This document shows, in pieces, positions 1 to 46,315 of a DNA stretch of 46,315 nt (positions are counted from its first letter, which is position 1; every line of letters begins with the position of its first letter). The stretch is taken from positions 10,762 to 57,076 of the forward strand of contig CABVSR010000026.1 in the NCBI GenBank assembly GCA_902500995.1. Reading direction: 5' to 3'. The position numbers were made by a program, and so were the translations under genes. Below the pieces are notes generated by a model, which did no database searches, was not told where the DNA came from, and was given only the letters and a program-made list of their open reading frames with translations. The stretch is from an uncultured Nitrospira sp. (GTDB lineage Bacteria; Nitrospirota; Nitrospiria; Nitrospirales; Nitrospiraceae).

Positions 1-949
1 AGATATGCCATTCCAGCCCCTTGTCCAGAATCCGGTCGAGATCGAATCCCCGCTCGTACCATTCATGGATATAGCCGCAGACCTCCATCTGCACCGGCCC
101 GCGCTTCCACGCCTCGGCAACAGCCGGCTCCTGCAACACCGGCTCATAGCCATGCTCCATATGGTTCCAGTCGGGGCTGAAATAGCCGTAGTCCCCGAAA
201 CAATCGCCTCGCCAACCGGCCCCTCGCGACGTCGCATACGTGAGTTGCCCGCCGTGCAGCATGACGAGCGGCGTTCCGGCAAAATATTTGAAATACCAAT
301 CGGTGATGGCGAGCTGATTCGCTTCGGTAGGGAAATACGCCTTGCACTGTGCCTCCACACCTTCGCAGCAAGCCGTATTCCATTCGCCCCAGCACCCCAC
401 CGATCCGATATCCACATGATCGATGTCGAGAGACCGGCCATACCGCTCGCCGAAGGCGCGAATGAGCCGCTCATGGTAATCGAGAAAAACGGGATGGTTA
501 TAGTCGGGGAAAATGCCGTCCGACTCCTTGACGCTGCCGACGCCCTTCGCCAGCAGCCACTGCGGGGTCCCCGTCTTGTACTCGGACACGATCCGGATCG
601 CGAGTGTCTCCCCCTTGGCCTTTGCCTGGGCGATGACCCCGTCCACTAACGCAAAGTTGTACTGTCCTTCGGCCGGTTCCAGTTCCGCCCAGGGCCAGCG
701 GAAATAGGCGACGGTCGTATGCGGATACTCATCGGCCTTGGGAGGATGGCCGAAGCCGAAATGAAAATCGGCAAAGCCCATCCCGGGATTGTCCAGCACG
801 TCGTCGATTTCCCGGGGTTGCACCGTCACCAGCGGGGCTGTGGAAGTGGCTGTCGTCCGATCCGACCCTCCGCTCATAGGAGACACGCATGCAGTCACGC
901 TCAGCCCCATGATGACCAGCAGCGCCCGGGTCCATCCCTCTCGTTGCAT
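1..949 (-). CDS. Glycosidase-like (TIM-barrel type) lipoprotein, 3' end off the window
   Basis: Open reading frame from ATG at 949 running off the left edge (316 codons, no stop). AAGGAG lies 5 nt before the ATG. The N-terminus is a lipoprotein signal ending LSVTAC, so the mature protein should be anchored in the envelope. The body begins with NPGMGF at about residue 54, then a WAELEPAEGQYNF segment and later VGCWGEWN. These resemble the DUF4874/DUF4832 and GH42-like barrel proteins, in which a 'W..LEP.EGQY.F' strand-helix follows the first barrel strand. I infer a sugar-active or carbohydrate-binding envelope protein; substrate and catalytic acids cannot be assigned from the part seen. The gene is divergent from the SDR gene at 1087. 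The family call is moderate; the reading frame itself is secure. Confidence 0.75.
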   Translation of the reverse strand, partial: MQREGWTRALLVIMGLSVTACVSPMSGGSDRTTATSTAPLVTVQPREIDDVLDNPGMGFADFHFGFGHPPKADEYPHTTVAYFRWPWAELEPAEGQYNFALVDGVIAQAKAKGETLAIRIVSEYKTGTPQWLLAKGVGSVKESDGIFPDYNHPVFLDYHERLIRAFGERYGRSLDIDHVDIGSVGCWGEWNTACCEGVEAQCKAYFPTEANQLAITDWYFKYFAGTPLVMLHGGQLTYATSRGAGWRGDCFGDYGYFSPDWNHMEHGYEPVLQEPAVAEAWKRGPVQMEVCGYIHEWYERGFDLDRILDKGLEWHI

Positions 950-1086
950 ACTTGCTCCTTTCAGCGCTTACGCTCCGGACTGCCCTGCCCGCCGCAGCCG
1001 TCACGTACTCCATCGGATGCATCCGCCTGTAGGGTCACAGCGTAAAGTATGGTAGGGTACGCGGCCAGATCCAAGGAACGCAGGAT

Positions 1087-1971
1087 ATGCCGAACTGGTT
1101 TTCACCCGCTTCCGCATCAGACTCCGTGGTCATTACCGGCGCCTCTTCCGGCATCGGAGCGGCTTGCGCCCTCGGGCTGGATACACTCGGATACCGCGTG
1201 TTCGCCGGTGTCCGGCATCCCGCCGACGGTGAACGACTGCAGCGACAGGCCGGTCCCCGCCTCATGCCGATTCGTCTCGACGTCACCGACTCGGCGTCGA
1301 TCGCGGCCGCCAGTCATACGGTCGCCGCGATGGTCGGCGATCGCGGGCTGGCCGGCCTGGTGAACAATGCCGGCATCGGCGTGGCCGGCCCCATCGAACT
1401 GCTGCCCCTGGCCGATTGGCAGCGGCAATTCGACGTGAATGTCTTCGGACTCATCGCGGTCACCCAGACGTTTTTGCCCTTGATCCGCGCGGGACGAGGA
1501 CGCATCATCAACATGGGCTCGATCGCCGGGCGAGCCACCATGCCTTTCATGGCCCCCTATGCGGCCTCAAAACATGCGCTGGAAGCCATCACCGACGCCT
1601 TGCGCCTCGAGCTGCAGCCGTGGGGCATCCGCGTGGCACTGATTACGCCGGGTGCGATTGCCACGCCCATTTGGGCCAAGACCAGAAAAGATGTGGATAC
1701 CTGGGATGCCACCTGGAGTCAGGATCTGAAGAACCTGTACAAGGAAGGCTTCACGCGTATCAAGGACGCTGCCACGGCGGCCGGCGAACAGGCCCAACCG
1801 GCCACCGCGGTCACAGAGGCAGTCGCGCATGCGCTGCGGTCCCGCTGGCCGAAGACACGGTATCGTGTGGGCTCCGATGCCGCGATTCGTTCGTGGCTGG
1901 CGCTCCTCCTGCCGGATCGTCTCAACGATTGGATCATCACGCGTATCGTCAAACTCCCCCCGCGCCGCTGA
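1087..1971 (+). CDS. SDR-family NAD(P)-dependent oxidoreductase
   Basis: Classical short-chain dehydrogenase of 294 aa. The dinucleotide-binding TGASSGIG lies at residues 17-24, the structural NNAG at 93-96, an Asn at about 118, the catalytic Ser at about 145 and the YAASK motif with Tyr158 and Lys162. All catalytic residues are therefore present, and a cytosolic NAD(P)H-dependent carbonyl/alcohol oxidoreductase is expected; the substrate is unknown. The C-terminal third, with a conserved PGAIATPIW turn, resembles the retinol-dehydrogenase-like/11-beta-HSD-like branch. The start is preceded by an AGGA stretch. It is transcribed alone and converges on the lipoprotein at 1977 with only 5 bases between stop codons, so no separate terminator fits between them. 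Confidence 0.9.
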   Translation: MPNWFSPASASDSVVITGASSGIGAACALGLDTLGYRVFAGVRHPADGERLQRQAGPRLMPIRLDVTDSASIAAASHTVAAMVGDRGLAGLVNNAGIGVAGPIELLPLADWQRQFDVNVFGLIAVTQTFLPLIRAGRGRIINMGSIAGRATMPFMAPYAASKHALEAITDALRLELQPWGIRVALITPGAIATPIWAKTRKDVDTWDATWSQDLKNLYKEGFTRIKDAATAAGEQAQPATAVTEAVAHALRSRWPKTRYRVGSDAAIRSWLALLLPDRLNDWIITRIVKLPPRR

Positions 1972-1976
1972 CCGGG

Positions 1977-2747
1977 TCACCGGCGGGCCGTTCGCACCAT
2001 GTCGATGACCTGCCCCTGCCCGTCGAGATAAATCGCGACCGTCTCATTGGGCTGCAGCTGCTCGATCGCCGGCTGCAGCAGGGGTCTCACGGGAAAGGAT
2101 TGAATGTCATCGATCTTCATCCGCAGCCGCATGCGGCCGTCGCCGATGGTCACAAACGCGCCCTCCAGACGGCGTTGCGGAGCCGGCAACGAAGAGCCGA
2201 CGCCTAGCTCGCGAGGCTTGCCGAGCGACAGCACATCGACGAGCAAATAGGCGCGATCCACCGCGAAATCGGCCGTCTCGCCGACCTCCAGCGCGGCCAG
2301 TTTATTCATCGCCACCGAGCGCGCGTAAAATCCCACGTCACGCCCCGTATCGAGACGGATCGTGACGCGTTCCTTTTCCGGATTGAACACCCTGCCCAAC
2401 GATCCGCGAAATACCTTCGTCGGCGGCGTCTCGGCCGGACGCTGGTAGGCCACGATGTCATCCTGGTCGTTGACCATGATCTCCACCGCCCCGCCCACCT
2501 GCAACCCGCGAGCCTCGTCGCCACCGGCTTCCAGGGACAAATAGCGCGGGGCGCGTTCACCGGTCTCGACTTCCACCCGATCACCGGCGATGCTGCGGAT
2601 CGTGCCTTTCAACAGCCTGGCGCTCGACAAGATGCCCGGCACCGGTTTCAACTCCTCGATACTGAGCCCGGACATCAGCTTCGCCGAACTGCCGCATCCG
2701 GCCAGGCACAACAGCGTGGTCAGACCGATCCAAACAAAAGGCTTCAT
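1977..2747 (-). CDS. Hypothetical lipoprotein
   Basis: Secreted protein of 256 aa. I chose the ATG at 2747 over one 33 nt upstream because it opens directly into a lipoprotein signal peptide (MKPFVW...CLAGC). The rest is mostly beta-predicted, with repeated short 'valine-glutamate-threonine-glycine' strands (for example RVEVETGERAP) that look like small barrel or OB-like repeats handling a settable parameter. I do not recognise a named domain. Probably anchored to a membrane facing the periplasm. It converges on the SDR gene, and upstream lies the inverted-repeat element at 2842-3024. The shadow frames across it have no signal peptide or start context and were ignored. Confidence 0.75.
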   Translation of the reverse strand: MKPFVWIGLTTLLCLAGCGSSAKLMSGLSIEELKPVPGILSSARLLKGTIRSIAGDRVEVETGERAPRYLSLEAGGDEARGLQVGGAVEIMVNDQDDIVAYQRPAETPPTKVFRGSLGRVFNPEKERVTIRLDTGRDVGFYARSVAMNKLAALEVGETADFAVDRAYLLVDVLSLGKPRELGVGSSLPAPQRRLEGAFVTIGDGRMRLRMKIDDIQSFPVRPLLQPAIEQLQPNETVAIYLDGQGQVIDMVRTARR

Positions 2748-3082
2748 AGGGGCTGCTCGCATCCTACTTCTGGTTATCACGGTATCCGATGATAAAACAA
2801 ACCGCCGTCCCGAGGCGAGCAGGCCGGCTCCGGGAATCTCCCCTAGCCCGGATTATTCATGAATGCCTCCGCGAGACGTTCGAGACCGAAGCCCGCCGGG
2901 GCTTCTCGCAGGTGAGGCCGACGCAGGCGTACTTTCAGTCCGTTGAGGAGGCCGAACGAGAAAAGCCCCGCCGGGCGAGAGGATCGGACGACGTAGCGGG
3001 TGTTCATGAATAGTCCGGGCTAGGCTTCCTCGGGCAGGTATGCTAGAAACGCTGCTGACAACGACCTTCATCGACGAACTCG
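2748..3082. other. Intergenic gap, mostly a MITE-like element
   Basis: No gene is supported here. More than half of the gap is the 183-bp inverted-repeat element described separately; the rest is the leader of the minus-strand lipoprotein gene and a short run before the plus-strand lipoprotein gene at 3083. Small open frames crossing the element exist on both strands but lack ribosome-binding sites and simply translate the repeat. Confidence 0.6.
2842..3024. mobile_element. MITE-like element, 183 bp with 22-bp terminal inverted repeats
   Basis: The left end (2842-2863, CCTAGCCCGGATTATTCATG plus two bases) and the right end (3003-3024) are inverted copies over 22 bp with a single mismatch. 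Inside are imperfect inverted blocks around GAAGCCCGCCGGGGCTTC (about 2891) and AAGCCCCGCCGGGCGAG (about 2964), so the whole element can fold into a long hairpin. There is no coding capacity and no transposase in the window. This is what a non-autonomous miniature transposon or an amplified REP-like element looks like. I see no clear target-site duplication flanking it. Confidence 0.65.
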
Positions 3083-4282
3083 ATGCCATTGCCCATCCCT
3101 CTCTCATTGCTGCGCGGCCTGATCGGTCTTGCCGCGCTCCTGAACCTGGCAGGCTGCCTCTCGCCGCCGACGCTGACACGCGCCGTCGTCTCGTACGACA
3201 ATGCCATCAACGATTCGATCTCGAAACAGCTGCTGCTGAACATCGCGCGCGCCCATCACCATCAACCGGTCCACTTTACGGGCGTCTCGAACGTCGCCGC
3301 CACCTTCGATTTTCGCGTCAACGCCGGAGCGACCCCGGCCTTGACCGGAGAGGCCGGCAAAACCCTGCTGCCGCTGTTCGGCGGCAGCGTGGCTGAAAAT
3401 CCCACTATCAGCATCGCGCCGATCGACGGCGAAGAGTTCACACGCCGCCTGCTGACACCCTTTCAAGAGACCAAGTTCAACCTGCTGCTGCGACAAGGCA
3501 GCGACATCGATCTGCTGCTGCGCCTGATGGCGAAGGAGCTTCGACTGAATGACGGGAGCGAAGACGTCGCCTATCGGAACAACCCGACCGACAGGCCGGG
3601 ATACGAGATGTTCAGGAAGGTGGTGCTCCACCTTTCCGCCATTCAGGATGCTAATCGCCTCTATGCCGAATCGATGCTGTTCGAACGCACCTGGACCATT
3701 CCCGCCGAATCCGTCACGGCAGAGGGCTTCAAGGTCCTGGAGCAGGACTATCTCGTCGCCTACGATCCGCAACAGAAAACATACCGGCTGCGCAAACCGG
3801 TGTCCGGAAGAATTCTGATTACGAACTACGATCCGAACACGCTCCCGCAGGAAGAACGTGTCCGGCTGCACGAGGAAGCGGAACAACGCCCCATGAACGA
3901 TGTCTCCTTCGACATCCGCCCCGGGCACTATGGGGGAGAATGGCCGCTGAAGGGCGAGTTCCGTCTACGCAGTTTCAACACCATGCTGAATTTCCTGGCC
4001 CAGTCCGTGGAAGAAGAGCGGGAATACGCAGTCGAGAAAGACAGCCGCACCCCGCCCTTCATGGACAATCCGGTGAGAACCATGGATCTGCTCGTCGAGG
4101 ATTCCAGCCCGTCCGACTCGGACCTTGCCGTGCAGTCTCACGGCAAGTATTACTCCGTCAACAGCACCGGCCCCCTTGCCAGATGGAACCGTGAAGCCTT
4201 CAAGCTGCTGTATCAACTGTTCCAGATGACCGTCACGGAAGTGTCCCGCAGCGGCGTGCCCAGCATCACCATTGCCAAATAA
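3083..4282 (+). CDS. Conserved hypothetical lipoprotein
   Basis: Protein of 399 aa with a lipoprotein signal (hydrophobic run ending NLAGC at about residue 25). The region after it, with YDNAINDSISKQLLLNIARA followed by PVHFTGVSNV and later ENPTISIAPIDGEEFTRRLL, matches from memory a family of proteobacterial and Nitrospira lipoproteins of unknown function that share a 'QLLLNI.RAR...P..FT..S' block and a 'PTI...P..GE.F...LL.P' block. Envelope location is well supported; the biochemical role is not known. The start has no good Shine-Dalgarno sequence. It is followed 150 bp later by the DUF481 gene in the same orientation, so the two may be co-transcribed. Confidence 0.8.
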   Translation: MPLPIPLSLLRGLIGLAALLNLAGCLSPPTLTRAVVSYDNAINDSISKQLLLNIARAHHHQPVHFTGVSNVAATFDFRVNAGATPALTGEAGKTLLPLFGGSVAENPTISIAPIDGEEFTRRLLTPFQETKFNLLLRQGSDIDLLLRLMAKELRLNDGSEDVAYRNNPTDRPGYEMFRKVVLHLSAIQDANRLYAESMLFERTWTIPAESVTAEGFKVLEQDYLVAYDPQQKTYRLRKPVSGRILITNYDPNTLPQEERVRLHEEAEQRPMNDVSFDIRPGHYGGEWPLKGEFRLRSFNTMLNFLAQSVEEEREYAVEKDSRTPPFMDNPVRTMDLLVEDSSPSDSDLAVQSHGKYYSVNSTGPLARWNREAFKLLYQLFQMTVTEVSRSGVPSITIAK

Positions 4283-4432
4283 TTCCTACCGCGAAACAGG
4301 TCCGATCGTTTTCCACGCGCAGAGACTTGCAACTTCCCGATCCTCTCGATTAGGGTGGGTTCTTGTCTGACAGAGGGCAGCACATCGCCTCGACTTCAAG
4401 CCGCCGGCCCGTCTGAACTCCGGTCCACACCC

Positions 4433-5458
4433 ATGCGCCATGACCATGCTTCACGCCTCCTGCTCTGGCAGCGGGCGATGCTCCTCTTGAGCCTGTGGCT
4501 CGCCGCGCCGGCCTTGGCCGATGAGATCTATGTGGAGAACGGCGATCGGCTGACCGGCACGATCATCAAGATGGAAGAAAATCTGCTCACGCTCCAAACC
4601 GACTATGGCGGTGAGATCAAAATCGATTGGAAGAAGGTCCAGCGCTTCACGGCGACGACGCCAGTGAACATCCTGTTCCCCGGCGAATCGCGCGATGTCC
4701 TTCACGATTTCATTTATGGCGCGCAGGGGCAGCGCAAAATAACCGAAGCGGGTCAGGGCACGGCCACGCCGCTGTCGGATATCACCGCGATTAACCTTGA
4801 CCCGTTCCGGATGGCCGGCACCGTGTCAATCGGCGGCAACAACACTTCCGGCAACAGTAATACCAAGGCCTTCAACAGCGCGGCCCGCCTGACGTTCTAC
4901 GCCTACCGGCAACGACTCTTGGTGGAAGGGAAATACAATTACGGGCAGGCCAACGATCAGGTGACCGCGAGAAACTCTCTCGCGAGCTTGAAACACAATT
5001 ATTTTGTCAGCAAGCAGGTCTTCATTGAAACGTTCGGCATGCTCGAAAAGGACGCGCTGCAGGCTCTCCAACTTCGCTCCACGATCGGTAGCGGCTTGGG
5101 GTATCAGTTTTTTGAGACGCCGACCACCACGCTGTCGTTATCGGCAGGTCTCGCGTATGTCAACGAACATTTCGACAATAGCCCGAAGACGCAAACCCCT
5201 TCGGGACGCTGGAGCCTGCGCTGGGAACATAGCCTGTGGCCCGATCGCGTCAAGGTGTTCCATCGCCAGGAAGGATTCTGGGACATCAATGCCGGAAACG
5301 CCTTCCGGTTCAATGCCGACCAGGGCCTGCGCATCACCGTCTACAAAAACCTGTTCTTTAATGTCGAGTATGATCTCCGGCTCAATACCCAACCGGCGCC
5401 GGGGCGCAAAAAGACCGACGAGGCGATGATTTTCGGCGTCGGATATGAATTCCGTTGA
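4433..5458 (+). CDS. DUF481 (YdiY-like) outer-membrane beta-barrel protein
   Basis: Protein of 341 aa from ATG 4433, which precedes a signal peptide cleaved after APALA. An upstream in-frame start at 4355 would bury the signal and is rejected. Residues 25-75 form a small module (DEIYVENGDRLTG..., LQTDYGGEIKIDW) typical of the segment ahead of DUF481, and the remainder is a run of amphipathic strands with aromatic girdles ending VGYEFR. DUF481 proteins are outer-membrane barrels, the best known being the salt-induced YdiY. Function here is inferred as envelope or stress related. Lies downstream of the lipoprotein at 3083 and converges on the flavoprotein at 5471. Confidence 0.85.
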   Translation: MRHDHASRLLLWQRAMLLLSLWLAAPALADEIYVENGDRLTGTIIKMEENLLTLQTDYGGEIKIDWKKVQRFTATTPVNILFPGESRDVLHDFIYGAQGQRKITEAGQGTATPLSDITAINLDPFRMAGTVSIGGNNTSGNSNTKAFNSAARLTFYAYRQRLLVEGKYNYGQANDQVTARNSLASLKHNYFVSKQVFIETFGMLEKDALQALQLRSTIGSGLGYQFFETPTTTLSLSAGLAYVNEHFDNSPKTQTPSGRWSLRWEHSLWPDRVKVFHRQEGFWDINAGNAFRFNADQGLRITVYKNLFFNVEYDLRLNTQPAPGRKKTDEAMIFGVGYEFR

Positions 5459-5470
5459 TCCCACCATCGT

Positions 5471-6763
5471 CTAGCGACCGCGTTCCCCGCTGAGACTCGC
5501 CGCTGCCGCGCGGCCGGCGACCCGTCCGGTCGCCCAGGCCCATTGAAAATTGAACCCGCCGATCCGGCCGTCGCAATCGAGCACTTCTCCGACCAGATAC
5601 AGGCCGGAGACCAGCTTCGATTCCATCGTGCGGAAATTCACCTCCTCTAACGGGATCCCGCCGGCGGTCACTTCGGCAAAATTCCACCCGCGATCGCGCA
5701 CGACGGGAAAACGAAAGCGAGTCAGGGCCGCCAGGAGCCGCTCGCGAACTGCGCGCGGCACTTGCGCACTGGCCTGCTGGGGATCAGCCCCGGCGTGGTG
5801 GCACAGCGCCTCAGCACATCGCTCCGGCAGCGATTCTACAAGCAGCTTCAGCAATGATCGGCGAGGATTCCCGGCAGCCTGCGCATACAACCAGTCCCGC
5901 GCCTGTTCCATGTGCCGGCCGGGCAGGAGGTTTCCATAGACCTCCGCCGTTTGGCCCCGCGTCCTGGCCAGACACCAGAATCGGCTGGCATCCATCACGA
6001 CCGGACCGCTGATTCCGACATGCGTCCAGAGCAGACTGCCGGTCCTCCGATCGACCGGCCGCCCTTCCACCAACGTCTGAATCTCCACCTCTTGGGAGAG
6101 ACCCGCCAGTTTCGCGTGAAAACAGCGCTCCTCCAGGACCAGCGCGACGAGTGCCGGCGCGGTCTGCGTGACCTGATGGCCCAGACTCTGTGCCAGCCCG
6201 TACCCTGCCCCATCACTTCCGGTGCGCGGCAACGACTGCCCGCCGGTGGCCAGGATCACCCGGCGCGCAGACGTCTCGCCATGCTGATGACGAATGACAA
6301 ACCCGGCGCCTCCCGGCGCGCCGGCCTGTTCGTCTTCACCGTGATGCTCGATGTCCGTGACGCGATGGCCCGGACGAAGCACCACCCCCAATTCACGGCA
6401 GCGCGCCGTGAGCGCGTCGAGCACGGTTCTGGCCTTATCCGTCACCGGAAACAGCTTGCCGGTTTCCTCGCGCTTCAACTCGACACCCAGCGAGGCAAAC
6501 CAGGCGACGGTGTCACGCACCGGAAATGCCGCCAACACGTTGCGGATGAGATGCCGGGTGCCGAAAAAATCATCCGGTGTGACCACATCATGCGTCACAT
6601 TGCACCGCCCCCCGCCGGACACCAGAATCTTGGCCCCGATACTCGTGGCTCCGTCCAGCAATTCAACCCTGCAGGCGCGATTGTGCTCCGCCGCAAAAAT
6701 GCCGGCCGTGAGCCCGGCCGCTCCCGCCCCGATCACGCACACATCCGCCACCGGCTCTGCCAT
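5471..6763 (-). CDS. BaiN/HI0933-family NAD(P)/FAD-dependent oxidoreductase
   Basis: Flavoprotein of 430 aa. The FAD Rossmann motif GAGAAGLTAG starts at about residue 12, and the family signature ILVSGGGRCNVTHD lies at about residues 46-59. A second nucleotide-contact motif, ATGGQSLPRTGSDGAGYGLA, is at about 170-190, and the closing FAD motif with GEVLDCDGRIGGFNFQWAW is near residue 400. This is the HI0933/YhiN/BaiN family, cytosolic flavoproteins whose physiological substrates are mostly unknown (BaiN was linked to bile-acid chemistry, but that is not implied here). Divergent from the BON lipoprotein. A second, distinct branch of the same superfamily sits at 12256-13494. Confidence 0.9.
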   Translation of the reverse strand: MAEPVADVCVIGAGAAGLTAGIFAAEHNRACRVELLDGATSIGAKILVSGGGRCNVTHDVVTPDDFFGTRHLIRNVLAAFPVRDTVAWFASLGVELKREETGKLFPVTDKARTVLDALTARCRELGVVLRPGHRVTDIEHHGEDEQAGAPGGAGFVIRHQHGETSARRVILATGGQSLPRTGSDGAGYGLAQSLGHQVTQTAPALVALVLEERCFHAKLAGLSQEVEIQTLVEGRPVDRRTGSLLWTHVGISGPVVMDASRFWCLARTRGQTAEVYGNLLPGRHMEQARDWLYAQAAGNPRRSLLKLLVESLPERCAEALCHHAGADPQQASAQVPRAVRERLLAALTRFRFPVVRDRGWNFAEVTAGGIPLEEVNFRTMESKLVSGLYLVGEVLDCDGRIGGFNFQWAWATGRVAGRAAAASLSGERGR

Positions 6764-6887
6764 GTCACCTCAGAGGCCACAGGTCATTTCTGCGGCCGCA
6801 TGATGCCCGTTGCAAAGGAGAGGCGCAATCGCAAAACTCGGCATGGAAACCACAGCTCTCACTATGCCAAGATTCCGACAGACCTTC

Positions 6888-7232
6888 ATGGAGACGCCGA
6901 CCACGCGAAATCGCATGCGCCCATTGTCCCCGCTGCTCCTCCCGATGTTGCTGTCGTACCTCACTGCCGGATGCCTGTTGCCGGCCTCTTCCTCGTTGCC
7001 CGACAGTCCGACGGACCCGGTGATTTCCACGAATGTGGAAGCAAAGCTTGCCGAGGATCAGCAGGGGGGACTCTCCGGCATCATCGTGACGACCGAAGAC
7101 GGGACCGTGACGTTGACGGGTACGGTACAGAGGGCCGAACGCAAGGCGCGAGCGGCGGAACTGGCGCGGCAGGTGAAAGGGGTGAGACGCGTCAAGAACG
7201 ATCTGGAGATTCGCGCCGGTCCTGCGCCATGA
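6888..7232 (+). CDS. BON-domain lipoprotein
   Basis: About 114 aa. The preferred start at 6888 gives a basic n-region followed by a hydrophobic run ending LTAGC; ATG 6915, nine codons later, is also possible and no Shine-Dalgarno decides between them. After the lipobox comes one BON domain (STNVEAKLAEDQQGG, VTTEDGTVTLTGTVQR, RVKNDLEI), the phospholipid-interacting fold of OsmY. Expected in the periplasm on a membrane lipid anchor, in an envelope-stability or osmotic-stress role. It runs into the convergent AsmA gene, 22 bases separating the stops. A long overlapping frame through 5912-7306 is a shadow. Confidence 0.8.
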   Translation: METPTTRNRMRPLSPLLLPMLLSYLTAGCLLPASSSLPDSPTDPVISTNVEAKLAEDQQGGLSGIIVTTEDGTVTLTGTVQRAERKARAAELARQVKGVRRVKNDLEIRAGPAP

Positions 7233-7254
7233 CCTCTCGCCGCCTGGTGGCGAG

Positions 7255-10200
7255 TCAGAAATCCTCCTCGTCCCCTCCTGTCACGCTGTCTTCCACGATC
7301 GAGTAGGCTTTTTGCGGCAAGGTGATGGCGTTCACCAAAATATCGAACGCCAATTGGGCTGTTCCCTTCACGCCGGTCATCAGCGATTCTGCGGCCAGAT
7401 AGCGCAACTGCGGATCGGCCGCCGAACCCTTCAACTCGAACACGGCCGTATCGAACCCTTGGCGATCTCCGGCCAGGAGCTGCCCGAACAGGGGGATGCG
7501 TTTCAAGACGTCGGAATACGATCCGAGCGGGCTGGTCGCCAGCACCATATCGAATTCATCCGCTACGATGTCATACCGGCCTGTTCCGCTGATTTTGAGC
7601 ACGGGACTGTCCAGAATAAATTCCTTCGTGTGAATCACGCCGTTGTTGACGGACCCGGCCAGTTTGAGCCGTTCGAACGGCATACCTTCTTTGTCGAGAT
7701 TCACCTGCCCCTGCAACACGGCCGGCAGGTTCAACAGCGACAGCAGCGTCGACAGCACCGGAATCTCATACAGCCGACCGTCCTGCACCAGAATTTGAAG
7801 CGGCTGGCGACTGGTGAGCCCGCCGGGCAGAAGCGTCCCTCGCTCGAATTCCGCTTGGACTTTCCCCGAGGTGGTCAGCCACCCTGAAAGAAGAGGCTTC
7901 TCCCGGAACGACGACAAGAGACGCTCGACCGGAATGCCGCTGGCGCGAAAGGTGCTCCGAGCCTGTTCCATCTGCCCGTGCTTCGTGCGGATCTTCACCT
8001 GTCCTGCGACCTGGCCCTCGTTCGTGTCTCCACTGATGCGCTCGACCGTCAGGACCCCGTGGTCCCACGTGAGTTTGGTGGAGACGTCGGTAAACAGGAA
8101 CTTCTGGTAATAGACATGATCGGCAAACACAAACGCGTTCAGCGTGGCATCCGACCAGAGAGGATCGGGAGACCGGTGACGCGCGGCCCGGGAGGGCCGA
8201 GGCCGGGACAGGACCAAGGCGGCAAGATCGATCTGCGACGACTCGACCACGAGGCGGGCCTTCGGCTGATCGGCCCATTGGGCGATCGCGCCGGTGATCC
8301 GGAAATCGCTCGCCCCCAAGTGAAACGCCATGCGCGGAATTTCAATCCGGTCTTGATCGAAGCGCAGCGTCACGAACGCGTTCTTAATCGGGTCATCGAG
8401 ATGCTCCACCTTGATCGCGCCCTCATCGAATGTGATCTGGCCGGCGGTGCGCCAGGAGGCACGATCGTTCATGCGGCCTTTCATGTCCAGTGAGGCCGCG
8501 AACGTCCCACCCCGGACCGGCCCCAGCACGATGCCTTTCGGGAGTCTGCCCACGGCAATCCGGCCGGAGGACACATGGGCTGAAAACTCCCTCTCTCCAT
8601 TCAAGTCGATGGTTCCGGATCCTGTGATCGTCACCGGAGGCAACCCGATCCCGACATGCTTGATCACGAGACGATTTTCGCGAGATAGCTGCCCTTCAAA
8701 ATCGATCGCAGCGGGAGCCTGCGGCGGCTTGGTGAACCAGTTGTGCAGGCGCAGCCCCGCCTGCCCGAGATCGACCCGCCCTTTGATGCGGGAGTGACCG
8801 ATCTCACCCGTGACGGCCGCGCGCAGCCGGATCGTGCCGTCCATTTCCGGAGTGAATTCTTCATCGGCCTGTCCGGCCCACCAGGATTGCGCCTCCGACG
8901 CCTCCAGGCTCATCGCCAGGGTGACGTTGGAATAGGCTCTGCCGTCCACCATCGTCACGGACCCTTCGGCCTCGAAATCCGCCGGACCAAGCCGGCCATC
9001 GAGATGCTCGATTGCCACCAAGGTCGGCGTCACGATGACATGCGCCTCCACCTGCCGCACCGGCGCCGGCAAGAAGGCACTGCGCCCTCCGCCCCGCGCG
9101 AGCCGCAGATCGGCATCGACCAGCGCGAGCGGTTGCCCGCTGAGCGGCCGCCCCATCACGTGGGCGACCATTTCGGCATCCCCGGTCGGTTGTTCCAACT
9201 CGGCCGCCAGGTCTCGCAGAAGCGGAAAGTCATCGAGACGTCGCACCATCTCCACCAATCCGGCCACCGGCGCCGCTCCTCTGATTTTCACATCGATATG
9301 CGGATCTGTCGCCCACTGCGTGATCAGTAAATCCTGCCCCGTGAGCCGGATGGGACCGCAGAGCGCGCGTACCGCCGTCATGCGGAGTTGTTCGGCATCG
9401 AAGGCCATATTCACGGACAGGCCCTCGACGGGAGGATAGGGCGTTCCCAGCGTGAACCGCCCGTTTCGAATGGCCAGCAGGCCATTGATGCGGGGCCGTG
9501 CTCCCGTGGCCATCTCACCGGTCATCGACAAGGATTGCAGCGTGATCACCCCATCCAGCGCATGGTCCGCAAACTCCGCCCGCAACTGGTTCGAGACCCA
9601 GGCGGTCGGTAGTTCACTCAAGAGCCGCGCCAGCGTGACCGGGGGCGCGGAGATCGTCGATGAGAACCGTGCCTGTGCCGTGCCGATCCCGAGGATTGCG
9701 CCGGCCCCCTGGAAGGACACATCGGCGAGTTCCGCTCTCACATCGTCGGCATGCAGATCATATCCCGCCCCAGCGGGCATCCATCGCATGTGCGCCGTCA
9801 GTTGCGCGGGCTGCGAGAACCCATCGGTGATCCCGCCATGGCCGATCCAGGAAGACAAGAAATGGCGCGCATCGAGCTGGTGGAGACGCAGATCCCCTTC
9901 CGCCTGCACGCCTCCGTCCTCGCCATGCGTGATCGAGCCTTCCCACAGGAAGGCCGCACGCCGACCCTCCTGCGGAAGCTCTCCCGACAAATGCACCCTC
10001 GCCCGCCGGCCCATCATTTCACTCGACAACGCACCCTGCGTCACGATGATGTCCTGAAGGAGCGGCAGCGAAGTAGAGTCATCGGCAAGGGTCACTCTCC
10101 CTTGAACCACGAACAGATTCCTGACGAAGTCCATTACGGCCAACGGCCGGGCCGATTCTGAAACCGTGCCGGGAGAAGCGGCTTGCCCCAGGGACCAGTT

Positions 10201-10593
10201 CCCATCGGGCGCGCGGCGAATGGTCATGTGCGGCCGATCGATGACCAGATCCTTCGCGACGAGCTGTCCTTCCAGAAGCGGGAGCCACTGGAGCGCGATC
10301 TCCACCCGTTCTGCGAGGGCAAACGGCACGGTCGATCCGGAGCCATACAGGCGAGGCCCTGTCAGGGTCAGCCGGGGCGAGGGGAAAATTTGAACCTGTG
10401 ATTGCTCGATGGAGACTCGATAGCCCGTCCGCTCTTCGATCTCTTGCAGCAATGCCGCCATCGTCGCCGGACGATTCAACAGCCAGGGCAGAGCCAGGAT
10501 CGCGACCAGGGCGAGGATGGTCAGACAGAGCAGCAGCAGCACGAGCAGGCGGCCGGTTCGTCTTTTTGGCGGCGCAACGATGGGGTCACTCAT
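7255..10593 (-). CDS. AsmA-family (YhdP/TamB-like) envelope protein
   Basis: Very large protein of 1112 aa. A basic N-terminus (PPKRRTGR) is followed by one transmembrane helix at about residues 17-39, then GYRVSIEQSQVQIFPSPRLTL, the classic AsmA N-terminal domain. The rest is a long series of beta-strand repeats in the style of bridge-like lipid transfer proteins, with a final AsmA C-terminal block (LSTLLSLLNLP, GTGRYDIVADEFDMVLATSPLGSYSDVL). The AsmA/YhdP family spans from the inner membrane into the periplasm and is implicated in phospholipid transport to the outer membrane. The C-terminus is acidic. Transcribed alone, convergent with the BON lipoprotein. Confidence 0.9.
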   Translation of the reverse strand: MSDPIVAPPKRRTGRLLVLLLLCLTILALVAILALPWLLNRPATMAALLQEIEERTGYRVSIEQSQVQIFPSPRLTLTGPRLYGSGSTVPFALAERVEIALQWLPLLEGQLVAKDLVIDRPHMTIRRAPDGNWSLGQAASPGTVSESARPLAVMDFVRNLFVVQGRVTLADDSTSLPLLQDIIVTQGALSSEMMGRRARVHLSGELPQEGRRAAFLWEGSITHGEDGGVQAEGDLRLHQLDARHFLSSWIGHGGITDGFSQPAQLTAHMRWMPAGAGYDLHADDVRAELADVSFQGAGAILGIGTAQARFSSTISAPPVTLARLLSELPTAWVSNQLRAEFADHALDGVITLQSLSMTGEMATGARPRINGLLAIRNGRFTLGTPYPPVEGLSVNMAFDAEQLRMTAVRALCGPIRLTGQDLLITQWATDPHIDVKIRGAAPVAGLVEMVRRLDDFPLLRDLAAELEQPTGDAEMVAHVMGRPLSGQPLALVDADLRLARGGGRSAFLPAPVRQVEAHVIVTPTLVAIEHLDGRLGPADFEAEGSVTMVDGRAYSNVTLAMSLEASEAQSWWAGQADEEFTPEMDGTIRLRAAVTGEIGHSRIKGRVDLGQAGLRLHNWFTKPPQAPAAIDFEGQLSRENRLVIKHVGIGLPPVTITGSGTIDLNGEREFSAHVSSGRIAVGRLPKGIVLGPVRGGTFAASLDMKGRMNDRASWRTAGQITFDEGAIKVEHLDDPIKNAFVTLRFDQDRIEIPRMAFHLGASDFRITGAIAQWADQPKARLVVESSQIDLAALVLSRPRPSRAARHRSPDPLWSDATLNAFVFADHVYYQKFLFTDVSTKLTWDHGVLTVERISGDTNEGQVAGQVKIRTKHGQMEQARSTFRASGIPVERLLSSFREKPLLSGWLTTSGKVQAEFERGTLLPGGLTSRQPLQILVQDGRLYEIPVLSTLLSLLNLPAVLQGQVNLDKEGMPFERLKLAGSVNNGVIHTKEFILDSPVLKISGTGRYDIVADEFDMVLATSPLGSYSDVLKRIPLFGQLLAGDRQGFDTAVFELKGSAADPQLRYLAAESLMTGVKGTAQLAFDILVNAITLPQKAYSIVEDSVTGGDEEDF

Positions 10594-10650
10594 GCCGGAT
10601 CGCTCCCTCGTTCCACTCTACGCAGTGGGCGAGTCAGACACAAGTCGTAG

Positions 10651-10710
10651 CACTGGAGTGAGACCGGAGGCCGGGCCTACGCTGGATGATGCGGTCCGCC
10701 GACTCCAGTG
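10651..10710. repeat. Inverted repeat upstream of the nitrilase-like gene
   Basis: CACTGGAGT at 10651-10659 is repeated inverted as ACTCCAGTG at 10702-10710, enclosing a G+C-rich segment. It lies between the divergent AsmA and nitrilase-like genes and could be a hairpin or a paired operator. There is no further evidence of function. Confidence 0.35.
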
Positions 10711-10750
10711 ACCGCGACAACGTTGTCCTGTCATGCCGATGACCAGGCTA

Positions 10751-10759
10751 TGCTACACT
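10751..10759 (+). promoter_or_regulatory. Putative extended -10 promoter element
   Basis: TGCTACACT carries the TGn extension and a -10-like TACACT at 10754-10759, about 46 nt before the ATG of the nitrilase-like gene. No good -35 lies at the usual spacing. Assigned by eye only. Confidence 0.35.
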
Positions 10760-10804
10760 CCGCAACCGGGCGTGCTTGTGAACGGGACCGGCGTGAGGGG
10801 ATGG

Positions 10805-11587
10805 ATGACCACACCGTTGCTTCGAATTGCCTTTTTGCATCTCGCTCCGGTTCCTGGGGCAGTCTCACAGAACCGCCACCTCGTGACCCGCGCGATCACG
10901 CAGGCCGCCTGCGCAGGGGCCGGTTGGATCCTCACTCCGGAACTGGCGGTCAGCGGCTACACCTTTGCCGACACCATCGGAACTCGTTGGATCGAGCCGC
11001 AACCGGACCACTGGATGCGTAGAATCTGCTCTCTCGCCGCCCGGCTCCGCGTGACCCTGTTTCTGTCACAGCCGGAACAGGATCCAGCGTCACGGCAACT
11101 CCATAACACGCTCTTTGCGATCGGCCCGGACGGACGAATCACGGGCCGCCACCGGAAGATCAATGCCCTGCGCGTGGGATCCGAAGCCTGGTCCACGCCT
11201 GGCACGGAAGCGACCGCATTTCGCCTGGCGCCGTTCGGACGCGCCGGCCTCCTCATTTGCGCCGATGCCTATACCCCGGGGATTGCCAAGAGCCTGAAGG
11301 CACAAGGCGCCAAGGTGCTGGTGTCCTCGGCTGCTTGGGCGCCGGGATTACACGGTCCGAACGGCGAGTGGGAACGCTGCACGGTGGACACGGGACTCCC
11401 GTTGTTCGTCTGCAATCGGACGGGACCGGACCGCACCCTCGATTTCAGATCTGCGGAAAGCGTGGTCGCTCAAGGTGGGAAACGGCTGCTGTCGCTCTCA
11501 TGCGAACAGTCCGCCATCTTTCTCGTCGACTGGAATCTCGCCGCGGGAGCGCCGGCCGAGACGAACTATCAGCGCATACTGCTCTAG
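10805..11587 (+). CDS. Carbon-nitrogen hydrolase (nitrilase superfamily)
   Basis: Protein of 260 aa from ATG 10805, preceded by GAGGGG at 10795-10800; the upstream ATG at 10733 has no ribosome-binding site. The catalytic triad of the superfamily is visible: Glu46 in LTPELAVSGY, Lys118 in GRHRKINAL and Cys152 in LLICADAY. The fold is the alpha-beta-beta-alpha amidase sandwich. Cytosolic hydrolysis (or transfer) of a C-N bond in an amide or nitrile is expected; the substrate is not predictable, although the short length and GxxxTF region look amidase-like rather than nitrilase-like. Stands alone on the plus strand and converges on the hydrolase at 11709. Confidence 0.88.
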   Translation: MTTPLLRIAFLHLAPVPGAVSQNRHLVTRAITQAACAGAGWILTPELAVSGYTFADTIGTRWIEPQPDHWMRRICSLAARLRVTLFLSQPEQDPASRQLHNTLFAIGPDGRITGRHRKINALRVGSEAWSTPGTEATAFRLAPFGRAGLLICADAYTPGIAKSLKAQGAKVLVSSAAWAPGLHGPNGEWERCTVDTGLPLFVCNRTGPDRTLDFRSAESVVAQGGKRLLSLSCEQSAIFLVDWNLAAGAPAETNYQRILL

Positions 11588-11589
11588 CA

Positions 11590-11705
11590 ACACAGCGCAT
11601 CGCATCGCCGTATCTCGTCGCTCGTATCCCGTATTTCGCCACACACCATCTCGTACGGACGAGATACGCTTCACGTTTCACGAGAAACGAACGTCGACAC
11701 GGAAC
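11590..11705. repeat. TTCACG-type low-complexity intergenic repeat (copy 1)
   Basis: The gap between two convergent genes is filled with short words built on CGTATCTCG, TCGTATCCCG and ACGAGATACGCTTCACG. The stretch 11659-11682 matches 19267-19290 over 24 nt with one mismatch (ACGAGATACGCTTCAC shared). It has no coding signs and looks like an amplified intergenic repeat that can fold by pairing CTCGTACGGACGAG. Confidence 0.55.
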
Positions 11706-11708
11706 GCG

Positions 11709-12269
11709 TTACGACGACTTCAGCAACCTATCCAATAGCGCACGCCCGGCAGGCCATTCGCCAAGACCACTCTCGGCATTGATATGCCCGATCGCCCCGG
11801 CCTCTACGAACGCGCTGCCCCAATGAGCCGCGCATCGCTTGGCGTAGTCCACCGATCCGAAGGGGTCGTTATGGCTGGCAACGACGAGACTGGGAAAGGG
11901 AAGTCTGCCGGAAGGAACCGTCTCAAAACCCCGCGCGGCCGGAGGAAACGCAGGCCCTTGCGGATCAGGAGGCGCCACCAAGAGGGCCGCGCGCATTGGA
12001 ACCGAGGCTCGTTTCGCCCAATGCGCGACCAGCAGGCAGCCCATGCTGTGGGCGATCAGGACCGAGGGGTGAGGCTGTTCGGCCATCGCGGCATCGAGAC
12101 CTCGCAGCCACTCTTCCAGCACCGGATGGTCCCAATCACGCTGCTGCACCCGTTTCCAGTGATGGAACCGTTGCATCCAGAGTGTTTGCCAATGCCCGGG
12201 TCCGGAATCACCGATGCCCGGCACCATCAACGCCACCACTCCGTCGAGAGTCGGCTTATGGAGTGACAC
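11709..12269 (-). CDS. RBBP9/YdeN-family alpha/beta hydrolase
   Basis: Serine hydrolase of 186 aa starting at GTG 12269, which overlaps the stop of the upstream flavoprotein by 14 nt and has GGAG ten bases before it; the long ATG extension to 12329 lies inside that neighbour. The fold shows PGIGDSGPGHWQ near the N-terminus (residues 18-28), nucleophile Ser75 in IAHSMG, Asp135 in SHNDPFGS and His162 in GHINAESGLGEWP. This arrangement, especially the C-terminal 'GHINA.SG.G.WP', is diagnostic of the RBBP9/YdeN group. Cytosolic; substrate unknown. The overlap suggests translational coupling with the BaiN-like flavoprotein, so they may serve one pathway. Confidence 0.88.
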   Translation of the reverse strand: MSLHKPTLDGVVALMVPGIGDSGPGHWQTLWMQRFHHWKRVQQRDWDHPVLEEWLRGLDAAMAEQPHPSVLIAHSMGCLLVAHWAKRASVPMRAALLVAPPDPQGPAFPPAARGFETVPSGRLPFPSLVVASHNDPFGSVDYAKRCAAHWGSAFVEAGAIGHINAESGLGEWPAGRALLDRLLKSS

Positions 12270-13494
12270 GTGCTGCGCGCTCCGCAAGCCAGGCCAAGGC
12301 CCCCGCACCGGCAGCCCGGCCACTGGCAAAACAGGCCGTGAGCAGATACCCGCCCGTCGGCGCTTCCCAGTCCACCATTTCTCCCGCGCAGAACAGGCCC
12401 GGCAAGGCTTTGAGCATCAGCCGCTTGTCGAGCGCCTCGCAAGTCACCCCGCCTGCCGTGCTGATCGCCTCCTGCAACGGGCGCGGCGCCGACAGGGTGA
12501 GCGGCAATGATTTGATCGCCGAGGCCAGGCGGGTCGGATCGGCAAACTCTTCTTTCGACAGGATCTCGCGCAGCAAACCGGCCTTCACCCCGTCGATATG
12601 CGCGCGGCGCTGCAAATGGGTCGCCATCGTCTTTTTGCCACGTGGTTGGGAAAGATCTTTGATGAGTCGTGGCAGTTCACGGTCCGGCGCGAGATCCAAT
12701 CGCAGTGTGCCGCGTCCGGTGGCTGCAATTTCATCCCGGAGAAACGGCGCTACGGCATAAATCACGCCGCCCTCCACGCCGGTCTCGGTGATCACGAATT
12801 CTCCCGTCCGGCGCATCACGGCGCCGGTCGGAGATTTGGCCACCACGCCCACCGTTTTTACTGGATGCCCGGCGAACTTGGAACGGAAGTGCTCCGTCCA
12901 TCCGACATCGAACCCGCAATTCGCCGGTCGCAAGGGGGCAATCGCGATGGAGCGATCGGCGAGCAGCGGCACCCAGGCGCCATCCGATCCGAGTTGCGGC
13001 CAGCTGCCTCCTCCCAACGCCAGGATCACGGCATCCGCCCGCACCGCCGTCGTCCCTTGCGGCGTTTCAAAGCGGAGCGCCTTGTTCGCATCCCACCCAC
13101 ACCAGCGATGCCGCACGTGAATGTTCAATCCCGCCTGACGCAGCCGCCGCAACCAAGCGCGGAGCAGTGGCGCAGATTTCATATCGGTGGGGAACACACG
13201 GCCCGACGACCCGACATAGGTCTGGATCCCCAGTCCGCGCGCCCAGCTGCGGAGCGCTTCAGACCCGAACGCGGCCAACCAGGGCGCGACCTGTGCCCGG
13301 CGCTCGCCATACCGGCTGAGAAACAGGTCGGGCGAATCTGAGTGGGTCAGATTCAGCCCGCCCTTCCCGGCGAGGAGAAATTTCCTCCCCACCGAGGGCA
13401 TGGAGTCATACAGTGCGACCTGCGCGCCCCCGGCCAGCGCCACTTCTGCAGCCATGAGGCCGGCCGGTCCGCCACCGATAATGGCAATGTTCAT
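12256..13494 (-). CDS. TIGR03862-type BaiN-like flavoprotein
   Basis: FAD-dependent oxidoreductase of 412 aa. The FAD-binding GGGPAGLMAAE is at residues 7-17, and the family signature appears as FLLAGKGGLNLTHSD (about 39-53) rather than the VSGGGRCN form seen at 5471-6763. That substitution is typical of the PP_4765-like sub-branch (TIGR03862). ALGGGSWPQLGSDGAWVPLL is the second nucleotide motif, and the C-terminal FAD contact contains FCAGEMVDWEAPTGGYLL. Cytosolic, reaction unknown. Overlaps the RBBP9-like hydrolase by 14 nt, which points to a two-gene operon. Confidence 0.88.
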   Translation of the reverse strand: MNIAIIGGGPAGLMAAEVALAGGAQVALYDSMPSVGRKFLLAGKGGLNLTHSDSPDLFLSRYGERRAQVAPWLAAFGSEALRSWARGLGIQTYVGSSGRVFPTDMKSAPLLRAWLRRLRQAGLNIHVRHRWCGWDANKALRFETPQGTTAVRADAVILALGGGSWPQLGSDGAWVPLLADRSIAIAPLRPANCGFDVGWTEHFRSKFAGHPVKTVGVVAKSPTGAVMRRTGEFVITETGVEGGVIYAVAPFLRDEIAATGRGTLRLDLAPDRELPRLIKDLSQPRGKKTMATHLQRRAHIDGVKAGLLREILSKEEFADPTRLASAIKSLPLTLSAPRPLQEAISTAGGVTCEALDKRLMLKALPGLFCAGEMVDWEAPTGGYLLTACFASGRAAGAGALAWLAERAARVTP

Positions 13495-13576
13495 CTGATC
13501 TTTCTATTGAAGTGATGCCTGAGATTCGATTCAGAATCGCGCTGCTGTCTTACCATGGATGGAGGGGGAAGCGCAC

Positions 13577-14047
13577 TTACACGGCCATCTTCATTTTCCG
13601 CCCGCCGGACACCGTGAACCCCTGGCGCTGATAAAACTCAAGGCTTCGATCGAACTGCGGTACTGGCGGCGTGGTGACTTCCAGTCTGGCCCATCCTTTC
13701 AAACCGGCCACACGTTTGGCCTCAGCCACCAACGCTCGCCCCACACCATGCGACCGACGGTCCGGACAGACATACAACTCGGCGAGGATCCCGAACCGCC
13801 CCTCCGCATACAACGCACGGCATTCGGACAGGGTCAGAAACCCGGCGACACTTTCGCTCTCTCGCGCGAGGAGGACCGTATAACTCCCCTCCTCCAGCCA
13901 GGCGCGTGCCCGCGCTTCCGTGTCCACCAGCGAGTAGGCAAACGCCTGCCTCCCAATGGCATCCGTGATCTCGCGCAGCAATTCACCCACCAACCTCGCG
14001 ATCATCGGCGCATCGACCGGCTGTGCCGTGGCGATATGAATCGGCAT
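13577..14047 (-). CDS. GNAT-family N-acetyltransferase
   Basis: Protein of 156 aa from ATG 14047. The start comes one base after the antiporter's stop codon (TAG at 14051-14049), so the two are translationally coupled; the longer ATG at 14158 lies inside the antiporter. The GNAT core is clear: AELYVCPDRRSHGVGRALVAEA contains the acetyl-CoA-binding R/Q-x-x-G-x-G/A loop at about residues 100-115, followed by LEVTTPP and YQRQGF in the last strand and helix. Acetylation of a small amine or protein N-terminus is expected; the substrate is unknown. Confidence 0.87.
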   Translation of the reverse strand: MPIHIATAQPVDAPMIARLVGELLREITDAIGRQAFAYSLVDTEARARAWLEEGSYTVLLARESESVAGFLTLSECRALYAEGRFGILAELYVCPDRRSHGVGRALVAEAKRVAGLKGWARLEVTTPPVPQFDRSLEFYQRQGFTVSGGRKMKMAV

Positions 14048-14048
14048 G

Positions 14049-15665
14049 CTACACTCGGTCCCTTCCCGCGCGGCGCTCGCCGACGCCTTGATGCAATGCG
14101 GCGACATCCAATTCCTGCTCCAACTGATGCAACACTTCGTCGCTGATCGTACCGTCATCTCGAAGTTCGATCAGGGCGACCCGCTCGGCCGTGAGCACCT
14201 CATGGTGCAGGCGCTGAACGGTTTCAAGGCTTCTTTCAGGACGGTCCTCCTCATCCACCTCGGTCCGACTGAGATGTTCCAGCCGGCGAAGATATCGCAA
14301 TCGCACCCGTTCGATCTGCTCCATCGGCACCCAGTCCTCGGTCATGACCTCGTCGAGTCTGGTCAAAGCCGCCGTCGCCGCATGTTCTCGCGCCAGGCGT
14401 TCCTCCCCTTCCAGTTCGTCCTTTTCTTCGAGATGCAGCAACCGGATGATCGGCGGAAGCGACAGTCCCTGCAGCACCAACGTGACGAGGATGACCGTAA
14501 AGCTGATCAGAATGATCTCCGACCGGAACGGAAAGGGCGCGCCGGTGCCGATCGTCATCGGAAGCGCCAAGGCCGCCGCCAACGTGACGATGCCCCGCAT
14601 GCCGGTCCAGGAAATGAGAAACAGCCCCTTCCAGGAAGGCATGGGATCACGCGCGCGCAGGCTGGCGCTCAGGCATCGCGGGGTAAGGGCAGCCAGCGGC
14701 ACCCAGAAAAATCGCACGAGGATGGCGGCGGCGCTCACCATCATTCCGGCAAACAGGACGGGGCCGTACTGATCAGCAGGTACTTGGTCACGGAGGGCTC
14801 CCAGCTGCAGACCGATCAAAATAAAAATCACGCCGTTCAGAATGAAGACCAAGAGCTCCCACACAGCCCTGGCTTGCAGTCTGGTCGCCGGCGCCACCGC
14901 CCCGCTGAAATACTGACGAAGCGTGATCCCGCCTGCCACACAAGCCAACACAGCGGAGGCATGGACCGACTCGGCGATGACCCAGGCAATATACGGGGCG
15001 AGCAACGTCACTCCGATTTGCGTGTATCCGTCCTCCGTCACGCAGAGCGCCCGGCGGGTAAGCCATGCCGCCCCGATGCCGATGGCCAGCGCTGCCAGCG
15101 CCGCGAACATAAAATTGAGGATCGTGCCACCGAATACGAATGAGCCGCTCACCACCGCACCCACGGCTGCCCGGTACAAGACGAGGGCCGTTGCGTCATT
15201 CACCAGACTTTCACCTTCCAGGATGGTGACGACGCGACGCGGGATCCGCAGGCGTTTCCCGATCGCGGTGGCCGACACCGCGTCCGGCGGCGAGACAATC
15301 GCTCCCAGCGCAATCGCCTCCGCCCAACCCATACCGGGCAACAGGACATGCGCCACGACCGCAACCCCGGCGGTCGTCGCGAGCACCAATCCGACGGCCA
15401 GGAGGGAAATCGGCCGGAGGTTCTGCCGGAACTCACGCAACGAGGTGAAATAGGCGGCTGCCCACAGGATGGGCGGAAGAAACACCAGAAACACGAGGTC
15501 CGGGTGCAGCGTTACCGTCGGCAGGCCCGGAACGAGGCCCAACAGGAGACCGCCCAGCACCAGAAAGATCGGATAAGGGATGCTGATCTTCTGCGCGATC
15601 GTGGTGAGCGCGAGCACCACCGCAAGCAGCAGGATAATGATTTCGAGTTGATGCAGGCTGTCCAT
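14049..15665 (-). CDS. Na+/H+ antiporter, CPA1 (NhaP/NhaK) family
   Basis: Inner-membrane antiporter of 538 aa. It has about twelve hydrophobic helices over residues 1-400 and the CPA1 hallmarks FLPPILWAAAY at about 63, IVSPPDAVSATAI at about 123 and EGESLVNDATALV at about 150, whose acidic residues form the ion site. Conserved SWTGMRGIVTLAAALALP follows near residue 355. The last 130 residues are a charged cytosolic tail with repeated Glu/Arg helices, as in the bacterial a_cpa1 group. It exchanges Na+ (or K+/Li+) for H+ in pH and salt homeostasis. First gene of a likely two-gene unit with the GNAT. Confidence 0.93.
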   Translation of the reverse strand: MDSLHQLEIIILLLAVVLALTTIAQKISIPYPIFLVLGGLLLGLVPGLPTVTLHPDLVFLVFLPPILWAAAYFTSLREFRQNLRPISLLAVGLVLATTAGVAVVAHVLLPGMGWAEAIALGAIVSPPDAVSATAIGKRLRIPRRVVTILEGESLVNDATALVLYRAAVGAVVSGSFVFGGTILNFMFAALAALAIGIGAAWLTRRALCVTEDGYTQIGVTLLAPYIAWVIAESVHASAVLACVAGGITLRQYFSGAVAPATRLQARAVWELLVFILNGVIFILIGLQLGALRDQVPADQYGPVLFAGMMVSAAAILVRFFWVPLAALTPRCLSASLRARDPMPSWKGLFLISWTGMRGIVTLAAALALPMTIGTGAPFPFRSEIILISFTVILVTLVLQGLSLPPIIRLLHLEEKDELEGEERLAREHAATAALTRLDEVMTEDWVPMEQIERVRLRYLRRLEHLSRTEVDEEDRPERSLETVQRLHHEVLTAERVALIELRDDGTISDEVLHQLEQELDVAALHQGVGERRAGRDRV

Positions 15666-15697
15666 GGATTCAGAACAGGGAATGTGCCGATGGTCGA

Positions 15698-16534
15698 CTA
15701 GATGCCGATCTTTTCCAGCCGCTGGAGATCCTCTGCTGAGATGGTGAACCGATCAGACTGGAGGTCTTCCGTCATATGCTGCTGGTTGGTCGTGCCGGTC
15801 AACGGCAACATGCCGACCTGCATCGCAAACCGGAATACCAGCTGCGCCAAGCCCATCCCATATTTTGCGGCCATGGCGCGGACCTCGGGATCCGCGAAGA
15901 TGCCGCGATTGGCGGTGAGCAACGAGAACCCTTGATAGATGATTCCTTGCGCCCGGCAGATCTCCCGCACCTCTTGATCCCAACCCAATGCCGCGTAACA
16001 ACGATTCTGTACGACCATGGGTTTATGCGTCGCCCGTTCACAGAGCAGTTGCAGCTGATCCGCCGACACGTTGCTGATGCCGATCATCTTCGTCTTGCCC
16101 GCATCGTAGAGCGCTTCGATCGCCGCCCACACTTCCCAATCCGCCTCGCTCAGCCCGCGCCTGGCATAGGGCCCGTGCAAGACGTAGGAATCGAGATAGT
16201 CGGTGTGCAGATGGGCAAGGGAACTGGCAAACGACTGCTTCACCTGGGTGGTGAGATCAGCCTGCGCATCGTAGGGCGTCCGGTGGTCTTGCCCGTTCGC
16301 CGGCGTAAATTTCGTCTGCACGAACAGCCGCTCGCGCGGCGTCCCTTGCTTCGCCAACACCAATAGAGCTTCTCCGACCAGCGCTTCCTGGTAATGAATC
16401 AGCTGATTGGCCGTATCGATCGCCGTAAACCCCGCCGCCACGGCCTGCTGCACCAACTGTGTCGTCGCCTCTTTTTTCCACGCCGTCCCGTACATGAACG
16501 AGGGAATCGGCACCTGGTTGTACGTCATCAACAT
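15698..16534 (-). CDS. Aldo/keto reductase
   Basis: Protein of 278 aa with an (alpha/beta)8 NADPH-dependent reductase fold. Catalytic Asp40 is in FTAIDTAN, Lys75 in FVQTKFTP and His120 in SYVLHGP; the proton donor is Tyr48 in HYQEALVG, set three residues further from Asp40 than in the textbook spacing, a variant I recall from fungal and plant-like AKRs. ATG 16534 follows GGAGG by ten bases; ATG 16528 is also possible. Reduces aldehydes or ketones in the cytosol; physiological substrate unknown. Neighbour of the antiporter but separated from it by 33 bp. Confidence 0.9.
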   Translation of the reverse strand: MLMTYNQVPIPSFMYGTAWKKEATTQLVQQAVAAGFTAIDTANQLIHYQEALVGEALLVLAKQGTPRERLFVQTKFTPANGQDHRTPYDAQADLTTQVKQSFASSLAHLHTDYLDSYVLHGPYARRGLSEADWEVWAAIEALYDAGKTKMIGISNVSADQLQLLCERATHKPMVVQNRCYAALGWDQEVREICRAQGIIYQGFSLLTANRGIFADPEVRAMAAKYGMGLAQLVFRFAMQVGMLPLTGTTNQQHMTEDLQSDRFTISAEDLQRLEKIGI

Positions 16535-16682
16535 GCGCAGCCATCCTCCATACCGTACCTTACACAGATCTTCGCGGTGGTCTCAATGTTCCTGACGCCC
16601 CAATGGTCAAGGCCACGACGCTGGCGATCGTTCTCATCAACCTGGTAGAGTGCCCGGTCACCACCAGAGGAGCAGAACGGAC

Positions 16683-16997
16683 ATGGATGCAGCACCGACA
16701 CATCAGGTCGTGGAATTGCGCCTCACCTATCGCTACATCAAGGACCATCCCTGGACCGTTCAGGCCATCAATGGGTTTCTCTCCGCTTACTTCATGGAGA
16801 AACCGGGCTTTGCCGTGCAGCGGCATTATGACGATCTCGAGTCGGGCATGCACGTCTGGATCTGCGACGTTCCCTCCAACATGAAGCTCACCGCGTTGTT
16901 GCGGCGGCTCCAGGCCGACATTCCTCCCTGCCGTCATCTTCAGCCCGCCGTTGAACCACCGGCCAGGCCGCAGTATGTGATCGATCGTCCCGAATAG
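16683..16997 (+). CDS. Small conserved-looking hypothetical protein
   Basis: Protein of 104 aa from ATG 16683, preceded by GAGGAG. No signal peptide or membrane segment. The sequence is well ordered, with VVELRLTYRYIKDHPWTV, then AYFMEKPGFAVQRHYDDL and MHVWICDVPSNMKLTALLRRLQ, suggesting a small alpha/beta fold, possibly ferredoxin-like (ACT/HMA-like beta-alpha-beta). I do not recognise a family. Plus-strand, about 70 bp upstream of the SDR-like gene at 17067, but a promoter-like sequence lies between them. Confidence 0.7.
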   Translation: MDAAPTHQVVELRLTYRYIKDHPWTVQAINGFLSAYFMEKPGFAVQRHYDDLESGMHVWICDVPSNMKLTALLRRLQADIPPCRHLQPAVEPPARPQYVIDRPE

Positions 16998-17007
16998 AAA
17001 CTCTCGC

Positions 17008-17037
17008 TTGCGCCGTTCCAGCCCTCATCGCTACACT
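17008..17037 (+). promoter_or_regulatory. Putative sigma-70-type promoter
   Basis: TTGCGC at 17008-17013 and TACACT at 17032-17037 are separated by 18 nt, about 30 nt before the ATG of the SDR-like gene. Spacing and hexamers fit a weak housekeeping promoter. Assigned by eye. Confidence 0.4.
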
Positions 17038-17066
17038 GCGCGGCACATGAACAACGGAGGACTGCC

Positions 17067-17678
17067 ATGCGAGTACTTGTCATCGGAGGAACAGGCACCA
17101 TCGGATCGGCAGTCGTGAAGCGGCTTTCCACGCGGCATGACGTGGTGGTGGTCGGCCACAAGCACGGAACCTTTCAAGTAGACCTGGCCTCGCCGGATTC
17201 CATCACCAGCCTGTTCAAGGCGGTCGGCACATGTGATGCGGTAGTCAGCACTGCCGGGATCGCCAAATTCGCCAGCCTGGATGACCTGACCTATGACGAC
17301 TATTTCATCGGCTTGAAGAACAAGCTGATGGGGCAGGCGAACCTGGTGCGAATCGGCAAGCCGTTCGTGACCAACCATGGCTCATTTACGCTGACCGCCG
17401 GAGTGCTGAGCCGGGAGCCGATGAAGGGCAGCGCATCCATCAGCATGGTCAATGCTGGACTGGAAGGATTTGTTCGCGCCGCGGCCATCGATCTGCCGCG
17501 CGGTCTGCGCATCAACGTCGTGAGCCCGCCCTGGGTGACGGAAACGCTGATCGCCAGGGGTATGGACCCATCCATCGGCATTCCGGCAGACCAGGTCGCG
17601 CAGGCCTATCTGGCGAGTATGGAGGGCACGATGACGGGGCAGGTGCTGGATCCCAGACAGATCGCTACCGCGTCTTGA
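17067..17678 (+). CDS. Short SDR-like protein lacking the Tyr/Lys active site
   Basis: Protein of 203 aa preceded by GGAGGA. The cofactor motif GGTGTIG is at residues 7-13, and STAG at about 72-75 replaces the usual NNAG. After the conserved GSFTLTAGVLS, where classical SDRs have YxxxK, this protein has SISMVNAGLEGFVRA: no Tyr, no Lys. The later INVVSPPWV turn is normal. I recall this small 'short-chain dehydrogenase' subgroup in proteobacteria with the same MVN.ALEGF signature, so the loss is a family trait and not a mutation. A dehydrogenase reaction by the standard mechanism is doubtful; it could bind NADP as a regulator or use another mechanism. Confidence 0.85.
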   Translation: MRVLVIGGTGTIGSAVVKRLSTRHDVVVVGHKHGTFQVDLASPDSITSLFKAVGTCDAVVSTAGIAKFASLDDLTYDDYFIGLKNKLMGQANLVRIGKPFVTNHGSFTLTAGVLSREPMKGSASISMVNAGLEGFVRAAAIDLPRGLRINVVSPPWVTETLIARGMDPSIGIPADQVAQAYLASMEGTMTGQVLDPRQIATAS

Positions 17679-17688
17679 CCCTGCGCAC

Positions 17689-18804
17689 TCACCCTGCTGT
17701 GACGTGAAAGGCGCCCAGCGGATAGGCATGGCCGTTTACGACCAGCTCAATCCGGTGCCTCCCGGGATAGTGCGTGCGAGTGGTGAGTTGGGCCAGGGCC
17801 AACGATTTGCTGAAGCGGATCGTCTCTCGCCGCGCCAGTTCAACCGTCTTCAACTTGAACACCGTCGGGCTAGGCTTGCCGTTCGCCTTGACGTAGTGTA
17901 CGCGCAGGTCCACCAGCAGCCGCTGCACCCCTAGGGTCTGATTGACCATCTCGCAGGCGATATTCACCGACGATCCGATCCGAGGCCGCAACGGCGTGAT
18001 GCGCACCTTCTGTACCGTCACGACCGCCCGGTCGCCAAATCCAAGAATATCGAGCGCGGCTAACTCGCCCCGTTTCACCGCCGACCGCAAGGCATGGCGA
18101 ATAATCCAGCGGCGTTCCTCCGTCGCATCCACCAACCATCGCCTGGCCGTCTCAACCAGCACATCAGGATGATCCTTTCCGATATCATTCAAATTATTGG
18201 CCACACTGCGGCGTACGTAGAGCGACGGATCGTCTTTCAACTGCTCCAACAGGGCCAGCACCGGCCGCGGATCGACCTGGAACGCGCGCAGCCGCGGCGC
18301 CCAGGGTAACCGTGGCCGCGTACCTTCAGAGACCAGTCGCCGGACATGTTCACTGGGATCGGTCGTCCATTCGGCCAATCGAGCCAACGTAGCCGCCTGG
18401 TGCCGCTCAAGATACCGGCGAATGCTGTACTCCGCCGTGAACCGTTGTGTCAGCAGATACTGCGCGCGCATGGAGGCGTCGAAATGGTCGAGCCCGTATT
18501 CCGCCACGAAGAAGACGTGGGGAAAGAATAAAAAGGTACCCATGCCTGAGGTGACTGGACGCCCGGATGGCTGATCGAGCGAGGCCAGCACGATCTCAAG
18601 GGCCTGTTCGTACTCATCCGGCAGATACCGCCGCAACACATGCGCGATCTTCCAGGCGCGCGGCATCAACTCCAGATCCTCAAATCCATCCAGCGCGGAT
18701 CGCACGAACGCCCTCTCATCGAATCGAGGGGATACGGCGGCGATCATCCGCGCAATGGCGCGAGGCACGTCGGCGCCGAAACTATTCTTGAGCGGTTCCG
18801 CCAT
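17689..18804 (-). CDS. AlkC-like DNA alkylation repair protein (HEAT-repeat glycosylase)
   Basis: Protein of 371 aa. Residues 1-270 are helical HEAT-like repeats, including PHVFFVAEYGLDHFD, EHVRRLVSEGTRPRLPW and LYVRRSVANNLNDIGKDHP, the last being the best-conserved block of the AlkC/AlkD DNA glycosylase superfamily. The final ~100 residues are beta-rich (VNIACEMVNQTLGVQRLLVDLRV, ending PLGAFHVTAG) and correspond to the Ig-like domain that distinguishes AlkC from AlkD. It would excise N3-alkylated purines without base flipping. Starts six bases after the yciH stop, so yciH and this gene probably form an operon. Catalytic residues were not verified individually. Confidence 0.83.
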   Translation of the reverse strand: MAEPLKNSFGADVPRAIARMIAAVSPRFDERAFVRSALDGFEDLELMPRAWKIAHVLRRYLPDEYEQALEIVLASLDQPSGRPVTSGMGTFLFFPHVFFVAEYGLDHFDASMRAQYLLTQRFTAEYSIRRYLERHQAATLARLAEWTTDPSEHVRRLVSEGTRPRLPWAPRLRAFQVDPRPVLALLEQLKDDPSLYVRRSVANNLNDIGKDHPDVLVETARRWLVDATEERRWIIRHALRSAVKRGELAALDILGFGDRAVVTVQKVRITPLRPRIGSSVNIACEMVNQTLGVQRLLVDLRVHYVKANGKPSPTVFKLKTVELARRETIRFSKSLALAQLTTRTHYPGRHRIELVVNGHAYPLGAFHVTAG

Positions 18805-18810
18805 CGCCTT

Positions 18811-19203
18811 TTATCCGCCGGCAAAGACCGGCCTGAACCCGGCCTTCGTCAGAATCCGCGCCACGTCCTCACGCCGGTCTCCTTGAATCTCGATGCGCCC
18901 CTCTTTCACCGTTCCCCCGACACCGCAGGCTTTTTGCATCTCTTTAGCCAGTTGCTCTTTCTCGGCCTGACTGATGCCGGCAAATCCCGTGATCACCGTG
19001 ACCGTCTTGCCGCCCCGATGCGCCGTCTGCCGGATGATATCCACTCGTCCGCGATTTTTTGCCGGCGTCGCCTGTACAGTGGGAGGTTGATCGACCGTCT
19101 CTCGCGCCGGAGCCGGAGGCAGGGCCACATCCTTCAACACCGCAAACGGACTTTTCCATGCGATAGGTTCGCCATCGGTGGGAACACGTTTCATGCCCTT
19201 CAT
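18811..19203 (-). CDS. yciH: SUI1/eIF1-like translation factor YciH
   Basis: Protein of 130 aa; ATG 19203 follows GGAG, and ATG 19194 is a weaker alternative. The SUI1 domain occupies the C-terminal ~75 residues: VDIIRQTAHRGGKTVTVITGF, KEMQKACGVGGTVKEG and IEIQGDRREDVARILTKAGF are all characteristic. The N-terminal ~55 residues are Pro/Ala-rich linker. YciH resembles eukaryotic eIF1 and modulates start-codon selection and stress-time initiation in bacteria. Acts on the 30S ribosomal subunit. Followed six bases later by the AlkC-like gene. Confidence 0.9.
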   Translation of the reverse strand: MKGMKRVPTDGEPIAWKSPFAVLKDVALPPAPARETVDQPPTVQATPAKNRGRVDIIRQTAHRGGKTVTVITGFAGISQAEKEQLAKEMQKACGVGGTVKEGRIEIQGDRREDVARILTKAGFRPVFAGG

Positions 19204-19214
19204 ATTCTTGCATC

Positions 19215-19309
19215 TCCACACTCATTCCACTCACGTCCCTTTTCTCCGAACACCGTTTCACGCTTCACGAGATACGCTTCACCTTTCACGTTTGACGTTT
19301 TACGGCCCA
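19215..19309. repeat. TTCACG-type low-complexity intergenic repeat (copy 2)
   Basis: Between the MscS-like gene and yciH. CGCTTCACGAGATACGCTTC and following TTTCACG/TTTGACG/TTTTACG words repeat the theme of 11590-11705; 19267-19290 matches 11659-11682 with one mismatch over 24 nt. Confidence 0.55.
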
Positions 19310-21634
19310 CTATTTTCTCGCAATCTTTTCTTCAGCAAACGTGTGCTCGATCATGAAGCGCAAGTCGCTGGCGACCGTGGCCGCGTCGATTCCGGGACTG
19401 ATCTCAATCCAGTAGTGGAGGACGAACACCAGCGCATGCTCGTTGAAGTCTTCCAACAGGATATAGGGCTCCGGCTCTTTCAGGATTTGCCCGTGTTGGC
19501 CGGCCAGCTCGCGCAGTTTCTCTTTCACGCGCCGCGCATCCGATCCGGTCGCGACCGCGATGCGCAGCGAATACCGTTTCCTGAAACTGGAGTAGGTCCA
19601 GTTCGTCAAATTCTTTTCGAGCAGATTGCTGTTCGGGATCAACGTTTCCACGCCGTTGATGTCGCGGATGGTCGACGAGCGCAGACCGATGGTCGTCACC
19701 ATTCCCCTGATACCATCCACCTCGATCACATCCCCCACGCGCAGGGGCCGTTCCAGGAGCAGCAGCAGGCCGCTGATGACGTTCTTCAAGAGGTTTTGAG
19801 TGCCGAACCCTACCCCGATGGCCAAGGCGCCTCCGAGAAACGCAAAGGCGGTGATGGGAATTTTGACCGACATCAGGGTCACAATCACGAGCAGAAGGAA
19901 AAAACAGGCGAGGGCCCACTGGCGGATGATGTTCGCGACATTGGGATCGATTTGAAGCCTGGCGATGGCCTGGCGCTCGGCAAACCGCGCCATGATGCCG
20001 GCCACCCAATACCCGACGATCAACATCACCAGCGCCGTCACGAGCTTCCCAAGGGTCACGCTCCGGTGGCCGGTGATGCTCTTGCCATCGACCTCGATGG
20101 TGTCTTCAGCGGTAAACAATTCCACATGCCAGGCATTGCCCAGCATCACCAACGACGCTTGTCCCCACTCTTTCATGCGCGCAAGAATCGACCTGGCCTG
20201 CTCGCGCTGGGCGAATTCCGCTTGTTGGTTGTCGATCAATCCCAGCAAGGAATCGGCCCGCTGGAGCGCGCGCCGGTAGAGATCTTCCCGCTGGCGTAGC
20301 AGGCTCAGTCTGTCCGTGAGATATGGCACCCTGTCCCGGGCGGGAGCCTCGGCGAGGCGCTCTTCCACATCGTTGATGTCATGCCCCACGGTACCGAGTT
20401 GCTGGAGCCCGTATTCTCTCCATCCCCGTATCTGCTTGGCGGCCGCGGCCGTTTTGGCATTCGCGTCACGTTCCTCCGCGACGGAGAGCCTGTCTCCGGC
20501 GGTGGCGAACCGGCTCTCCCAAATCTGCCGCTCCTGCTCGAGCCCACTCAGCATCTCGCGCAGCAGCTCTACGCGCAAGTTGGCATTATCGAATCGCAGA
20601 CGCTTCAGTTCGACCGACTCGGTGAGCTGCCTCAGGCGTTCTTCCTTCGTCCGGGAGGAGGCAGTCTTGCTCGCAGAGTCCTTGGTGTCAGCCGCAGCGA
20701 GCTTCGCCTCACCGGCTGCAACTGCCTGACGCTGCGTCGATTGCTCTACGACCGCTCGCTCCACTTCCTGCATCAGCGATTGCGACTCGGTTTCCAGCCG
20801 TTTGGTGATTTTGTCGTAGTCCTGTTGAGTGAACACCGAATCTTGTTCGGCCACCTCGAGCTGGCGGTTGAGCAGCGCCATGCGGTGACGAGCTTCAGTC
20901 ACCTCCTCCTGGATGTGCTTCTTCTCCGCTTCCAACATGCCTGTTCGAGCACCCTCCACCTGCTCGCGCAAACGGGCGAGCTCACTGTCTTCTGTGAGGG
21001 CTTCTCGCTTCGCAGGGTCTTGGGCATCTTCGAGGCGCTCCGACACTTGCCGGGCTTTTCCCTGCGAGGCCTTGAGACGGCGCTGCGTGTTCTCGGCTAG
21101 GCCTTCGGTCATGCTGAGCCTGGTTTGGACGCCTTGCACCGTGAGGGCCATCGATCGAGCGGCATCACGCAGCTCATCGACTTTCAACACTGAATAGGGG
21201 GCCGGTGTGGAAAATCCATCCCATTCCTTCGCCTGACGTTCGGCGTCCCGCACGCGCAGCCGCATCTGCTCCAGATTGCGTAATGCGGCAAGGTGCTGGT
21301 CATAGATCTGCACCAACTGCTGCAGCAGCGCGCGGCGCTCGGTTAGGCGCCCGTTTGTCTGGCCTTCTTTTTCGCCTTTGCGCGGGGCTTGCAATGCGGC
21401 TACTTCGCTGAGTTCCTTGTCCGCCGCGGCGCGTTTGCGTTGAAGCTCCTCGGCAGCAGCGTCGGGAGTCGGCGCATCGGCTGCCGGCTGGTCCAATTTG
21501 ACACCGACCGTCTCCAGCGTGGATCGAACCGCCTTCTCGGCAGGCGAAGGAGGATTCTGGGCAGCAGCAGCTGGCATGTGCGCCACGCAAAGCAGAATCC
21601 AGAGGCTGAGGCGTAGAGCGACAGGGATCGGCAC
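19310..21634 (-). CDS. Mechanosensitive channel, MscS family (MscK/KefA-like long form)
   Basis: Protein of about 774 aa. I place the start at GTG 21634, which opens a signal peptide (hydrophobic run ending AHMPAAAA); the open frame continues to 21865 but would overlap the VF530 gene and put 77 residues before the signal. Residues about 25-470 are a long charged periplasmic coiled coil, followed by a helix near 525-550, then the MscS core: the pore helix with FLGGALAIGVGFGTQNLLKN, the beta domain with RPLRVGDVIEVDGIRGMV and NSNLLEKNLTNW, and the alpha/beta C-domain. It releases solutes on hypo-osmotic shock. Confidence 0.87.
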   Translation of the reverse strand: MPIPVALRLSLWILLCVAHMPAAAAQNPPSPAEKAVRSTLETVGVKLDQPAADAPTPDAAAEELQRKRAAADKELSEVAALQAPRKGEKEGQTNGRLTERRALLQQLVQIYDQHLAALRNLEQMRLRVRDAERQAKEWDGFSTPAPYSVLKVDELRDAARSMALTVQGVQTRLSMTEGLAENTQRRLKASQGKARQVSERLEDAQDPAKREALTEDSELARLREQVEGARTGMLEAEKKHIQEEVTEARHRMALLNRQLEVAEQDSVFTQQDYDKITKRLETESQSLMQEVERAVVEQSTQRQAVAAGEAKLAAADTKDSASKTASSRTKEERLRQLTESVELKRLRFDNANLRVELLREMLSGLEQERQIWESRFATAGDRLSVAEERDANAKTAAAAKQIRGWREYGLQQLGTVGHDINDVEERLAEAPARDRVPYLTDRLSLLRQREDLYRRALQRADSLLGLIDNQQAEFAQREQARSILARMKEWGQASLVMLGNAWHVELFTAEDTIEVDGKSITGHRSVTLGKLVTALVMLIVGYWVAGIMARFAERQAIARLQIDPNVANIIRQWALACFFLLLVIVTLMSVKIPITAFAFLGGALAIGVGFGTQNLLKNVISGLLLLLERPLRVGDVIEVDGIRGMVTTIGLRSSTIRDINGVETLIPNSNLLEKNLTNWTYSSFRKRYSLRIAVATGSDARRVKEKLRELAGQHGQILKEPEPYILLEDFNEHALVFVLHYWIEISPGIDAATVASDLRFMIEHTFAEEKIARK

Positions 21635-21824
21635 GAGTGTGAACCTCGCGATCGTAGAAAGTTCTCCCTCATATCTACAGAGGTGAGAGGCGTTGATCAA
21701 GCCGCGGAAGCTTAACCCAAGAAGAAATGCTGTTCGCCTCGCGGCGATCGTGCTGGGCATTTCGTGGGGCCACTCGCCCATGACAGCGGCGGGTAAAGCG
21801 GGTGTGCAGGAAAGGCAGGCGCCG

Positions 21825-22043
21825 TCAGTCCAGTTCCGCGATATACATCCCCTCAACCCGTTCACGCGCCCACTGCGTCTTGCGGAGAAACGTGAGACTC
21901 GATTTGACGCTCGGGTTATTCAGGAAGCAGCGCACCGGCAGGCGGCGGTGCAGTTCAGCCCACCCGTGCCGTTCGACGAGCGTGGTGACGATTGTTTCCA
22001 GCGTGATGCCGTGTAAGGGATCGCGGGGATGGGAATTCTTCAT
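21825..22043 (-). CDS. VF530-family (DUF2132) DNA-binding protein
   Basis: 72 aa from ATG 22043; longer starts add a stretch with no counterpart in the family. It matches the VF530 family almost end to end: DPLHGITLETIVTTLVERHG, then RLPVRCFLNNPSVKSSLTFL, then KTQWARERVEGMY. The family has a small helical DNA-binding-like fold (known from a Vibrio structural-genomics protein); function in the cell is unknown. Upstream of the MscS gene by 190 bp. Confidence 0.88.
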   Translation of the reverse strand: MKNSHPRDPLHGITLETIVTTLVERHGWAELHRRLPVRCFLNNPSVKSSLTFLRKTQWARERVEGMYIAELD

Positions 22044-22226
22044 GATGTGATGGAGTATGGCATCGAGGATGAAGAAGGGTGAATCTGGCATGACGGTTTG
22101 GGCAACTACCGGTAGCCCGTAGATAGTGTGCGAGATGAGAAAGCTTCCCGCCGCTACCATATTAGCCGATTGCGTATTGACCGCGAAAACGTTCGTCGTG
22201 CCTCAGCAATGTTGCCTTCGATCTAT

Positions 22227-22976
22227 CTATGGATTTCGCCCAATTTCTACAAAAGAGGTTGTCAATGCGCCGAGCCACGGCAAAACGCTCATGATCTTGT
22301 CAGATTTTCCCAAATTGCAGTTGGCGCAAAGAATTCGAACGTTCTGCGCACAAAGACTGCTTCCGCCCTTTGAGTAGGGGATGTCATGATCGTAATGAAG
22401 ATTCTTCTGCAAGCCGCACTGAACACACTTGCCCTGGTCTCGTTTCCACACTTCGACTTTCACATGGGTCGGGATCAGACGCTTGTGTGGGAGCTCAATG
22501 ATCCGTCCAAATGCCTTCTTCTCGACGGGCTTGAGGAAAAACTGGAAAACTTTTCTCTTTTCTCCCCGCAATGTAAAGTGTGCATCGAATAACTCAAAAA
22601 ATCCCTTGTAGCACCATACTCCGACAGCAATTTTTTCGTAGACCTTAACCAACTCCGCCTTTTCTCTTAGCCCACGCTGAAAATCCATGGCTGCCTTAAA
22701 GAATCGACCATTCTCCGTCCAAGTTCCCTTAGGTGTTGTGATCGGTTGGTCAACGTCCTTGGGATTTGGACAGTCTTTTGAGCGAGGCTGATCATGCCCC
22801 TCGTAAACGAGTATTCCTGTTGCCTCATCAACGACATCTCGATATGGAGCATTCGTTCGCTGGGACATGAGTAAGATGGAATAGTCCTTTCCGACCCCAA
22901 AATTCATTCCTTTCTGAAGCATCAACTTCTCAGCGCCAACCAGTTCTCCGTAACTAACAATGTCATCGACATTCAT
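22227..22976 (-). CDS. HNH endonuclease with SRA-like N-terminal domain
   Basis: Protein of 249 aa. The C-terminal HNH domain is complete: Cys184-x2-Cys187, HYDHDIPYSKGG with His194 and His197, Asn212 and Cys217-x2-Cys220-Asn221. Residues about 25-155 resemble SRA/YDG base-reading domains: NFGVGKDYSILLMSQR, DEATGILVYEGHD (in place of 'D.G....YTG.GG') and GVWCYKGFFELFDAHF leading to RKVFQFFLKPV. That order, reader then HNH, is the layout of type IV modification-dependent nucleases, so it may cut DNA containing modified cytosine. Base composition is visibly AT-richer than its neighbours and codon use differs, suggesting recent acquisition. The SRA assignment is inference; the HNH is not in doubt. 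Confidence 0.8.
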   Translation of the reverse strand: MNVDDIVSYGELVGAEKLMLQKGMNFGVGKDYSILLMSQRTNAPYRDVVDEATGILVYEGHDQPRSKDCPNPKDVDQPITTPKGTWTENGRFFKAAMDFQRGLREKAELVKVYEKIAVGVWCYKGFFELFDAHFTLRGEKRKVFQFFLKPVEKKAFGRIIELPHKRLIPTHVKVEVWKRDQGKCVQCGLQKNLHYDHDIPYSKGGSSLCAQNVRILCANCNLGKSDKIMSVLPWLGALTTSFVEIGRNP

Positions 22977-23136
22977 GTGCCCCCCATGGAAATACCTTCA
23001 GGCTGTAGAACGTACCGCTCCGAACAGTATACGGCAAAGGATTATAGGCCCAACAGGCGTCCAGCTCCATCTGACCGGACTGTCTTTACACGCTTAGGCA
23101 CAGGACACAGGTTCGCGAAACAATAATGTCGGCATC

Positions 23137-23158
23137 CTGCTATAGTGCTCGACGAGCA
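23137..23158 (+). promoter_or_regulatory. Putative extended -10 promoter with adjoining palindrome
   Basis: TGCTATAGT (TG at 23138-23139, TATAGT at 23141-23146) is an extended -10. It is immediately followed by the palindrome TGCTCG-A-CGAGCA (23146-23158), which would sit at the start of transcription and could be an operator. The gene at 23246 is 88 nt downstream. No consensus -35 is present. By eye only. Confidence 0.45.
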
Positions 23159-23245
23159 GCATGGCATCGACCTAATCAGGCCGACCATGTGCCACCGCCG
23201 ATCACCCACACAGTGAATGGTGCCCATTTACCAAGGAGGCTCGTC

Positions 23246-23551
23246 ATGCAGAAGGCATTGATTGTCGCTCTCGCAGTTGCCGTCGGTCTCGGAGCAAGCA
23301 CTGTTGCGTCGCTGGAGCCATCAGCCCATGCCGAGGGCCTGGTTGCGGAAGGCAAGGAAGCGATGAAGGCCACCGGCAAGTCCCTCACCGAAACCACCGG
23401 CAAACTCAAAACCGATGCGACGCAAACAAAAGAAGACGCCAAGAAACTAGACCTCGAAAAGACGAAGCAGGGCGTCGGTCAGGTAAAGGGAGACGTCAAG
23501 GATGTCAAGGAAGGCGCCAAAGGCGCGTTGACCAATCCATTGGGCAAATAG
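23246..23551 (+). CDS. Secreted helical repeat protein (LEA/CsbD-like)
   Basis: 101 aa, ATG 23246 with an ideal AAGGAGG (23233-23239) upstream. A signal peptide (cleaved near SAHAEG) is followed by a low-complexity, Lys/Glu/Asp/Thr-rich helix with short repeats such as KATGKSLTETTGKLKTDATQ and QVKGDVKDVKEGAKGAL. There is no Cys or Trp in the mature part. The composition resembles group-3 LEA and CsbD-type stress proteins or small periplasmic apolipoprotein-like helices; no enzymatic motif. The promoter-like sequence and palindrome upstream suggest a single regulated transcript, probably stress or osmotic induced (inference). Confidence 0.8.
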   Translation: MQKALIVALAVAVGLGASTVASLEPSAHAEGLVAEGKEAMKATGKSLTETTGKLKTDATQTKEDAKKLDLEKTKQGVGQVKGDVKDVKEGAKGALTNPLGK

Positions 23552-23631
23552 CGGCCCCGGCTCGGTTCAGTAGCCTTTCTTCCGACATCCCCCCTCCCCC
23601 CTCATCCAAGGGAGGGGTCTGTCGCGCCTGT

Positions 23632-23744
23632 CACTGCGCGCATCGGACCAGCACATTCCGATCGTGCGTTCCGCGAATCTTCCTTTCCTAATTCTTGCTT
23701 CCCGGGGCGGGCAGCCCGGTGCTCCCAATTGCGCGCGTCCAACG
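23632..23744 (+). repeat. Compound intergenic repeat, unit 1
   Basis: Two short modules separated by a C-rich spacer. Module A (23632-23668, 37 nt) begins CACTGCGCGCATCGGACCAG and ends GATCGTGCG. Module B (23727-23744) is AATTGCGCGCGTCCAACG. Module A recurs at 23791-23827 and 46264-46300 at full length and at 45994-46019 truncated; module B recurs at 23883-23900, 46061-46078 and 46163-46180. Confidence 0.7.
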
Positions 23745-23790
23745 CCCCATCATTCCATCCAAATCCAAGGGGAGGAGGGTGAGCGGCTCT

Positions 23791-23900
23791 CACTGCGCGC
23801 ATGGGACGAGCACATTCCGATCGTGCGCATGATCCGAAACCTCTTATCGCTTCCCCAAGGGCGGGCAGTCGGATGGTTCCCGAACTGCGCGCGTCCAACG
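23791..23900 (+). repeat. Compound intergenic repeat, unit 2
   Basis: Second tandem unit: module A at 23791-23827 (two mismatches to unit 1 over 37 nt by eye) and module B at 23883-23900 (AACTGCGCGCGTCCAACG), followed by AGGGCCTTTAGGCCGCGCGT, which can form a small hairpin (GGCC-TTTA-GGCC). The unit spacing (159 bp for A, 156 bp for B) shows duplication of the whole block. Confidence 0.7.
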
Positions 23901-24075
23901 AGGGCCTTTAGGCCGCGCGTTGCGCGAGCATGGGGACCATCTGACTGCCCGCCCTCTTCCCCCCCTCCTTGCCGCCGCCCCTTCCCGACTGATAAAAGAA
24001 AGCCTTGCAACTGAGCGGCAGCAGGCGGCCACAAGCCTCCCTACCGTCGGTATCCCTAACCACGAAGAGCGCGCC

Positions 24076-25704
<1,629 letters not shown>

Positions 25705-26041
25705 ACCGCGGCCATTTGTCCTCCCGCGACTCAATGTCCTGAGCAGGACGAGGCTACACAGGCGGGCGAGAAAATATGTTATAACGAGACGCCAGCCATG
25801 ATTGCCGATCGGGGCTTCCTGGTTGGATGAACGTGAGCACGATCACACCTTTCGCTGCCCTTAGCGCCTCAGGCTAACCAGGCCTGGGTGACTTGCCCGC
25901 CCCCGTCATCACGTGACACTCCGCCGCTTCCATGCCGATGCCGGAATGGGAGACCGCAGAGGCGACTGCCGACACACCGTCGCAGTCACGCGATGACACG
26001 ATCATTGAACCGGTGAAGATCAGGATGCGAGGAGAAGGACC
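25705..26041. other. 337-bp gap between prfC and the Cys-rich gene
   Basis: No supported gene; only two mini-frames of 10-16 codons without ribosome-binding sites. TGTTATAAC at 25777-25785 is an extended -10-like sequence on the plus strand, far (257 nt) from the next ATG, so if real it would give a long leader. No terminator hairpin was recognised after prfC. Confidence 0.4.
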
Positions 26042-26212
26042 ATGCCCAAGGCAAGAAGCGCAAAAAACTGTTACTACTGTGAAGCGGAAGACCGGATTAA
26101 AATGACGTTCATGCTCTGCGGAATCTGCCATCGGCACTTTTGCAGCGCCCATGGCATGCCCGATTTGGAGCAGTGCACGAAGTGTTTGGAAGCAAGCGAA
26201 GAAACGGAGTAG
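26042..26212 (+). CDS. Cys-rich small zinc-binding protein (56 aa)
   Basis: Short gene with AGGAGAAGGA directly before ATG 26042 and stop TAG at 26210-26212. The 56-aa product has the cysteine/histidine pattern NCYYC, then LCGICHRHFCSAHG, then QCTKC: three CxxC-type pairs plus His, enough for two treble-clef/B-box-like or AN1-like zinc sites. No signal peptide. Likely a small cytosolic nucleic-acid- or protein-binding zinc finger; function unknown. It follows prfC by 337 bp and is immediately followed by the MITE-like element at 26219. Confidence 0.78.
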   Translation: MPKARSAKNCYYCEAEDRIKMTFMLCGICHRHFCSAHGMPDLEQCTKCLEASEETE

Positions 26213-26218
26213 TCCTTA

Positions 26219-26342
26219 CAGGATGCTGAAAAAGTCTGTCAGCGGCGTTCTCGCATCGCTCGGACCCTCAACGTACCCCTGAGGGTACGCCTCGGCCCCT
26301 CGCTCGCTGCGGCCTTGCTGAACAGCCTTTTTGAGCATCCTG
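26219..26342. mobile_element. MITE-like element, 124 bp with ~25-bp terminal inverted repeats
   Basis: The left end CAGGATGCTGAAAAAGTCTG (from 26219) is repeated inverted at the right end (26317-26342, reverse complement CAGGATGCTCAAAAAGGCTG). The centre holds CGTACCC-CTGA-GGGTACG, a perfect hairpin. The same architecture recurs at 32079-32204. No coding capacity. It lies just downstream of the Cys-rich gene and may double as a transcription terminator for it and for the convergent AAA-like gene. Confidence 0.7.
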
Positions 26343-26386
26343 TGATCATGTCATTGTGAATCGGCCACCTGAAGGCAGATGATTGC

Positions 26387-26956
26387 CTAGGCGGTCGGTT
26401 TCTTCCGCTGCTTCTTGTCGATGCCCACCATCACCGAGACCCGCGCCTGCTTCGACAAGGCTCGATCGATGCGGCTTTTGCCGTTGGTCGTCAGAATGAC
26501 CAGGCCCTGGTGATCCTCAATACGTTGCAGTAAATGAGCCGCCCCCGCATTGGCATACTGGTTCGCGCCTTTCTTGGCGGGCCGGTGTGTGCCGAACAAG
26601 GCATCGGCTCCATCGAAAAACAAAATCGACCCGCTGCGTTCAGCCTCGTCGAAGACCCGGTTGATGTTTTTTTCGGTTTCGCCGACCAGCCGGCTCACCA
26701 CAGACGACAGATTCACTTTCAATAAGTCGAGCTGCAGCTCTTCTGCGACCAGTTCCGCCGCCTTGTTCCTGCGCAAGGGCGTGGAACCAGATAAGACAAC
26801 CACTGCCACAGAAGATCTTCCGCTTCGCCCGGTCTTTGCGCGGCGCGCAGGAGTCGACTTCTTCGCCGCGGCTTTCTTGATTACCTTGCTGCCGACCTTT
26901 TTCTTCGATGACTTCAATGCCGCGTCTGCTGCCCGTTTCACCTTATTCCCAGCCAT
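26387..26956 (-). CDS. Degenerate AAA protein without Walker A, copy 1
   Basis: 189 aa from ATG 26956, preceded by a purine-rich GAGAGGACGAGG. The first ~48 residues are extremely Lys/Arg/Ala-rich (histone H1-like), and the C-terminus ends in another basic tail. Residues about 50-160 align with the AAA ATPases of the CDC48-like group found in Nitrospira and in contractile-injection clusters: LNLSSVVS-like strand, VGETEKNINRVFDEAE, ILFFDGADALFG (Walker B, with Gly for the catalytic Glu), HLLQRIEDHQGLVILTTN (sensor 1). The Walker A GPPGTGKT position reads SGSTPLRRNKA, without the Gly-Lys-Thr. There is no Arg finger and no lid domain. A nucleotide-binding-dead pseudo-ATPase is inferred. Downstream of the SF2 helicase by 83 bp, same strand. 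Confidence 0.82.
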   Translation of the reverse strand: MAGNKVKRAADAALKSSKKKVGSKVIKKAAAKKSTPARRAKTGRSGRSSVAVVVLSGSTPLRRNKAAELVAEELQLDLLKVNLSSVVSRLVGETEKNINRVFDEAERSGSILFFDGADALFGTHRPAKKGANQYANAGAAHLLQRIEDHQGLVILTTNGKSRIDRALSKQARVSVMVGIDKKQRKKPTA

Positions 26957-27039
26957 GGTCCTCGTCCTCTCCGATCGTTCCTTCATAACATCCCTGCGCT
27001 CACTGATCGCCCCGAATAGGCTTACCATACTTCGACTGC

Positions 27040-28596
27040 TCAACGCTTCTTGTCAAAACCGGAATCCCGCCACTTCTCCAGCAGAGCAATCCGCCGCTCC
27101 AACTGGGCGATGGTCGCCTGATCGACGCGGCCGCCGGTCCGCTTGATCAATTCCGCGTTGAGTTGCCGATGATCCATGCCGCACTTTCTCGCCACGGCCC
27201 CAACCAGGAGCCGGTGTTTGTCCCGTAAGAGGTTCTTCTGATCGTGGAGCGCCACTGCCGGTTCTGGTTGCCCCTTCCCCGTTCCTGAGGGCTCACCGTC
27301 ATCCGCGCCGATCAAGGCGTCGAGTCGCGCCACACCATTGAGCGGAACATATTCTTTCAGTGACGTCGCCGCCGTCCCGAACAGCGTCCGCTGCACAGCC
27401 GGCATGATCTCCTCGAGCACGTGATCGCGCTCGACCTTGATCCGCTTGGCATAATGCACCAGTGTGGCGTCCTTCGGCAGGTAGAGCCAGGCCCGTTGCG
27501 GTCTCGGCACTTTCTCCTGCATCCGCACAAAGCGCCCGACGACCTGGCGAAAATACATTTCCGTCAACACGTTGGTCGCGTACACCCCGACCCGGAGGCG
27601 CGGGATATCGACACCTTCACTCACCATGTTCACCGCCACCAACCATTGCTGCGTTTTATGATGGGCAAAGGTTTCGATCGTCTTCGAGGCGGAGGGATCG
27701 TCTGACACGGCGACCAGCGCGCGCGTCCCGGTGAGGCGATGCACCAGATCAGCCACCTGCCGCGCATGGTCCTGATTCATAGCCACGATCAGGCCGCCCG
27801 CGTCCGCCTGCTCCTGCTTTCGCAGACGCTGCAACTCGGCATGCGCGTCGCCCAACACCGGACCCAGCCAGGTTTCCTGGAGCAACGCGGTCTTGAGCCG
27901 CTCGCGCTGCCGCTCGAAGGTCAGCCCGTCTTCGAACGTGGCCCGGTGCTCGCGCCCGTCGGATAACCAGGTGAGTTCTCCCTCATAACTGGGAAACAGA
28001 ATTGGACGGCACACGCCGTCGCGGATGGAATGCGAATAGCCATAGGTAAAATCCGCCTGGCTTTCGCCCTGCTCGTACCGTACGAACGGAATGGGATTAT
28101 TGTCCGACCGGAACGGCGTGCCCGACAGGGCCAGACGGAACACGGCCTCACCGAACGATTCACGCAGCGCCTTGCCCCAGTCTTTCCCGTCTCCGGCATG
28201 GTGCAACTCATCGAGAATCACCAGGGTCTTCCGGTTACGGCAGGCGCGCCGGAAGACATCCGGCGCAAGGCAGACCTGCTGATAGGTCACCACCGCGCCG
28301 TGATAATCCCGCGCTTCGCAGGCCTGTTCATTGGACAAGGCCGGATCCAGTTGAATGCCCGCCTGCCCTGCCGCCGCAGCCCACTGCGTGCGCAGATGAT
28401 TCGTCGGGCAGACCACGAGGACACGGCTGGCGGCGCGCGCTGCCAGATAATGATGGGCGATCCGCAAGGCAAAGCGCGTTTTTCCCGCCGCCGGCGTCGC
28501 CGTCACGAGATAATCTTCGCGCGTCTGCGCCAACACATCGGCCACTGCACGCGCCTGCCAGTCGCGCAACGCAGCTGTCCAAGGACGAACGTTCAC
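27040..28596 (-). CDS. DEAD/DEAH-type superfamily 2 helicase
   Basis: Protein of 518 aa starting at a GTG (28596) behind GAGGCGGGG. SF2 motifs are intact: motif I TPAAGKT (34-40), motif Ia VVCPTNHLRTQW (about 61-72), motif II DELHH (129-133), motif III SGTPFRSD (158-165), motif V VSEGVDIP and motif VI RQVVGRFVRM. This resembles the ResIII/XPB-like helicases of restriction and phage-defence loci rather than DEAD-box RNA helicases. The last ~100 residues are an extra helical C-terminal domain (KCGMDHRQLNAELIKR, QLERRIALLEKW). ATP-dependent DNA translocation is expected. No nuclease or methylase partner is adjacent; the pseudo-AAA gene follows on the same strand. Confidence 0.88.
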   Translation of the reverse strand: MNVRPWTAALRDWQARAVADVLAQTREDYLVTATPAAGKTRFALRIAHHYLAARAASRVLVVCPTNHLRTQWAAAAGQAGIQLDPALSNEQACEARDYHGAVVTYQQVCLAPDVFRRACRNRKTLVILDELHHAGDGKDWGKALRESFGEAVFRLALSGTPFRSDNNPIPFVRYEQGESQADFTYGYSHSIRDGVCRPILFPSYEGELTWLSDGREHRATFEDGLTFERQRERLKTALLQETWLGPVLGDAHAELQRLRKQEQADAGGLIVAMNQDHARQVADLVHRLTGTRALVAVSDDPSASKTIETFAHHKTQQWLVAVNMVSEGVDIPRLRVGVYATNVLTEMYFRQVVGRFVRMQEKVPRPQRAWLYLPKDATLVHYAKRIKVERDHVLEEIMPAVQRTLFGTAATSLKEYVPLNGVARLDALIGADDGEPSGTGKGQPEPAVALHDQKNLLRDKHRLLVGAVARKCGMDHRQLNAELIKRTGGRVDQATIAQLERRIALLEKWRDSGFDKKR

Positions 28597-28645
28597 CCCC
28601 GCCTCATTTCACCGTGATCATCTCGTGTACACATGGGAATGGCGA

Positions 28646-30103
28646 TCAGACGTGCGGCGCATGACCCGGCACAGGTTGGGCGGACAGCGGTGTTGCGATA
28701 TGTTCGAGGGATCGCCCTTCGGCCTTCACCCCTAACCACAACTCCACGATGGCACCGGTCAGCATCATCCCGGCTCCCAGCAGATATCCATACCAGACAC
28801 TTTCGGCCGACGTTTCGATCAGCTTACCGTATAACCAGGGGGCCGCGATGCCCGCGCCCTGGGCCACGACGAAAAAGAATGCGATGGCCATCGCGCGTAT
28901 TTCCATCGGAAAAATCTCGCTCACGGTCAGATAGGCGGCGCTCGCACCGGCGGAAGCAAAAAAGAAAATGGCCGACCAGGCCACGGTTTGCGTCACAGAG
29001 GTGAATGCGCCCTGCACGAATAGATAGCCGGTCGCCGCCAGCAAACATCCGGCGACCGCGTAGGTGAAGCTGATCATCTGCTTGCGGCCGATGGTATCGA
29101 AAAACCGGCCCAGCAACAAGGGGCCGAGAAAGTTGCCGATCGCAAACGGCACGATGTACCACCCGATGCGGTGCGTCGGCACGGCGTAGAATGTGGTCAG
29201 CACGAACGGATAGGTGAAGGAAATCGCGTTGTACATGAACGATTGCGTCACCATCAGCACAATCCCCAAGGAGGTGCGGCGGGGATAGGCCGTGAACAAT
29301 TCCCGCGCGACCGTGGCCAGGGTGGCATGCTCGCCGCGGCGGATGGTGATCGATCCCTCGGCCGACGGCAGCGACGCGAGTCGTTCATCGCGCATGATTT
29401 GCGCTTCGATGCCGGAGACGATCTGCTCCGCCTCCGCCACACTGCCGTGAGTCATCAGCCAGCGCGGGCTCTCCGGAACGATCCGTCTCACGAGCAAAAT
29501 CCCGACGCCCAGCACCGCCCCCAACCCGAAGCAGAGACGCCAGCCCAAATATTCGGGAATGACCAGCGGGTCCAACAGCAGGATCGTCAACAGCGCGCCG
29601 GCAGCGCTGCCCAGCCACCAACTTCCATTAATCGCCAGATCGGTGTGCCCGCGCCTGCGGGCCGGAATCAGTTCATCGATGGCGGAATTGATCGCCGCGT
29701 ATTCGCCGCCGATGCCGGCGCCGGTCAAAAAACGAAAACACATGAAACTCCAGAGATCCCACGAAAACGCCGTCAATACGGTCGCGGCCAGGTACAGCAT
29801 CAACGTGAACATGAACCACTTCTTCCGCCCCTGCCTGTCCGTGAGGTAGGAGAAAACCATGGCGCCCACCACCGACCCGGTCAAATAGGCCGAGGCCGTG
29901 AGTCCGACTTCCGAGGCCGTCAAATGTAAGGTGGTGACATGCGTCAGGACCGGGCCGAGCGCAGCCACAATGGACACTTCGAGTCCATCCAGAATCCAGG
30001 TGACGCCCAACGCCGTGACCACCAACCAATGCCAGCGCGACCAGGGCAGGCGGTCCATACGTTGCGGAATGCTGGTTGCGACAGGAATATCTGAGGCGGG
30101 CAT
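28646..30103 (-). CDS. MFS transporter (sugar/organic-acid porter type)
   Basis: Inner-membrane carrier of 485 aa with twelve predicted helices. The family loop motif is YLTDRQGRKKW at about residues 87-97, the conserved GAGIGGEYAAINS lies in helix 4-5 and the PESPRWL motif is at about 215. These mark the SHS/sugar-porter branch of the major facilitator superfamily, together with a large central loop carrying Glu-rich helices. Probably proton-coupled uptake of an organic acid, sugar or aromatic acid; substrate not predictable. Transcribed alone, between the SF2 and DEAD-box helicases. Confidence 0.88.
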   Translation of the reverse strand: MPASDIPVATSIPQRMDRLPWSRWHWLVVTALGVTWILDGLEVSIVAALGPVLTHVTTLHLTASEVGLTASAYLTGSVVGAMVFSYLTDRQGRKKWFMFTLMLYLAATVLTAFSWDLWSFMCFRFLTGAGIGGEYAAINSAIDELIPARRRGHTDLAINGSWWLGSAAGALLTILLLDPLVIPEYLGWRLCFGLGAVLGVGILLVRRIVPESPRWLMTHGSVAEAEQIVSGIEAQIMRDERLASLPSAEGSITIRRGEHATLATVARELFTAYPRRTSLGIVLMVTQSFMYNAISFTYPFVLTTFYAVPTHRIGWYIVPFAIGNFLGPLLLGRFFDTIGRKQMISFTYAVAGCLLAATGYLFVQGAFTSVTQTVAWSAIFFFASAGASAAYLTVSEIFPMEIRAMAIAFFFVVAQGAGIAAPWLYGKLIETSAESVWYGYLLGAGMMLTGAIVELWLGVKAEGRSLEHIATPLSAQPVPGHAPHV

Positions 30104-30318
30104 GCCGTGATCGTACCATTAACAAGTGGGATGCCGGCCTATTGAATTCCCTGGCGATGGAGGGTTCCAGTGAGGCGAGACACTGTGAGGTGTTGGGCAA
30201 GTCGGAATGGCAAGTGTTCGAACGAGGAAACGACAAGGTGACCGGGCCCTGAGATTGCGCAGGACTGGACGCCCTGACCATCCACAGGAGCCCGAGACGA
30301 CGACCCGGCCAGAAGCCT

Positions 30319-32046
30319 TCAGTCCCGGAACAATCTCACCGCGACCTTCTGCCCCTTGATGCGCGTCCGGCCCAAGGATTCGATGATTTGCCGGGCCGCT
30401 TCTTCCTGCACATCCACCAGGGAGAATCGCTCTTCGACTTCAATCGCGCCGATCATCCGGGACGGTACACCCGCCTCATTGGCAATGGCGCCGACCAGAT
30501 CGCCCGGTCTGATGCCGGCGGCCCGTCCCGCGCCGATATACACACGCACGGTTCCGGCCGCCCGGCCGCCGCGGCCCGGAGCGCTCCGAGGCGTCCGCCC
30601 GCGATCTCCCTGCGCCGCCGATCCGTAGGCAGGCCGCGCCGAACGGTACGGCTCCGGCGCTCGCATCTGCACGGTAGGGATTTCTTCTTCTTCCCGGTTG
30701 CCGCCATGCGCCCCATAGACCAACTTGATGGCCGCCGCGGCAATATCGGCCGGCTCGGCGGATGTGGACAACGCGTCCACCACACGGCGGAAATCTTCGA
30801 GTCCACCAGCCTGCAAAGTCTCTTGGATCGATGCCTTCGTGCGCTCCAGCCGCTTCGCCAACAGGTCCCCGAGCGAGGGCACCGGCGCGATGGTGATGCG
30901 CGCCTTCGTGTGCTGCTCAACGGCGCGCAGCAAACGTTGCTCCCGCGGCTCGACAATGGTCATCGCCGCACCTTCACGCCCGGCCCGACCGGTACGCCCG
31001 ATCCGATGCACGTAGACCTCCAGCGAGGAGGGCAAATCGTAGTTGATCACGTGCGAGACAGATGGAATATCCAAACCGCGCGCCGCCACGTCGGTCGCGA
31101 CGAGGAGTTCGGTCTGCCCGGAGCGAAAGGCTTGCATCACGCGATCACGTTGCACCTGGCTCATACCGCCATGAATGGCCTCTGCCCGGTACCCGCGACT
31201 ATTCAGCGCCGACGTCACTTCATCGACCTCCAGCCGGGTCCGGCAAAACACAAGCGCCGACTTGGGCATGGCGATGTCCAACACACGCGCGAGGGCCGAC
31301 ACCTTGTGCTGTCGGGCCACCACATAGGCCGTCTGTTGCACGCGCGGAGCGACGCCGGCTTTCACCGGTTCACGCGCAATCGTGACTTCGGTCGGATCTT
31401 TCAGATGCCGGCGCGCGATGGAGGCAATTCGCGGCGGCATGGTGGCCGAGAACAAGGCGGTTTGTTTCGTGGCCGGAGTTTCCTCAAGGATCGCGTCGAG
31501 ATCGTCGGCGAAGCCCATGTCGAGCATTTCGTCCGCCTCGTCCAACACCACCACCTGTAGATCGGCCAACTTCAAAGTCTTACGGCGGAGATGATCCAAC
31601 GCCCGGCCTGGCGTCGCCACGATGACTTCCACTCCGCGCCGGAGCGCCTGCAATTGCGGTCCCATCGCCTGGCCGCCGTACAAGGCCAGCACCCCGATCC
31701 GCAACTCCTTGCCGTACCGCTGCACCGCTTCGCTGACCTGCACGGCCAATTCGCGAGTCGGCACCAGCACCAACGCCGTCGGCCGCTGACGTGGACCATG
31801 GGCGATCCGCTGCAGAAGCGGCAAGGCGAACGCCGCCGTTTTTCCGGTTCCGGTGGCGGCCTGTCCCAGCAGGTCTCGCCCTTCCAACAACGGAGGAATG
31901 GCTTCGCGTTGAATCGGGGTCGGCTCTTCGTAGCCCAGCGCTTCAAGCGTGGTCAACAACGAGGCTTCCAATCCCAGCGCGGCAAAGCCGGGGGAAAATC
32001 CCTTGGCGGCCGGCTCTGCCGGCGATGGCGTCGTGGTGTGTTTCAT
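30319..32046 (-). CDS. deaD: DEAD-box ATP-dependent RNA helicase
   Basis: RNA helicase of 575 aa. The Q motif is YEEPTPIQREAI, motif I ATGTGKT is at residues 64-70, motif Ia VPTREL at about 95-100, motif II DEAD at 169-172, motif III SAT at 200-202 and motif VI HRIGRTGRAG near 345. After an Arg/Gly/Pro-rich linker comes a C-terminal DbpA/CsdA-type RNA-binding domain (VRVYIGAGRAAGIRPGDLVGAI through QKVAVRLF). Members remodel ribosomal and structured RNA, often in the cold. The bases just before ATG 32046 are CCCCTCCTC, which is the opposite of a Shine-Dalgarno sequence, so initiation may rely on another feature. Confidence 0.93.
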   Translation of the reverse strand: MKHTTTPSPAEPAAKGFSPGFAALGLEASLLTTLEALGYEEPTPIQREAIPPLLEGRDLLGQAATGTGKTAAFALPLLQRIAHGPRQRPTALVLVPTRELAVQVSEAVQRYGKELRIGVLALYGGQAMGPQLQALRRGVEVIVATPGRALDHLRRKTLKLADLQVVVLDEADEMLDMGFADDLDAILEETPATKQTALFSATMPPRIASIARRHLKDPTEVTIAREPVKAGVAPRVQQTAYVVARQHKVSALARVLDIAMPKSALVFCRTRLEVDEVTSALNSRGYRAEAIHGGMSQVQRDRVMQAFRSGQTELLVATDVAARGLDIPSVSHVINYDLPSSLEVYVHRIGRTGRAGREGAAMTIVEPREQRLLRAVEQHTKARITIAPVPSLGDLLAKRLERTKASIQETLQAGGLEDFRRVVDALSTSAEPADIAAAAIKLVYGAHGGNREEEEIPTVQMRAPEPYRSARPAYGSAAQGDRGRTPRSAPGRGGRAAGTVRVYIGAGRAAGIRPGDLVGAIANEAGVPSRMIGAIEVEERFSLVDVQEEAARQIIESLGRTRIKGQKVAVRLFRD

Positions 32047-32078
32047 GAGGAGGGGCTAAACCTTTCTTCGTGATCCTA

Positions 32079-32204
32079 GCAGGCCGGTGACAACGGCCCT
32101 CAGTGGCGTTCTCGCGGCGCTCAGACACTCCACGTACCGCAGCGGGTACGCGTCGCATCTTCGCTGGCTGCGGACTTGCTGAATGACCCTTCTCAACGGC
32201 CTGC
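32079..32204. mobile_element. MITE-like element, 126 bp, second copy of the 26219 family
   Basis: Left end GCAGGCCGGTGACAACGGCC (from 32079) and right end, inverted (GCAGGCCGTTGAGAAGGGTC as reverse complement, from 32204), form imperfect ~25-bp terminal repeats. The internal order GTGGCGTTCTCGC, ACGTACC-GCAGC-GGGTACGC, CTGCGGACTTGCTGAA matches the element at 26219-26342 module for module though the ends have diverged. It lies in the leader of the deaD-like gene, upstream of its start. Confidence 0.65.
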
Positions 32205-32276
32205 GAGTGGGTCCGGCATGTCCGTAACTGGCCGAGGGCTTATACGAGACGTCTTACACAGTTTGTTCACCACCCG

Positions 32277-32963
32277 CTAGCTGTTCATGCTGGCAGGCCA
32301 CATAAATTCCAATTCGGGAAACTTTGCCTTGTAATCGTCGTGGCTGGCGTGGATGACCTTGATGGCTTCGTCGCGGCCATACATGCTCGTAATCTCCACC
32401 TTGTTGTGCTGGGTGGAGCCCGGCGCCTGTTTGTACGTCAGGAAATAATGCTGCAACCGATCGAGCAGGGTCGTGGGACATTCCTTGAGATCGGTCAACG
32501 AGCCATAGACGGCATCGTCTCGCATCACCGCGATGATCTTGTCGTCCGCTTCGCCCCCGTCCGCCATGCTGAACCCGCCGATCGGCCGGGCCGTCAGCAA
32601 AATATCGCTGTGGGGAATCGCCTTCTCGGTCAGGACGCAGATATCGAGCGGATCGCCGTCGCCGATCATGTCCGGCCGACCCGCGCGCGCGGCGAACAAC
32701 CTGGCCACCTGCTCACCGCAAAAGGTCTGCGGGATCAACCCGTAATACACGGGACAAAAGTTGGAGAATCGCTGGGGACGGTCGACCTTGAGAAAGCCGG
32801 TCGCCTTATCCACCTCATATTTCACCGTATCGCTGGGTACGATTTCGATATAGGCCGTCACCAGATCCGGGGCCTGGTCCCCCATGGACACCCCGTGCCA
32901 GGGGTGCGCCTTGAACATCAGGCTCATCAATCGCCGCGCCGCATCGATTTCCTTCTTACTCAT
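32277..32963 (-). CDS. ppa: Inorganic pyrophosphatase, family I
   Basis: Soluble pyrophosphatase of 228 aa. The signature GDGDPLDICVL with Asp102, Asp104 and Asp107 lies at about 101-111; the substrate-binding KYEVDKATGFLKVDRP is at 48-63, and YYGLIPQTF follows. Hydrolyses PPi to two phosphates with Mg2+ and pulls biosynthetic reactions forward. Longer than the E. coli enzyme (about 176 aa), chiefly by a ~30-residue N-terminal extension and a C-terminal helix. GGAG precedes the ATG by four bases. Its leader contains the inverted repeat at 33048-33067 and the structured segment further upstream. Confidence 0.95.
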   Translation of the reverse strand: MSKKEIDAARRLMSLMFKAHPWHGVSMGDQAPDLVTAYIEIVPSDTVKYEVDKATGFLKVDRPQRFSNFCPVYYGLIPQTFCGEQVARLFAARAGRPDMIGDGDPLDICVLTEKAIPHSDILLTARPIGGFSMADGGEADDKIIAVMRDDAVYGSLTDLKECPTTLLDRLQHYFLTYKQAPGSTQHNKVEITSMYGRDEAIKVIHASHDDYKAKFPELEFMWPASMNS

Positions 32964-33047
32964 CCTGCTCCGGTCCTCCTATACATGCCTTCGGAATTGA
33001 CGGTCTGACGATCGTACGATCCGGCAGGGTCCGCATAAATTCGATGA

Positions 33048-33067
33048 CATGCCCGTAATCGGGCATG
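33048..33067. repeat. Perfect inverted repeat in the ppa leader
   Basis: CATGCCCG (33048-33055), loop TAAT, CGGGCATG (33060-33067): an 8-bp perfect stem about 85 nt before the ppa ATG on the minus strand. It may be an operator or attenuator-like hairpin. There is no T tract after it. Confidence 0.45.
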
Positions 33068-33130
33068 GGTATGGGCTAGAGAAACAGGTAGCTTATAACA
33101 CATCGGACACGAATGAAACAGGAGGCGGCC

Positions 33131-33253
33131 TCTCGCAACTCCGGAATCTCAGCCTGACGAGAAAGGGCATCCCGTAGGCTTCACCCCGAACTGCAGCTCC
33201 CGTGGCGGCGAATCGCCTGGGTGCGAGCCGGTGGCACGGAGGGTCCTGAGACC
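33131..33253. ncRNA. Candidate structured RNA with possible pseudoknot
   Basis: By-eye pairing, written for the plus strand: TCTCG 33131-33135 with CGAGA 33158-33162; GGC..CACCC 33177-33186 with GGGTG..GCC 33219-33229; CTCC(C)GTG 33197-33204 with CACGGAG 33235-33241, which crosses the previous helix and so makes a pseudoknot; a GGCG-AAT-CGCC hairpin (33207-33217) nested inside; and GGTC-CTGA-GACC at 33242-33253. The minus strand would fold similarly. No known riboswitch class was recognised. If on the minus strand it is in the leader of ppa. High GC makes chance pairing easy, so this is tentative. Confidence 0.3.
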
Positions 33254-33285
33254 GGATGATGGTGGAGGCGCCGAGCGGCGGGCAA

Positions 33286-33310
33286 CCGGCAACGGTGAAC
33301 CCGTTGCCGG
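33286..33310. terminator. Hairpin downstream of the barrel-protein gene
   Basis: CCGGCAACGG (33286-33295), loop TGAAC, CCGTTGCCGG (33301-33310): a perfect 10-bp stem 55 nt after the stop of the minus-strand gene ending at 33365. It looks like a terminator stem but has no U tract on either strand, so it is only a probable terminator. Confidence 0.4.
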
Positions 33311-33364
33311 CTGTTCGTATCGTGGTGAACCTACTCGCTAGAAAGTCTCGCGCCGGCCAACCGA

Positions 33365-33946
33365 TTAGAAGGTGTGCCGCACTCCGAAGATGAGGCCCAT
33401 GGTCGAGCCGTCACTGACGGGATGATTGCGCTTCCAGGCCGTTTCCATATTCAACATCAGGCCCTTGGGCGCGCTCGAAACCAGATTCGTCAACGCGTAG
33501 TCGATGCCGGCACCGACCCGCCAAGCGAAGGTGTCCTTCACATCTTTGGTATTGATGTTCACGCCAAGACCGGTCGTGAAGTAGGGAATGAAGTTGCCGA
33601 AATGCCCCGGACGATACTCGAGGTTCACCGGCAGGAGGGTAATGGTGTCGACGGACCCGCTGCGACCATCGATGCCATGGCTTTCCCACTCCAGCATCAT
33701 GCCCAGGCGAAACCACTTGTTCAGCCCGTACATCCCTTGAAAATTCAGCGCGGGGCCAACCGTCGACACGCCGGAGCTCTGCGTGGTGAAGCTCGGGCCC
33801 ACGCGGAAGCCGGTGGTGATCCTTCCTTCTTCGGCCATTCCCTCGTGCACCCACTCGGCCGCCTGAGAACGAACAGGGGCAACACTCATCAGCACCGCCA
33901 ACACCATCGCACCGCCCAGTACACACCGTTCACGAATCCTTCGCAT
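33365..33946 (-). CDS. Outer-membrane beta-barrel protein
   Basis: Protein of 193 aa with a strong AGAGGAGG before ATG 33946. A signal peptide (cleaved near VRSQA-AEW) is followed by alternating-hydrophobicity strands (RITTGFRVGPSFTT, WFRLGMMLEWES, FGNFIPYFTTGLGVNI, GLMLNMETAWKRN) and a C-terminal GVRHTF, the terminal Phe recognised by the BAM complex. Size and strand count fit an 8-stranded OmpA/OmpW-like barrel. No known substrate. Divergent from the di-haem cytochrome gene at 34250. Confidence 0.85.
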   Translation of the reverse strand: MRRIRERCVLGGAMVLAVLMSVAPVRSQAAEWVHEGMAEEGRITTGFRVGPSFTTQSSGVSTVGPALNFQGMYGLNKWFRLGMMLEWESHGIDGRSGSVDTITLLPVNLEYRPGHFGNFIPYFTTGLGVNINTKDVKDTFAWRVGAGIDYALTNLVSSAPKGLMLNMETAWKRNHPVSDGSTMGLIFGVRHTF

Positions 33947-34249
33947 ACCAATCCTCCTCTGATAATAAGATCACTGCGAACGGTGCACTCTAGGCAAGTG
34001 ACCATTTCGTTTTCAAGAAAAACTGTAGGATTTTGGGCAGGAAAATGGCGGCGGCGACTGTCGCAAGTTGAGACGCGAGGACCGGCCCACATAGGGAAAC
34101 AGGTGCAAACCATTAGTACGTAGTTTGGAGCCCACTCCTTCAGGAAAGAGACTTCCGGCTATCATGAAAGTCTTCTCCACCAGGCCTGGCACGACCCGGC
34201 CTCTGTGGATTATGATGCGGCAAAACACAGTCGTTGAGGAGCCAACCGG
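33947..34249. other. 303-bp divergent intergenic region
   Basis: Lies between the divergently transcribed barrel-protein and cytochrome genes and should carry both promoters. TATGAT at 34211-34216, 34 nt before the cytochrome ATG, is a plausible -10 but has no good -35. TGGCAC at 34187 lacks the partner TTGC of a sigma-54 promoter. GGCCTGG-CACGACC-CGGCC near 34183 is weakly palindromic. Nothing coding. Confidence 0.4.
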
Positions 34250-35074
34250 ATGGTCATCATGCCTAGAGCGTCACGTAGACATGCGGCTCGACGAGGTCGC
34301 CTGAGCACAGGGCTTATCTGCTTGGCCTGTATGTTCGTCGCATGCCTGTCGAATGTCGTGCCGTGGGCCGATGCTGCGTCCGAGATCAAGCCGGAGAACC
34401 GGCCTGCGGCGGCCGAACCGGGCCGGGAGATCTTCAACGGCAAGGGACTCTGCTCGACCTGCCACGGAGTCGACGGATACAGGGGGCAATTACCAGCAAC
34501 CCTGAGCCGGAACATCCGCGAGAATATCGCTCGCCTCAACCCTGCCCCGGCCGACCTGCGGCAGGCGGAGACGCTGACGCTGACCACCGACAAACAGCGA
34601 TTCGAGGCCATCCGGCACGGGCACCTCCGCACCGCCATGTATCCGCTTTCGAAGGAAACCTTGTCTGATGAAGAGATTCTGGCGTTGCTGCCGTATCTCG
34701 CCTCCATTCGCGGCACGGTTTCGCCGCCGGTTCCCGAGCCCGCCTCTCGCGCCCTCTTCAGCGGCGACGCGAAAAACGGGCGGCAGCTGTATCATGAACT
34801 CGGCGGCTGCGCCATGTGCCACGGCATCGAGGGGCATCTCGATCGGCGCCCTCCCACCTCGAAGGACTTGGCTAAACGACTGGACGCACTTCCTGCCCCT
34901 CCCGCGAATCTCCGCGACCCCGCCACGCTGAAGTCGCAAAACGACGAGGACCGTTATCGGTCCATCAAACTCGGGCATCCCGGCACAGCGATGTACCCGA
35001 AGACGCTCCTGCGAGACGAGGACATTCGTGACCTGGTCGCGTACCTGAACACGCTGCGCGACGCAGGCCGGTAA
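34250..35074 (+). CDS. Di-haem c-type cytochrome
   Basis: Periplasmic protein of 274 aa; ATG 34250 follows GAGGAG. A twin-arginine-free signal with a hydrophobic run (LICLACMFVACLS) ends before about residue 43. Two haem-c sites, CSTCH at 68-72 and CAMCH at 187-191, each lie in a duplicated cytochrome c domain; each domain ends with a HGH..TAMYP or GHPGTAMYP Met-ligand loop (Met at about 130 and again in the second domain) and a DEEI..L or DEDIRDLVAYL C-terminal helix. Electron carrier or sensor in the periplasm; Nitrospira use many such cytochromes in nitrite oxidation. Unlinked to an oxidase here. Confidence 0.92.
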   Translation: MVIMPRASRRHAARRGRLSTGLICLACMFVACLSNVVPWADAASEIKPENRPAAAEPGREIFNGKGLCSTCHGVDGYRGQLPATLSRNIRENIARLNPAPADLRQAETLTLTTDKQRFEAIRHGHLRTAMYPLSKETLSDEEILALLPYLASIRGTVSPPVPEPASRALFSGDAKNGRQLYHELGGCAMCHGIEGHLDRRPPTSKDLAKRLDALPAPPANLRDPATLKSQNDEDRYRSIKLGHPGTAMYPKTLLRDEDIRDLVAYLNTLRDAGR

Positions 35075-35233
35075 TTGAAGGGCTAGCGGAACAGAAAGAG
35101 AAAGAATGCCAGAGATGGCGGGAACGCTGCGCGGGAATGATGCGATAGGGATGGGCTCGCGGAGGCAGCGACCACCTGACGCACACTGAACGGCGGCCAC
35201 CACCCCCATGCCCTAGAGACCGTCCCGCGGGAA

Positions 35234-35626
35234 CTAACTCGGTCCCGGAGGATCTTCGTGATCTTCTCCGGTCAGCGCCTCGGCTTCCTGCGCTTCCAGC
35301 CCCTGCAGATCGGTCAGAATACTTTGGAGCACCTGGCGGCGCTGTTGCAGGCCTTTTTTCGGCATATCCCTTGTCAATGGCTCCTGCGCAGACTCGGGCA
35401 AATTCACGATCGCTTCAGCCTCGCCGAGCGTGGCGTACTTATAAGATTCGATGAAGGGGTGAGAGTCGCCGAAGATTTTGGTGAGAATGGCCTCGGTTTC
35501 ATCGTCGAACGCATCGAAGGTCGGATGCACGGCGGTCATATGCGCCAAGCCTTCGAGCTTGTCGATTTGGGCCTTGATGTCCTCGTTTCTCGTTCTCGCC
35601 TGATACATGGAATTGACTTCGACCAT
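35234..35626 (-). CDS. Hypothetical cytosolic protein, 130 aa
   Basis: ATG 35626 is chosen because GAGGAG lies eight bases upstream; the ATG 18 nt earlier would overlap that Shine-Dalgarno sequence. The protein is acidic and helical, with no signal peptide. Notable segments are DAFDDETEAILTKIFGDSHPFIESYKYATLGEAEAIVNLPES and a final coil QQRRQVLQSILTDLQGLEAQEAEAL. I recognise no family. It could be a small helical regulator or antitoxin-like protein; that is only inference. The DUF2127 gene lies upstream on the same strand, with a hairpin between them. Confidence 0.65.
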   Translation of the reverse strand: MVEVNSMYQARTRNEDIKAQIDKLEGLAHMTAVHPTFDAFDDETEAILTKIFGDSHPFIESYKYATLGEAEAIVNLPESAQEPLTRDMPKKGLQQRRQVLQSILTDLQGLEAQEAEALTGEDHEDPPGPS

Positions 35627-35705
35627 GGCGTAATCTCCTCTCATCTGATGTGTTCTGTATACCTCCTCCCGGAAAGGGTGCCACCTAGGGATTCCCCGAG
35701 AACTC

Positions 35706-35735
35706 CAGAAGGACTTACCAGGTAAGCCCCTTCTG
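35706..35735 (-). terminator. Hairpin after the DUF2127 gene
   Basis: CAGAAGG (35706-35712) and CCTTCTG (35729-35735) pair, with CTTA/TAAG continuing the stem around a CCAGG loop. It begins seven bases after the stop of the minus-strand gene at 35742 and has no marked U tract. Probable transcription terminator or insulating hairpin. Confidence 0.5.
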
Positions 35736-35741
35736 ATGCTC

Positions 35742-36230
35742 TCAGCGCAACGTCTCCTCCGCCAGCCTCCGCACGAGATACCCGACGATGGCGATGTTCA
35801 CGGCCAGCACCGCCCCGCCCGACATCGACCACCCGCCGGCGACCGCATGGAATTCCCCTGGCAACAGTATACAGGTGGAAACGATCGTCAGATAGGCGGC
35901 CCACGACGTTTCGCTCCAAAGGCCGAACCCCTCGACTAACAAGAGGGCGGCATAACCCAGGCTGACAAGGCTCATCAGCAGCAGGCTGTGGCGCGGCAAC
36001 GAATCCAGGGTCAGGGCCAGCGCATGGAGCAATCGCGTGTGGATGTCCAGATGAAGGGCCTCCAGCGCAGGCGAGAGAGCGGTATCAATCTCAGGGTCGA
36101 TCCACCGGAGAAAGCCTGTGCCCGCCAGCAACACGAGGAGGCCCTTGAACAGCTTGAACAAGGCAATGGGAGCCAGACTCGTCTGAGACGGCTCCTGCGC
36201 TCTCACAAACACCGCGCCATTTTCGCCCAT
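35742..36230 (-). CDS. DUF2127 membrane protein
   Basis: Protein of 162 aa from ATG 36230, chosen because it precedes the family start; the longer ATG 36287 adds a non-homologous Arg-rich leader. It has about four hydrophobic helices: ALFKLFKGLLVLLAGTGFL, the middle MSLVSLGYAALLLVEGFGLW, WAAYLTIVSTCILLPGEFH and VLAVNIAIVGYLVRRL. The 'W..YLTIV.T...LP.E' and 'N..IV.YL' blocks are characteristic of DUF2127. Inner membrane; function unknown. Confidence 0.85.
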   Translation of the reverse strand: MGENGAVFVRAQEPSQTSLAPIALFKLFKGLLVLLAGTGFLRWIDPEIDTALSPALEALHLDIHTRLLHALALTLDSLPRHSLLLMSLVSLGYAALLLVEGFGLWSETSWAAYLTIVSTCILLPGEFHAVAGGWSMSGGAVLAVNIAIVGYLVRRLAEETLR

Positions 36231-36372
36231 ATAACGACAATCAGCCCTTGCCCATCGGCCGACCGTTCTCCCAGGCTCGTCCCGCACATGTAGATCTCAT
36301 CGAAAAGTTGACGATGATGATGCAACGGATATGGAGTGTACCAGTCCGTTCGTCACGGCGCGACTCACCTCC

Positions 36373-37278
36373 CTAAATCGCCAGACTGCGTCTGATCCGG
36401 CGAACAATGTCATCCGGGGGAAGGGCGGCGTCGATCACCAGCGCGTCGGCAGGCTCTTCCAGGATGGCCAGCTGGCTGTCGACCAGCTCCTGAGGCATGA
36501 AATGATCCCGGCGATTCCCCACACGCCGGCGGAACAGGTCGGCTGTGCCTTTCAAATAGACTAGGCGCACGGATCGGGCGCATCCTTCCTCCACAATCGA
36601 CCGGTAGGTCCCTTTCAACACCGAGCAGGCGATGACCGCCGGCTCGTTCATGCGCACCTGATCGATGATGGCCGCATGCAGGCGATCGAGCCAGGGTCGA
36701 CGATCCTCATCCGTCAGCGGACGGCCGCTCCGCATCTTGTCGACGTTCGTTGCGGGATGAAAATCGTCGCCCTCCAAGAACCGCCAGCCCAAGACTTCTG
36801 CCAGGCGGCGACCGATCGTCGTTTTTCCCGCCCCCGAGACGCCCATCACCAGGACGATCAGAACGGGGTGACTGTCCGGATGTTTCGCAGATCCATCGGC
36901 AGAAGCGACAGTCGATTCCCTCGCCTTGCCGGCCGGAGCCCCCTCGCCCGGCGTGGCCGCGACAAGATGCGAGATGATCACAGAGGCATCGCTGATCGGA
37001 TCGGCGGTAAACGGCGCCTCGTGGCGCCTGGTCACAGCAGTGATCAGGCGTTCGGCTGCTTCCCTGACGGACAGGGGAAAGGCCACCTGCTGCCGGATGC
37101 GACGTAAATACGCCATCGCATCCGCCGGTTCCTGCAGTTCACCGCGTCCGGCCGACCAGGCTTCAGCGGCCACAGCCACCGCCCGGCGCGCGCAGACCCG
37201 GGCCTTCCCTTCGTTGCCTGCATGCCAGGCCTGTTGCGCCGCAAAGAGTTCCTGAGCCATCCGGGATGCATGCGACAT
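36373..37278 (-). CDS. Gluconokinase fused to an N-terminal helical domain
   Basis: Protein of 301 aa. Residues ~138-301 are a complete GntK-type gluconokinase: Walker A GVSGAGKTT (146-154), then GDDFHPATNVDKMRSGRPL, ACSVLKGTYR and HFMPQELVDSQLAILEEP. It phosphorylates gluconate to 6-phosphogluconate for the pentose phosphate or Entner-Doudoroff route. Residues 1-~110 are an added helical domain (FAAQQAWHAGNEGKARVCARRAV, REAAERLITAVTRR, DPISDASVIISHLV) resembling a HEPN-like four-helix bundle, joined by a Ser/Ala/Lys linker. Ordinary GntK is ~170 aa, so the fusion is unusual. It could tether or regulate the kinase. GntK domain secure; the N-terminal assignment is inference. Confidence 0.85.
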   Translation of the reverse strand: MSHASRMAQELFAAQQAWHAGNEGKARVCARRAVAVAAEAWSAGRGELQEPADAMAYLRRIRQQVAFPLSVREAAERLITAVTRRHEAPFTADPISDASVIISHLVAATPGEGAPAGKARESTVASADGSAKHPDSHPVLIVLVMGVSGAGKTTIGRRLAEVLGWRFLEGDDFHPATNVDKMRSGRPLTDEDRRPWLDRLHAAIIDQVRMNEPAVIACSVLKGTYRSIVEEGCARSVRLVYLKGTADLFRRRVGNRRDHFMPQELVDSQLAILEEPADALVIDAALPPDDIVRRIRRSLAI

Positions 37279-37457
37279 GAATAGTACGCTACGTGGCTGC
37301 GGCCGGACCTGTCAATGAGGCGCCGCGATGAATGCGTCACCCGGTGAGATGACTTCAAATGGTCGCCTCCGGCGGTCTCTTGGGCTATGATCTCGTGAGT
37401 CCGGCATGCTCTCGTCCGGCGGAACGGATCGAGCCGCACAGGCCGGCTTCACAACCT

Positions 37458-37703
37458 ATGGCGTGGATCGTCTACATTTTGGAATGTGCCGATGGGAGTC
37501 TTTACACCGGCATCACGAATGATTTGCCGCGTCGCATGCGGTTGCACACCAACGGCAACGGAGCGAAGTACACGCGGCGGAGGGGACCGTTTACGGTGCG
37601 ATACACCGAATCATTGGAGAGCAAAGGCGCGGCCTTACAGCGCGAAGCCGCCATCAAGGCCCTGGATCGATCTGCCAAAGTGGCGCTCTTGAGCAGGCCG
37701 TGA
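37458..37703 (+). CDS. GIY-YIG nuclease-domain protein (YhbQ/UPF0213-like)
   Basis: 81 aa from ATG 37458; the open frame upstream to 37359 is not conserved. The domain is complete in miniature: VYILECADGSLYTGITNDL (GIY and YIG equivalents), R26/R27 in the PRRMRLH helix, GAKYTRRRGPFTVRYTES and a C-terminal basic helix with Glu in REAAIKALDRSAK. It matches the small YhbQ/UPF0213 group, proposed to act on DNA or RNA; activity is demonstrated for only a few. Converges on the degenerate AAA gene at 37754. Confidence 0.87.
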   Translation: MAWIVYILECADGSLYTGITNDLPRRMRLHTNGNGAKYTRRRGPFTVRYTESLESKGAALQREAAIKALDRSAKVALLSRP

Positions 37704-37753
37704 GGTGGCGCAAAGAGGGCTACGTGCTGCATCGCCCGTACACTCCATCACCC

Positions 37754-38320
37754 TCACAGCTTTTTGGACACCGTCTTTCTTGATCTCACTGCTGCAGTCG
37801 CCTTCGTCTGAGACCGCTTGTTCTTGGCGGCTCCCCCCAAGACAATGACCGGCTTTTCCGGCGGGAATAGGTCCTCGATGCGGCGCTTGCCGTTGGTCGC
37901 CAGAATGACCAGTCCCTGGTGCTGCTCGATACAGTGCAAGAGATGAGCGACCCCGTCGTTCCCCGGTCGATCATGGCCTTCATCCTGCCCTGTTCGTTTG
38001 CCGAACAAGGCATCGGCCTCGTCGAAGAAGAGAATCGACCCGTGGCGATTCGCCATATCGAACACACGATTGACGTTCTTCTCGGTCTCGCGCGCATGTT
38101 GACTGACGACCGCCGACCAATCCACCGCGGCAAGATGCAATTGCAGCTCCTCCGCCAGGACCTTCGCCGCTTTCTGCCGGCGAAGCGGCGTGGCTCCCGA
38201 CAGCACGATCACCGCGCCGGAAGGTTCGCCGGCCCTGGCTCTGCTCGTCTTTTTCGCAGGCTTGGTCTTGCCCTGCTGCCGAGGCTGTTTTGTTCGTCTG
38301 GTCGCTGGTGCACCTGCCAT
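37754..38320 (-). CDS. Degenerate AAA protein without Walker A, copy 2
   Basis: 188 aa from ATG 38320, paralogous to the gene at 26387-26956. A Lys/Arg/Gln-rich N-terminal tail (about 1-33) is followed by VIVLSGATPLRRQKAAKVLAEEL, where the Walker A loop GPPGTGKT has become SGATPLRRQK; RETEKNVNRVFDMA, then ILFFDEADALFGKR with an intact DEAD Walker B (unlike copy 1), and HLLHCIEQHQGLVILATNGK as sensor 1. There is no lid domain or second sensor and a basic tail ends the protein. Conventional ATP hydrolysis is unlikely. The two copies share the same truncated extent, so the form is inherited and selected rather than a chance truncation. Confidence 0.82.
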   Translation of the reverse strand: MAGAPATRRTKQPRQQGKTKPAKKTSRARAGEPSGAVIVLSGATPLRRQKAAKVLAEELQLHLAAVDWSAVVSQHARETEKNVNRVFDMANRHGSILFFDEADALFGKRTGQDEGHDRPGNDGVAHLLHCIEQHQGLVILATNGKRRIEDLFPPEKPVIVLGGAAKNKRSQTKATAAVRSRKTVSKKL

Positions 38321-38573
38321 CTCGTTCATCCCTTTCCGCATCCTGCTTGGGCCATGTCGCCGTTCCGCTCAGAGACAGGCGCTGAGTATAACCGGTTCTT
38401 CGTCCTGCCGCTGCATTTCTTCGTCGTTCCTCGCGATCACCCGCCCTTCCCGAACTTGAGCCGCTAACAGACGCGTCTCAGTTCACTTGACCTTGCCGGG
38501 ATGCAGATGCAAAGTTACGCCACAGCTCATGGTCCGGCAACAGCCGCCGGCTTCGGCCAGATGGAGACGCAGC

Positions 38574-39524
38574 ATGATCGGTTTCTGGTTCCTCCTGCTC
38601 TGGTGCCTCCCCTCTCAGGTCATGGCCATTTCCCAGGAAACGCTCAGGCCTGCCGCCTCGCCCAATCAGCTCTCGGCTCATGAATTGCTCCGCATCGGCG
38701 AAGTCCACGACCAGCAGGAACATTGGCCTGAAACGCTGACCTATTACCAACTCGCGCTCTCGAAATTCCGGGAGAAGAAGCAACCGCAGGGCATCGCCAC
38801 CGCCCTCATGAAAGTTGCCCGCGTGCATGAGCGGCAAGGCAAACTGCAAGAAGCCCACACCTCCTTGCGCGAGGCCGAGCAGCTATTTGCCCGGGCTGCC
38901 GATCGATCCGCCCATGCGGAAGCGCTGCTGGCGATGGGCCGCGTGGCCGCGCAGCTGGGGCAACGCGACGAGTCGCGCGAGGCGCTCACCCGGGCCGCAG
39001 CGCTATTCACCCGCGTGAGGAATGCGCGAGGATGGAATGAGACGATGGTGCAGTTGGGTCTCCTGCAAGTCGTCGAAGGTTCGGCCGAGGCCGGCCTTTC
39101 TTCGTTGCAGCAGGCGGCGGAAGAAGCGCGCACCCGGCGCCATGTCGATCAGCAATTCACCGCGACCGTCGCGCTGGGAGATGCCCATTGGCTGCTGGGC
39201 CAACTGGAAGAAGCACGGGCGAAATATCTGGATGCCCTGGCGCTGGCCGAGGCGGAACATCATTTGCCGTTCGAAGGCATGCTCCAGCTGCGGCTCGCGC
39301 GGCTCGATCAAGGGAAGGACTCGCTACCCGATCGTGTTGCGCTGGGGAAACGCGCCGTGCAGATTGCGCAGGCGATCCATGATACGGCCGCCGAGGCGGA
39401 GGCCTGGTCGCTGCTCGCGGACCTTCACCGGCAACTCGGGCAACAATCCGAAGCGGAAACGGCGGAGACGCGGGCGCTGGCTCTCTACCGCAGCCGGGAG
39501 CTCTTCGTGCACGGCGTTCGATAG
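38574..39524 (+). CDS. Secreted TPR-repeat protein
   Basis: Protein of 316 aa; ATG 38574 follows GGAG by eight bases and precedes a signal peptide (cleaved near VMA-ISQ). Five or more tetratricopeptide-like repeats follow: LLRIGEVHDQQEHWPETLTYYQ, ALMKVARVHERQGKLQEAHT, ALLAMGRVAAQLGQRDESRE, ALGDAHWLLGQLEEARAKYLDALALAE, AWSLLADLHRQLGQQSEAETAETRALALY. The TPR solenoid mediates protein-protein contacts; this one should be periplasmic. No catalytic motif. Divergent from the degenerate AAA gene and convergent with the Tet-like MFS transporter. Confidence 0.87.
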   Translation: MIGFWFLLLWCLPSQVMAISQETLRPAASPNQLSAHELLRIGEVHDQQEHWPETLTYYQLALSKFREKKQPQGIATALMKVARVHERQGKLQEAHTSLREAEQLFARAADRSAHAEALLAMGRVAAQLGQRDESREALTRAAALFTRVRNARGWNETMVQLGLLQVVEGSAEAGLSSLQQAAEEARTRRHVDQQFTATVALGDAHWLLGQLEEARAKYLDALALAEAEHHLPFEGMLQLRLARLDQGKDSLPDRVALGKRAVQIAQAIHDTAAEAEAWSLLADLHRQLGQQSEAETAETRALALYRSRELFVHGVR

Positions 39525-39540
39525 ATCGAAGAGAGGCCGA

Positions 39541-40779
39541 TCAGGGAGCCCTGGTCGCCCGCCAGGCCGTGGCCGCGCCGACCAGCAGCAACAGGGTGGA
39601 CAGCAGATAGGGCGCGCCGGGTAGGTGCCAATCCGCCTGCGGGCCGATGAACGCCGCAAAGGTCTGCGTAAACAAGGTCGGGCCGATCAATCCGGCGATG
39701 CCGGTGAGGCTGGCAATCGCCCCTTGCAGTTGTCCCTGTTCGGATGCACTGACCCGGCGCGTCATGAACACCTGCGCGGAGGGGCCCGCCAATCCCCAAA
39801 ACGCCATCACCGGAATCCCGAGGCAATACACGAACGGGGTCGGCGCAAGCCCGTAGATGGCGAAGCCGGCGGCGCCGCAGAGGAGCCCCGTGAGTAATGT
39901 CCGGCGTTCCCCCAGCGTTGCCGTGATCCGCCGCACCAATGTGCCCTGCACGATCATCGCGCAGATTCCGACCGCCGCCAGCGTGAACCCCACGGCCGAC
40001 GGGCCCCAGCCGTACCGATAGCCCAAATACAACACGGCGATGCTGGGCAGCACCGCGTGCGCCAGATTCATCAGGAAGTTCGCCGTGGCGAGACCGAACA
40101 GTTCGTGATGGGAGCGCAAGAGGATCAAGGCGCCGGCCGGGTTGGCCCGCCGCCACCGGAACGGCGCCCGCTTCTCGACAGGAAGCGATTCCGGCAACAC
40201 GAAGTATCCATAACCGGCGTTGAGCAAGCTGGTCGCTGCGGCCCCCCAGAACGGCCAGCGTGGATCGACGGCGCCCAAGAGCCCGCCGACGGCGGGGCCC
40301 AACACAAAACCCAGCCCGAACGACACGCCCATCAGGCCGAACGCCGCGGCGCGTTTTTCCGGCGGCGTCACATCGGCGATATAGGCGCCCGCGGTGCTGA
40401 AACTCGACGACGCGATCCCGGAGATCACTCGACCGGCGAAGAGCCAGGGGAGGCTGGGAGCCAGCGCCATCAGAATGAAATCGAGCCCCAGCCCCAGATT
40501 CGACAGGAGCACGACCGGGCGGCGCCCGAACCGATCGGACAATGCCCCTTGAATCGGTGAGCAGACGAACTGCATCAACGCCCAGGCTGTGCCCATCAGT
40601 CCGTACATTTCCGCCGCCTGGGCCGTATCGCCGCCGGAAAACTCCTCGACCAGTTTCGGCAGCACGGGAATGATGATCCCGAACGACAACATGTCGAGCA
40701 CGACGGTGACGAGGATAAAAAAAACCGCCGCTTGCCGCGGCGGCCCTGATGGCTGCGCCTGATTCATGCCGTGCGCCAT
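39541..40779 (-). CDS. MFS drug/H+ antiporter, TetA-like
   Basis: Inner-membrane protein of 412 aa. I use ATG 40779 (ATG 40767 is also possible). It has twelve helices with the family signatures FGIIIPVLPKL in helix 1, ALSDRFGRRPVVLLS (loop 2-3 motif A), AGRVISGIASSSF and PPEKRAAAFGLMGVSFGLGFVLGPAVGG (motif C), as in the TCR/TetA DHA1 group. Typical function is efflux of a drug or metabolite in exchange for H+; TetA itself exports Mg-tetracycline, which should not be assumed here. A 483-aa open frame on the same strand in another register is a shadow. Confidence 0.88.
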   Translation of the reverse strand: MAHGMNQAQPSGPPRQAAVFFILVTVVLDMLSFGIIIPVLPKLVEEFSGGDTAQAAEMYGLMGTAWALMQFVCSPIQGALSDRFGRRPVVLLSNLGLGLDFILMALAPSLPWLFAGRVISGIASSSFSTAGAYIADVTPPEKRAAAFGLMGVSFGLGFVLGPAVGGLLGAVDPRWPFWGAAATSLLNAGYGYFVLPESLPVEKRAPFRWRRANPAGALILLRSHHELFGLATANFLMNLAHAVLPSIAVLYLGYRYGWGPSAVGFTLAAVGICAMIVQGTLVRRITATLGERRTLLTGLLCGAAGFAIYGLAPTPFVYCLGIPVMAFWGLAGPSAQVFMTRRVSASEQGQLQGAIASLTGIAGLIGPTLFTQTFAAFIGPQADWHLPGAPYLLSTLLLLVGAATAWRATRAP

Positions 40780-40877
40780 CGTACCAGGCAAGCGGGTCCG
40801 CCGCACAGAAAAAGCCACATCGGATCACGGCCCGCCGCGGCTCCTCTTGCGACCGCGTTTCTGTTACGCTTCGACCG

Positions 40878-41789
40878 ATGCCCGCCACGCTCCAAGCCTT
40901 CATCGCCCTGTTCTTGCTCGGTCTGTTGCTCCGCACATCGGGCCTGCTTGGAAAACTGCACGCGGAACGGCTGGCGGCCGTCGTCTTCTCGATCAGTTTA
41001 CCGGCGACGATTCTGGTCTCGCTGGATCAGGTCGCGTTCACCCTCACCGCATGGAAATTGCCTTTCGCCGCCTGGCTCGTGACCGTCTCCATGCTCCTGT
41101 GCTCTTGGCACATGGCTCGCCGGCTGCAGCTGCCGCCCCCGGCCCGGGGCGGATTATTGCTCGGCACAGGCTGCATCAATTCCGTGTACTTTGCCTATCC
41201 CGTGGTCCTCGCCACATTCGGCGAACAGGGATTGGCCAGGGCCATTTTGTTCGATCTGGGTCAAACCACCCTGACGTTGACCGTCATGTATGCGCTCGCC
41301 GTCGCACATGGCGCCGCCGGTACCCCCGCCCGTTCCGCGACGATCCGGCTCGTCTCATCCCCGCCGTTATGGGCGCTCTGCGGCAGCCTCCTGCTCTCGC
41401 TGTTCGGGGTTCACCTGCACGAGTGGCTTCGCCATCTCCTCATGCCGCTTCACCTCAGCACGACGCCTTTAGCCAGCCTCGTGCTGGGGCTCTCGATCAA
41501 TTTCGCCGTCACCCGGCGCACCCTGGCCCTGGCGGTGCTGGGCGTATCGATGCGCATGGCGGGCGGGTTGCTCCTCGGATTCGGAGCGGCCTTTGCGCTG
41601 AACCTCACCGGGATCGAACGAGCCATCGTCGTACTGATTTCGGCCATGCCCTCTGCCGTCACGGCGGTGATCTTCGCCGCCGACACAGGGCTGGACGAAG
41701 ACCTGGTCACGTCTATCGTGGCGCTCTCGATTTGCGTGGGGATGGCGCTGCTGCCCTGGCTGCCGGAACTGATCCGGCTGCTCGACTAG
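40878..41789 (+). CDS. AEC (auxin-efflux-carrier-like) transporter
   Basis: Inner-membrane carrier of 303 aa from ATG 40878. Ten hydrophobic helices are visible in two five-helix halves (LQAFIALFLLGLLLRTSG, VFSISLPATILVSL, GCINSVYFAYPVVLATFGEQGLARAILFDLGQ, SSPPLWALCGSLLLSLFG, LVLGLSINF, VVLISAMPSAVTAVIFAA, LSICVGMALLPWL). The N-glycine/Pro broken helix in each half and the 'FAYPVV...FG..GL..A..FD' block are typical of the AEC family, related to MdcF and YfdV and to malate/malonate or auxin transport. Substrate unknown. Divergent from the Tet-like MFS gene. Confidence 0.88.
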   Translation: MPATLQAFIALFLLGLLLRTSGLLGKLHAERLAAVVFSISLPATILVSLDQVAFTLTAWKLPFAAWLVTVSMLLCSWHMARRLQLPPPARGGLLLGTGCINSVYFAYPVVLATFGEQGLARAILFDLGQTTLTLTVMYALAVAHGAAGTPARSATIRLVSSPPLWALCGSLLLSLFGVHLHEWLRHLLMPLHLSTTPLASLVLGLSINFAVTRRTLALAVLGVSMRMAGGLLLGFGAAFALNLTGIERAIVVLISAMPSAVTAVIFAADTGLDEDLVTSIVALSICVGMALLPWLPELIRLLD

Positions 41790-41792
41790 CAG

Positions 41793-41834
41793 GATGTTGA
41801 ACATGTCCGCCTAGGTGCGGACAATTCCAACATC
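41793..41834. terminator. Hairpin after the AEC gene, possible relic of the 26219 repeat family
   Basis: GATGTTG (41793-41799) pairs with CAACATC (41828-41834), and inside TGTCCGC-CTAGGT-GCGGACA forms a second stem. The outer sequence CAGGATGTTGAACATGTCCG resembles the end of the MITE-like elements at 26219 and 32079, so this may be a solo or deleted copy. Positioned four bases after the AEC stop; a likely terminator. Confidence 0.5.
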
Positions 41835-42039
41835 TGTGGGAACGGCGTCACGTTTTGTGAGGTTTTTGCGACGGCAAAAATTGCCGGGTGCAGAGAACGG
41901 AGAGACCTGCTGCGGCATCAAGCACCGATCGCGCTACATTCTCAAAGGATTGTGACAAGGACGGCTGGATTGCAGCGCCGATCCCACGGCGGTATGGGCC
42001 TTGCTCTCTCCCCTTGTCGAACAGACTGGAGGAAGCATC

Positions 42040-42168
42040 ATGCACGATCCCGCGCTCTGGGCAAGTTGGTATGTCTGGCTCCTGGCTGTTCCCGTCCTCG
42101 TGATCGGGACGCTCATTCGGGACTGGTTCCACCGGCGGCATCCGGTACGATGGCGCAAGCGGTCGTAG
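42040..42168 (+). CDS. Small single-pass membrane protein, 42 aa
   Basis: Complete short gene with TGGAGGAAGC directly before ATG 42040 and stop TAG at 42166-42168. The 42-aa product is a hydrophobic helix (WYVWLLAVPVLVIGTLI, about residues 10-26) followed by a very basic tail RDWFHRRHPVRWRKRS. A positive C-tail predicts an outside-in N-terminus. This is the size and build of small membrane regulators or channel helper peptides. Not recognised by family. TACATT at 41935-41940 could be its promoter -10. Confidence 0.65.
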   Translation: MHDPALWASWYVWLLAVPVLVIGTLIRDWFHRRHPVRWRKRS

Positions 42169-42194
42169 GCGCGCACGAAGTCGGGGGGCACCGA

Positions 42195-43196
42195 TCAGGG
42201 AGACCGGTGTGGTGACGACCCGTCTGGGATCATCTGGCCCAGCGCAGGCTGCAATCGTATCGCCTGCTGAACGACAAGGTTGAATTCGGAGCGACCGGCG
42301 CGCAACTGTTCGACCTGCTCCATCGACGCACGCGCATCAGCCGGCCGAGACAATGTGATCAGGCAGCGGGCTTCATCCAACCGCTGCTGAATCTGCAAGT
42401 AGTCCGGCAATCGCTCGGACCGGACGTTCCGAAAATACGCCAACGCCGGCTCACAATCGGCCTGGCGGACCTTCCCGACGGTGTAATCGCGAAAACTCCG
42501 GCTCAGATTCCTCCCGAAGGCCAGCCGCGCGTAGTCGGTCAGCAGCGAATCGGGATGTTGAGCGAGTAGGTTGGTCAACAGCGCCTGCCCTGCCTGCAAG
42601 TGATCGCCCCGCTGCCAGAGTAGAAACTTTGCCGCTTCTTCACTCGCAGACGTGCCGGCCAGCAACATGGCCCCGCCTGCCGCCTCGTCGCCTACCGTGA
42701 CATCTACCGCGGAGGACCGGATCCAGTTTCGTTGAGTGCCATCCTGCGTGCGGTACTCGGCCGTGACGCGATAGGTCCCCGGCCGGTCGAATGTCCATCC
42801 CAATGCCCCGTAAAAAATCGGAAAGACTGCCGTGATGGTCTCACCCGGCGCCAAGGCGGTCCTAGTTCGGATGGCGTCTGCATAAAACAAGGGTAGGAAG
42901 ACCTTCCGGGGGCGGCTCGAACTCGACACGACAATCTGGAGCGCCCCCGTTTGTGGATCGAGATATTTGAAGACCTCCATCGGCCTCTCGCCCGAATTCA
43001 CGAGCCGGACCGTCGCATAGACCGGCTCCCCGAGACTCAGGGCGGACCGGCTCAGGTCGAGCGTGAGGTGCAGCGTGGAGGAAGCAGATTGTTCCTGCGC
43101 AAAACCTGAAACTGCCGGCGCCATCGCCACCGAGAGAGCGATGAGGCCAGCGCACCAGACATCGTTGCCGATCCTCGCGGCGCAAGTCCGTTTCAT
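42195..43196 (-). CDS. Secreted protein of unknown function (partner of the metzincin)
   Basis: Protein of 333 aa from ATG 43196, with GGAGG seven bases upstream; the longer ATG 43220 overlaps the upstream gene's end. The signal peptide ends near SGFA-QEQ. Residues ~45-170 are an Ig/PapD-like beta-sandwich, THLTLDLSRSALSLGEPVYATVRLVNSGERPMEVF, then GTYRVTAEYRTQDGTQRNWI, as in BsuPI-type or intracellular-proteinase-inhibitor-like domains. Residues ~180-333 are helical, with TPR-like helices (AGQALLTNLLAQHPDSL, LPDYLQIQQRLDEARCLI). It begins 14 bases after the stop of the metzincin gene, so they share a transcript. Confidence 0.8.
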   Translation of the reverse strand: MKRTCAARIGNDVWCAGLIALSVAMAPAVSGFAQEQSASSTLHLTLDLSRSALSLGEPVYATVRLVNSGERPMEVFKYLDPQTGALQIVVSSSSRPRKVFLPLFYADAIRTRTALAPGETITAVFPIFYGALGWTFDRPGTYRVTAEYRTQDGTQRNWIRSSAVDVTVGDEAAGGAMLLAGTSASEEAAKFLLWQRGDHLQAGQALLTNLLAQHPDSLLTDYARLAFGRNLSRSFRDYTVGKVRQADCEPALAYFRNVRSERLPDYLQIQQRLDEARCLITLSRPADARASMEQVEQLRAGRSEFNLVVQQAIRLQPALGQMIPDGSSPHRSP

Positions 43197-43210
43197 AGGC
43201 GGCCTCCACC

Positions 43211-43966
43211 TCACTGGCATTCGGTGATGGTCAATTCTTCAAGCGGATGCGCCCACGCGGCATGATCGTTGACGACCCACGTGAACGGCGCAGCCCCTAC
43301 GGCGCCGGGGTATTTGCATTGCCCCGGATGATCGGCCAAATGGTCGCGGCTTTGTTCGGAAAAGCGATAGACGGGATCGCCCTCCAGATCGTCGGATTGC
43401 GTCATGATGGACGTGCCATCCCCGTCGCTGTGGTGCAGATTGAAGGCATGGCCGATTTCATGGGCCGTCGTGCGCAGATATTCGGGCCCGCCGCTCTGAA
43501 TGGTGTTCATGCGGTAAAAAATGGCAAACGCCGACCTCGTATGCCCCTGCCACATCTTGCCCAGGATGAATTCCGGAATGCAGGCATCGAGCACTTCGCC
43601 ATAGTGGTTCACGACCACGCCGTAGAGATGATACGTGTTGCAGAATGCGAAGGGGCAGGCGGAAGCGGGAAACAATGACAGGTGCCGATGGTTATTTTCT
43701 AAGGCCGACAATTCGGCATCGCTGATGCAATCGTCCTGGGCGATGTTGAGCGGCTGGATTCCTGTCTCATCTTCCTCCACGGTCAACGACACGCCCGCAT
43801 CGTCGAAGATCGATTCCAGCGTCACCGGTTGGCCGTTGACCGTATGCTGCGGGGGAAAGGCCGTCCCCGTCATGCGGTCGAATTCCAACGAGACGCAGGA
43901 GACCAGCAAGAGCGACAAGATCGGCAGAGCAATTGAGGCCGGGAACCGACGCGTGGAGGAGAACAT
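43211..43966 (-). CDS. Metzincin-type zinc metalloprotease lipoprotein
   Basis: Protein of 251 aa, ATG 43966 with GGGAGGG upstream. The signal ends LLLVSC (Cys24), so it is lipid-anchored. The zinc site is HEIGHAFNLHH: His169, Glu170, His173 and His179, matching the metzincin HExxHxxGxxH except that the Gly is Asn176; a Met-turn (TSIMTQ, Met188) follows at the expected distance. The six or more Cys residues in the mature part may form disulfides. A periplasmic or surface peptidase is inferred. Expressed with the secreted protein at 42195-43196. Confidence 0.85.
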   Translation of the reverse strand: MFSSTRRFPASIALPILSLLLVSCVSLEFDRMTGTAFPPQHTVNGQPVTLESIFDDAGVSLTVEEDETGIQPLNIAQDDCISDAELSALENNHRHLSLFPASACPFAFCNTYHLYGVVVNHYGEVLDACIPEFILGKMWQGHTRSAFAIFYRMNTIQSGGPEYLRTTAHEIGHAFNLHHSDGDGTSIMTQSDDLEGDPVYRFSEQSRDHLADHPGQCKYPGAVGAAPFTWVVNDHAAWAHPLEELTITECQ

Positions 43967-44278
43967 GGAACCCTCCCGACGATCAGCGAGCGCCGCGACG
44001 ACAATCTCCCGGAGGTTGAACGGCGTCTCGGCGGCGCGATCAGGACTGTTTCGTCAGGCTACCTGTTGCTGATCCCGCGATCAACGGTCTTGGTCGGACA
44101 GGCAGCCTCACACCACAGCCTTGCAATGGCCGGGCCCTGCGCATTCTGCGCTGAATGCATGGGAATTACGCATTGGTCTTCGCAGGAATCGCCTACGTAG
44201 TGGTATCGGATAGGATACAATCTGTATCCGATGCCATACCGCTAGGGCACGAACGATTGGAGCGCGCAGGAAAAGGCT
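43967..44278. other. 312-bp gap without a gene
   Basis: Between two minus-strand genes. GGATACA-ATC-TGTATCC at 44213-44229 is a 7-bp perfect inverted repeat in a longer imperfect palindrome (TGGTATCGGATAG to CCGATGCCATACC), lying 247 nt before the metzincin start and just after the end of the upstream gene; a possible operator. Otherwise nothing. Confidence 0.45.
44213..44229. promoter_or_regulatory. Palindrome, possible operator
   Basis: GGATACA, three-base spacer ATC, TGTATCC, embedded in a broader imperfect palindrome of about 37 bp. Typical dimensions of a dimeric repressor site. No partner gene is evident. Confidence 0.35.
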
Positions 44279-44575
44279 CTACCGGCCGTCAGGAATCTGC
44301 AACTTGATGGAGAGGGCGGTACGATCGTCGGTGATCTGCGCCACGATCTTATCGCCGGTTTTGAGTCGTCCGCCCACCACACCCTCGATTTTCGTCTCCG
44401 GCGTCACCTTCAGCCGTTCTTCGTGACCGGAGAATTCCTTGACGATCAGTTCGCCCTCTTCCCAATACAAGACATCGGCTTTGATCACCATCGCCGCGGT
44501 GGTCTGGGTGTTGTCAGCGGCTGCAGCAGGAATGATTGCGGAAAAGATGAGGTACACTGCGAGAAGAAGTGCCAT
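44279..44575 (-). CDS. Small secreted protein, unknown
   Basis: 98 aa from ATG 44575 with GGGAGGAT upstream; an adjacent GTG directly before it is an alternative start. After a signal peptide (cleaved near PAAA-ADN) the ~75-residue mature part is a single beta module: KADVLYWEEGELIVKEFSGHEERLKVTPETKIEGVVGGRLKTGDKIVAQ and a final DRTALSIKLQIP strand. This looks like an OB or small-barrel (DUF5666-like) fold often found singly in Nitrospira envelope proteins. Function unknown. Confidence 0.72.
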   Translation of the reverse strand: MALLLAVYLIFSAIIPAAAADNTQTTAAMVIKADVLYWEEGELIVKEFSGHEERLKVTPETKIEGVVGGRLKTGDKIVAQITDDRTALSIKLQIPDGR

Positions 44576-44699
44576 CACGGATCCTCCCGATTTTTTTCTT
44601 AGCCTACCGTTGCCGGCAGGCACTGTCAATCGATGTTCACACCTCACGCGACCGAGCAGACATCCGTCCCACTTCTCCTGCGAGCTGAAAGAACTTGTC

Positions 44700-45707
44700 T
44701 TATGGCGGCTTGATCTCGCCTTGTACCGGCTGCTTCCGAAGAGCCACCTGAATCATCACCTCCCGGATCAACAATTCCAGTTCACGGTTCATGAGCACGA
44801 TCGTCGCGCGCAGCATGTCCAACATCTGGCCACGGACCACCAGATCGCTGCTCCGATAGGTGCCCCCGTCTGCAAACAGGAGCTGGATCCGCCGACGCTC
44901 TTCCTCGGAACCAGCCGCGCCGAGGCGCCCCTCCTGCCTCCAACCGTTGATCAGTTCCTGGCGGAAGGTCAGCTGCTTTTCGCCCTGTTCGTTGATCGGC
45001 CGGTTGAGAAATTCCCACACGGACGGCGGAATGTATTGCGCCTTCGTCGGTTCGGCCCAGACTTCGCGCAAGACATTGTCGGGATGTTCGAAGTGCTGTT
45101 CGCTTTCCTGATAGAGCGCCGAAATACCAAGCGTCGCGGCGGCGGTTCCGCCGATGATAGCCGCAATGCCCTCGCCGATCGATTCAGCGAGACTGAGCCC
45201 TCCGCTCGCGACGGCAGCCGCTCCACCGATGATCACCGCCCAGAGGGTCTGTTGCTTGATACGCGCCTGCTCGGAATTCTTGAGTCGATCTGCCACCTGA
45301 TACGTCCGCTCGATCTCGCAACTGACGTGGGCCGCGGTGCTGGACACGGCGATCATCGCCAAGAGCACACGGCCCAGGATCTCTTGCCGTAACGCCAGGA
45401 GCTTGATCTGTCGCGAAGCATCCAAGAGGGGGAGTTCCTCGGTCAGCTCCATCTGATTGAGGAGGGGCAGCACGTCGATGGCATGGGCGGTTTGAATGGA
45501 GCGCCAGGAGAACGACGTGGGCAATCGATCTCGTGCGACACGAACCAGCGGGTCTTCCTCCGCCTGGTCAATGACATCGAGGGCCACTCGTCTGAGCTGC
45601 TGATCCACCTCGGCGGGCGCGCAGCGGCGCTCGTTGGTCGCCGTCGTCCGTTGTTCCGATAACCCGGTCGTCAGCGCGCACCCATTGCAAACCAGGGCGA
45701 GGGCCAT
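44700..45707 (-). CDS. Hypothetical protein, probably lipoprotein
   Basis: 335 aa. The start ATG 45707 gives only MALALVCNGC before a possible lipobox Cys, a signal that is too short; the frame continues upstream as a hydrophobic stretch (PSCWFI) but contains no standard start there, so either a non-canonical start is used or the start is lost. The body is mostly helical, with two hydrophobic segments: LGRVLLAMIAVSSTAAHV (about 112-129) and LWAVIIGGAAAVASGGLSLAESIGEGIAAIIGGTAAATLGISAL (about 158-202). The Cys-rich hydrophobic N-terminus and glycine-zipper-like middle suggest a membrane-inserted protein. Not recognised. Confidence 0.6.
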   Translation of the reverse strand: MALALVCNGCALTTGLSEQRTTATNERRCAPAEVDQQLRRVALDVIDQAEEDPLVRVARDRLPTSFSWRSIQTAHAIDVLPLLNQMELTEELPLLDASRQIKLLALRQEILGRVLLAMIAVSSTAAHVSCEIERTYQVADRLKNSEQARIKQQTLWAVIIGGAAAVASGGLSLAESIGEGIAAIIGGTAAATLGISALYQESEQHFEHPDNVLREVWAEPTKAQYIPPSVWEFLNRPINEQGEKQLTFRQELINGWRQEGRLGAAGSEEERRRIQLLFADGGTYRSSDLVVRGQMLDMLRATIVLMNRELELLIREVMIQVALRKQPVQGEIKPP

Positions 45708-45993
45708 GATAAACCAGCACGACGGCGTGGCATATCGACATCTCGAGCGTGATTCACTTCGAGACTGTCGAGAACGGAAGACTATTTCGATAAATGCCTC
45801 CTATCGCACGAATCAGGGATCGACGCCGTAACCAATCTTGTCCGAGAGCGTTCCTGGGGCTCACGGGTGCATTGTATGGTGCTTCCCCACCCTCGTCCAT
45901 GGCATCATCGGCCTTCGCCACCCACTTTCCCTGCGCGAGGCGGTTCCTCCAACTTCCTCTTCATTCTTTTGAGGGAGTAGCCTCCCCGACCTT

Positions 45994-46078
45994 CACTGCG
46001 CGCATGGGCCGAGCACATTTCAATACCACCACCCTTCAGGGGCGGCCTGGGTGACTCCCCAACTGCCCGCGTCCAACG
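45994..46078 (+). repeat. Compound intergenic repeat, unit 3 (partial)
   Basis: Module A truncated at 45994-46019 (CACTGCGCGCATGGGCCGAG followed by CACATT; the GATCGTGCG end is lost) and module B at 46061-46078 (AACTGCCCGCGTCCAACG), then AGGGCTTTCTGAAGCCGCAC. Confidence 0.65.
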
Positions 46079-46162
46079 AGGGCTTTCTGAAGCCGCACGT
46101 TAATCTCATGCTCCCCCCACTTTTACTCATAGCCCACCAAGGGGTGGCGTGGCTCCGTTCCT

Positions 46163-46300
46163 GACTGCGCACGTCGAACGAGGCCCTTCCCAGGGCGCGC
46201 GTCAAAATCTAATGCTCCCTCCAATTACCCCTTCATTCTTCTTGGGAGTAGCCGCCTCGACTTCACTGCGCGCATGGGCCGAGCACATTCTGATCGTGCG
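46163..46300 (+). repeat. Compound intergenic repeat, unit 4
   Basis: Module B-like 46163-46180 (GACTGCGCACGTCGAACG) followed by AGGCCCTTCCCAGGGCGCGC, then module A at 46264-46300, full 37-nt length ending TGATCGTGCG. Here B precedes A, unlike units 1-2. The window ends 15 nt later, so the array may continue. Confidence 0.65.
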
Positions 46301-46315
46301 CGGTCTGCGAGCAAG

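Follow-up and report, generated by a model that had tools for sequence, protein, structure and literature searches.

The window analysed here is a stretch of 46,315 nucleotides from a Nitrospira genome of 3.97 Mb, and it carries two genes, hereafter copy 1 and copy 2, for short proteins that combine an AAA core with basic tails (Table 1). Translation of the open reading frames confirmed the coordinates and the lengths of 189 and 188 aa recorded in an earlier note made from the sequence alone; both genes lie on the minus strand, and neither frame is interrupted by an internal stop. The near-equal length, which that note had counted towards a shared shape, is real but is no constraint, since orthologs spread over about 172–200 aa.

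Table 1. Features of the window, with positions counted from its first nucleotide.
Feature	Position	Strand	Remarks
Copy 1, lidless AAA-core pseudo-ATPase with basic tails	26387..26956	-	189 aa, ATG at 26956
Copy 1, N-terminal basic tail, residues 1-49	26810..26956	-	
Copy 1, replaced P-loop SGSTPLRRNKAAE, residues 56-68	26753..26791	-	From alignment to intact AAA
Copy 1, ETEKN, residues 93-97	26666..26680	-	Fully or nearly invariant in alignments
Copy 1, Walker B region FFDGAD, residues 113-118	26603..26620	-	Gly in place of the catalytic Glu
Copy 1, C-terminal basic tail, from residue 181	26390..26416	-	
Copy 2, paralog of copy 1	37754..38320	-	188 aa, Walker B retains its Glu (DEAD)
Copy 2, replaced P-loop SGATPLRRQKAAK, residues 41-53	38162..38200	-	From alignment
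Copy 2, N-terminal basic tail, residues 1-35	38216..38320	-	
SF2 helicase (ResIII/DEAD)	27040..28596	-	Directly upstream of copy 1, same strand
Small Cys-rich (AN1-like?) protein, 56 aa, between prfC and copy 1	26042..26212	+	Weak AN1 zinc-finger match; genus-conserved neighbour
Small domain (about 110 aa) fused to gluconokinase-like kinase	36373..37278	-	Neighbour of copy 2

Copy 1 is found in 24 of the 29 genomes of this Nitrospira genus and an intact copy 2 in 25 of the 29. Two genomes assembled into one contig each (G001 and G007) have copy 1 only, and a third single-contig genome (G004) has neither. A sister genus of the same family encodes a single short copy in 23 genomes, with 48–60% identity to copy 1 and tails of the same kind. 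Searches of plasmids and phages returned only matches below 60% identity; beyond the Nitrospirota, the search consisted of one scan of genome contigs with a single close query, and more distant members may occur in other phyla.

The gap between the helicase and copy 1 measures 60–113 bp in 24/24 genomes, and the helicase was considered as an operon partner; it was rejected as a family-wide gene that often stands without copy 1, so that its constant adjacency says little about function. In G004 and G043 the same neighbours adjoin each other, copy 1 being cleanly absent from the site. Just downstream of copy 1, at 26218–26342, is an element of ~125 bp whose terminal inverted repeats (CAGGATGCTGAAAAAG ... 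CTTTTTGAGCATCCTG) are near-perfect; 43 places are listed for it in the genome. Copy 2 adjoins a GIY-YIG gene as well as the kinase fusion, whose N-terminal 110 aa carry the pattern GKARVCARRAV ... PFTxDP and match no Pfam family. This small domain stands alone beside the single short AAA in the sister genus, and it is absent from the three single-contig genomes that lack copy 2. Co-occurrence nevertheless fails to establish it as a partner, because some genomes have the domain but no short AAA at all, others a short AAA but no such domain, and joint deletion would explain the pattern; it is a weak candidate.

Both proteins match the Pfam AAA family (PF00004) well above its cut-off of 21.2 bits, copy 1 with 63.3 bits and copy 2 with 55 bits, and in both the match begins only at model position 14, which indicates that the Walker A part is missing. 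The best-scoring named bacterial AAA profile was that of the anti-phage AAA ATPase IetA (49 bits in NCBIfam, 50 bits in PADLOC). The copies differ from IetA in having no Walker A, and their NCBIfam scores of 49.1 and 38.6 bits fall far below its equivalog cut-off of 510 bits; the other NCBIfam and PADLOC matches were likewise to general AAA or IetA-like profiles, those of NCBIfam far below cut-off. A structure model for which 19 close orthologs were used reached a mean pLDDT of 50 and was poor. An AlphaFold2 model of copy 1 built from 40 sequences, intact AAA among them, was of middling quality overall (mean pLDDT 64, pTM 0.54), with block means of 75–89 over residues 51–120 and of 32–48 in the N-terminal tail, which is predicted to be disordered, and with pLDDT below 50 for residues 1–46. 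Comparison of this model with the PDB returned the AAA domains of p97 and its relatives (VIA Z up to 15.6, over 126–136 residues). The prediction thus shows the copy-1 sequence to be compatible with an AAA core fold, compatibility rather than independent discovery, since the intact AAA sequences in the input alignment bias the model towards that fold.

Alignment to intact AAA domains, taken from viral contigs and Nitrospirota genomes, places GSTPLRRN of copy 1 and GATPLRRQ of copy 2 where the intact proteins have GESGTGKT or GPSGTGKT. Among 70 aligned family members (22 copy-1, 25 copy-2 and 23 sister-genus sequences) none has a Walker A of the form GxxxxGK[S/T]. The replacement takes the family form SG[S/A]T-x-LRR-x-KAA: SGSTPL[RH]R[NS][KT]AA fits 22/22 copy-1 genes, [SA]GAT[PA][LF]RRQKAA fits 25/25 copy-2 genes, and SGST[PAV]LRRRK occurs in each of 13 sister-genus sequences that a stricter pattern missed only through the residue preceding the motif. 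The helix motif ETEKN is nearly invariant, the Walker B strand is preserved, and the sensor-1 Asn mostly so. Most sister-genus members have the pore-loop aromatic (KYIG), which Nitrospira has largely lost. The RR arginine-finger pair has become [RK]Q in copy 1 and is lost in copy 2 and in the sister genus, and the C-terminal lid with sensor 2 is absent from both copies, the protein ending after the core; the finger pair and lid of a catalytically competent AAA ATPase are thus found in neither. The earlier note had described just such a core, with Walker A replaced, the lid gone and ETEKN, the Walker B region and sensor 1 kept, and the alignments bear this out, including the loss of Walker A across orthologs that it had proposed as a check. 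Its further observation that copy 1 has lost the catalytic Glu is true of the gene in the window but is not fixed among orthologs (DGAD in 15/22, DEAD in 6/22 and DDAD in 1/22), and the residue is retained in 25/25 copy-2 sequences as well as in sister-genus members.

A phylogenetic tree of the core, calculated without the P-loop columns, places copy 1, copy 2, the sister-genus proteins and short proteins of three further genomes (G351, G272 and G038) together, a 98/95 branch separating them from the full-length AAA ATPases; the placement of the proteins from these three genomes is less sure, as they form long branches. One of two identical rows for the window was labelled as full-length in this tree, which accounts for mixed counts in the copy-1 group and leaves the topology unaffected. 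The protein of G272 has a similar motif, GSTKLQRRK. Copy 2 groups with the sister genus on weak support (86/75), so that the duplication may either predate the split of the genera or follow it. No ortholog of the same length with an intact Walker A was found among the 70 sequences from close relatives. Two candidates for such an ortholog, a 263-aa open frame of G032 with GLNGTGKT and a short AAA of G188 with DPSGTGKT, fall outside the family clade.

The G188 protein belongs instead with short AAAs of G204, G292 and G235 in a separate clade (100/96) from another family, within the full-length side of the tree. The P-loops of these four loci (L112, L114, L115 and L110, respectively) form a graded series from nearly intact to lost, namely DPSGTGKT in G188, DPSGKRKT in G204, DPHGAGRT in G292 and GSSDDLKT in G235, and at least one finger Arg is kept. 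Two further short sequences were observed. The G038 protein (L032/L116), an open frame of 202 aa, has an AAA core that lacks Walker A (GPRQKEKL); its N-terminus is hydrophobic and resembles a signal peptide, and it is possibly exported. At G321:C1:366850-367248, a short AAA-core match with an internal stop lies ~14 kb from a full-length AAA and may be a short copy in decay.

The nearest intact paralog in the source genome, for which the earlier note had suggested looking, is an AAA ATPase at G000:C10 with 46% identity over the core. It lies at a locus (L205, G000:C10:100000-119000) that also encodes a sheath, Pvc16, two eCIS-core proteins and a baseplate-like protein, neighbours which assign it to an extracellular contractile injection system (eCIS); we take the gene to be of the Afp15/Pvc15 type. 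By sequence comparison the short family is shown to be related to the AAA domain of these eCIS-type ATPases, which differ from it in being full-length, with an intact GESGTGKT, a lid and an RR finger. Neither copy has eCIS genes as neighbours in the window, and none were seen around the short AAAs at 12 other loci.

An intact relative in the same genome raises the possibility that the short proteins act as regulators, each a nucleotide-free AAA subunit that would join and modulate a ring of an intact AAA ATPase. The model for such a role is the luminal domain of human LAP1 and LULL1, the activators of Torsin, which has an AAA+ fold that lacks both Walker A and the C-terminal lid domain. The copies are likened to it by these fold features, and the view of the earlier note that their build corresponds to no described family therefore holds for the libraries searched but has to yield to LAP1/LULL1, in which a lidless, Walker-A-less AAA fold was already known; a search of the literature on pseudo-AAA proteins in Nitrospira found nothing relevant. 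LAP1 differs, however, in being eukaryotic and membrane-anchored, and in keeping the arginine finger that defines its action, whereas neither the two copies nor the sister-genus proteins have retained this finger. The distribution of the eCIS-type AAA is also at odds with such a role: seven sister-genus genomes (G118, G189, G166, G238, G270, G371 and G391) and G012 have the short protein without it, their only other AAA proteins being FtsH-like or of other kinds at about 26–36% identity, while G004 has an eCIS-type AAA and neither copy. The many sister-genus genomes without an eCIS-type AAA argue against an obligate partnership with it, although an AAA of another kind might serve as partner, and the proposal of the earlier note that the copies modulate a bona fide AAA partner is weakened to the point where we consider it unlikely.

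The selection acting on the family was assessed by codon comparison. Median dN/dS over the core is 0.073 for copy 1 and 0.064 for copy 2, and 0.14 in the sister genus, whereas the N-terminal tails evolve much faster (0.38 in copy 1 and 0.45 in copy 2; 0.35–0.45 for tails overall). Over the 13 codons of the replaced P-loop the values are 0.000 for copy 1, 0.039 for copy 2 and 0.10 in the sister genus. By amino-acid difference, only 9 of 111 windows in the copy-1 core are as conserved as this segment or more so; in copy 2 and in the sister genus the segment is moderately conserved (29/111 and 20/111 windows, respectively, as low or lower). Low dN/dS and conserved windows together indicate that the segment is under selection in its present form, and, being among the most constrained of the core, SG[S/A]T-x-LRR-x-KAA reads as a new motif rather than as decay.

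The old P-loop might alternatively have been repurposed, GSTPLRR forming a new site for a ligand or phosphate (a nucleic-acid backbone, polyphosphate or a phosphorylated protein) and the domain serving as a sensor and not only as a scaffold. The rank of the segment within copy 1 and the related motif of G272 are consistent with this, but the same conservation may reflect the fold of the β1-α1 turn or a contact with another protein, and we give this reading as little credence as the regulator.

That the genes are decaying or selfish pseudogenes without function, an outcome that the earlier note had considered, is highly improbable. The fast-evolving tails, the clean absence of copy 1 from its site in two genomes and a frameshift that splits copy 2 of G010 would fit decay, but the G010 assembly is fragmented (1030 contigs, 88% complete), the frames in other genomes are intact, and core dN/dS stays at 0.06–0.07 across deep divergence. 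Decay is rejected on these grounds. With orthologs throughout the genus, purifying selection on both cores and loss of Walker A in 70/70 members, the maintained pseudo-ATPase family proposed in the earlier note is upheld, and we regard it as almost certain that a non-ATPase family is being maintained here. Continued binding of ATP by a degenerate P-loop is just as improbable as decay, since the mostly retained Walker B Asp, ETEKN and sensor 1, and the DEAD of copy 2, are set against the replacement of G and of K by R at the two key P-loop positions, the missing lid, sensor 2 and arginine finger, and a catalytic Glu that is free to vary in copy 1.

The tails at both ends are basic, as had been claimed: net charge of the N-terminal tail lies between +12 and +19 in all 22 copy-1 orthologs and between +8 and +12 in copy-2 orthologs, and acidic residues are nearly absent (about 0.4 to 0.9 per tail). 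Rich in Lys and Arg, the tails retain their charge even as their sequence diverges, and in this they resemble disordered nucleic-acid-binding tails; binding of nucleic acid through them is plausible. Compared with nucleotide-shuffled tails the excess of charge is modest (mean z 1.8 to 2.7), as the shuffling of GC-rich DNA gives many Arg codons too, and with so moderate an excess polyanion tethering is something that we infer rather than observe. For tails that fix a folded domain to the nucleoid, or to granules of polyphosphate or PHA, precedents are provided by AlgP and PhaF, whose K-rich (histone H1-like) tails are thought to tether granules to the nucleoid. The composition and low predicted confidence of the tails studied here would fit the same arrangement of a folded domain with a Lys/Ala-rich disordered basic tail, but they are shorter, stand on both ends and lack KPAA repeats, and the folded domain is of another kind.

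Our preferred explanation is a maintained family of catalytically dead AAA cores that act as ATP-independent, polyanion-tethered adaptors, and as a whole we judge it to be evenly balanced between right and wrong; the tethered-adaptor mechanism taken by itself falls at or slightly short of that mark. The absence of Walker A, lid and finger makes ATP turnover very unlikely, and the family proteins are probably scaffolds, not motors. ATP would be neither productively bound nor hydrolysed, and the AAA core would serve as a static protein-interaction platform. The tails, perhaps aided by the two arginines where the P-loop used to be, would hold this core on nucleic acid or on another polyanion such as polyphosphate, and the result would be an ATP-independent adaptor tethered to the nucleoid or to granules. 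A bolder proposal is tentative and, on balance, rather doubtful, if less so than the regulator: the P-loop would not simply have been lost but would have become a conserved binding element of a new kind (GSTPLRR), with an ATP-independent protein tethered to a polyanion as the result, and lidless AAA cores whose P-loops are damaged would have more than one origin in the phylum, in the family described here from the Nitrospiraceae and in the separate, well-supported clade from another family.

The best-known pseudo-AAA proteins are those of eukaryotes and those that form part of ATPase rings. The two copies appear to be a stand-alone, vertically kept bacterial pair of such proteins in nitrite-oxidising bacteria, encoded by two uncharacterised genes that are common to most Nitrospira of this genus. 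Their ATP loop has given way to a motif on which selection is no weaker than on the rest of the core, and they offer a clean case for testing how a motor domain becomes a scaffold.
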